DNA of 38,180 bases from Chitinophagaceae bacterium (lineage in GTDB: Bacteria > Bacteroidota > Bacteroidia > Chitinophagales > Chitinophagaceae). The notes below the pieces were generated by a model. That model ran no database searches. It saw only the letters and a program-made list of their open reading frames with translations, and was not told the DNA's origin. The position numbers were made by a program, and so were the translations under genes. Location: the NCBI GenBank assembly GCA_947447825.1, contig CANFLL010000037.1, forward strand, positions 1-38,180, in the 5' to 3' direction. This document shows, in pieces, positions 1 to 38,180 of this stretch. Within the stretch, counting starts at the first letter, position 1. The number at the start of each line of letters is the position of its first letter.

Positions 1-3000
1 AACTCGTTGAATCAACACTAACTACAACAACTCCATTTTTATACCATGCATATTTTCCATATCCTCCATTTACAGACGTTGCCTTAAACGTAACACTACT
101 ACCAATACAGTTTGAAGGTGTACTTGTAGCTACACTTACACTTGGAGTTACAAAAGTGCTACAAATAAAGCCAGTATAAGTAAACCCTGGTTTTGAGGCT
201 GTACCGCTTAACGTTGTTACACTTACACTTCCACTTAAACCCCCATTAACTATAGCGGTAAGGGTGCTATCATTTACAATTGAAAAAGAAATTGCGGGGT
301 AAGTCCCAAACTTAACTGAAGTTGTCGTTAAAAAACCTTTTCCTTTTATGGTAACCTTTGCAGCATTTGTGGCTGTGGTTGGGGTAAAAGTGGTAATTAT
401 TGGCAATGAATCTACCACTAAATTGTAATCTTCTATTTCTCCTGTAGCATAAACTGTGCAAGGTTGTAACCCTAAAGATGGATCATCTGGAAAAGTGATA
501 CACCTTATTCTCATTCTTTTTATGCCGGGAGTTGTTCCAGCAGGAACTTTAAATGATCCATTTACTGTTTCACCTGGTAAAATTGCTGATGGTGAAACAT
601 AAACAGCTTCACCTGAGTCTGTAAATGAATTATTTTCATTGAAGTCAACCCAGATTGTATAATACTCATAAGATGTAGGGTTATTGGTAAACGAAAAATT
701 CACAATGCTATCAGGTTTGGAAGTATGTTTTTGAGTGTCATAATAAGTATAATTTAGTTCTGAACAACTAGTTTCATTATTAATATTAGTAGTGCCGCCA
801 GAAGTTTTGAATGCTTGAATAAAATCTCCAGTTACACATGAGCTAAATCTGTAAAGATTATCTGTGCAATAATTTGATTCTTTGAAAGTAAACCCATCTA
901 AATTTCCTGTTCCACCAGAATAGGTAGTAACACTAACACTTCCACTTGTTCCAGTACCTAAAATTGCTGAAATTGTGTAATCATCTATAACATTGTATGA
1001 AGCAGCAGACGTACTTCCAAAACTAACATCCGTTGCACCGGAAAAATTAGATCCTTTTATAGTAATTGAATCTCCAGCTTTAGCAGTAGTAGGCGAAAAT
1101 GAAGTTATTTTGGGGGCAGGGTAAGGAATTGCAGAAATATTAATAACATTACTTGTCACAAAAGAGGTTGTTGCACATGTAGCATCACAATAAAAATCAC
1201 ATGTTATTTGATCTCCATTATTAAGATTGTTAGCAGTATATGAACTTCCAATAGCATTATTATTTTCATCATAAATATTACCTTCAACATAACCTTGATA
1301 CCCCCATTGATCACCATTTACATCTACTCCATTCTTTTTCCAGCTATAATGCTGTATTGATCCTCCATTTTTCCCTATGGCTGTAAATGTTACAGAACTA
1401 GATGAGTTAGATGAATAATACACAGTAGTAGTACTTGCCGTAATGTTTACACTTGGAGTAACTATTGGATTGGTGGTAATAAAAGTAGAGTTATTTGCTG
1501 TTTTAGTTGTAAGGCAGTTTGCATTACTAGTAAGATAGCAATAAAAACTATCAGATCCTGCAACTGCTGGGGTATATGAATAGACTCCTAAAGTATCTTT
1601 GACAGATACAGTAACCCCATTTTTTACCCATTTATAAATAGGATTCGTACCTCCATTTGTCGGAACCGCATATAAGGTTACGGTACTGCCTGTGCAAATA
1701 TTATTGTTATCTACAGTTACGTTAACACTAGGCGTAAAATGATCATTACAAACATAACCAGTGTATGTGAAACCACTCTTTGTAGCTGTGCCACCTAATG
1801 TAGACACGCTTATACTTCCACTGATTCCTCCATAAACTTTAGCAGTAAGTGTACTATCATTTACTATTGTAAATGAACCAGCAGAAAAAGAACCAAACTT
1901 CACTCCTGTAACATTTATAAATCCTGAACCTTTTATAGTTACTATTGCTGAATCGGAAACTGATGTAGGAGTAAACGATTTAATAGTTGGTACCACGGAT
2001 TTAAGACTATTATTTATTTCTAAGTTATAATCTTCTACTTCTCCCCAATTATAAAAGTCGCAAGGTTGTAAGCCAGCAGTAGTATCTATAAGGTCATTGG
2101 TACACCTAATTCTCATTCTTTTTATTCCATTAGTTGTTCCTACTGGTATTGTAAAGCTGCCGCTAACGATGGCCCCAGCAGCAATTGGAGTTGCAGAAGT
2201 ATAAACAATTTCACCAGCGTCTGCGAATGAATTACTATTATTGAAATCAACCCACATTCTGTAATAGGCACTTTGATTTGGATTATTTGTGAAAGAAAAA
2301 CTGACTACATTACCCGCTTTGCTTGTATGTTTTAAGGTAGTATAATAGGTATAATTTGGTGTTGTACAGCCACTTACATTGCTAATATTATTCGTTCCTC
2401 CAGATGTACTAAAAGCATCAATGTAAACCCCTGAACATGATTCTGATACATAAAGATTACTAGAACAATAATTAGTGTCTATATAAATAAACCCAGTTTT
2501 ATAGATTGTTCCTCCAATAGACGTAACACTTATATTCCCACTTGTACCACCACCTACGATAGCGGTGATAATGCTGTCATTAACTATTGAGTAGGTGGTT
2601 GCAGGTAAAGTTCCAAATTTCACTGCCGTAGTATATAATAATCCTGAACCTTTAATGGTAACTGTTGAACCAGTCTTTGCAGAAGTAGGCGAAAATGAGG
2701 AAATAGTTGGCAAGGCATTTACAAGGCTATTACTAATAACCAGATTGTAATCTTCCACCTCACCGTAATCATAAGTAGCACAAGGTTGTACCCCCAATGA
2801 ATCTAAATTTTTAGAACACCTAATTCTCATGATTTTATTTCCAGCAAGTGTCCCTGCGGGAATTGTAAAACTACCGCTACCAATTGCACCCGCTGAAATT
2901 GCGGAAGGAGAAGTGTAAACAACTTCACCTGAATCTGTAAATGAACCATTACGATTAAAGTCAACCCAAATTCTATAATATTCAGCATTATTAGGATTGT

Positions 3001-3583
3001 TTGAAAAAAAGAAATTTACCACGCCTCCTGGTTTTACAGTATGGTTTTGAGTACTAAAATAGGCATAATTACTTGTACCACTACAACCACTAACATTACT
3101 AATGTTTGTTAAACCTCCAGAGGTATAAAATGCTTGAATGTAATCGCCAGAAACACAAGCATCATTTGCATAAAGACTTGAACTACAATAAGGGGATTTG
3201 ATAGGATCAAAATATACAAATCCAGATTTAATTGCGGTACCCTGAGAATAAGTAGAAACAGTTACATTCCCAGATGAGCCACTATCAACAATCGCTTCGA
3301 TGGTATTCTCATCTACTATATTAAAAGATTTTGCAGGTACAGACCCAAAAGAAACGCTTGTGGTATAAGTAAATGTACTTCCCTTAATTGTTATTTTAGT
3401 GCCATTTGTTGCAGTTGATGGAGAAAAAGAAGTAATCTGTACAGAAATAGACGAAGGTTCTTTATAATGAACTAGCGATTTTGTAGTTAAATTTGAATTT
3501 GCTTGCAAATTATTTTGGTAAAAGCAAATTACTAATGCAAAAAAGGATGTTAATTTCATACATTGGAGTAATAAATGTTTCAT
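1..3583 (-). CDS. Large secreted IPT/TIG and GEVED repeat protein, 3' end outside window
   Basis: The frame is open from the ATG at 3583 to the left edge, giving at least 1194 residues; I translated it by hand and spot-checked the frame at three GEVED motifs. The N terminus (MKHLLLQC, then a hydrophobic stretch) looks like a signal peptide. Five IPT/TIG domains (ITSFSP...VTIKGSGF...VKFG...SGSVSVTT pattern) start near residues 50, 293, 534, 825 and 1063. Three GEVED domains, each with a GEVEDYNL or GEIEDYNL motif, have that motif near residues 277, 517 and 1051. Two Ig/PKD-like segments lie at about 615-825 and another starts near 1138. Proteins of this build in Bacteroidota are usually exported by T9SS and displayed on the surface; the sorting domain would lie beyond the edge. 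The function is unknown, probably adhesion or matrix binding (inference). Its IPT repeats closely resemble those of the protein at 27366-31079. Confidence 0.85.
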   Translation of the reverse strand, partial: MKHLLLQCMKLTSFFALVICFYQNNLQANSNLTTKSLVHYKEPSSISVQITSFSPSTATNGTKITIKGSTFTYTTSVSFGSVPAKSFNIVDENTIEAIVDSGSSGNVTVSTYSQGTAIKSGFVYFDPIKSPYCSSSLYANDACVSGDYIQAFYTSGGLTNISNVSGCSGTSNYAYFSTQNHTVKPGGVVNFFFSNNPNNAEYYRIWVDFNRNGSFTDSGEVVYTSPSAISAGAIGSGSFTIPAGTLAGNKIMRIRCSKNLDSLGVQPCATYDYGEVEDYNLVISNSLVNALPTISSFSPTSAKTGSTVTIKGSGLLYTTAVKFGTLPATTYSIVNDSIITAIVGGGTSGNISVTSIGGTIYKTGFIYIDTNYCSSNLYVSESCSGVYIDAFSTSGGTNNISNVSGCTTPNYTYYTTLKHTSKAGNVVSFSFTNNPNQSAYYRMWVDFNNSNSFADAGEIVYTSATPIAAGAIVSGSFTIPVGTTNGIKRMRIRCTNDLIDTTAGLQPCDFYNWGEVEDYNLEINNSLKSVVPTIKSFTPTSVSDSAIVTIKGSGFINVTGVKFGSFSAGSFTIVNDSTLTAKVYGGISGSISVSTLGGTATKSGFTYTGYVCNDHFTPSVNVTVDNNNICTGSTVTLYAVPTNGGTNPIYKWVKNGVTVSVKDTLGVYSYTPAVAGSDSFYCYLTSNANCLTTKTANNSTFITTNPIVTPSVNITASTTTVYYSSNSSSSVTFTAIGKNGGSIQHYSWKKNGVDVNGDQWGYQGYVEGNIYDENNNAIGSSYTANNLNNGDQITCDFYCDATCATTSFVTSNVINISAIPYPAPKITSFSPTTAKAGDSITIKGSNFSGATDVSFGSTSAASYNVIDDYTISAILGTGTSGSVSVTTYSGGTGNLDGFTFKESNYCTDNLYRFSSCVTGDFIQAFKTSGGTTNINNETSCSELNYTYYDTQKHTSKPDSIVNFSFTNNPTSYEYYTIWVDFNENNSFTDSGEAVYVSPSAILPGETVNGSFKVPAGTTPGIKRMRIRCITFPDDPSLGLQPCTVYATGEIEDYNLVVDSLPIITTFTPTTATNAAKVTIKGKGFLTTTSVKFGTYPAISFSIVNDSTLTAIVNGGLSGSVSVTTLSGTASKPGFTYTGFICSTFVTPSVSVATSTPSNCIGSSVTFKATSVNGGYGKYAWYKNGVVVVSVDSTS

Positions 3584-4274
3584 AAATCTCAATTCAGTAT
3601 TTTGCCTACTCTATTCCGTTTTGGGCATCCCGAAGCTGTTTTACAAAAGTGGCAGCCACACTTTCTATTTTATCTTTATACGAATACTCATTATAACATT
3701 ATTATTCTAAGAAGTAACTAAAATGTAATTTTGAGTAACATTTTTTATGAACTTTAAAATTTCAGGTATTTATTAGTAAATCTGTGAACCCAAAACACTA
3801 AGAATAATTCAAAATTTAATTATTCCTGTAACCAAACACATATTTTGAATAATTTAAATAAATAGAGTATTAATAAGAAACATTTAAAGAGATTGATTTA
3901 TTTATTGTAGATAAATACTAAATGGTCATTAATTTAAAATAAAAATTGTAGTTGTTAGCTAAAATCGTCTGCAAAATAGGAAAAATGTCCAAATAAAGAA
4001 AATTATTTATTCAGTTGATTTAATTTGAACAAAGTTGATTTAAAAACATTTGCAAAAAGCATATTGAATAAAAAGTTCTTTCAACATTACAATTCAGTTA
4101 CAAACTCAAAATGAATCTTACAAGTAGAGGGTGCATAAAAGTAGAAGGACTCATTTAAATATATCATTTTTCGCTTAGATATGTACAAACCTATGATACA
4201 CTTGCTAAAAACGAATAGCGAACCCGTTAATTTAAGCTCTTTTTAGCTAGAATTTGGTTTAAAACCACTAATAA
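3584..4274. other. Intergenic region, 691 bp, no gene seen
   Basis: This very AT-rich stretch lies between the start of the IPT/GEVED gene and the stop of mntH. I see no convincing ORF or RNA gene. A short imperfect inverted repeat (AAAGTGGC against GCCACACTTT, about 3646-3665) lies some 70 bp upstream of the minus-strand start. No clear TAnnTTTG promoter element was found for that gene. A small palindrome (TGGTTT-A-AAACCA, about 4255-4267) lies just past the mntH stop but has no T tract, so it is not called a terminator. Confidence 0.5.
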
Positions 4275-6173
4275 CTATTCAGTCGTTGCATAAACGTTAA
4301 TAATCAATATAGCAATATCCAAATCGTGCCGAACTGCATCTATTGTTTCTCCAAAAAGATAATCTTTTAATCCTCTATGCCTGTGTGCCCCAACAATCAG
4401 CATATCAGCATCGGCTTCTTTTACTAGCCTCACTATTTCTTTTACCCTGTTTCTGTAACCTAGTTTGATAGAAACTTTATAGCCTAATGCAGTCAATTGT
4501 TCGGCATATTCTTCGAGTCTCTTTCTGTCTTTTTGCGTTTCAGCATCGTCACTAGAGGCGCCTAAATAATTGGCTGATACACTCTCAATGATATGTAATA
4601 ATGTGTATTGGGCATCCATTTTTCCTTGACCAATTGCTTCCGCAATCAATTTTCCGTCATTATTACTGAAATCAAGGGCAATAGCAATGTTTTTAATTGG
4701 GCGTATTTTAAGGTTTACAAGCGGCAATGCTTCAGGATGCATATCGGCACTATGTCTAAGCCTTCTTCTCTGTGCTAATGGGATAATCGTCATCGCAATA
4801 AACAGCCAAGCTATGATTAATGCAACTAAGCTAATTGTTATTTTGAGTAATAGATTGCCATCTGTTTCGTAAACTTCCATCATTTTACCTACAACCAACT
4901 GCACATTCAGGTAAACCAGAATGATGGCAATGACCCATGCGGCTATTTTAGTTTTTAAATCGATAGCAAATTCTCCCATAGTAACCTTATCACTCACAAA
5001 ATGAATTAGAGGAATAATGGCGAACCCAAGTTGAAGACTTAATACAACCTGACTAAATATCAGTAAGTCATCCACTTTTGCGTCTCCATAAAAATAGATA
5101 ACCACCACTGCCGGAACAATGGCTATTAATCTGGTAATTAGTCTTCTCAATAAAGGGTCTAAACGCAAACTAAGGTAACCTTCCATCACTATTTGACCTG
5201 CTAGCGTGCCAGTAATGGTGGAGCTCTGACCTGAAGCTATTAATGCAATGGCAAATATGGTTGGGGCCATCTTATTGCCCAACAGCGGACTAAGTAATCT
5301 GTAAGCATCTTCTATTTTAGCAACACCTGTGTGTCCTGTTGTGTAGAAAACACTTGCAGCAAGTATCAATATAGCTGCATTTACAAAGAATGCACCATTT
5401 AGCGCAATGAAACTATCAATGAAATTATATTTCAATGCACGCCTGATACCTTCCCATCCAGAACTTATTTTTCGGGTTTGTACCAATGCCGAGTGTAAGT
5501 ACAAATTGTGTGGCATTACCGTAGCACCAATAATACCCACGGCTATATACAGGGAATCTTTATTTAATTTGGTGGGGATGAATCCCTTTACTACATCATT
5601 GAAATTCGGTTTTGCAAATATTAACTCTACCAAGAAAGATAAAGCAATTATGGATACCAGTCCCAAAATGAAAGCCTCCAATTTCCTGATTCCTAGTTTT
5701 TGAAGCCACATTAACAGAAATGTATCTAGAACAGTTATGGAAACACCCCATATTAATGGAAGCCCTGTAAGTAGGTTAATGCCAATTGCCATACCCAATA
5801 TTTCCGCAAGGTCGCAAGCTGCAATGGCTAGTTCGGCAAGTATATACAAACAGAAGTTGATGACGGGCGGATATACTTCTCTATTTGCTTGTGCCAAATC
5901 TTTTCGGCGTACTATCCCCAACCTTGCACTCAGGCTTTGTAGTAACAACGCCATTAAGTTGCTCATTAGCAATACCCAAATAAGGCGATACCCAAACTGT
6001 GCGCCGCCTTGTAAGTCGGTAGCCCAATTGCCAGGATCCATGTAACCCACACTTACCAAGTAGGCAGGGCCAAAGTAGGCGAGTATTCTTCTGAAACCTT
6101 TATGAGAATTTATATCTACCGATGAATTTACTTCTCCGAGTGAGGTATCGTGGTGTAAGTTCGATTTATCCAT
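4275..6173 (-). CDS. mntH: Nramp-family Mn2+/Fe2+ transporter fused to a C-terminal UspA domain (MntH-like)
   Basis: This is a proton-coupled divalent metal importer of the inner membrane. The 632 residues hold an Nramp core of about 11 membrane segments (roughly residues 30-470). It has the first-helix DPGN motif at D46-N49 and the MPHNLYLHS motif of helix 6 near residue 224; both belong to the Nramp metal site. From about residue 490 the protein continues as a soluble universal-stress (UspA) domain (IKNIAIALDF ... ADMLIVGAHRHRGL). The last glycine motif only partly fits the ATP-binding UspA pattern. Plain MntH proteins are about 400-450 residues, so the fusion explains the length. The ATG is 3 bp after the stop of the upstream DtxR-family regulator, which points to one transcript controlled by that regulator. 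Manganese rather than iron is inferred from the regulator. Confidence 0.93.
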   Translation of the reverse strand: MDKSNLHHDTSLGEVNSSVDINSHKGFRRILAYFGPAYLVSVGYMDPGNWATDLQGGAQFGYRLIWVLLMSNLMALLLQSLSARLGIVRRKDLAQANREVYPPVINFCLYILAELAIAACDLAEILGMAIGINLLTGLPLIWGVSITVLDTFLLMWLQKLGIRKLEAFILGLVSIIALSFLVELIFAKPNFNDVVKGFIPTKLNKDSLYIAVGIIGATVMPHNLYLHSALVQTRKISSGWEGIRRALKYNFIDSFIALNGAFFVNAAILILAASVFYTTGHTGVAKIEDAYRLLSPLLGNKMAPTIFAIALIASGQSSTITGTLAGQIVMEGYLSLRLDPLLRRLITRLIAIVPAVVVIYFYGDAKVDDLLIFSQVVLSLQLGFAIIPLIHFVSDKVTMGEFAIDLKTKIAAWVIAIILVYLNVQLVVGKMMEVYETDGNLLLKITISLVALIIAWLFIAMTIIPLAQRRRLRHSADMHPEALPLVNLKIRPIKNIAIALDFSNNDGKLIAEAIGQGKMDAQYTLLHIIESVSANYLGASSDDAETQKDRKRLEEYAEQLTALGYKVSIKLGYRNRVKEIVRLVKEADADMLIVGAHRHRGLKDYLFGETIDAVRHDLDIAILIINVYATTE

Positions 6174-6176
6174 GGG

Positions 6177-6848
6177 TTAATATTCTTTTGCTAATGTTAC
6201 AAATAAAGCCAATGCTAGTTCGCGGCTGATGGTGAAAGGGATAGAGGCGTTTGTTTCTATCTCGAGAGAATTATCAAACGAGAATTTTCTTTTTACACTG
6301 ATAGATGTCCCAATAGCTATGTTTTTATGGGTAAGCAACTCTAACAGTTCTGATGATTGGCTCCCCACTGCACTAACCTTGGCGGAACTTCCGATGGGTA
6401 AATCTACAAGGTTTATTTGTGGTTGCACTTCTATTTTCCCATTACTATCCGGTATAGGATCTCCATGAGGGTCAAACTTGGGATGCCCTAAAAAGCTATC
6501 CAATCTTTCTACCAATATGCCACTGCTAATGTGTTCCAGTTCTTCGGCAATGGTATGTACTTCATCCCAACGGAAGTTTAATTTCTCTACCAAAAAGAAT
6601 TCCCACAAGCGATGCTTGCGAACAATGCCCAAGGCAATCTTTTGTCCTTCCTCACTTAAAGAGAATCCTTTATATTTTTCGTAGTTAAGTATTTGTTTAG
6701 CGTTCAGCTTTTTTAGCATGTCGGTAACAGAGGCTGCTTTGGTGTTTAGTTTGGCGGCAACTTCATTGGTGCCAACATTTGCATCGGACTGTTGCAAATG
6801 GTAAATGGTCTTTATATAGTTCTCTTCGGTAGTAGATAAGTTATCCAT
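6177..6848 (-). CDS. mntR: DtxR/MntR-family metal-dependent repressor with C-terminal FeoA-like domain
   Basis: This is a metal-responsive transcription repressor of 223 residues. It has an N-terminal winged helix (TNEVAAKLNTKAASVTDMLK recognition region, about 26-45), a dimerisation and metal-binding domain (about 70-140), and a C-terminal SH3/FeoA-like domain (about 150-223). Counting residues, the DtxR ligand positions are occupied by H79, E83, H98, E102, E105 and H106. E102 replaces the cysteine of iron-sensing DtxR, as in Mn sensors. Position 10, Met in DtxR and equivalent to Asp8 of Bacillus MntR, is Asn here. The gene is first in a two-gene operon with the Nramp transporter, and the 32-bp palindrome over its promoter suggests autoregulation. 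Manganese is the favoured effector; iron is possible. Confidence 0.9.
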   Translation of the reverse strand: MDNLSTTEENYIKTIYHLQQSDANVGTNEVAAKLNTKAASVTDMLKKLNAKQILNYEKYKGFSLSEEGQKIALGIVRKHRLWEFFLVEKLNFRWDEVHTIAEELEHISSGILVERLDSFLGHPKFDPHGDPIPDSNGKIEVQPQINLVDLPIGSSAKVSAVGSQSSELLELLTHKNIAIGTSISVKRKFSFDNSLEIETNASIPFTISRELALALFVTLAKEY

Positions 6849-6853
6849 GCTGA

Positions 6854-6885
6854 AATAATATTTTAGGCAAATCTAAATTATTATT
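6854..6885. promoter_or_regulatory. Palindromic operator, probable MntR/DtxR box
   Basis: Two 13-bp arms (AATAATATTTTAG at 6854-6866 and CTAAATTATTATT at 6873-6885) match as an inverted repeat at 12 of 13 positions around a 6-bp spacer. The core TTTAG-N6-CTAAA resembles the dyads bound by DtxR-family repressors. It starts 6 bp upstream of the mntR ATG and covers the -7 element, where a bound repressor would block initiation. Confidence 0.7.
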
Positions 6886-6898
6886 TCTAAGAAACAAA
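6868..6898 (-). promoter_or_regulatory. Bacteroidota-type promoter of mntR-mntH
   Basis: Read on the minus strand, TTTG (6898-6895) is followed by exactly 19 bp and TAGATTTG (6875-6868). This is a full match to the TTTG-N19-TAnnTTTG pattern of the Bacteroides primary sigma factor. Initiation would fall about 10-15 nt before the mntR ATG. The -7 element is inside the palindromic operator. Confidence 0.7.
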
Positions 6899-6948
6899 AA
6901 GTTATACGTTTTAAGTTTTACGTAATACGTACAACCTAAAACGTATAA
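6896..6948 (-). terminator. Rho-independent-like terminator downstream of the DUF1398 gene
   Basis: A perfect 12-bp inverted repeat (TTATACGTTTTA at 6902-6913, TAAAACGTATAA at 6937-6948) is followed on the minus strand by a TTTTTG tract. It would end transcripts from the ABC-F/DUF1398 side. The T tract overlaps the -33 TTTG of the mntR promoter. Confidence 0.55.
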
Positions 6949-6969
6949 ACTATATAAATGTATTATCTC

Positions 6970-7362
6970 CTACGGCACTGGAATTATCTCAGCCAATAGT
7001 TCATTGCCTGCTTTATCAAAATAGGTGCAGGTCATCTTTTCCATATTTACTTCCCACTTTTCTATGCCCGATTTGGCGCAGTCGCTACAAAAGGTGGGGT
7101 AATTTGTTTTGCCTTGTTGATGGGCTTTTAGGTCAGCTTCAAACTGAACTTTATCACTTGTATCAACTACATATAGACTTTCATATTTACTACCCGAAGA
7201 CACTTTGAAATCATTCTCTCCATAGTAATCAACATTCCCATCTGCTACAAAAGCCTTATAACGTAATACGCCTAGTTCTTTAATTTCTTGTATGTAACTA
7301 GGGAAATCGGCACCACTCTTCACCTTTGAATGTGCCGCCTTAATCTGTTCAATTGTAAACAT
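6970..7362 (-). CDS. DUF1398 family protein
   Basis: This is a small soluble protein of 130 residues if started at MFTIEQIKAAHSKVKSGADF (ATG at 7362); an in-frame ATG ten codons upstream (7392) is less likely, because the family normally begins at this point. The pattern GVLRYKAFVADG...YYGENDF and the C-terminal CSDCAKSGIEKWEVNMEKMTC region match DUF1398 (YbcV-like). The biochemical role of the family is not known. C-x2-C in the last third could bind a metal, but nothing more in the sequence supports it. The gene lies 54 bp downstream of the ABC-F gene on the same strand and could be co-transcribed with it. A strong hairpin follows. Confidence 0.85.
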   Translation of the reverse strand: MFTIEQIKAAHSKVKSGADFPSYIQEIKELGVLRYKAFVADGNVDYYGENDFKVSSGSKYESLYVVDTSDKVQFEADLKAHQQGKTNYPTFCSDCAKSGIEKWEVNMEKMTCTYFDKAGNELLAEIIPVP

Positions 7363-7416
7363 AAAGGTGTTTTTTATATGTCTAACCACCAATAACTAAT
7401 CACTAACAACTAAACT

Positions 7417-9366
7417 CTATCCCTCCATCTCCACTATCTGTTCAAACAATTCTTCGTAGTGAGCCTCTGCCAATTTAATTTTAGCATTTATTTCCTTGTA
7501 GTGCCTTTCCGTCTCTGCAAACTTCACAGCATCCTTGTAACTATCCGGAGCAGCCAATGCCAATTCAATAGTAACTTTCTCTGCCTTTAGTTTCTCCAAT
7601 TCATCTTCGGCCTTCTTAAACCTGTTTTGCAGTTTCTTCAGTTCAGTATTATCAACTCTTGGCTTGGCAGAAGCCTCTTGTTGTTTACTCTTTTGTGGTT
7701 CGGCTGCTTTTGCGGCAGGTTTTTCTTCAATGGCGGCTTTACGGCTTTGTTCCTTTGCATGTTTTGCCATACGCTCCTTCCACTCTACATATTCTGTGTA
7801 AGTACCCTTAAATTCTTTTATCTCATGATCTACAATCTCCCAAATCTTATTGGCAGTCTTAGATACAAAGAACCTATCGTGACTCACCAATATCAAACTG
7901 CCTTCGTACTTATCTAGTGCTTCCGCCAATAGCTCCACGCTGTGCATATCCAAGTGGTTGGTAGGTTCATCCAGCATCAAAAAGTTACTCTTACTCACAA
8001 TTACTTTTGCCAATGCCACCCTCGCTTTCTCGCCCCCACTCAATACCTTTATCTTCTTATCGGTATCATCTCCGCCAAAAAGAAAACAGCCCAATAAACC
8101 CCTCAATTCAGGATCTGTTTTACCACTACGGCTCTCTTGCATTTCCTCCAAAATGGTATTACTCATCGTTAATGCCTCCAATTGGTGCTGCGCATAAAAG
8201 CTACTCTCCACATTGTGTCCCCAAACCCTTTCTCCATCAAAATGTTCCTCCGTTCCAGCAATAATCCGTAAAAGGGTACTCTTTCCCTTACCATTTGCCC
8301 CAATCAATGCAATCTTATCACCACGGTTTATCTCTGCAAAACCTTTATCTACAATCAGATTGTTACCATATTGTTTATGAATATCTTTCAGTGTAACCAA
8401 AACCCTTCCTGGCTGATTATTAACCTGAAAATTAATCCTGATGTTTGGCCTTTCCATCTCCACATTCTCAATACGTTCTATTTTATCCAGCCTCTTCATG
8501 ATACTTTGCGCCATAGCAGCCTTACTAGCTTTTGCTTTAAAGCGTTCCACCACCTTTTCTTGTTGCTTTATGAAGTCTTGCTGATTCTCAAAAGCCCTTT
8601 GTTGCATTTCTATCCGCAATGCCTTCTCAGTTTCATAGTATTCATAATTTCCAGAATATATATGAAGCTCCTGCTGATAAATCTCTACTATCTTATTAAC
8701 CATACGGTTCAAGAAATACTTATCGTGGCTCACAATTACCACGCTTCCTTGATAGTGAAGGAGGTATTTTTCCAACCACTCAATAGAAGGTAAATCCAAG
8801 TGATTCGTAGGTTCATCCAGTAGCAATACATCGGGGGCTTGCAATATCATCTTGGTAAGCAACACCCGCATACGCCATCCACCACTAAATTCTTTGTAAG
8901 GTTTGCCCATCTGCTCGGTGGTAAAACCAAGCCCGTGCAACACTTCCTCCGTTTTATATTGAATGTTATAGCCATCCAATACATCCATTTCGTGCAGAAG
9001 GTCGGTATATTTTATAAGCAGTTCTTCGTTCTCATTCGTTTCCAGTTCTATGCCCAGTTCTTCTATTTCTTTCTCCAGTTCGCGTACCCTTTCAAAGGCA
9101 CCCATGGCCACTTCCAGTATACTTTCGTTGGTATCAAAGCTCAACAAATCTTGGTGTAAGTACCCAATGGTTGTCCCTCTTCCCTTCTCCACAGAACCCT
9201 TAGACGGCAAATACTGACCCACCAAAACCTTTAGCAACGTAGATTTTCCCGTACCATTATATCCTATCAATCCAATGCGTTCGCCCGGGTTAATGTGCCA
9301 TGTAGCATCTTCCACAATCACCCTTGCACCAAATTCGAACGTTAAGTTTTGAAACCCAATCAGCAT
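7417..9366 (-). CDS. ABC-F family ATPase (ribosome-associated)
   Basis: This cytoplasmic protein of 649 residues has two ABC domains and no membrane segment, the layout of ABC-F translation factors that act at the ribosomal E site. Domain 1 has Walker A GYNGTGKST (35-43), signature FSGGWRMR and Walker B VLLLDEPTNHLD. Domain 2 has Walker A GANGKGKST (near 355), signature LSGGEKARVAL and FLMLDEPTNHLD. Between them is the charged helical linker (RFKAKASKAAMAQS...) typical of the family. The last 100 residues form a Lys/Glu-rich coiled coil like that of Uup and YheS relatives. Which ABC-F subgroup it belongs to cannot be settled by eye, and there is no sign that it is an antibiotic-resistance type. 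A good promoter lies just upstream, and an AAGGA sequence precedes the ATG. Confidence 0.92.
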   Translation of the reverse strand: MLIGFQNLTFEFGARVIVEDATWHINPGERIGLIGYNGTGKSTLLKVLVGQYLPSKGSVEKGRGTTIGYLHQDLLSFDTNESILEVAMGAFERVRELEKEIEELGIELETNENEELLIKYTDLLHEMDVLDGYNIQYKTEEVLHGLGFTTEQMGKPYKEFSGGWRMRVLLTKMILQAPDVLLLDEPTNHLDLPSIEWLEKYLLHYQGSVVIVSHDKYFLNRMVNKIVEIYQQELHIYSGNYEYYETEKALRIEMQQRAFENQQDFIKQQEKVVERFKAKASKAAMAQSIMKRLDKIERIENVEMERPNIRINFQVNNQPGRVLVTLKDIHKQYGNNLIVDKGFAEINRGDKIALIGANGKGKSTLLRIIAGTEEHFDGERVWGHNVESSFYAQHQLEALTMSNTILEEMQESRSGKTDPELRGLLGCFLFGGDDTDKKIKVLSGGEKARVALAKVIVSKSNFLMLDEPTNHLDMHSVELLAEALDKYEGSLILVSHDRFFVSKTANKIWEIVDHEIKEFKGTYTEYVEWKERMAKHAKEQSRKAAIEEKPAAKAAEPQKSKQQEASAKPRVDNTELKKLQNRFKKAEDELEKLKAEKVTIELALAAPDSYKDAVKFAETERHYKEINAKIKLAEAHYEELFEQIVEMEG

Positions 9367-9388
9367 TTGTATCCTTTTTTATGAGCCG

Positions 9389-9419
9389 CAAATGTAGGGC
9401 GTACGAGTAAGTTGAGAAA
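9389..9419 (-). promoter_or_regulatory. Promoter of the ABC-F gene
   Basis: On the minus strand, TTTC (9419-9416), a 19-bp spacer and TACATTTG (9396-9389) fit the Bacteroidota pattern TTTG-N19-TAnnTTTG with one mismatch. The -7 element ends 22 bp before the ATG. Confidence 0.6.
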
Positions 9420-9475
9420 AGAAAGTCATTGGTAGTAAGTCGTAAGTTAAAAGTCGAAAGTCAATAGGCATTAGT
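9420..9475. repeat. Degenerate intergenic micro-repeat (AAGTCnnTAAGT type)
   Basis: Short imperfect copies of AAGTC(G)/TAAGT follow each other (AAAGTCATT, GTAAGTCGTAAGTT, AAAAGTCGAAAGTC). Similar low-complexity strings sit in other intergenic spacers of this window (6901-6955, 7385-7411, 22815-22850, 32871-32905). They carry no coding frame. Confidence 0.5.
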
Positions 9476-9569
9476 TCCAAGTGGGAAAACTTGGTAAAAA
9501 TGCATACCTAATCATTGCTGCTGCATCAATTATTAGTCCCAATATTGGTACTAGTACCTCCATCTGGCT

Positions 9570-9863
9570 GGTGTAATTTGATTTAGTAATAGTATTATTC
9601 GGCTTCGTAATGGTATAACTCCACTTCATAAAGGTGTAACTCGTCATTGTAACACAATAACTCCTCTTTGAAGAGGTATAAATTGACTTCGCACTTGTGT
9701 AAATCCTCATAGCACAGGTATAGTTTAACATAGCACTTGAGTAAATTAACATAGCACTTGAATAAATCCATTTAGCACTCGTGTAAATCCACTTTACACA
9801 GGTATAAATCGTAATAGCAGAAGTGTAAATTGATAAAGCTTTACTATTATTAGGCAAAGATCT
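9570..9863. repeat. Degenerate 21-bp tandem array, 13 units plus one weak unit
   Basis: Thirteen consecutive 21-bp units start at 9570, 9591, 9612 and so on to 9822, with a weak fourteenth at 9843. The approximate consensus on the plus strand is GGTRTAAATYNACTTAGCAC followed by T or A. Spacing is exact although the units differ at many positions. The array lies between the divergent ABC-F and beta-helix protein genes. Because 21 is a multiple of 3, one frame on each strand stays open; the minus-strand frame 9471-9899 reads as a repeated IYTSAKW heptad. I regard that ORF as a by-product of the repeat, not a gene. Confidence 0.8.
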
Positions 9864-10193
9864 TGGGTTGATAGAAATAGCACAGGTTAAAACGCTCATT
9901 GTTTGAGGTAAAAAAGTAGTTTAAAAACGCTATTATCAACGATAGGAGATGAAAAACCCTCAAAAAGCAATCTAGAAAATTATTATAGTGCCAATTTTCT
10001 TCATCGAAAAGTGGCAGATAAGCCGTTGTGGTTTCTTTATCATTAATTTATTTTACCCAATAAACATTTTGCATTAAACAATACACCATCTTTGGAATGA
10101 ATTAAATTAATAAATTAATCTACTAGAAAAATAGTTGAAAGAAAAAAACTATCATATTTGTAAATCAACAGTCCCATATCACTTAAAAGAATT
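9864..10193. other. Intergenic leader region of the beta-helix protein gene
   Basis: This is 330 bp of AT-rich DNA with no gene seen. A possible -7 element CATATTTG (10153-10160; first base off the TAnnTTTG pattern) lies 33 bp before the ATG at 10194. No good -33 TTTG stands at the usual distance, so the promoter is tentative. Confidence 0.35.
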
Positions 10194-13100
10194 ATGAGAA
10201 GAAAGCTATTACTAAACCTACTACTGCTACTTTTTGCCTATCCTGTGTTTGCTAATACTTTTATAGTTACCTCCAATGCTGATGCAGGTGCAGGCACATT
10301 GAGGGATGCGGTACAACAAGCTACCAATAATGGTACATCTGTGATGGATACGGTGTTATTTAACCTGCCATTGGACTTTAACTCAAGAACTATTTATCTT
10401 CAAAGTACAATTAATATCCCTTCAAATATTGTAATTGATGGCACTAGTCAACCCGGCAACAAATGGGGAATTAGTGATGCAAAGATTTGCATTGCACTAA
10501 ATATTCATAATACAATCGGATATTATGTTGGGTTTAATCTGTATAACATAAGCAATTGCGAAATCTATGGTTTGTGGTTTAAAGATTTTTACCACGATAA
10601 ATTACCTCCAGATCGAAATGGATACACCTATTCGACAGATAATTTTGCACTTGTTTTATTTGTAGTAAATAATTTTACATTAGGAAAAGCAGGAAAAGGA
10701 AATGTCTTTTCAAATAACAACTACTCTATCTATGATACCAACAGCATTTTTGCAGTTATTGGAGGGAATTATTTAACTAAATATGACTCAATACCTAATG
10801 TTAATGTAAATGTTGCATCAAATTTATTTGGATTGGATACAAGTGGTAATTCAAATGATTCTACAACATACGTAGATTTTAAACTTACAAGAAATCTGAC
10901 ACTTGGTGGATCTAATAAAAGTGATGGCAACTATTTTGGCAAATGTGGATTTAGTTTAGGTGATTGGATGAAAGAAACAACAAACCCATATAGTTTTATA
11001 GATATAGAAAATAATTCTTTTGGCTATGATTACAAGCATACTAAAATACTAGGAGCATCATCTCTTAAAATAACAGGCGGAAACGTCTCAATTGGCTATG
11101 GGAACGGCAAAAATGTTAAGATTAATCAGGTTGATAGTGGCTACTATTCAATAAAAATTAGGCAAAACAACTTTGGCGAAATTAATCAAGATACCCATAA
11201 TGGTAATGTAATATATAATGGCATATACATTACTGATATAGGAAATGATGTAGACATTAGTGATAATACTATTTTAAGTAAAGGCTATGGTTTAGGAATT
11301 TATTATGGTATCAATATTTCTGGTTGCAAAAAGAAAGATTCTGTAATAATCAAAAGAAATAGAATTGTCAACTTTAAGAATGGGATTTTTGTGGCAGGCA
11401 ATGGTGTTACTATAACTAATAATGAAATTAGTTGTAATTCTAAAGGAATTAGGCACGGATATGAATATAATGGAGTAATTGATACAATTAGGGTCATCAG
11501 CATCAAAACCATTACCCCAACCTCTGTTTCTGGCAAAACCTGTTCATTGTGTAAAGTAGAAGTTTTTATTACGGATACCTGCGAGCAATTCTGCGAAAAT
11601 GGCAAAACACTGTTGGGCACTACCATGTCTGATGCCAATGGATACTTTACGCTTAATTGCAATACTGCCAATGGAAATATTAGTGCAACAGCCACTGATT
11701 CTTATGGTTCTACATCTGAGTTTAATGGTGTGAAAGTGGATACCTTATTTGCCACTGTAAAAAACTGTACCTGTAGCCACGGCAATGGAAGCATTACAGG
11801 CATAAAAATATTAAACGCTAGTTCTTGGTATTGGGAGGATAGCTTGGGCAAGCAAATAAGTACCACTGATACTAATTTGGTAAACCTTTCACCAGGAAAG
11901 TACAGGCTTGTATTATCCGAATCCAATGTTAATTGCAATGTTATCACTGGTTATTATGCAGTTAATTATGTACCTGCACCTTTAATAACTGGTTTACCTT
12001 TTTCAGTGCATAACCCAACTTGTGGACAAGCCAATGGAAGCTTGAAGTTTACTGGTACATTACCACAGAATACCGTTTATGAGTGGGAAGATTCTGCTTT
12101 TAAGGTTTTATCATCATACTATCATGATTCAATTGCTAAATTGTTTCCACAGAACATTTACTTTAAAGTTGCTCTTTATGAGGATTCTACTTGCAATACA
12201 CTGCTAGGACCAATAACACTAACAAATCAATTGGGAGCTTCGCTTAACCTAAATAATTTGAAAGTGACAGACGCTAGTTGTAATAAAGCCAATGGAGATA
12301 TTACTAATATTACAGCGCAAGGTGCAACAGGTACCCAGTTTGTGCAATGGCAAGACTCTTTGGGTAATTCAATTGCAAAAACTTGGGACTTAACAAACGT
12401 GAAAGCAGGTAAATACCGATTGCAGTTTAAAGATGGCGGAGGTTGTGACACTGTGAATACAGGATATTATACTATAAAAAACCTTGGTAGGATAGGAATT
12501 GATTATACTAAAATGGTAGTAAAAACGGCATCATGCAAAGGAGCAGACGGTTATATAAAAGGTATAGTAGCAACAAATGCTGATACACTAAAATGGATAA
12601 CTACTGCCAATAAAAAAGTAGGTGATTCTGTAAGTTTATTCAACCAGTCTCCAGGATTGTACAAGTTACTACTATCAAATTCTTATGGGTGCCAAAATGA
12701 AACCAACCCTATAAATATCGGTCAATCTGTATATGCAGGGATTGATGGAATAGGTGTAGCAATGACAAACAATGCCTTTTGTGGAAAAGCAAATGGTGGT
12801 GTTGATTCATTACTGTTTGGTGTGCCAATATCGAGTTATTCTTTTGTGTGGACGAATAGTAAGGATAGTATTATTTTATCCCTACCTCCATCTTCATCCA
12901 AACCTTATTTAAAAAATGTTGGTGCCGGTACTTATTTTTTGACAGCCATTGATAGTAATGGATGCAAACAAACGATTTTTAATACAGTTGTCAAACAATT
13001 TGGTGTTCCATATTTTGATTATTCGCATGTTATTGTAAAAAATGATACCTGTACACTTAAAACAGGTTCAATTACAAATTTACAAGCAAACGGCGGGGCT

Positions 13101-13787
13101 GGAAGCTACATTTGGCAATGGAAGCAAGGAACAAAAATAATTGCTTCAACGCCAAATACAATCACCAATTTACCTGCAGGAACATTTGATGTGATAATTA
13201 ATGACCAGTTTGGGTGTGCCGATACTAGCAAAAAATTCATCATAAAAGATATAAATATACCATTACCCATACCTGATGCAGATAGTATATCAATATTTAG
13301 GGGAACTAAAGGTACTTTTATTGTAATGAATCCACAAGCAGGGATGTATTATCTCTATGATACAGTAAATGCAATTGTTCCTATTGACTCATCTATCTCG
13401 GGTAGATTAACTACACCTAATGTAATGTATGACAAAGAGTTCTTTATCAAGCATGTAGTTGGAAGTTGCAATAGTGGGCTATATCCTGTAATAGCTCATG
13501 TATTTGATGCTACCAATGTGTTTATTCCTTCGGCCTTTTCACCCAATGGAGATACCCATAATGACATCTTTAAACCACTAATAACTACCCCGGTTGCTGG
13601 CTATTCTTTACAGATTTATAATCGATATGGACAAATGATTTTTGAAACAAAAAATGCAGATGTTGGATGGAATGGAACTTTTAATGGGATTTATCAAAAT
13701 ACATCAACATTTGTTTATAAAATCTATGTAAAAGATATCCTTGGAAATGTATTTAGAAAAAATGGAACATTGGTTTTATTGAGATAA
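10194..13787 (+). CDS. Secreted beta-helix / SprB-like repeat protein with type B T9SS sorting domain
   Basis: The protein has 1197 residues. A signal peptide (MRRKLLLNLLLLLFAYPVFA) is followed by FIVTSNADAGAGTLRDAVQQ, the usual opening of Bacteroidota parallel beta-helix proteins. Asn- and Gly-rich beta-helix rungs run to about residue 430. A short Ig-like stretch follows, then about six SprB-type modules, each opening with a Cys and ANG or similar (CSHGNGSITGI, CGQANGSLKF, CNKANGDITNI, CKGADGYIKGI, CGKANGGVDSL, CTLKTGSITNL; about 523-1020). The last 90 residues (FIPSAFSPNGDTHNDIFKP ... YNRYGQMIFE ... GWNGTFNG ... YVYKI-like) form the gliding-motility-associated C-terminal domain, a type B T9SS signal. 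It is exported and probably held on the cell surface; adhesion or a gliding-related role is inference. No catalytic residues are evident. Confidence 0.9.
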   Translation: MRRKLLLNLLLLLFAYPVFANTFIVTSNADAGAGTLRDAVQQATNNGTSVMDTVLFNLPLDFNSRTIYLQSTINIPSNIVIDGTSQPGNKWGISDAKICIALNIHNTIGYYVGFNLYNISNCEIYGLWFKDFYHDKLPPDRNGYTYSTDNFALVLFVVNNFTLGKAGKGNVFSNNNYSIYDTNSIFAVIGGNYLTKYDSIPNVNVNVASNLFGLDTSGNSNDSTTYVDFKLTRNLTLGGSNKSDGNYFGKCGFSLGDWMKETTNPYSFIDIENNSFGYDYKHTKILGASSLKITGGNVSIGYGNGKNVKINQVDSGYYSIKIRQNNFGEINQDTHNGNVIYNGIYITDIGNDVDISDNTILSKGYGLGIYYGINISGCKKKDSVIIKRNRIVNFKNGIFVAGNGVTITNNEISCNSKGIRHGYEYNGVIDTIRVISIKTITPTSVSGKTCSLCKVEVFITDTCEQFCENGKTLLGTTMSDANGYFTLNCNTANGNISATATDSYGSTSEFNGVKVDTLFATVKNCTCSHGNGSITGIKILNASSWYWEDSLGKQISTTDTNLVNLSPGKYRLVLSESNVNCNVITGYYAVNYVPAPLITGLPFSVHNPTCGQANGSLKFTGTLPQNTVYEWEDSAFKVLSSYYHDSIAKLFPQNIYFKVALYEDSTCNTLLGPITLTNQLGASLNLNNLKVTDASCNKANGDITNITAQGATGTQFVQWQDSLGNSIAKTWDLTNVKAGKYRLQFKDGGGCDTVNTGYYTIKNLGRIGIDYTKMVVKTASCKGADGYIKGIVATNADTLKWITTANKKVGDSVSLFNQSPGLYKLLLSNSYGCQNETNPINIGQSVYAGIDGIGVAMTNNAFCGKANGGVDSLLFGVPISSYSFVWTNSKDSIILSLPPSSSKPYLKNVGAGTYFLTAIDSNGCKQTIFNTVVKQFGVPYFDYSHVIVKNDTCTLKTGSITNLQANGGAGSYIWQWKQGTKIIASTPNTITNLPAGTFDVIINDQFGCADTSKKFIIKDINIPLPIPDADSISIFRGTKGTFIVMNPQAGMYYLYDTVNAIVPIDSSISGRLTTPNVMYDKEFFIKHVVGSCNSGLYPVIAHVFDATNVFIPSAFSPNGDTHNDIFKPLITTPVAGYSLQIYNRYGQMIFETKNADVGWNGTFNGIYQNTSTFVYKIYVKDILGNVFRKNGTLVLLR

Positions 13788-13825
13788 AGGATATAATATC
13801 ATTAACTTAAACTACATTAATTACA

Positions 13826-14053
13826 ACTAGTTCTCCTCTCGCACATTCTGTATGATTTGAGAGTACTAGTCGAATTAGTTTGTAACTGGAATTCCCACAC
13901 TTAGTCCTCATAAACTCAACTACTACTACCAGCTAGTCCGCGTGAGCTTAGCTGCTGCCGCGCCGTCTGTGACGCGTGGTTTCGCTCAGATACTTAGTCC
14001 GCCTAAACCTAACTGCTGCTGAGTTATCTGCAATGCGTAATTTCTCTCAGATA
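13826..14053. repeat. Degenerate repeat with CTAGTC/CTTAGTCCGC starts, two 60-61 bp units plus diverged partial units
   Basis: Two clear units at 13933-13992 (60 bp) and 13993-14053 (61 bp) both run from CT(T)AGTCCGC through CTGCTGC to CTCAGATA. Shorter diverged units start at about 13826, 13865 and 13900. The 13933 unit is strikingly GC-rich for this genome (CTGCTGCCGCGCCGTCTGTG), while the next unit is a mutated AT-richer version. No coding frame runs through it. Confidence 0.55.
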
Positions 14054-14370
14054 CCCGCAGCAATCCTATAATTAATTTATAAACTATTAGCTCAAACTCC
14101 ACCATTTTAATTGGTAAGCACAGTACGCAACAACCGCAACCCTTATTGGGCTTCAAGCCCCTATAAGAGTTTACAAAAAAGCCATTCGCTAGTTATTAGT
14201 CAAATCTTACCTCCCTCCCTTAAAAATACTTTTCCTCCCCCAAACACCCCCTACATTACTAGTAATGAACCAGTTACATAGTAGCTATTTATCTAACTTG
14301 AAAATATTAAAAAATAAAATAATTTTTATGTCAATTACTTCCGATACCTTGTGCAAATAAAATAGCAATA
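14054..14370. other. Non-coding region with a hairpin and a 14-bp palindrome
   Basis: There is no gene here. At 14142-14167 a hairpin (CTTAT-GGGCTT ... AAGCCC-ATAAG) could form, but no T tract follows. At 14254-14267 CATTACTAGTAATG is a perfect 14-bp palindrome about 100 bp before the next start, a possible operator. A tentative -7 element TACCTTG lies at 14345-14351. Confidence 0.45.
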
Positions 14371-15315
14371 ATGTCAAAGAAAAAAGGAGTTCCCCCATTA
14401 TATCACTGTTCACAACAATCTTTATATACAGTAGAAGCCATAGTCTGGACAAATTACAACACAAACAATGCAAGCTTCGCAGCTTTCAAAGCAAAATATA
14501 CAGTTGACTTTGGCAAAACGGCAGTTACAGCAATGACAACAGCCAAGTTAATGCCCAGTAAAGAATCGAGGAATGCCATGCCAGAATCAGTAAGAATACG
14601 CTTACTACCTTTAGGATTAACCTGCCTTGCTAATCAACGTGTTCTTAAAAGTTATATAGAAGAAGCTTTCCCTACTAGTGCCACGACCATGTTGGCTTCG
14701 GCAGGCAATAAAAACTACAAAGCAGCCAGCCATGAGGGATGGGAAGAAATGAATGCAATGATTACGGCCGCAGAATTGTTTATAACCAATAATACTACAG
14801 CCTTGGAAATGGGTGGACTGAATATGCCCTCTACATTTGTGGCTACTTACACAAGTGGAAAAACCGCCTTCGAAACCGTATATAAAATCTATTTATTAAC
14901 TGCCCAAGCAACATCAGGTGCCACAAGCGAAAAAATAAAAGCTAATAATTTAACTTATAATACCATGTTGGCAATGTTGAAAGATGGTCAACTGATTTTT
15001 GAGGAGGATGTTACCCGTAAGGCATTATTTACGTTTGACACAGTCCTTGGAAAAGTAACTGGCAATGGTACCACAGGGATGCGCATTACTGTTTCAGACA
15101 GTGTATCAAAAGTAAACATCACAAACTTCACCGCATCTGTGCAACCAGGTGCCAAAGTAGCAACTGCCAATGGCATCATTCTGGAACTTAAAATGAGTGA
15201 AGCAATTTATTCTGTAGTTATCACCGCACCCGGATATACCCCACTTACCTTTAATGGCGTACAACTTACAACAGGAATCATGCACCGCCTGGATGTGGAA
15301 CTCCTAAAAATTTAA
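14371..15315 (+). CDS. Protein of unknown function with C-terminal carboxypeptidase-regulatory-like beta domain
   Basis: The protein has 314 residues, with no signal peptide and no membrane segment. The N-terminal two thirds (about 1-215) are Ala/Thr-rich and look helical, with a stretch of short helices around NAMITAAELFITNNTTALEM. The last 90 residues (FTFDTVLGKVTGNGTTGMRI ... YSVVITAPGYTPLTFNGVQL) have the alternating pattern of a CarboxypepD_reg/CNA-B-like beta sandwich, including the A-PGY turn. I do not recognise a named family for the N-terminal part. The gene stands alone, with a terminator-like inverted repeat behind it. Base composition is slightly less AT-rich than in its neighbours. 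A structural or binding role is only a guess. Confidence 0.8.
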   Translation: MSKKKGVPPLYHCSQQSLYTVEAIVWTNYNTNNASFAAFKAKYTVDFGKTAVTAMTTAKLMPSKESRNAMPESVRIRLLPLGLTCLANQRVLKSYIEEAFPTSATTMLASAGNKNYKAASHEGWEEMNAMITAAELFITNNTTALEMGGLNMPSTFVATYTSGKTAFETVYKIYLLTAQATSGATSEKIKANNLTYNTMLAMLKDGQLIFEEDVTRKALFTFDTVLGKVTGNGTTGMRITVSDSVSKVNITNFTASVQPGAKVATANGIILELKMSEAIYSVVITAPGYTPLTFNGVQLTTGIMHRLDVELLKI

Positions 15316-15399
15316 ACCAATAAATGAGTATCCTAAAAATTAGATTTCTAGATATTCATTACACTCCTTAAAATATTATACCTTAGGTTATTTGGCTTA

Positions 15400-15445
15400 T
15401 TGAAAAGATTACAAGGATAAATTCTTCATTCTTGTAATCTTTCAA
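15400..15445. terminator. Inverted repeat, probable terminator of the 14371-15315 gene
   Basis: TTGAAAAGATTACAAG (15400-15415) and CTTGTAATCTTTCAA (15431-15445) pair over 15 bp with one bulged A and a 15-nt loop. The distal arm itself is T-rich but no long T tract follows, so the terminator call is moderate. Confidence 0.5.
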
Positions 15446-15602
15446 ATCAGTGTTCAAAGCAATAACGTAGCAAATGAGAATCTTTGTACAACTTTTGGCT
15501 CCCTTGAGTAATAACAAATTTTTGAACTTATGTAAGCAAAGACGGAATTACAGTATTACATTTTTCTCAACAACCCAACATTAAATTGTTATACTTTTCT
15601 GA

Positions 15603-15610
15603 TACATTTG
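15603..15610 (+). promoter_or_regulatory. -7 promoter element of the DUF4256 gene
   Basis: TACATTTG is a full match to TAnnTTTG, 37 bp before the ATG at 15648. The nearest TTG upstream (15586-15588) is only 14 bp away, closer than the usual 19, so only the -7 element is called. Confidence 0.5.
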
Positions 15611-15647
15611 CTATGTTAAAACATTAAACTTAAGATTACTACACAGA

Positions 15648-16211
15648 ATGAAAAATGAAAAGCTTTTATTGCCAGAACAGAAAATAGAATTATTAACCAT
15701 TCTTGAAGCTAGATTCAAAAAAAATACAATCAGACATAATGAGATTAATTGGGAAAATGTACAATCCAGAATAGAAGCAAGCATTGGCAAGCAATGGTCA
15801 CTTTTCGAAATGGAAAGTACTGGCGGGGAACCAGACGTAGTTGCCTTCGATTCGGTTACAAATGAATATGTTTTTTTTGATTGTGCTGCTGAAAGTCCAA
15901 AGGGAAGAAGAAGCCTATGTTATGACCGTGAAGCCTTAGAATCAAGGAAAGAGTTTAAACCAGCAAATAATGTAATCGATCTAGCAACTTCAATGGGCAT
16001 CGAACTATTAACTGAAAATGAGTATAGAACATTACAGCAAATAGGCAAATTCGATTTAAAAACTTCAAGCTGGGTTAAAACACCATCCGAAATAAGAAAA
16101 TTAGGTGGTGCAGTGTTTTGCGACCGTCGCTACAATACAGTCTTTCTTTATCACAATGGCGCAGAATCCTACTATGCAGCAAGGGGATTTCGTGGCTCTT
16201 TAAGGGTTTAG
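15648..16211 (+). CDS. DUF4256 family protein
   Basis: This soluble protein has 187 residues. It matches the DUF4256 family by its overall pattern: an N-terminal helical part (LLTILEARFKKNTIRHNEINW), the conserved core MESTGGEPDVVAFDS and FFDCAAESPKGRRSLCYDRE, and the terminal EIRKLGGAVFCDRRYNTVFL and SYYAARGFRGSLRV. Length is close to that usual for the family. No function is established; the conserved acidic and Cys/Arg residues in the core suggest an enzyme or ligand-binding fold. It is monocistronic, with its own promoter element, and lies upstream of the carbohydrate cluster but 416 bp away from it. Confidence 0.88.
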   Translation: MKNEKLLLPEQKIELLTILEARFKKNTIRHNEINWENVQSRIEASIGKQWSLFEMESTGGEPDVVAFDSVTNEYVFFDCAAESPKGRRSLCYDREALESRKEFKPANNVIDLATSMGIELLTENEYRTLQQIGKFDLKTSSWVKTPSEIRKLGGAVFCDRRYNTVFLYHNGAESYYAARGFRGSLRV

Positions 16212-16627
16212 TTTTTGCTAATAAAACTTCAGCCTCAGCAATATTGGGTACTCCTAATTAAACCAGTCAGAATTGCAACCTACCTTACATAAATCTACTA
16301 AAAGCGATTTAGAGCTATTTACCCTTAGCCTACCTCTTCCAGCTATTATCTACAATTTCAATAAACTGACGAATCATAATATTTAACGCAAACAATTGCA
16401 AAGTTCATTATGAGATGTAGTAAGATATGCTGAACACAACTTTAAGTTAACCTTAGTAAAACTTTGACTTATCATCAATAAAAAATTATTTACAAATTCG
16501 TTTGATGAATTATACAATTTTCAAAAGCAATCGTATAACAATAAGGAATTAAATAACCAAAACCTTTGCAGCTTCTTAAAAAGAACAATTATCTTGTTGC
16601 AAAACAAAATAAGTAAAAAAGGAAGTT
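16212..16627. other. Intergenic region, 416 bp, upstream of the carbohydrate cluster
   Basis: AT-rich, with no gene or RNA seen. Its downstream end holds the probable promoter of the PIG-L/GT4 genes. Confidence 0.4.
16565..16596 (+). promoter_or_regulatory. Probable promoter of the PIG-L/GT4 operon
   Basis: TTTG (16565-16568), a 21-bp spacer and TATCTTG (16590-16596) approximate TTTG-N19-TAnnTTTG with one base missing in the -7 element. An AGGAAG sequence lies 6-7 bp before the ATG at 16628, one of the few Shine-Dalgarno-like sites in this window. Confidence 0.4.
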
Positions 16628-17266
16628 ATGGAGTATGTCAAATCAGTATTGGTAATAGTAGCACATCCTGATGATGAAACCTTATGGGCTGGCGGCGAAA
16701 TTCTGCTTCATCCAACTTGGAATTGGTTTGTGACCACTCTTTGCAGAAAAAATGATCCAGATAGATCTTCTAGGTTCTATAAAGTATTAAAAGAACTAAA
16801 AGCTAAAGGAATAATGGGCGATTTGGATGACGCTCCAAATCAAACTCCTTTAGATGAACCCTTGATTGAAGAAACCATTTTGAGTTTGCTTCCTAAAATA
16901 CATTTCAATAGAATTATGACCCATAATCCTAATGGGGAATACACTAGGCATCTACGCCATGAAGAAATTAGCAAGGCTGTAATCTTACTTTGGAATGCAA
17001 AAAAAATATCCGCAGATGAACTCTGGACTTTTGCTTATGATGATGGTCATAAAAGCCATAACACGATTGCAAACGAAAAAGCACCTATTTACAATCAGTT
17101 AACTGAAGCAATCAGCTTACATAAATTGAATATCATCACAAACATTTATGGCTTTAACATCAATAGTTGGGAAGCTAAAAATACCCCAACAAAGGAAGCA
17201 TTCTGGAAATTTAACAACCCAGCTGATGCTTTACAATGGTTGAATAGTGGAGGTGATATTATTTAA
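16628..17266 (+). CDS. PIG-L (LmbE) family zinc-dependent deacetylase
   Basis: The protein has 212 residues and no signal peptide, so it is probably cytoplasmic. It opens with the family motif VLVIVAHPDDETLWAGGE, in which H13 and D16 are zinc ligands and D15 is the likely catalytic base. The third zinc ligand is probably a His in GEYTRHLRHEEI. PIG-L enzymes remove N-acetyl groups from GlcNAc-type sugars such as GlcNAc-PI, GlcNAc-Ins and GlcNAc-malate. The C-terminal half (IYGFNINSWEAKNTPTKEAF) does not resemble BshB closely. The gene lies 17 bp before the GT4 gene and is likely co-transcribed, suggesting that the deacetylase and glycosyltransferase act on the same glycoside (inference). The substrate is unknown. 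Confidence 0.87.
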   Translation: MEYVKSVLVIVAHPDDETLWAGGEILLHPTWNWFVTTLCRKNDPDRSSRFYKVLKELKAKGIMGDLDDAPNQTPLDEPLIEETILSLLPKIHFNRIMTHNPNGEYTRHLRHEEISKAVILLWNAKKISADELWTFAYDDGHKSHNTIANEKAPIYNQLTEAISLHKLNIITNIYGFNINSWEAKNTPTKEAFWKFNNPADALQWLNSGGDII

Positions 17267-17283
17267 AAAGAAAAAAAATAGGC

Positions 17284-18426
17284 ATGAAAGTATTGGTATT
17301 ATATGACTATCCACCTTCACCAGGTGGATTAGCTACACAAGGAGATTTATTGTATAAGGGTTTGTGCGAATTGGGGGTTGATGCCCATGCTGTTCACTTT
17401 GAATCAGCACAGGAAAAAGAGTGGTACTACCGTTGGTTTGTACCTGACGTGGTTGTAGGAGTTGGTTACTGGGGACATACGCCACAATTGGTGTTGCACC
17501 CTCAGCGATACGGAATTCAACCTGTACCTTGGCTGGTTGCTGATGGATATATTGCTAACTATCAGGAAGTACTCAACGCTCTTCCTCTAATATTAGTAAC
17601 ATCTCATTGGGTTAAAGAAATGTATGTTCGTGACGGGATAAATGGCGACAACATAGAAGTATTACCAGTAGGATGTAACACCGATACGTTTATTCCTTTT
17701 AGTAAAGATGATCCTAAAATTATTGCCGTAAGAGAATCACTTGGCATCCCTCCTGATCAGTTAATGATTCTTACCGTAGGTGGAGATGCAGCCTCCAAAG
17801 GTTCGCAAGAAGTGATGCAAGCATTGGCAATTATTGACACGAAAGCTCCCGACTGGAAATATGTTTGCAAGGTTTGGCCACAACCGAGAACTAAACTGCA
17901 AAATTTTGCTGATTTGGAAATGGCAACTGATCTGGGCATTGAAAAAAATGTAACCTATGCTACCAACACAATCTCTAGAAACTTTATGCCTTACTTAATT
18001 GGTGCTTGCGACATTTACGCAGCCCCTTCCCGTTTGGAAGGTTTTGGAATGCCCCAAGTGGAAGCAGGTGCTTGTGGAAAACCAGTAATAGGAATAGATG
18101 CCATGGGAATGTTGGACACGCTTGTTCATGGCGAAACAGCTTTCTTGGCTAGTGTTGCCAAGAAGATTGTGGTTAATGAAGTTATTTTAGGGGATGAGTC
18201 TGGTTATGACGACAACCATCGAATAATTTTCGACACCCCCAGAACTGTGGATTATCGTGCTAATGTGCAAGATATTGCTAAGGATTTATTGACACTAATG
18301 AATGATGCTGAATTACGTGCTAAAATGGGAAAGGCTGGAAGAGAAAGAGTCGTCGCAAATTTTGATTACAGAATTGTTGCGAAAAGATTTATCCAAATAA
18401 TGAACGACAAATTAGGAATTCAGTAA
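17284..18426 (+). CDS. GT4-type glycosyltransferase (GT-B fold)
   Basis: The protein has 380 residues and no membrane segment. The N-terminal domain begins KVLVLYDYPPSPGGLATQGD, the acceptor-side glycine loop of GT-B enzymes. The C-terminal domain has the retaining GT4 E-x7-E motif, E252 and E260, in SRLEGFGMPQVEAGACGKPVIG-type context. It therefore transfers a sugar from a nucleotide sugar to an unknown acceptor. It is 17 bp downstream of the PIG-L deacetylase gene and 136 bp upstream of a glycosidase gene. The pairing of GT4 and PIG-L deacetylase recalls BshA/BshB of bacillithiol synthesis and MshA/MshB of mycothiol synthesis. The N-terminal loop is not the BshA pattern, and no BshC ligase is nearby, so I do not call it BshA. 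Confidence 0.88.
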   Translation: MKVLVLYDYPPSPGGLATQGDLLYKGLCELGVDAHAVHFESAQEKEWYYRWFVPDVVVGVGYWGHTPQLVLHPQRYGIQPVPWLVADGYIANYQEVLNALPLILVTSHWVKEMYVRDGINGDNIEVLPVGCNTDTFIPFSKDDPKIIAVRESLGIPPDQLMILTVGGDAASKGSQEVMQALAIIDTKAPDWKYVCKVWPQPRTKLQNFADLEMATDLGIEKNVTYATNTISRNFMPYLIGACDIYAAPSRLEGFGMPQVEAGACGKPVIGIDAMGMLDTLVHGETAFLASVAKKIVVNEVILGDESGYDDNHRIIFDTPRTVDYRANVQDIAKDLLTLMNDAELRAKMGKAGRERVVANFDYRIVAKRFIQIMNDKLGIQ

Positions 18427-18562
18427 CAATTTAATCAAGGAATAAGTCTGATTAGTCCACAAAAAAATTCAACTTGTCGATCAATTTTTCACTGGTTTTA
18501 AAATTATTCGACTTAATTCTAATATCCTATTATACAAAACGTCTACAGTTAAGAAGTCTAAA

Positions 18563-19738
18563 ATGAAGATGATGCAAAATGAAGATTGGAATGAAATTGA
18601 AGAAGCAAAGCAAGCAGCACTTCATGTGCTTATACATAATGCTAATGGTCCATTTTATGGAATGCCAAGAACTGCAGGTTGGGGATACCCAGAACCGTAC
18701 ACGAGAGATTTAATGTTCTCAATCTTTGGGATTGCAGTTTCAGGCAATCCTGAATTAATGCAGAGTGTTAGAACAGTTTTAGAAACTTTAGCAAAAAATC
18801 AAACGACGCATGGACACATCACATCCCTTGTTCATGACAATGATGATCGTGGAGCTAGTGATACTACTCCGCTCTTTTTATTGGGTGTGGCAATATTTAG
18901 AAAAGCAACTGGCGAAGCAGACTTCTTAAATAATGCTGTTGAAAAAGCACTTATTTGGATGAATTATCAAAGCCCCTCTGATCGCTTCCTAATTGCTCAA
19001 CAGCCTACTAGCGACTGGCGTGATGAACAATGGGTTATTGGCTATGGCTTATTCGTAAATACATTGGTTTATAGTTATTTAAAAATGTTGGGGTTAAACG
19101 TAAGGGCTGAAATGTTGCACCAAGAAATGGAATTATTTACCATTACAGAAGGTATAATTAACAATCACGTTCATGAAGGGTTAGTGATGAAAAACAAACC
19201 ATATTATGCATTTTGGTCTTATAAAATCTTTAGTAGTGAACGCTTCGATTTATTGGGTAATAGCTTGGCTATATTATCAGGCATGGCTTCACCTTCAAGG
19301 GCCGATGAAATAATTACTTGGGTTGAAACTGAATGTGCTGCAATGAATGCAAAAGGGCTACTTGCGCTTAACTTACCTCCAAACTTTTTCCCTTACACTA
19401 ACCCTGAAGACCCTGATTGGCACAAAAGATACGAACAATTTAATAAGCCTGGAGAGTATCACAATGGAGGAATCTGGCCTTTTATCTGTGCAATTTATGT
19501 TGCTGCATTGGTGAAAGCAAGAAGATACGTTTTGGCAAAAGAGAAATTATTTGAATTAACAAACCTTATTAAACTGTCTACCGATCATTCATTAGCTTAC
19601 GGCTTTAATGAATGGATAAAAGCACAAAATGGTAAACCAATGGGGCAAAACTGGCAAACATGGAGTGCTGCCCTTTATATCTATGCAGTAAAATGCGTAG
19701 AAGATCAGAAAACGCCTTTTTTTGATTTCGATGATTAA
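18563..19738 (+). CDS. Six-hairpin glycosidase, GH100 invertase / glycogen-debranching-like
   Basis: The protein has 391 residues, is probably cytoplasmic, and looks like an (alpha/alpha)6-barrel hydrolase. Motifs in order are WGYPEPYTRDLMFS (about 39-52), GHITSLVHDNDDRGASDTTP, TSDWRDEQWVIGYG, EYHNGGIWPFICAIYV, and GFNEWIKAQNGKPMGQNWQT followed by WSAALY. The YHNGG-WP and NWQTWSAALY-type blocks resemble the C-terminal half of alkaline/neutral invertases (GH100) and related amylo-alpha-1,6-glucosidase domains. The acidic residues in RDL, DWRDEQ and FNEW are the likely catalytic region. The protein is shorter than plant invertases. Substrate (sucrose, a glucosylglycerate-like solute, or the product of the neighbouring GT4) is not decided by the sequence. 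It lies 136 bp after the GT4 gene with no terminator seen between them, so it may share the transcript. Confidence 0.75.
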   Translation: MKMMQNEDWNEIEEAKQAALHVLIHNANGPFYGMPRTAGWGYPEPYTRDLMFSIFGIAVSGNPELMQSVRTVLETLAKNQTTHGHITSLVHDNDDRGASDTTPLFLLGVAIFRKATGEADFLNNAVEKALIWMNYQSPSDRFLIAQQPTSDWRDEQWVIGYGLFVNTLVYSYLKMLGLNVRAEMLHQEMELFTITEGIINNHVHEGLVMKNKPYYAFWSYKIFSSERFDLLGNSLAILSGMASPSRADEIITWVETECAAMNAKGLLALNLPPNFFPYTNPEDPDWHKRYEQFNKPGEYHNGGIWPFICAIYVAALVKARRYVLAKEKLFELTNLIKLSTDHSLAYGFNEWIKAQNGKPMGQNWQTWSAALYIYAVKCVEDQKTPFFDFDD

Positions 19739-20213
19739 TCATAAGATTGAACATAACAAGTTCGAATAAAAAGTCCATTAGACTAGGGATTGTATCAGAA
19801 ATTGCCCCTTTTTTTGAATAGATTCCTTATGTAAAATAGAAACATTTTAATCATTAAACTACTTCAATTTTAAGCTGACAGTTTTAAAATTATATTGCAG
19901 AACAGTTATTTAGATATTGGAATTAATGAAAACAACAAACTATAATACACACTGCCCAAACAAGTCATTACAAAAAGCCGCTAAATTTGTCTCATAAACT
20001 TTTCACATTCAGAAATTATAGAACATGTAAAATGATTTTTATGGAAAATGCGTTACACCTGTCATTTCTAGAATCTTTCATCAATTACAAACAACTCTTT
20101 GCAGATTTTCAATCCTAAAAATCTACATAACTGCTTGTTATTATATTACTGAATTTGTTTAAAGGAATTATTTGTTTCATAATTATTAATAAATATAATT
20201 TTCTTTGTTCGGT
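19739..20213. other. Intergenic region, 475 bp
   Basis: No gene seen. A weak stem (AGGGATT against AATTGCCCCT) followed by TTTTTTT near 19785-19815 might end the carbohydrate transcript, but the pairing is poor. The rest is AT-rich without a recognisable signal. No full TAnnTTTG element precedes the next gene; TTTTCTTTG at about 20199-20207 is the nearest. Confidence 0.35.
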
Positions 20214-21335
20214 ATGACTATTAGAATATTCCTGATTTTAACTCTAATCTCTTTTAAATCTGTCGCACAATTAACGCCCGAATTCAAAAAAAGCTCCCCT
20301 TCAGAAACCGTTTACGGAATTCGATCCGATTATGGCACCACAATCGTGCATACCCCCGCAGTAAAACAAATTGGCGGAGCAAAACCTTTTGGCTTTGGAT
20401 TTGAATATAGCAAACAAGCCAAAGACTCTGCAACCTATCACCTTTGTAGTGCGTTCCCAAGGGTGGGTATACAAATGCAATATTATCATTATGGTACCGC
20501 AATTTTAGGTAATTCATTTATGGCATCCTTCTTTATTCAACCAGTTTATAGGTTGAGTCATCGTGTCAATTTCTTTTATCGTGCAAGTTTCGGCTTTAGT
20601 TATTCCGACAATCCCTTCAATCCCAATTCTAAAATTGATACCCTCAACCAAAACTATAGTCTAAGAATTAATCCTTATTTGCAAATTACTTCCGGTTTTG
20701 GTATAAAGCTTTCTAAAAACCTTTCCTTAGATGCTAGTGGAGCATTGAATCACATTTCTAATGGCAATGTGAAACGACCTAACAGAGGACTCAATTGGCT
20801 CACTGGCTCACTCTCTCTACTGTATACCCCCAACGGAAGTGCATTACCCAAATTTAGAAGAACGCATGATAAATTTTGGCAAAATCGTCCTTGGAACATT
20901 ACCATTGGTTCAATGTATGTGGGGAAACAGGATTATGCAGGCCACACCGCCGCTTATCAACGAATGTATGCATTGGGTGGTTTTGTAGAAGCTTCTAAAC
21001 AAATAGGAAGAATTCATGCTTTTGTAACGGGTATTCAAGCATATTACAATGATTTAAAACTTGACCCTCCAGCATCCGATGTTCCATTTAGCCCTTTGAA
21101 ACATTCCTCTGTTTTGGCTGGTGTTTACGTAGGACATGAGTTTTTAATGGGGCGATTTATTTTTAACCAGATTATTGGTGCATACATCACACCACACTCT
21201 TACCTATACACAAATCTTTTTCATCAGCACAATTTGCGTTACTTAATTGACCGTCATTGGCAAGCAGGTTTTGGATTAAAAGCCCATGAATCAGACGCAG
21301 ACTTTATCTGTTTGAATGCCCTCTACAGGCTATAG
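20214..21335 (+). CDS. PagL-like acyloxyacyl hydrolase (lipid A 3-O-deacylase family)
   Basis: The ATG at 20214 is preferred over an in-frame TTG three codons upstream (20205). It starts a signal peptide (MTIRIFLILTLISFKSVAQ) and leaves 373 residues. The protein is rich in alternating aromatic beta strands, as expected of an outer-membrane barrel. The block from H180 (HISNGNVKRPNRGLNW) fits the PagL active-site motif, in which the His and Ser two residues on (H180, S182) are catalytic. Bacteroidota members annotated as acyloxyacyl hydrolase are of this length, about twice the Pseudomonas PagL. The proposed role is removal of the 3-O acyl chain of lipid A in the outer membrane; activity is inferred. 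Its stop is only 4 bp from the stop of the convergent VF530 gene. Confidence 0.85.
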   Translation: MTIRIFLILTLISFKSVAQLTPEFKKSSPSETVYGIRSDYGTTIVHTPAVKQIGGAKPFGFGFEYSKQAKDSATYHLCSAFPRVGIQMQYYHYGTAILGNSFMASFFIQPVYRLSHRVNFFYRASFGFSYSDNPFNPNSKIDTLNQNYSLRINPYLQITSGFGIKLSKNLSLDASGALNHISNGNVKRPNRGLNWLTGSLSLLYTPNGSALPKFRRTHDKFWQNRPWNITIGSMYVGKQDYAGHTAAYQRMYALGGFVEASKQIGRIHAFVTGIQAYYNDLKLDPPASDVPFSPLKHSSVLAGVYVGHEFLMGRFIFNQIIGAYITPHSYLYTNLFHQHNLRYLIDRHWQAGFGLKAHESDADFICLNALYRL

Positions 21336-21339
21336 CAGT

Positions 21340-21585
21340 TTATTTGTTGCGCAAACTTTTGAGATACATTCTCTCTACCTTTTCTCTTGCCCATGGCGTT
21401 TTTCGAAGAAACGCTAAACTCGATTTGATGCTTGGGTCAAACTGAAAACAGCGAATATTTATTCTGTATCCCATCTCTTCCCAACCATACATCTCAACAA
21501 GATGATTTAGAATCATTTCGAGTGTAACTCCGTGAAGGGGATTATTGTTTTGTGTATTATCCATTTCCATATTTATTCCGCCCAT
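21340..21585 (-). CDS. VF530 family small DNA-binding protein (DUF2132)
   Basis: The protein has 81 residues. The core [29 protein letters not shown], then [20 protein letters not shown] and [10 protein letters not shown], is the standard VF530 pattern, a compact fold with reported DNA-binding ability. Start choice is uncertain: the ATG at 21585 or the ATG five codons later (MEMDNTQ, 21570) would both keep the whole domain. It is convergent with the PagL-like gene with no room for a terminator between them. The upstream GlmU-like gene lies on the opposite (5') side of it on the same strand, 56 bp away. Confidence 0.88.
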
Positions 21586-21641
21586 TAATATGAACGAATG
21601 TTATTTAAAACGTAGAGATAAGAAATGCCTTGTCTCTACAA

Positions 21642-22814
21642 TTATTGTGTTGCCTTTACTTTCGTTTTATAGAGCCTATCTAATATAGCAACCTCTTCGG
21701 AACTCACAACTTGATGCTTCATCTTTTTCCAATTGCCAATATCGCTAAGAGCCTTCTCAAAAATGTAATTATCTTTCAATCCCCAACTAAAGTCTTTAAT
21801 TACTTTTGGTAATAATCCTTCCCCAAAAACATTGCAACAAATACCAATGACAGAACCAGTGTTGATGCTACTATTAATGGCCGCCCTACTGTAATCGCCC
21901 ATTATTACCCCACACTTTTGTCCTGCATCCACAAATGTATTTAAGCCTTCATTCCAAAGATGAACATTTCCGCCCGTATTTTTTACATTACTATTACTAC
22001 TGCCTGCCCCAAAGTTGCACCACTCTCCTATTACACTATCGCCCAAGTAACCATCATGCGCTTTGTTACTATTGCCCAGCATAACAACATTTTTAATTTC
22101 ACCACCACCCACACAGTTAGGCCCTAATGTGGTTGCTCCATAAACTTTAGATCCCATTTTAAGTAGAGAGTTATTGCCCATCACAAAAGGTCCTCGCACC
22201 ATGCACCCTTCCATTAACGTAGCTCCTTTACCTATAAATATTGGCCCAGTTGTGGCATTAAGTGTGCAATACTCGAGTGTGACACCTTCTTCTACAAAAA
22301 TATTTTCGGGATTAATGAGGGTATTTGTTGAAGAAATATATTGTGAAACTCTATTGTTTGTAAAAAAGGTAAAATCACTTTTAATGAACCACTCATTCCA
22401 TAAAAACATTTGATAGGGTAACTGCAACCGAATGGTTTTAATGGCAACAATGCTATGTTTAAACCAAGCAAGTGTGCGCTGAACATCGAAGGTTTCCCAT
22501 GGTTCATCACTATTTCCAGCCACAAGTCCATCTTTATCGGCTAGTGCCTCTCCTTTTTTCAATTCTATCACAGCCCTAAATAGTTCCTGTGTAAGCAGCA
22601 CAGAACTATCTATCCAGATATGACTACCTGGTTCAATAGTTTCATACAAAGGCATTAAGTAACTTTCGGTATGAATAAACACTTTAGTACCGGTAACCTT
22701 TTCCCATCTTTCTTTTGTTGTTGCAATCCCCATCCTTAGTGATGCAATAGCGCGCGTTTTTGCAAAAGGATTCAGTAAACGTCTGTTTTTATTATCAAAT
22801 AATACTATTCCCAT
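21642..22814 (-). CDS. GlmU-like sugar nucleotidyltransferase/acyltransferase (Bacteroidota type)
   Basis: This 390-residue protein matches the alternative bacterial GlmU family (TIGR03991 type) by its opening (MGIVLFDNKNRRLLNPFAKT, then RAIASLRMGI) and length. The N-terminal part replaces the usual nucleotidyltransferase domain. From about residue 170 onward it is a left-handed beta helix of hexapeptide repeats (IFVEEGVTLEYCTLNATTGP ... VMLGNSNKAHDGYLGDSVIG), the acetyltransferase half. It likely makes UDP-GlcNAc for peptidoglycan and LPS in the cytoplasm, and would be important for growth if it is the only such enzyme. It lies between a terpenoid-synthase-like gene and the VF530 gene on the same strand. 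The 79-bp spacer upstream holds TTAATG/GATTAG micro-repeats. Confidence 0.87.
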   Translation of the reverse strand: MGIVLFDNKNRRLLNPFAKTRAIASLRMGIATTKERWEKVTGTKVFIHTESYLMPLYETIEPGSHIWIDSSVLLTQELFRAVIELKKGEALADKDGLVAGNSDEPWETFDVQRTLAWFKHSIVAIKTIRLQLPYQMFLWNEWFIKSDFTFFTNNRVSQYISSTNTLINPENIFVEEGVTLEYCTLNATTGPIFIGKGATLMEGCMVRGPFVMGNNSLLKMGSKVYGATTLGPNCVGGGEIKNVVMLGNSNKAHDGYLGDSVIGEWCNFGAGSSNSNVKNTGGNVHLWNEGLNTFVDAGQKCGVIMGDYSRAAINSSINTGSVIGICCNVFGEGLLPKVIKDFSWGLKDNYIFEKALSDIGNWKKMKHQVVSSEEVAILDRLYKTKVKATQ

Positions 22815-22893
22815 AATTAATGATTAGTTGTTAATGTTTTCTGATTAATGTTTAGAAATTGGTAGCCCCCCATTAATCATTTTAACTGTTTTA

Positions 22894-23883
22894 TTAAAGC
22901 TTTGCCAAGAAAAGGGCAAATTTTAAAACGTTGACTCTGTTATTCCAAAAGTCCATATCAGTGATGAGGTCACTACGTTTAATATTTTGCCAGTATATTG
23001 GCCTAGCATATTTAGTATCTATCTTTTCAAGATGCGTCAAAGCTACCAAACCAAACGCATGAATGCAAGCCATGCGCCTGATTGTTTTTATTTTATTCCT
23101 TTCGGGAATACTACAATCTCGCACTGTTTGGTTAAGGTTGCGGCATTCATTAATAAATATTTTTTTAGCTTCTGCCACAGAACTAGCTTTTCGAATGTAA
23201 GTATAACCTCCATCCTGAATATCTTTTATGGCATCGTAGGCATCATTAACTAGCTGCCCCACAAAACCACTTTGGTGAATGAAGCATTTTTCTTTTTCTG
23301 TCCACTGTTCATCTAAAATACTTGCCCACAATAATGAGCTGTTACCACATTTCTCTTTAGATATATGTAAAACCTCTGCCAACGAAATATCGCTATCCAA
23401 TTGTTTTGCCGAAGTAATTTGCCAGTTGATGGCTAGTTTTAAACTATCATTATAAAAAGCAGATGGGGTGTAGATGCTTTTTAATTCATCATCAATAGCC
23501 ATCAACACATTTATTTTAGGCGTACGGTTTGCCTGAGAAATTTTTTTTTCAAATATCTGCATCAGCCTTTCACTGCTCCATTTTTCTTCATCAATAAAGT
23601 CATCATAAAGCGTTGCAGACACACTAAGCAACGCCAATCGTTCTGTTTCTGCACGAGAAAGAGGTCTGTTTTTAATGGTAAGATAAGTTTCACAATTAAC
23701 CACATGATTAAATAGTGGATAGTAGAACCTTATTTTATCTTTTTCTTTTTTGGAAGGATGATAGTCAAACCTATTGCATGCAGCATCAACTTTGGGCAAT
23801 AGGAATGATTTAATAAAAATAAGCTGTTTATAAATACGCACGCCATAGTCGGCAGTATAATATAAAAGCTGAAAATAGTTCAT
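22894..23883 (-). CDS. Class I isoprenoid/terpenoid synthase-like protein
   Basis: The 329-residue all-helical protein is probably cytoplasmic or membrane-associated. Two metal-binding motifs stand at the spacing of class I terpenoid synthases: D94-D95-F-I-D98-E-E (DDxxD) and N213-D214-A-Y-D217-A-I-K-D221, an NDxx(S/D)xxxD/E-type NSE motif with Asp in place of Ser and of Glu. The second is followed by a basic block (YTYIRKASS). This supports Mg-diphosphate binding and ionisation of a prenyl diphosphate. It is not a standard farnesyl or geranylgeranyl diphosphate synthase, which have two DDxxD motifs. No carotenoid, hopanoid or P450 genes are nearby, so the product is unknown. The gene lies 79 bp upstream of the GlmU-like gene on the same strand. 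Confidence 0.75.
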   Translation of the reverse strand: MNYFQLLYYTADYGVRIYKQLIFIKSFLLPKVDAACNRFDYHPSKKEKDKIRFYYPLFNHVVNCETYLTIKNRPLSRAETERLALLSVSATLYDDFIDEEKWSSERLMQIFEKKISQANRTPKINVLMAIDDELKSIYTPSAFYNDSLKLAINWQITSAKQLDSDISLAEVLHISKEKCGNSSLLWASILDEQWTEKEKCFIHQSGFVGQLVNDAYDAIKDIQDGGYTYIRKASSVAEAKKIFINECRNLNQTVRDCSIPERNKIKTIRRMACIHAFGLVALTHLEKIDTKYARPIYWQNIKRSDLITDMDFWNNRVNVLKFALFLAKL

Positions 23884-24193
23884 AGCGGCAAAATAAGGGA
23901 ATTATGAGCTAGGATGCTTAGGAAATAAGTAGCTGATTTAGCCATGCCTCAAGGAGAAGCACCTACCGTTACTTCCTGCAAATAATGGAACTTTAACGGC
24001 TGAAATGGATATCAAACAACTTTATTATTTCATAAAATGAGTTCCTTAAGCTCCCGATGGTAGTTCTGAACAAATAATAGAACACACCCTTGTGTTATTG
24101 GTGAAAGCCTTAGTGACCCTTTTGGTTAAATTGCCCCTGAATAGATACGGTTTATCTTTTCTTTGTGCATATATTTAGCTGTATTTAACGGCA
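23884..24193. other. Intergenic region holding a truncated repeat copy
   Basis: This 310-bp region has no gene. Most of its right half is the truncated repeat at 24043-24148. The left part (about 23935-24030) has no recognised signal. Confidence 0.5.
24043..24148 (-). repeat. Truncated inverted copy of the MITE-like element at 26290-26456
   Basis: Read on the minus strand from 24148, this stretch aligns with 26290-26397. By hand alignment about 53 of the first 61 positions agree, including ATTCAGGGG, AACCAAA, TCACTAAGGCTT and AACACAAGG. Similarity fades past the CTACCAT block, and the second terminal inverted repeat is absent. Together the two copies bracket the LytS/LytTR gene pair. Confidence 0.7.
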
Positions 24194-24925
24194 CTACAAG
24201 CTCATCATTTCCTTGAATCTTACCGTTTGCCTTCTACTTATTTCTATTTTATCGCCTCCATTCAGGTAAACCAACAATCCTCCATTAAAATAAGGTTCAA
24301 TCTTTTCAACACAACGCAAGTTAATAATGTGCTTTCTGTTAGCCCTAAAAAACACTCTTTCGTCCAGCCTCTCTTCCAGAGCATTCAACGATTTAAGAAT
24401 TAAAGGTTTTTGAGTGCCAAAATAAACCCTAGCATAGTTTCCCATGCTTTCAAATAAACGTATTTCGCTCAACCGAACAAACCAACATCTCTCACCATCT
24501 TTCACAAAAACCTGATCGCTTTCATTCAGTAAACTACGGTTCACAACAGGCGGCTCCGATTTCTCTTTCACAATCTCTTCACGCATTTTCGAAACCGCAT
24601 CCTGCAAACGTTTTGGCTCCACAGGCTTCAGCAAATAATCCATTGCGTTCACTTCAAAAGCCTTTAGAGCATACTCATCATAAGCAGTTGTAAAAATTAT
24701 TTTAGGAGCTTTATCCAACTCTTCCAACAAGTCGAATCCTGTTTTGCCAGGCATCTGTATATCAAGAAAAACTAAGTCAGGATTATGCTGTTCAATCTTT
24801 TCGAGTGCTTCATCCACATTAGATGCTTCATCTACTATTTCTATATCTGCAAACTCCTGCAACATTTTCCTAAGTTCTGTTCTTGCAAGGCGTTCATCAT
24901 CAACAATCAATACTGTTATACTCAT
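24194..24925 (-). CDS. LytTR-family response regulator
   Basis: The protein has 243 residues. An N-terminal receiver domain (about 1-120) has the acidic pair D9-D10, phospho-acceptor D55 in LVFLDIQMPG, and the TTAYDEYALKAFE switch region. The LytTR DNA-binding domain occupies about 140-243 (FVKDGERCWFVRLSEIRLFE, FFRANRKHIINL). LytTR regulators usually bind paired direct repeats about two helical turns apart. The upstream gene on the same strand, a LytS-type kinase, is the obvious partner, 192 bp away. Targets are unknown; the phased 42-bp array near 26.9 kb is a candidate (inference). Confidence 0.93.
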   Translation of the reverse strand: MSITVLIVDDERLARTELRKMLQEFADIEIVDEASNVDEALEKIEQHNPDLVFLDIQMPGKTGFDLLEELDKAPKIIFTTAYDEYALKAFEVNAMDYLLKPVEPKRLQDAVSKMREEIVKEKSEPPVVNRSLLNESDQVFVKDGERCWFVRLSEIRLFESMGNYARVYFGTQKPLILKSLNALEERLDERVFFRANRKHIINLRCVEKIEPYFNGGLLVYLNGGDKIEISRRQTVRFKEMMSL

Positions 24926-25117
24926 GATATTATATTTTAAATTCTATATTCTAAATTTTACAATTCAGATAGTTACCTGTAAGTAGTCTGTTTGAGATTA
25001 ACGACACTTTTATACCCTACTTCTTTGCGTCCTTAAAGTGAATCGATACGACTTATTTACTTTTTCCTTTGCGCCTTCTTTGCGCAATTCCCTTGCATAC
25101 TTTGCGGTTAATATCCC
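24926..25117. repeat. Spacer with CTTTGCG(T/C)C-type dispersed repeat
   Basis: Between kinase and regulator genes lie short repeated blocks (CTTTGCGTCCTT, CCTTTGCGCCTTCTTTGCGC, ACTTTGCGG) at about 25022-25110. They resemble the stems of other hairpin elements in this window (26336-26435, 32982-33047). A further low-complexity stretch of TTCTATATTCTAAATTTTAC lies next to the regulator start. The kinase stop to regulator start distance is 192 bp, so this sequence would be inside an operon transcript. Confidence 0.45.
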
Positions 25118-26155
25118 CTACACAGGAATGCAAATTTTTGCTTCTATTTTCCCCACTTCAATTTCCTTTAGTTCAAACAAAGCTGCATTGCCATACAACA
25201 GGTTCAGCCTACTCCGTGTGCTGGCTATTCCAAAACCTTCTTCATTGTATGGTTCCACTAGTTTACCTGTGTTCTGTACCGACATTACATGAAAATTATT
25301 TTTCATTTCAGAAGTAATCTTTATCAATCCCCCATGCTTCAACTTACCAATTCCATGTTTCAATGCATTCTCTACCAATGTCTGTAACATCATTGGCGGA
25401 ACAGGCTGGTTAAGCGTTTCGGCATCAATGGCATATTCAATGTTTAATCTTTCTTCAAAGCGAACTTTTTCTAAAGCTAAATAATCTTTTATGATGCTTA
25501 ATTCCTTCGATAATGGCGCAAGTTCATGTGTTTCTGCTTGCATACTACTGCGCAAAATGTTACTCAGTTGCGTGATGGCAGTTCGTGCTTGGGTAGGATT
25601 TTCATCCACCAAAGCCCGAATACTATTTAAAGCATTAAAAATGAAGTGTGGGTTAATGTGCGATTTTATTGTTTTCAATTCCAGATCCTTCACTAAGGTT
25701 TCTAATCTCACCTTATCGAGGGTGCTATTGGTGTTTATTTCGATGTAATGCCATAGATAATAAAAACTAGCCCATGCAAAAATGATAGGCCCATCCGATA
25801 CGAAATTGTAGAAAGCACGCATCTCCACAGAAACCTTTTTTTCGTCAATGTAAAGATGAGTCAATTCCACAAAAGCACTATTTGTTATGCTATACAAAAC
25901 AGCCGTAACCAACACTACACCCAATAACGACCACCACCGTACTTTAGGAATGGGGGGAAGAAAATTATTCTTTATTAAAAATAATCGGAGAAGATAGGTA
26001 AACAAAAAGCCAAAGAAGATGCCTGTACAAAGTCTGCCATACTTTATTTTCATAAAGCTTTGGTCGGTGGCAAGAGTAAAAAGCAATACCGAAAAACCAT
26101 ACAGCAACCAACCTCCTATTTGACAACACCAATATGCTAAGGATTTATTTTTCAT
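25118..26155 (-). CDS. LytS/YehU-type membrane sensor histidine kinase
   Basis: The protein has 345 residues. Four hydrophobic segments (about 8-30, 43-61, 75-95, 115-137) form a membrane sensor region. The His_kinase domain carries the conserved KSHINPHFIFNALNSIRAL block, with H166 and H170 (H166 the probable phospho-acceptor). An HATPase_c domain follows, with N box VENALKHGIG and glycine box EGFGIASTRSRL. There is no large periplasmic sensor, so the signal probably acts within the membrane. It pairs with the LytTR regulator downstream. A TACATTTG promoter element lies only 8 bp before the ATG, so the mRNA may have almost no leader. Confidence 0.92.
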   Translation of the reverse strand: MKNKSLAYWCCQIGGWLLYGFSVLLFTLATDQSFMKIKYGRLCTGIFFGFLFTYLLRLFLIKNNFLPPIPKVRWWSLLGVVLVTAVLYSITNSAFVELTHLYIDEKKVSVEMRAFYNFVSDGPIIFAWASFYYLWHYIEINTNSTLDKVRLETLVKDLELKTIKSHINPHFIFNALNSIRALVDENPTQARTAITQLSNILRSSMQAETHELAPLSKELSIIKDYLALEKVRFEERLNIEYAIDAETLNQPVPPMMLQTLVENALKHGIGKLKHGGLIKITSEMKNNFHVMSVQNTGKLVEPYNEEGFGIASTRSRLNLLYGNAALFELKEIEVGKIEAKICIPV

Positions 26156-26163
26156 TATGGTCG

Positions 26164-26192
26164 CAAATGTAACTAGGTGTTCTGCGAACTAG
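26164..26192 (-). promoter_or_regulatory. Promoter -7 element and overlapping dyad upstream of the histidine kinase
   Basis: TACATTTG (26171-26164 on the minus strand) is a full TAnnTTTG match whose last base is 8 bp from the ATG at 26155. Directly upstream, 26173-26192 (CTAGGTGTTCTGCGAACTAG) is an imperfect palindrome. No TTTG stands at the -33 position, which suggests dependence on an activator (inference). Confidence 0.5.
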
Positions 26193-26242
26193 CTTAAATA
26201 TTTATTAGTGGTTGATAGAAAGTCTATTAGGCAACTATGTTG

Positions 26243-26271
26243 TTTAAGCGTAGGTTTTGCCTATGCTTAAA
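26243..26271. repeat. Hairpin upstream of the histidine kinase gene
   Basis: TTTAAGCGTAGG (26243-26254) and CCTATGCTTAAA (26260-26271) pair over 12 bp with one G:T position and a 5-nt loop, about 90 bp upstream of the kinase start. It could be an operator dyad or the remnant of a terminator. Confidence 0.5.
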
Positions 26272-26289
26272 ATTTTAGATTTCGAGTTT

Positions 26290-26456
26290 GTAACCATTCA
26301 GGGGATATTAAACCAAAAGGTTCACTAAGGCTTCCACCAAGAACACAAGGATTGTGTTGCATTATTTTTTTTATTCTACCATTGGGGGACTCTTAACCTT
26401 AGTGTACTTAGTTTTTTGCTTGTGTACTTCTTGGTAAATAACCCCTGAAGGGTTAC
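26290..26456. mobile_element. MITE-like element with 15-bp terminal inverted repeats
   Basis: The element is 167 bp without coding capacity. Its ends GTAACCATTCAGGGG (26290-26304) and CCCCTGAAGGGTTAC (26442-26456) match as inverted repeats at 14 of 15 positions. Inside are two further inverted pairs: CACTAAGG/CCTTAGTG (26323-26330, 26397-26404) and ACCAAGAACACAAG with CTTGTGTACTTCTTGGT (26336-26349, 26419-26435). These two pairs cross, so a transcript could form one or the other but not both as simple stems. A truncated inverted copy lies at 24043-24148. No obvious target-site duplication was seen. Confidence 0.6.
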
Positions 26457-26756
26457 GATTTTAAGTTTTAAGATGAAAGTTAAGCGTACAAGGTAGGTAG
26501 GTTTTATATTTCCGATCCTATATATACCACAATCAAACTGAACATAAATCTCCTTAGTGATGATATAACTTAATTAGATAACGGTATCAATGAAGTTTTC
26601 GGGGCGAATTAATGATTGTGTAGCCATAAGTTGCAGTTTATTTTATTACAATAACGAATGAATACTGCTTGCAAACAGCTATTTGCATTCAGTTTTTAGA
26701 TAATGGATGATAAACTACAAAATAATTTACGCGCTAAATATTTGTGGATACAGATA
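26457..26756. other. Non-coding stretch between repeat elements
   Basis: About 300 bp of AT-rich DNA with no ORF or RNA gene recognised. A weak stem (TGAATACTGC against GCATTCA, then TTTTT) near 26656-26700 is the only structure seen. Confidence 0.35.
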
Positions 26757-27020
26757 TATAATATGGTTTGCCCACCTTGTAACGCAACAAGCCATTCAAA
26801 CCACGTGGTTTGATGGCATCGTAACGCAACAAAGGGTACAAACCATGTAGTTAAGCTACCTCGTAACAAACCTATACGCCTTAACTACGTGGTTAATACA
26901 CCTCGTAACGGAACAATACACCTAAACCACGTGGTTAAACCTAGTAAGAACGCAACAAGGTACCTTAACCACGTGGTTTGTATGGCTTGTTGCGTTACGA
27001 CTAGGCTCAACCACTTACTT
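26757..27020. repeat. Phased 42-bp array of CACGTG-centred palindromes alternating with CGTAACGCAACAA boxes
   Basis: The palindrome AACCACGTGGTT and variants start at 26799, 26841, 26883, 26925 and 26967, exactly 42 bp apart. Degenerate half-sites sit at the two positions where the period predicts more copies (26757 and 27009). Between them, boxes of the TCGTAACGCAACAA type start at 26777, 26819, 26861 (diverged), 26903 and about 26945. A sixth at 26987-27000 is the reverse complement, TTGTTGCGTTACGA. Box and palindrome centres are 21 bp apart, two helical turns. Spacers between them vary in sequence but not length. The array lies between the LytS kinase and the FG-GAP/IPT surface protein, upstream of both. 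An ORF running through it (26889-27089) is not considered real. Confidence 0.85.
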
Positions 27021-27365
27021 TATGGTTATCCGCAAATATTTATGCCATTAATTGTATTGCTTCTATCCACTGTTAAAATCATTACCTAGTTCGGGCAAGT
27101 GCTTCATACCACTGTAGGTTTATGTATTGGTTTAAAGCAAGTGTTTTTATAGCAAAGAGAATTAGGTAGCGGACGATTGTAGTTGTTTTGTATGGGTAGT
27201 ATTATCTGAATCAGGATTAATGGGATTAAAGGATGTGTAGGAATGGTAGGGTATTAAATTGTTCTAGTCTTTTTAACCTACAAATCCTAATTCAGACAAC
27301 TTTATCTATCAATAATTAGTAATATTGCAAAAATAATTCATTTCTGAACCGTTCAATTATCATTT
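27021..27365. other. Leader region of the FG-GAP/IPT protein gene
   Basis: This 345-bp non-coding region holds the inverted-repeat element at 27205-27296. A poor -7 candidate (TAATATTG, about 27320-27327) lies some 40 bp before the ATG at 27366. No clear Shine-Dalgarno sequence is present. Confidence 0.4.
27205..27296. repeat. Inverted-repeat element with TCTGAATCAGGATT arms
   Basis: TCTGAATCAGGATT (27205-27218) and AATCCTAATTCAGA (27283-27296) pair at 13 of 14 positions. An inner pair TGTAGG/CCTACA (27236-27241, 27277-27282) continues the dyad. Within the left half GGATTAATGGGATTAAAGGA is a series of GGATTAA-like repeats. It resembles the palindromic repeats often scattered between Bacteroidota genes and ends 69 bp before the surface-protein start. 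Confidence 0.6.
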
Positions 27366-30300
27366 ATGAGACTTTTAAGATTAAAATATTTAGTAGTCAT
27401 TCTTATACAACTTCTTTTATCAAAAATTAATGCACAAACACCATCTATCACATCCGTTAAGCCAACAAGTGGACCAATAGGAACAAGGGTAACAATTAAA
27501 GGAACAAATTTTAGTGCCATCAGTAGCAACAATACTGTTTACTTTGGAGCTGTAAAAGCAAAGATTGTTTCAGGAAGTGACACATCATTAATTGTGTCTT
27601 CACCATCGGGAGCAACTTGCCAACCCATTTCAGTGACAGCTAATGGATTAACTGCCTATTCTTCTACACCGTTTATAACAACCTTCGACGGTGCTGCTGG
27701 TCAAAAAATCTCTGCAGCTGTTTTCAATAGAAAAATAGATTTCTCTGGTTCTAATCATTCCCATGAAGCAATTGCTGATATAGATGGAGATGGAAAACCT
27801 GATATTATTTCGACTTCGGGAGGCATCTCGATATATAGAAATATGGGAACAGATGGCATTATTGATACAAATACGTTTAAAACCCATATTGACTCAACAA
27901 TAGATGGCACCAATCCCCAATTACCACTTATATCCGATATTGATGGGGATGGCAAACTTGATATTCTAGTAACTTATTATGATGGTATTGCCATTTTTAA
28001 AAACACATCTAGTGTTGGTAATATTTCATTTGCACCAAAAAAGGTTATCATTATGCCTCAAGACCCATCTACATCGGCAGTTGCTGATATAGATGGGGAT
28101 GGGAAACCAGATATCATTGTAGCAAGTTATTATTGGAAAAATAAAACTAACTACATGTCAATTTTCAGAAACACCTCTACTGTTGGAAATGTTTCTTTTG
28201 ATACTGCTGTTAACTTTTTTTATCCATCTTTACCAGGCCGTGATGGAAATTTTAATTTGGCTATTGCAGATATTGATGGTGATGGAAAGTTAGATATAGC
28301 CTTAAATGCTTTTGATTCTATTAATTTCTATAAAAACGTTTCTACTTCTGGAAGCATTACCAATTCATCTCTAAGTAAGAGATTGGGAATTCGTTACAAT
28401 TTTGCAGGGTCTTTATCTTTTAATGATTTAGATGGTGATGGCAAAGCTGAAATGATAGCAACTAGTTGTTGTGGTATTTCTACCATCTTAATTTATAAAA
28501 ACCAAGCTGTTTTAGGTGAAATTACTGATTCATCTTTTGCCAGTCCAGTGTCATTTAAATATCCCCCTGCTATTACTTACTCTTTATCTAACATACCCAT
28601 AAGTGATATAGATGGTGATGGCAAACCAGATATAGTATTTAGTGCAGATACCAGTAGAATTGTGATTTTACAGAATACCACTACAAAGGGGGTGATAGAT
28701 AATACATCATTTGCTTCTGTAACCAATATTAAAATGGTTTATGGTACTGGTAGCTTGGCAGTAGGAGATTTAGATGCCGATGGCAAACCTGAAATAGTAT
28801 TTTCAGATGGTGGGGCAATAGCAATTATTAAGAATATTATTAAACCGAGATTACAGCCAGTAATTACTTCTTTTAGCCCAACCAAAGCAAAAGCTGGTGG
28901 TATTGTAATAATTCATGGAAACTCTTTTACAGATGCGACATCTGTAAGTTTTGGTGGCACTTTAGCGAATAGTTTCAAAATTTTAGATGACAGTACAATA
29001 ATTGCAATTGTAGGCAATGGTTCGAGTGGTAGTATAAAAGTTTCTACAATTGATAGGTCTGATAGTTTTGGTAGTTTTATTTTTCAATTGCCCACCAAAC
29101 CAACAATTACTTCTTTCTCACCTCAATCAGGAAAGGCTGGCACTAAGGTCACCATTTACGGAAGTTCATTTGCAGGAGCATCAGCAGTAAGCTTTGGAGG
29201 AATAAACGCAAGTAGTTTTAGTGTAATAGGTGACAGTGTTATTATTGCAGTGGTAGATAGTGGTGCAAGTGGTAGTGTTAGTGTTACAACTATATCTGGA
29301 ATAGATAGTTTAGGTGGTTTTATATTCACCTTACCTCCAAGACCTACTATCACCTCCTTTACACCCATCACTGCAACAATTGGCACAAAAGTTACCATAC
29401 AGGGTAGTTACTTTACAAATGCAACATCCGTGAGTTTTGGTGGCACTGCTGCCAAAAGTTTTACATTACTAAATGATAGTACCATTACTGCAATAGTAGG
29501 TAGTGGTGCAAGTGGTAGTGTTAGTGTTACAACGATATCTGGAGTGGATAGCTTAAGTGGATTTATATTTCACTTGCCTCCAAAACCTACTATCATTTCT
29601 TTTTCGCCCACAACTGCAACTATTGGCACATTAGATACAATTCGTGGTAACGCATTTAAAAAAGCTATCTCTGTAAGTTTTGGTGGCATAGCCGCCAAGA
29701 GCTTTAAAATATTAAATGATAGCACTATTACTGCCATAGTAGATAGTTGCACAAGTGGTAGTGTTAGTGTAGCAAATGCGTATGGTGTAGATAGCTTGGG
29801 TGGGTTTACTTACGTTTATGTACCTTTTGTTTATATACCTGATGCTAATTTTAAGGCTTGGGTATTGGCAAAAGTACCACACCAAACAAGTACTATTGGT
29901 ATCACCTATGCTGAAGCAGCAGCATGTAAAATAAAAATAAATATTGGATCACGAAAAATTACAAACCTAGTGGGGATAGAGGCATTTACAAGCATTGATT
30001 CCTTGTTTTGCGCACAAAACAACCTAACGAATTTTGATGTTTCTAAAAACACAGCACTTAGATATTTGAATTGCTCTATCAATGCGATAACGGGTGTGGA
30101 TGTTTCTAAAAACACAGCACTTATTTATTTAAATTGCTCTACAAATAAGTTGACGAGTGTGGATGTAACTAAAAATGCAGCACTCGTTTATTTGCATTGT
30201 GATGGAAATAGTTTAACAAGTGTGGATGTATCGAATAATCGAGCACTTTCTTATTTGTATTGTGAAAAAAATAAAATAACAAGTGTAGATGTAACAAAGA

Positions 30301-31079
30301 ATTTGGCACTTACTCGTTTAGAGTGTTATACTAATAGAATAACAAGTTTAGACGTATCAAACAATCCACTTCTTTGGATTCTTAGATGCAATGAAAACTA
30401 CTTGCCTTATTTGGATGTATCAAAAAATACAGCACTTATTGATATGGAGTGTGGTACCAACCCATTAACTTGTATACAAGTAGCAGACACTAACTATGCA
30501 AAAGCAACCTTCCATAAAGATTCTACTGCCAGGTTTAGCACTAATTGCGGCAATTTGCCCGTTACCCTATTATCGTTTGAAGCAAATACGCTAAACAACA
30601 AGATATCATTAAAATGGTCTTCAGTCACCGAGCTAAACACTAGCTACTTTATCATACAAAAAAGTACTGATGGTAGTTCCTTTACAGATAAAGGCACAGT
30701 AAACGCAATAGGAATTGGGGCAAATAGTTATAGTTTTACAGATGCAACACCAACTCCTGGAATTAACTATTACCGTTTAAAGATGATAGATAAAGATGGA
30801 AGTTTTAGTTACAGCAAGGTGGTATCTGTTCAATTGATAATTGATAATTATCAATTATCAATTACTCCTAATCCAGCTAAGGATAAAGTTAATGTGAAGG
30901 GTAATCATATAGTTTCTGTTAAGGTTATTGATAATTTGGGTAGGGTGCTAAGGAATATTTCTTTTAGGGATGCATGTAACCCTGTATTAACTTTAACTGG
31001 AATTCCTACTGGATTCTATCATTTACATGTGCAAACTACTGATGGAAAGGTGAGTGGAGTGGGGCTTGTGATTGATTGA
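27366..31079 (+). CDS. Secreted FG-GAP/IPT/leucine-rich-repeat protein with type A T9SS sorting domain
   Basis: The protein has 1237 residues. After a signal peptide (MRLLRLKYLVVILIQLLLSK) come, in order: one IPT/TIG domain (about 28-110); seven FG-GAP/VCBS calcium-binding repeats of the DIDGDGKPDI type (about 133-495), expected to form a propeller; four IPT domains (about 498-815); about eight leucine-rich-like repeats of 21 residues (TSVDVSKNTALIYLNCSTNK; about 861-1038); an Fn3-like domain (about 1063-1158); and a type A T9SS C-terminal domain (ITPNPAKDKVNV ... GFYHLHVQT). It is exported and probably anchored at the cell surface. The acidic DxDGDG loops imply calcium binding; the ligand is unknown. 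IPT repeats 3 and 4 share near-identical DNA. A good terminator follows. Confidence 0.92.
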   Translation: MRLLRLKYLVVILIQLLLSKINAQTPSITSVKPTSGPIGTRVTIKGTNFSAISSNNTVYFGAVKAKIVSGSDTSLIVSSPSGATCQPISVTANGLTAYSSTPFITTFDGAAGQKISAAVFNRKIDFSGSNHSHEAIADIDGDGKPDIISTSGGISIYRNMGTDGIIDTNTFKTHIDSTIDGTNPQLPLISDIDGDGKLDILVTYYDGIAIFKNTSSVGNISFAPKKVIIMPQDPSTSAVADIDGDGKPDIIVASYYWKNKTNYMSIFRNTSTVGNVSFDTAVNFFYPSLPGRDGNFNLAIADIDGDGKLDIALNAFDSINFYKNVSTSGSITNSSLSKRLGIRYNFAGSLSFNDLDGDGKAEMIATSCCGISTILIYKNQAVLGEITDSSFASPVSFKYPPAITYSLSNIPISDIDGDGKPDIVFSADTSRIVILQNTTTKGVIDNTSFASVTNIKMVYGTGSLAVGDLDADGKPEIVFSDGGAIAIIKNIIKPRLQPVITSFSPTKAKAGGIVIIHGNSFTDATSVSFGGTLANSFKILDDSTIIAIVGNGSSGSIKVSTIDRSDSFGSFIFQLPTKPTITSFSPQSGKAGTKVTIYGSSFAGASAVSFGGINASSFSVIGDSVIIAVVDSGASGSVSVTTISGIDSLGGFIFTLPPRPTITSFTPITATIGTKVTIQGSYFTNATSVSFGGTAAKSFTLLNDSTITAIVGSGASGSVSVTTISGVDSLSGFIFHLPPKPTIISFSPTTATIGTLDTIRGNAFKKAISVSFGGIAAKSFKILNDSTITAIVDSCTSGSVSVANAYGVDSLGGFTYVYVPFVYIPDANFKAWVLAKVPHQTSTIGITYAEAAACKIKINIGSRKITNLVGIEAFTSIDSLFCAQNNLTNFDVSKNTALRYLNCSINAITGVDVSKNTALIYLNCSTNKLTSVDVTKNAALVYLHCDGNSLTSVDVSNNRALSYLYCEKNKITSVDVTKNLALTRLECYTNRITSLDVSNNPLLWILRCNENYLPYLDVSKNTALIDMECGTNPLTCIQVADTNYAKATFHKDSTARFSTNCGNLPVTLLSFEANTLNNKISLKWSSVTELNTSYFIIQKSTDGSSFTDKGTVNAIGIGANSYSFTDATPTPGINYYRLKMIDKDGSFSYSKVVSVQLIIDNYQLSITPNPAKDKVNVKGNHIVSVKVIDNLGRVLRNISFRDACNPVLTLTGIPTGFYHLHVQTTDGKVSGVGLVID
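30832..30863. repeat. Perfect 32-bp palindrome inside the coding sequence, before the T9SS domain
   Basis: The stretch is its own reverse complement over 32 bp and consists of AATTGATAATTGATAA and its mirror. It encodes the linker QLIIDNYQLSI between the Fn3-like and sorting domains. Related AATTGATAATT/AATTGACAATT strings occur just after the stop (31070-31092) and at about 33063-33082. Confidence 0.8.
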
Positions 31080-31110
31080 TAATTGACAATTTATAAATGT
31101 TATTAAATGG

Positions 31111-31148
31111 AGTGCAGCATCTAACATTTAGGGCTGCACTTTTTGTTT
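31111..31148 (+). terminator. Rho-independent terminator of the FG-GAP/IPT protein gene
   Basis: AGTGCAGC (31111-31118) and GCTGCACT (31133-31140) form a perfect 8-bp stem with a 14-nt loop, followed by TTTTGTTT. It lies 32 bp after the stop codon. Confidence 0.75.
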
Positions 31149-31191
31149 ACAGCTGATATAAATAGATGTAGTGATTAATAAAGGCTACTTT
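31111..31191 (+). repeat. Flanking duplication, left copy
   Basis: This 80-bp block (terminator stem, T tract, AATAGATGTAGTGATT, ATAAA, CTACT) recurs in similar form at 31902-31980, so copies lie on both sides of the coiled-coil nuclease-like gene. The best-preserved part is AATAGATGT-R-GTGATT-R-ATAAA. Confidence 0.6.
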
Positions 31192-31208
31192 CGTTTCAAA
31201 CAAATGTT

Positions 31209-31841
31209 ATGACAGATAACGAATTGAAGGAATTGGTAGCGGGATTGGCAACTTCTAATGCTGAAAATGCCAAAATGTTTGAGGAAACTAAAATATTGTT
31301 TAAACAGACAGATAAGCAGTTTAAGCAGACAGATAAAAAGATGTTGGAAACGGACAGAATGATTCAGGAAAATGCTGCTGAACTGAGAAAAACGGAAGAG
31401 ATACTCAAAAATTTGGGCATCCATATTGGTGGTATGGCAAATAGTCATGGACAGAGTACAGAGGAATACTTTTATAACTCTTTAGCAGAAAACCCAAGAC
31501 TTGGAAACATTAAATTTGATGAAATAAGTAAAAATCTACATAATAAATTACCCAATCTAGAAGATGAATTTGACATAACCATGTTTAATGGTAATAACAT
31601 CGCATTGATAGAGTGCAAATACAGAGCTAAAGAGGAGGACGTTATTAAACTAATTGAGAAAAAAGTGAACAACTTCAGAACGCTTTTCCCTTTCTATGCA
31701 GACCATACTATTTATTTGGGTATTGCGAGTTTCTCTTTTGATGCGAGGCTTGAAAAGTTTGCAAAAACTAATGGAGTAGCAATCCTCAGACAACAGGGTA
31801 ATGTAGTAGAAATTGAAGCTGATAACTTAAAGGCTTATTAG
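31209..31841 (+). CDS. Coiled-coil protein with PD-(D/E)XK nuclease-like C-terminal domain (DUF3782-like)
   Basis: The protein has 210 residues and is soluble. The N-terminal 80 residues are a charged coiled coil with a direct repeat (FKQTDKQFKQTDKKMLETD). The C-terminal part (about 85-210) has the core EDEFDITMFNGNNIALIECK, where the D of EFDI and the E-x-K of IECKYR have the spacing of a PD-(D/E)XK active site. An alpha/beta segment follows (ADHTIYLGIASFSFDARLEK). Proteins of this build are common in Bacteroidota and cyanobacteria and are presumed nucleases, but the activity is not established for most. A -7-like TACTTTCG lies about 12-19 bp before the ATG, inside the left flanking duplication. 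The flanking duplication could mean that the gene arrived as a unit. Confidence 0.78.
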   Translation: MTDNELKELVAGLATSNAENAKMFEETKILFKQTDKQFKQTDKKMLETDRMIQENAAELRKTEEILKNLGIHIGGMANSHGQSTEEYFYNSLAENPRLGNIKFDEISKNLHNKLPNLEDEFDITMFNGNNIALIECKYRAKEEDVIKLIEKKVNNFRTLFPFYADHTIYLGIASFSFDARLEKFAKTNGVAILRQQGNVVEIEADNLKAY

Positions 31842-31901
31842 TTGAACAAGTTGTATGTACCCCCATCAGAGTGAGGGATGTAAATAATTGAGAATAGATA
31901 A

Positions 31902-31980
31902 AGTGTAGCTCCACTTTCGGGGTAGCTGTTCTTTTTTTATAGTTCAATTAATAGATGTGGTGATTGATAAAACCTACTAT
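31902..31980 (+). repeat. Flanking duplication, right copy
   Basis: AGTGTAGC ... TAGCTG ... TTTTTTT ... AATAGATGTGGTGATTGATA, then AAACCTACT, aligns along its length with 31111-31191. By eye the last 32 positions agree at about 26. The stem-loop part is more diverged. Confidence 0.6.
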
Positions 31981-32215
31981 CTATTACTAAATTACTCCGG
32001 GATTTATATTGTTGTATATGGCTAGCATTTTAAGGGATTCTGCTGCTACTATGGCTTTCTTTGAGTAACCAATACATGACCACTACTATTAATTTGTCCT
32101 ATTCATTTACTTATTTCCATTCTACTACTTATTATTTTTCAAGACCCAACTTAGTAAATGTTCCTTTTTTCGTATCTCATAATGTATAAACTATGGCTTG
32201 TTTATCCATACCTCT

Positions 32216-32223
32216 TACTTTTG
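32216..32223 (+). promoter_or_regulatory. -7 promoter element of sodA
   Basis: TACTTTTG fully matches TAnnTTTG and lies 41 bp before the sodA ATG. A TTG at 32198-32200 is only 15 bp upstream, closer than usual, so the -33 element is unclear. Confidence 0.5.
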
Positions 32224-32264
32224 TGAGCGATAACTTAATTTTTAATTTTTAAAACAATACAATC

Positions 32265-32870
32265 ATGTCATTTACTTTACCAGCATTGCCTTACGCACAC
32301 GATGCTTTAGAACCATTTATTGATGTTACTACCATGCAGATTCACCATGGCAAACACCATCAAGCTTATGTTGATAACCTTAATAAAGCAATCGCTGGAA
32401 CGCCTAACGAAGGAAAAACTATAGAAGAACTAGTGGCTGTTGCAGGTACTATTTCTCCTGCTGTTCGTAATAACGGTGGTGGACATTGGAATCACACTTT
32501 CTTTTGGGAATCTCTTGCCCCAAATGCTGGTGGTGTTCCTACTGGTGCTTTAGGCGATGCAATTACTGCTACGTTTGGTAGTTTTGATGTCTTCAAAGAA
32601 AAGTTTGCTGCTGCTGGTGCTACTCGTTTTGGTAGTGGTTGGGCTTGGCTTTTAGTGAAAGATGGTAAACTAGAAGTAAGTTCTACACCAAACCAAGACA
32701 ATCCTTTGATGGACGTAGCTGAAGTGAAAGGAACGCCAATTTTAGGTGTTGATGTGTGGGAACATGCATACTATTTGAAGTATCAAAACCGTCGTCCTGA
32801 ATATTTGGGTGCTATATGGAACGTTATCAACTGGACAAAAGTTGCAGAACGTTTTGCGGCAGCTAAATAG
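32265..32870 (+). CDS. sodA: Superoxide dismutase, Mn type (Fe/Mn family)
   Basis: This cytoplasmic enzyme of 201 residues converts superoxide to hydrogen peroxide and oxygen. Metal ligands can be placed at H27 (MQIHHGKHH), H77 ([11 protein letters not shown]), D163 and H167 (DVWEHAYY). Gly in the GGGHWNH segment, and a Gln in the NQDNPL loop (Q144), are the pattern of Mn enzymes; iron enzymes carry the Gln before WNH instead. Some Bacteroidota enzymes accept either metal, so a cambialistic enzyme is possible. There is no signal peptide. The gene has its own promoter element and a strong hairpin terminator, so it is monocistronic. The mntR-mntH importer pair elsewhere in the window could supply its metal. 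Confidence 0.96.
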
Positions 32871-32905
32871 GAAGTTGTAAGTAATAAGTTATAGGTATTA
32901 AGTCA
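32871..32905. repeat. Micro-repeat after sodA (TAAGTnnTAAGT type)
   Basis: GTTGTAAGTAATAAGTTATA followed by GGTATTAAGTC is a run of degenerate TAAGT copies directly after the sodA stop, like those at 9420-9475. Confidence 0.4.
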
Positions 32906-32981
32906 AGTGAATACTGAGTTTAGCTTTTAACAGCCTAATTCGTTTTGGCTACATTACCAAATAGATTTAAAGATTTATCAT

Positions 32982-33051
32982 AAAGGCATAAAGGATTTCA
33001 CAGGTACATAATTTTAATGTACATACTGTGTTTTCCTTTGTGCCTTTTTTT
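32982..33051 (+). terminator. Long hairpin terminator of sodA
   Basis: A left arm from AAAGGCATAAAGGA through CACAG to GTACAT (32982-33009) pairs with ATGTAC, CTGTG and TCCTTTGTGCCTTT (33017-33047), with small internal mismatches, and is followed by a T tract. It resembles the CTTTGTGCC-type dispersed hairpins elsewhere in the window. Confidence 0.7.
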
Positions 33052-33141
33052 GTTTTTTAGAGTAATAATTGACATTTATCAATTGCCATATCAATAAAAT
33101 ACAGAACTTGCCGCCCAACATAAAACATTAAATTATTACGT

Positions 33142-33747
33142 ATGAAAAAATGTATGATTACCTGCACTTCGTTACTGTTATTGGCGGCTTGTTCCTCTGG
33201 AAACAAAAAAATAATAGTTTATATAAAAGGAAGTAGCACCGTTAATGAAGAAGCAAAAACCATAACAGTTGTTGATGGTAGTGGTAGTGATGAAAAAACT
33301 ATCTCTTACAAAACAGCCGATAAAGTTCAATTGCAAGTGAAAGGATTGGGGGACGATGCATCAGTGCCTATTGACAATAACGGTTTATATATTCTGAATG
33401 CAAAGAATGACACCATCATTGGTAGCTATCAAAACTATGATAGCCCTAAAACAACAACTACTGTAAAAACTCAAGAAGACTTAAAACATGGCATAGATTC
33501 ATTGGTGCAACTTACAGAAGGAAAAAACATTAGTGCTGCAAACCGTAACTTCTACTTACTTCCTAAAACAGCAGTTAAGATATCTGATAATGTGGATGCG
33601 TTTGTAGTTGGTCCATTTCATAAAATGACCTCTGTGGCTAAAGAAGGTGATAAAGCACCTGAAGTTTATCGTTTTTATAGCATAAAAGAAATACGTGAAA
33701 CAATTGCAAAACTTACAGCTTTAACCAAATCAACCAAAGCAAAGTAA
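33142..33747 (+). CDS. Putative lipoprotein of unknown function
   Basis: The protein has 201 residues. The start MKKCMITCTSLLLLAAC carries a lipobox with C17 as the lipidated cysteine, so the mature protein is anchored in the inner or outer membrane and faces the periplasm or surface. After it comes a beta-rich region (IIVYIKGSSTVNEEAKTITV), an NNGLYILNAKNDTIIGSYQN segment typical of small Bacteroidota lipoproteins, and a helical C terminus rich in Lys and Thr (EIRETIAKLTALTKSTKAK). I do not recognise a family. It is a single gene with a bidirectional terminator shared with the convergent rsmE. Confidence 0.85.
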   Translation: MKKCMITCTSLLLLAACSSGNKKIIVYIKGSSTVNEEAKTITVVDGSGSDEKTISYKTADKVQLQVKGLGDDASVPIDNNGLYILNAKNDTIIGSYQNYDSPKTTTTVKTQEDLKHGIDSLVQLTEGKNISAANRNFYLLPKTAVKISDNVDAFVVGPFHKMTSVAKEGDKAPEVYRFYSIKEIRETIAKLTALTKSTKAK

Positions 33748-33767
33748 TTTGTTGTAGACTAATAACG

Positions 33768-33820
33768 AAGAAGCACAAAAAAATTGGCATTTAACTATTG
33801 CAAATTCTTTTGTGCTTCTT
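33768..33820. terminator. Bidirectional terminator between the lipoprotein gene and rsmE
   Basis: AAGAAGCACAAAA (33768-33780) and TTTTGTGCTTCTT (33808-33820) form a perfect 13-bp stem with a 27-nt loop. The plus side is followed by TCTTTTT; on the minus strand the T-richness is in the stem only. It separates two convergent genes. Confidence 0.7.
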
Positions 33821-33845
33821 TCTTTTTAAGCATTCAAATTTAAAC

Positions 33846-34544
33846 TTACCTATTAACCAACAATGCCACTGCCACCATACCTGCCGTTTCAGTGCGTAAG
33901 CGTGTATTCCCTAAAGAGGTTGGTAAATACCCATTTTGCAAAGCCATTTCTATTTCCTTTGGACTAAAATCTCCTTCTGGCCCTATCAAAATCCGAACAT
34001 CATTACTTAATTCCATTTCGGCAATTGTTTGTTTATTGGCGTCCTCACAATGGGCTATGAGTTTTTGAGTATATATTGATGCATTAATCACACTTTCGGC
34101 TTCTGTTGGTTGATGAAGTACTGGAAGCCAAGTTTGTTGGCTTTGAAGCATAGCAGAAATGAGGATATTCTGCATTCTATCAAACCTAAAATGTTGTCTT
34201 TCTGTCCGGTCACATAGTAGAGGAATAATTTCTGAAACCCCCATTTCTGTCGCCTTCTCTAAAAACCATTCTAGTCGGTTTGCATTCTTCAATAACGAAA
34301 TACCTATTGAAACATTTCTGCCTTTCTTCTCAAAGAATGTGCTTTCACTAATCTTTACACCACAGTGTCGTTTATTTGCATCTACAATAATTGCCTTGTG
34401 AAGCAGCCCTTTGCCATCAGTCAGGTGCAAAGGTTCACCCACTTTCATGCGCAGAACTTGAATGCAATGCTTGCTAGTTTCTTCATTCAAAACAATAGAT
34501 CCTTTGGCACCAACGCCTTCTTGATAAAAATATGGTATAGACAT
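33846..34544 (-). CDS. rsmE: 16S rRNA (uracil1498-N3)-methyltransferase
   Basis: This cytoplasmic 232-residue enzyme uses S-adenosylmethionine to methylate N3 of U1498 in 16S rRNA. It shows the N-terminal PUA-like domain (about 1-70; ETSKHCIQVLRMKVGEPLHL) and the SPOUT knot domain. The knot signatures are ILIGPEGDFSPKEIEMA and SLGNTRLRTETAGMVAVALL near the C terminus. The middle block LEWFLEKATEMGVSEIIPLL is equally characteristic. Length is normal. It is a single gene, convergent with the lipoprotein gene. Confidence 0.95.
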   Translation of the reverse strand: MSIPYFYQEGVGAKGSIVLNEETSKHCIQVLRMKVGEPLHLTDGKGLLHKAIIVDANKRHCGVKISESTFFEKKGRNVSIGISLLKNANRLEWFLEKATEMGVSEIIPLLCDRTERQHFRFDRMQNILISAMLQSQQTWLPVLHQPTEAESVINASIYTQKLIAHCEDANKQTIAEMELSNDVRILIGPEGDFSPKEIEMALQNGYLPTSLGNTRLRTETAGMVAVALLVNR

Positions 34545-34641
34545 CCTCTAGGTATGTATAAAAGTAAATTTGATTGTGTATTGAATAAAACGGTTACAAA
34601 TATCTAGAAATTATTAGTAAGAGATTCTACTTATACAAAGC

Positions 34642-34665
34642 GAAAAAGTATCTCACACCATACTT
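34642..34665 (-). terminator. Small terminator of the Rpn-like gene
   Basis: On the minus strand AAGTAT (34665-34660), an 8-nt loop and ATACTT (34651-34646) are followed by TTT, 8 bp past the stop codon. Confidence 0.45.
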
Positions 34666-34673
34666 CTAAGGTT

Positions 34674-35552
34674 TTATAATTTTTGTTCATCCAGCATTCT
34701 CTTGAGTTCAGCAATTTCTTGATCCTTTTCATTTATTTCTTGATCCTTTTCATTTATTTCTTGGTTCTTCTCCTTTATTTCTTGACTCTTTTCATTCAAC
34801 TCTTTTAAAAACTTTTTCTCCTTGTCACTAAACAAAGCGTTAATACTTCTCCAAGCTTCTTGTTCTGTTTCAATTTTCTTCTTTTCTTTTGGATCAGTAC
34901 CAGAATGATGCAGAATATCTGTCATTATTTTTACTTCTTCAAGGTCGGCTGTATGATTAAATTCTTTGATAATCTTGTAATCATCAACAAAGTTTGTCTG
35001 TTCAAAAACACTAAGCAGTTTGTCCAGCTTTGTTGAATACCTATCGGTAATCCTTTCCACTTGAACCACATAACTATCATGGGTCAATTTTTCCACAAAG
35101 TCACTTTTTGTTTCAAGTGTTACTTTATTAATAAGGTCTCGATATTTCCTTTCCACTTTGATGCACGAGGTTAATATTTCAGGCAACTTAAAACCCAGAA
35201 TATAGATGGTTGTGATAGGCAAAGCCACTTTTTCATCATTAATGGTATCTTCTTTTTTGTATTGTTCTGCTAAGTAATTTCTAAAGCGCATCAAATCTAT
35301 TTGGTTCTTTGCCTTCTGAATCTCAATCAATACTTTCTTATATTCTCCAGATTCTGTTTTTATGGTGGCAATAAAATCAAGTCTAAAAACTGCAATGCCC
35401 ACCAATCCATCAGAGTATGTAAATTCTTGTGGCTTCAACTCCACAGTTTCTATTGTTTGATCCAACAATGTACCAATGAAAAACTTAACTACTTTTTCAT
35501 TCTCCATCATTCTTTTAAAAACCACATCGTATATCGGATTTGCAATTACCAT
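34674..35552 (-). CDS. Rpn/PD-(D/E)XK nuclease family protein with C-terminal heptad repeats
   Basis: The protein has 292 residues. The N-terminal 230 residues follow the Rpn / PDDEXK-type 'transposase' family: start NPIYDVVFKRMMENEKVVKF, then FRLDFIATIKTESGEYKKVL and LIEIQKAKNQID. The D of RLDF and the E-x-Q of IEIQK are the nuclease active-site positions. RFRNYLAEQY and ITTIYILGF are also standard. Relatives promote recombination in E. coli or spread as selfish-looking families; here no transposase is present. The C terminus is a coiled coil built from 7-residue repeats (QEINEKD), encoded by tandem 21-bp DNA repeats, so its length may change by slippage. A TACATTTG promoter element lies 20 bp before the ATG. 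Confidence 0.85.
   Translation of the reverse strand: MVIANPIYDVVFKRMMENEKVVKFFIGTLLDQTIETVELKPQEFTYSDGLVGIAVFRLDFIATIKTESGEYKKVLIEIQKAKNQIDLMRFRNYLAEQYKKEDTINDEKVALPITTIYILGFKLPEILTSCIKVERKYRDLINKVTLETKSDFVEKLTHDSYVVQVERITDRYSTKLDKLLSVFEQTNFVDDYKIIKEFNHTADLEEVKIMTDILHHSGTDPKEKKKIETEQEAWRSINALFSDKEKKFLKELNEKSQEIKEKNQEINEKDQEINEKDQEIAELKRMLDEQKL
34718..34801. repeat. 21-bp tandem repeats in the Rpn-like gene
   Basis: There are four 21-bp units. The first two (34718-34738 and 34739-34759) are identical; those at 34760-34780 and 34781-34801 are diverged. They encode QEIxEKx heptads of the C-terminal coiled coil. Confidence 0.8.
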
Positions 35553-35935
35553 TTTTCTATTTTATAATGATGCAAATGTACCTGTTAACTAGAGCTACGC
35601 CTAATGTGTTACTACTCAGGGTTATTTTTAAACTGGAGGAACACATAGTTTATAACAAAGTCTGAAATTTGTACCCAATGTTTCCTATCATATAATTTAT
35701 TTGGAGAATCAAATTGGCTCTAATTACACCAATAAAAAACGAATAATAAACATTAGTGTTTATCTGTGTTATCAGGGGCTAATAATTTTATTCAACAATC
35801 TTCAGAGGAAGGAATAAAGTAGAATACTACGGCTGTGGATTATTTATTTAGAAGTATTATTAAAATATACAAAATTATTCTTTGTGTTTTCCCCTACAAC
35901 TTAAATGGTTAAGCTACTGAGTAGTAACATTTTGT
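35553..35935. other. Intergenic region, 383 bp
   Basis: No gene seen between the Rpn-like gene and the UvrD-like helicase stop. It holds the Rpn promoter element at its left end and a small dyad (GTTACTAC-TCA-GTAG-CT-TAAC, minus strand, about 35910-35930) after the helicase stop, without a T tract. Confidence 0.4.
35573..35580 (-). promoter_or_regulatory. -7 promoter element of the Rpn-like gene
   Basis: TACATTTG on the minus strand (35580-35573) lies 20 bp before the ATG at 35552. The same octamer, followed by GC, serves the ABC-F and histidine kinase genes. No clear -33 element was found. Confidence 0.5.
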
Positions 35936-37681
35936 TTAGCGGTATATTTCCACCAACTCTAGTTTCTTTATCCTAGCTTCAATGGCACCAATTGTTCTGC
36001 CCATACGCTTGGCAATTTCCTCATTTGGCATATATTCACAAAACAATTCAGTCAGTTCTTCATCAAGCTTTTTATTCCAGGGTTTATAGGCTTCTTTATG
36101 CAACACCCTTTTTTCAGCCATACTGTAAACCTTTCCCAATTCATACATATCCTTTTTGCCAGAAGGCTGTTCCTCTTTAGGCTTCACTTTTCTGATATGA
36201 ATTTCTGGGGAAGGAGGAAAATCTATTGGTACTAGGGTTGATGGAATATGAATAATATTCTTCGTTCTAGTAACAGCTACATACAGCAGGTTTATCTCTT
36301 CATTTAATCTTGCTGCATTAAAATCTTCCTTCTTAACTGCATCTTCTAGTTTCTCTTCGGTTATAAAATCATCCACTATTTCAATGGCATCATATTCCAT
36401 CCCTTTGCTGCGATGAACGGTAGAAAATATTATATCTGCCATATCTTTTTCCCCATCAGCGACATGTCTTTCCTTTAGTGTTTTTATTTTTCCTTGTATA
36501 TCATTGCCAAATTCCTTCACAATTTCCACCATTATTCCCAACTGAGCATCTTCTGTTTTTTCTATATAATCTTCCAGCTCTTTAAGGTCATTCATTTCTC
36601 GGATGAGTTTATCTTTAATGAGCGGTCTTTTACCATTAAATAGGTACAATACATCATAAAGTGATGCCCCATCATCTGCATAAGTGTACGAATTGATGTT
36701 GCCTTCAAAGTATATCTTAACCGCATTTTTCTCTGTAATATATCTTATGGCTCTTTGCAAAAGTCCTAGGTTGGTTCGTGCTAGTACTGCTTGTGTTTTT
36801 GAGGTTTTGTTAGTTCCTTTGCCAGTAATTATGATGGACTTGCACTCAGCAATATGATTTTTCCATTTCAATACTTCAATCGCCAAATTAGCAATATCTT
36901 GGTTGAAGCGAAAACTAGTTGATAGATAATATTGTGTAAACTGAGCTTTTTCGAGTGAGTTCACCGCAAAACGCCAAGCATAAATTTGCTGATGCGCATC
37001 GCCCACAATTACTTTTATGGCATCTTGGTTTAAAAAAATATCCAGCATGGCAGGGGATGCATCTTGTCCTTCATCGAAGAGGATATAATCGTAATGTAAT
37101 TTGGGATTAGATAATTGAAATTTTTTAAGGTAAAACTCATGGGTAATTTCAATTTCGCCCTTGTCCATTTTGTCTAATAATAGTCTGGTTTGTGTTTCCA
37201 GATACTCATAAAAATTTCGTACAAACACTTTTGCTTTACTATCTGCAACGATGTCGAGGTAACTTAATTCTTGAACTTTTCGTTTATCACTGTTACAGAA
37301 ATAAGCGATAAATTTTTTAATGTGATTGGCGGCAATGTATTCCGCATGTTTTTCTCCACTTCCTACCAAGCCTAATAGTTCGGCAATTTCATGGATCTTA
37401 TATTCGTTTCTTATTTTATAATTAGAACCTTTCACTATTCTATCAAAGGCCAATGAATGAGCAGTATGCACATTAACGTTAGGAATTCCTTTTTCTAGAA
37501 ACTTTCTTTGGGCTTCTACTTTTACTGATTTATTAAAAGCCAAGTATAGAATTTTAGCATTGGAGGGGCGGGTTCTAGCATATTCAATGATGGTAGTTGT
37601 TTTTCCAGAGCCAGCAACAGCATTAATTTTAATGTTTCCTGTTGAGTTAATAATTTCCAATTGCTCTGCTGTGAGTTCCAT
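35936..37681 (-). CDS. UvrD-like superfamily 1 helicase with C-terminal HTH-like extension
   Basis: The protein has 581 residues and is cytoplasmic. SF1A helicase motifs are visible in order: Q motif LTAEQLEII; Walker A AVAGSGKTTT (about 20-29); motif II ILFDEGQDAS (D203 region); motif III VVGDAHQQIYAWR; motif IV-like STSFRFNQDIANLA; motif V VHRSKGMEYDAIEIVDD; and motif VI LLYVAVTRTKNII. It is shorter than UvrD or PcrA (about 700 residues) and lacks long 1B/2B insertions, resembling FBH1-like or phage/plasmid-type UvrD helicases. The last 45 residues (WNKKLDEELTELFCEYMPNE, then EIAKRMGRTIGAIEARIKKL) look like an added helix-turn-helix or Myb-like DNA-binding unit. Role: DNA unwinding or translocation in repair or recombination (family knowledge). 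No partner nuclease gene is adjacent. Confidence 0.9.
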   Translation of the reverse strand: MELTAEQLEIINSTGNIKINAVAGSGKTTTIIEYARTRPSNAKILYLAFNKSVKVEAQRKFLEKGIPNVNVHTAHSLAFDRIVKGSNYKIRNEYKIHEIAELLGLVGSGEKHAEYIAANHIKKFIAYFCNSDKRKVQELSYLDIVADSKAKVFVRNFYEYLETQTRLLLDKMDKGEIEITHEFYLKKFQLSNPKLHYDYILFDEGQDASPAMLDIFLNQDAIKVIVGDAHQQIYAWRFAVNSLEKAQFTQYYLSTSFRFNQDIANLAIEVLKWKNHIAECKSIIITGKGTNKTSKTQAVLARTNLGLLQRAIRYITEKNAVKIYFEGNINSYTYADDGASLYDVLYLFNGKRPLIKDKLIREMNDLKELEDYIEKTEDAQLGIMVEIVKEFGNDIQGKIKTLKERHVADGEKDMADIIFSTVHRSKGMEYDAIEIVDDFITEEKLEDAVKKEDFNAARLNEEINLLYVAVTRTKNIIHIPSTLVPIDFPPSPEIHIRKVKPKEEQPSGKKDMYELGKVYSMAEKRVLHKEAYKPWNKKLDEELTELFCEYMPNEEIAKRMGRTIGAIEARIKKLELVEIYR

Positions 37682-37860
37682 ACTTTATTTCTTTACCTAC
37701 TTCTATTTCTTTTCTTCGGACAATACTTTTGAAATGCTGAACTACCTAAACATATAATTCTACTTCGAAATGGAGTGTGAAAGTAAATATACAAACAATC
37801 AAATTATAATTTATGCTATAAAAAAAAGATTGTAAACATAAAATAAATGGTTAGTAAAAC

Positions 37861-38180
37861 TAAATTCAATCATTAATGATCTCCGCTAGATACCAAGGGT
37901 ATCTAAATTCAATCATTAATGTTCTGCGCCAGATACCAATCGATGTAAATTCAATCATTAATGATCTCCGCTAGATACCAAGGGTATCTAAATTCAATCA
38001 TTAATGTTCTGCGCCAGATACCAACCAATGTAATTTTAATCATTAATGATCTCCGCTGGATATCAAGGGTATCTAAATTCAATCATTAATGTTCTCCGCC
38101 AGATACCAACCAATGTAATTTTAATCATTAATGATCTCCGCTAGATACCAAGGGTATCTAAATTCAATCATTAATGTTCT
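37861..38180. repeat. 85-bp tandem array made of alternating 43- and 42-bp half units, continuing past the edge
   Basis: Half unit A (43 bp) starts at 37861, 37946, 38031 and 38116; half unit B (42 bp) at 37904, 37989, 38074 and 38159 (cut by the edge). Both open with TAAATTCAATCATTAATG or TAATTTTAATCATTAATG. Unit A contains the 12-bp palindrome ATCATTAATGAT and a hairpin TAGATACC-AAG-GGTATCTA (37887-37905 in the first copy). Unit B has GTTCTGCGCC and lacks the closing arm. Copies are nearly identical, so the expansion is recent. It lies about 180 bp upstream of the helicase start; no coding frame is apparent. Confidence 0.85.

Follow-up and report, generated by a model that had tools for sequence, protein, structure and literature searches.

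REP and BIME repeats are intergenic palindromic units with regular spacing and alternating orientation that act as protein binding sites, and REPs usually exceed 100 copies per genome (PMC2817692). Intergenic tandem repeats are also reported for freshwater Planctomycetota (PMC9426551). The arrays described below resemble REP and BIME repeats in having regularly spaced palindromic units in alternating orientation (40 of 70 units of 41/42 bp are self-complementary at p<0.05). They differ in that most gene-linked arrays have a sequence of their own and the feature they have in common is a period of 21n bp; the most dispersed sequence type occupies 17 places and exact AACCACGTGGTT five, not more than 100. 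A REP-associated tyrosine transposase was looked for among the linked proteins, and none of those scanned matched a transposase family.

Iteron arrays of plasmid and phage origins consist of direct repeats spaced by about two turns, next to a gene that encodes their dedicated protein. The present arrays are likewise repeats about two turns apart beside a protein gene, but they are many per genome, many are palindromic, and the unit sequence is not kept between copies of the protein; moreover, the linked protein of about 320 aa had no match among the replication families searched or in the plasmid and phage records. As in minisatellites (VNTRs), the number of tandem units differs between close genomes, although here the period is mostly limited to multiples of about 21 bp and out-of-phase indels are very few. 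Homotypic clusters of transcription-factor sites place repeated dyads in helical register upstream of genes, whereas these arrays have no strong site common to all loci and also lie between convergent genes. Unlike in CRISPR arrays, the whole unit repeats, with no distinct spacers, and no cas gene match was found among the neighbouring proteins scanned. An earlier remark had likened the locus to ParB parS sites on the strength of just the CACGTG core.

The bacterial repeat systems compared are sequence-defined, and the common feature here is a length in helical turns. None of the repeat kinds compared is defined by helical length with free sequence; on a stricter view, the arrays could be classed as a further variety of intergenic tandem repeat or of BIME. 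Within the portions of the open-licence literature searched, no report of intergenic arrays quantised in 21-bp steps was found.

The 42-bp array and its copies

The window, meaning the whole stretch of 38,180 nucleotides that was analysed, comes from a Chitinophagaceae bacterium and contains the features collected in Table 1. The dyads of the main array start at 26799 (AACCACGTGGTT), 26841 (AACCATGTAGTT), 26883 (AACTACGTGGTT), 26925 and 26967 (both AACCACGTGGTT). Three of the five are perfect, the step between them is exactly 42 bp over the span 26799-26978, and half-sites stand at both predicted end positions, a right half (GGTT) at 26757-26768 and a left half (AACCAC) at 27009-27020. The second boxes keep the same 42-bp step; among the first five, the second alone is letter-perfect and the third is degenerate, while the sixth is an exact inverted copy. 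Their centres, computed from coordinates, lie 20.5-21.5 bp from the dyad centres, or half a period away. The letters of the window therefore bear out the preliminary description, which had reported five dyads exactly 42 bp apart with end half-sites and second boxes alternating with them at about 21 bp. It had also noted that the last box is inverted, so that both ends point inward; this symmetry is wider than described, since the entire array is an imperfect inverted repeat (arms 26718-26810 and 26967-27059, 74%) that includes TAAATATTTGTGGATA and TATCCGCAAATATTTA, which flank it. Units are 62-77% identical to the first, so it is the sequence that drifts, and the 42-bp step stays fixed. Circular self-complementarity of the unit consensus is 0.71 against a permutation mean of 0.44, a value that 0 of 300 permutations reached.

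Table 1. Features of the window discussed in the text (positions from the first letter of the window)
Feature	Position	Strand	Remarks
42-bp phased array	26757..27020	.	Five AACCACGTGGTT-type dyads and two half-sites; 80% copy on contig C54
Second boxes, CGTAACGCAACAA type	26778..26999	.	Starts 26778, 26820, 26862, 26904, 26946; sixth inverted, 26987-26999
Left outer inverted element TAAATATTTGTGGATA	26735..26750	+	Inside arm of inverted repeat I1
Right outer inverted element	27027..27042	-	Reads TATCCGCAAATATTTA on +; from inverted-repeat analysis
Leader between lost gene and array	26628..26734	-	Resembles leader of intact ~320-aa genes
5' remnant (~35 codons) of ~320-aa gene	26523..26627	-	60% over residues 1-35, 1 stop
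Spacer, array to start of T9SS-type gene	27021..27378	.	Common to C54 copy
Second non-coding array, 85 = 43+42 bp	37817..38180	.	Contig end; dispersed sequence type
Third array, 21-bp period	9565..9847	.	Scored non-coding by rule; 142-aa ORF 9471-9899 overlaps

All five exact occurrences of AACCACGTGGTT in the 4.65-Mb genome fall within the window array or its copy on contig C54 of the same genome. That copy is 80% identical over 334 bp, the two align over 654 bp without an internal gap, and DNA similarity around it spans window positions 26533 to 27378. Copies with one mismatch outside both arrays are single sites at 10 places. Many unphased copies across the genome, or relatives with length changes that break the 42-bp phase, had been named beforehand as evidence against a phased platform; no such scatter was seen, and no such length change appeared among the comparisons made. 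When 196 genomes were searched for the 42-bp-spaced pair (at most 3 mismatches), two had forward matches, numbering 9 and 10, and 194 had none; the reversed control pattern had no match in either of these two genomes and one in each of three others. The array is on these counts more than a chance pattern. When the 661-bp region was compared with 149 genomes, the source genome included, five had matches. Copies of the window region are present in G004, a genome of the same genus, on contigs C55 (78%) and C22 (71%, array part), and three other genomes had one short weak match each (E 6e-4 to 9e-4).

An intact gene of 320 codons has the array immediately on its 5' side in both C54 and G004:C55, and at the window copy only the first ~35 codons of this gene are left. 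The window array would then be the former 5' platform of a ~320-aa gene that has since been lost there. The G004:C22 copy (L053:7900-8210) has no 320-aa gene and lies between a GNAT acetyltransferase gene and a DUF1398 gene; the DUF1398 gene of the window, at 6970-7392, has no adjoining array.

On the other side of the window array, an inverted repeat of TCTGAATCAGGATTA type at 27202-27299 recurs near T9SS-type genes on C54 and C80. The T9SS-type surface proteins encoded at window 27366-31079 and L038:9090-11378 have genes with a ~80% identical 3' end (471 bp), and no other DNA match within the two genes was seen. The window protein has TIG, FG-GAP and leucine-rich repeats, the L038 protein a CARDB domain and an alpha/beta hydrolase; the pair looks as if the middle had been swapped.

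Linked genes and the class of 21n arrays

Arrays are strongly associated with the 5' side of two uncharacterised protein families, of ~320 and ~207 aa. With the source genome counted, relatives of the 320-aa protein occur in 24 of 196 genomes of the family and order and in 20 of 395 genomes of the class, whereas in a draw of 395 from the phylum the only genome is the source genome itself; many of the genomes with relatives hold several. Together with the two known copies, 40 and 20 further loci were examined, giving 62 loci, of which 61 had at least 250 bp of 5' sequence (L133, with 73 bp upstream, was left out). Loci from related species are non-independent, for which the sequence clusters given below allow. 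In the 900 bp upstream of the gene, with lags of 20 to 70 allowed, 56 of 61 loci have a tandem array, with a period of 41 in 23 and 42 in 33. The same test was positive in 0 of 62 loci inside genes, 3 of 55 far upstream and 2 of 60 downstream. Two of the five misses have a damaged gene (two stops at L097, shortened at L175), L110 has a period-41 array farther upstream, and at L123 and L162 the best lag is 41 or 42 but under the threshold. Repeats within coding sequence were considered and rejected, since a period of 41, seen in 23 of the 56 linked arrays, cannot keep frame.

Searches with the 320-aa protein gave little. There was no Pfam match, 20 members yielding scattered matches at E 0.018 or weaker, and PADLOC gave none. 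One of three members scanned against NCBIfam had a match below the cut-off (E 0.0044, 16 bits against 335), and PHROGs returned one weak match, of function unknown there (E 0.0029). AlphaFold2 models built from two rows reached a mean pLDDT of 49 (39 in the C-terminal part), and Foldseek with the first model found no PDB match at E<=0.001; profile search listed just two designed helix bundles (E 0.08 and 0.33). A phage or plasmid origin was also tried and, within the records searched, rejected: one member had no tblastn match in phage or plasmid records, and three further scans found no relative. The IMG/VR hits L176 and L177 are 38% partial matches, that of L176 falling within a small phage ORF.

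In the ~207-aa family, 16 of 24 readable loci are preceded by arrays of period 21, 42, 63 or 84, and 2 of 24 have arrays downstream; six of 30 loci gave no frame, and L265, L268 and L275 look mis-framed but are counted among the 24. None of three members scanned had a Pfam family at the curated cut-off. The family is multi-copy (for example L181:11278-11901, L182:16802-17422 and L189:3234-3869) and its genes are mostly preceded by 21n arrays.

Arrays of this kind extend well beyond the linked genes. In 430 kb of the source genome (the window and 20 stretches of contigs C3-C8), 34 non-coding arrays were found, and two of them adjoin an intact gene of the 320-aa family. Five genomes with the gene, sampled over 830 kb, contain 50 non-coding arrays, and the periods of 45 of them deviate from a multiple of 21 by no more than 1.5 bp, where 7.1 would be expected if lags were evenly spread (binomial p ~1e-32); arrays with low triplet entropy or a coding classification are excluded from these counts. 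Six genomes without the 320-aa gene yielded two non-coding arrays in 497 kb, both of 21 bp; two of these control samples are small (20 and 48 kb), one consists mainly of short contigs (69 kb), and gene-bearing and gene-free genomes differ in G+C too. Tandem Repeats Finder (TRF), which allows indels, listed 39 non-coding arrays in genomes with the gene, 36 near 21n and 29 free of any indel, and 0 in genomes without it; for coding arrays from the same stretches, the count was 4 of 13. The periods that break the rule are 16, 74 (near seven turns), 82, 87 and 99, with 49 added in the TRF run; before the shortest-period rule was applied, 28 (twice) and 32 were also listed, the last becoming 16 afterwards. 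Two side observations concern tandem repeats: the product of ORF 9471-9899, which overlaps the third array of Table 1, would be a 7-residue repeat of about IYTSAML, and the non-21n repeats L192:14468-16829 and L122:321-545 have periods of 72 and 108 (coding) and 99, and are collagen-like by eye only.

The period is held while the sequence changes freely. The 56 gene-linked arrays and the window array fall into 37 clusters with no detectable mutual similarity, of which 22 have period 42 and 15 period 41. At L111 and L112, in one genome, the genes and leader are 88% identical, yet the arrays belong to different clusters, and similarity ends at about -137, close to the array edge. In a phase walk that started from 106 arrays, moved outward and tolerated a shift of at most 7 bp, 610 units kept the phase and 5 were off by 1 or 2 bp, at a mean divergence from consensus of 15.6%; leaders adjacent to arrays have 24 indels per 336 substitutions (14 pairs), a contrast that is an upper bound because the array search was ungapped and so favours indel-free arrays. 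Length changes come in whole steps. The near-identical loci L127 and L132 are offset by exactly one 42-bp unit, and the array at L187 differs from its G004 orthologue by a net 63 bp, or 3 x 21 (placed by the aligner as 10 + 53), with flanking indels of 1, 2 and 3 bp. The phase walk and the 63-bp difference support the earlier suggestion that constant length with drifting sequence reflects selection for helical phase. At L182:17521, the orthologous array shows no gaps and little change. Upstream of purA, a 21-bp array is present in the source genome and in G004, and the stretch aligns at 84% with equal length. The CAYGTG cores of the two species fall in the same alignment column at six places and 2 bp apart at a seventh, and the source genome has one more core without a G004 counterpart; the arms differ throughout (TCACATGTGA type against AACACGTGAC type).

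Symmetry is the second recurrent feature. By permutation at p<0.05, circular self-complementarity is found in 40 of 70 units of 41/42 bp and in 3 of 24 units of 21 bp (one z was undefined, in a unit without variance). In a circular palindrome, the two axes lie half a period from one another, and this accounts for the two alternating box types in the window array, and a 42-bp array can be read as 21-bp steps in alternating orientation. The half-units of 41/42-bp units are not alike as direct repeats (0.272 against 0.258, p 0.88). Perfect palindromic hexamers, tried as a common feature and rejected, are not enriched overall in unit consensuses (68 against 76.2 expected), although among 106 consensuses AACGTT (8 against 1.5 expected), CACGTG (5 against 0.6) and CTGCAG (5 against 0.6) are. 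A narrow dyad test gave p<0.05 in 19 of 56 arrays. From these two results, the symmetry is long and imperfect. One motif shared across arrays was likewise rejected: a comparison of 102 arrays yielded a weak common motif (z 2.5; none of 40 permutations scored as high), which makes a single sequence-reading protein hard to square with the data.

Some sequence types are dispersed. The 85-bp type, represented in the window by dyads ATCATTAATGAT and AGATACCnnnGGTATCT 5' of a UvrD-like helicase gene (35936-37681), has 27 matches at 17 places on 16 contigs of the source genome, window included. Four of the places lie at base 1 of a contig, and these arrays are probably where the assembly breaks. Most flanks of the ten copies inspected differ, the exceptions being a right flank common to L199 and L200 and a left flank common to L200 and L205. 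The GTTCAACTGAAC / CCGTAAGGGCTTACGG box type is found at seven places in G004 and one in G006. Among the dispersed copies compared, similarity is limited to the array, except for L182/L293, an orthologous pair, and L301/L304, where the best match spans 431 bp and falls outside the array.

Explanations for the fixed period

The arrays obey a period law, keep a rigid phase, have symmetric units in many of the 41/42-bp cases, drift in concert, gain and lose whole units, and are linked to genes. A unit length kept constant under freely changing sequence points to a DNA scaffold selected for helical register and not for one sequence. The explanation to which we give roughly even chances is that the arrays are platforms for cooperative protein binding along one face of the helix and belong to a class built in ~21-bp steps. 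Each step would equal two turns of B-DNA, some arrays having a period of 21 and others of 41-42 with a unit that is often its own reverse complement, which would place a dyad at each half period; higher orders of the step would give 63 and 84. A putative protein, probably dimeric and covering about two turns, would dock side by side with its neighbours on one helix face. Such binding would leave the spacing under selection and the base sequence loosely constrained and replaceable in all units together. A platform of this kind may regulate the gene, shape the nucleoid or do both. The regulator platform proposed at the outset survives in part: the phase selection fits it, but one sequence-specific regulator fails to explain the unrelated arrays at L111 and L112. 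A purely regulatory role is not established by gene arrangement either, since 31 arrays lie between 14 divergent, 12 tandem and 5 convergent gene pairs (3 of the 34 were dropped, a neighbour missing on one side) and the concentration at divergent genes is not significant, whether judged by gap length (p 0.10) or by gap number (p 0.07). Promoter-like sites are scarce in the stretch from array to gene (8 of 56, 3.65 expected).

The main competing explanation is a functionless mutational ruler, in which minisatellites are duplicated in two-turn steps in these lineages and homogenised by unequal crossing-over. We regard it as unlikely but deserving of serious weight. It would account for the 37 clusters among 57 loci, the whole-unit length differences between close loci, the arrays between convergent genes (5 of 31) and an abundance in some genomes with near absence from relatives, and unequal crossing-over copies phase without selection. 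It fits less well with a phase kept at 15.6% mean divergence with very few indels, with the self-complementarity of many 41/42-bp units, which simple slippage does not yield, and with the strong association of arrays with two gene families at the 5' rather than the 3' side.

A dispersing repeat is less probable again. Here, REP- or BIME-like intergenic elements would copy themselves, and their phase would be set by a transposition or recombination enzyme. The spread of the 85-bp type over 17 places on 16 contigs, with some copies sharing flanks, is what such a repeat would give, as are the GTTCAACTGAAC / CCGTAAGGGCTTACGG type at seven G004 places and one in G006, with similarity mostly confined to the array, and the window type at G004:C22 without the 320-aa gene. 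Most gene-linked arrays, however, have no sequence in common, the linked proteins scanned matched no transposase family, the 320-aa protein has no tblastn match in phage or plasmid records, and IMG/VR contains no exact 42-bp pair.

Action as RNA, the array being transcribed into a row of hairpins, is improbable. Arrays do fold better than column-permuted controls (mean z -3.26 and -3.40 on the two strands, below -1.64 in 42 and 39 of 56 arrays), with a slight advantage for the strand antisense to the gene (p 0.004). These good z-scores are nevertheless accompanied by hardly any excess of compensation in paired columns (6.1% of changed cells against 2.6-6.0% with partners slid, in the 27 of 56 arrays with symmetry of 0.6 or more) and by no wobble excess (128 G-T against 152 A-C), on which grounds the hairpin reading was set aside. 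There is also no Rfam match in the window, and hairpins leave the 21n period law unexplained.

Selection for curvature itself, in-phase repeats of any sequence bending the axis, is very improbable. From wedge values, arrays are predicted to curve by 0.52 degrees per bp against 0.37 in coding DNA of equal length (p 0.04), but column-permuted arrays of equal period are predicted to be just as curved (mean z -0.15, p 0.34), and this reading was rejected; three- or five-turn periods (31-32, 52-53) would serve equally and are absent from the non-coding periods listed under the shortest-period rule and by TRF.

Least credible of all is the specific proposal made at the outset, that the array is either a ParB/parS-like site or the operator platform of the LytTR regulator next to it: sites of LytTR regulators lie two turns apart, a LytS-type kinase and a LytTR regulator do adjoin the array, though as a pair only at the window copy, and another gene with a LytTR domain is found ~3.4 kb away from the G004:C22 copy, which leaves the LytTR idea weak but with a small probability, but the five ORFs scanned near the C54 and G004:C55 copies (320-aa genes aside) have no LytTR domain, array neighbours elsewhere are varied, and CACGTG is one of several cores.

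A proposed register-defined scaffold in Bacteroidia

Building on the reading of the arrays as protein platforms, a more specific proposal is offered tentatively, as possible though doubtful: some Bacteroidia may have a sequence-free, register-defined nucleoprotein scaffold, on which a dedicated protein polymerises along one face of the DNA, with the ~320-aa and ~207-aa families, most members of which adjoin such arrays, as candidates for part of the machinery. If so, a genome would carry many intergenic arrays, most with a sequence of their own, that evolve in concert like a eukaryotic satellite but are cut to multiples of two helical turns. Arrays that are protein platforms would be a bacterial counterpart of satellite DNA and would allow a direct test of helical-register selection. 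If a mutational ruler is at work instead, a duplication process that measures two turns of DNA would be new too. The arrays provide a genomic handle on two uncharacterised protein families, and the 21n law makes the question testable under either reading.
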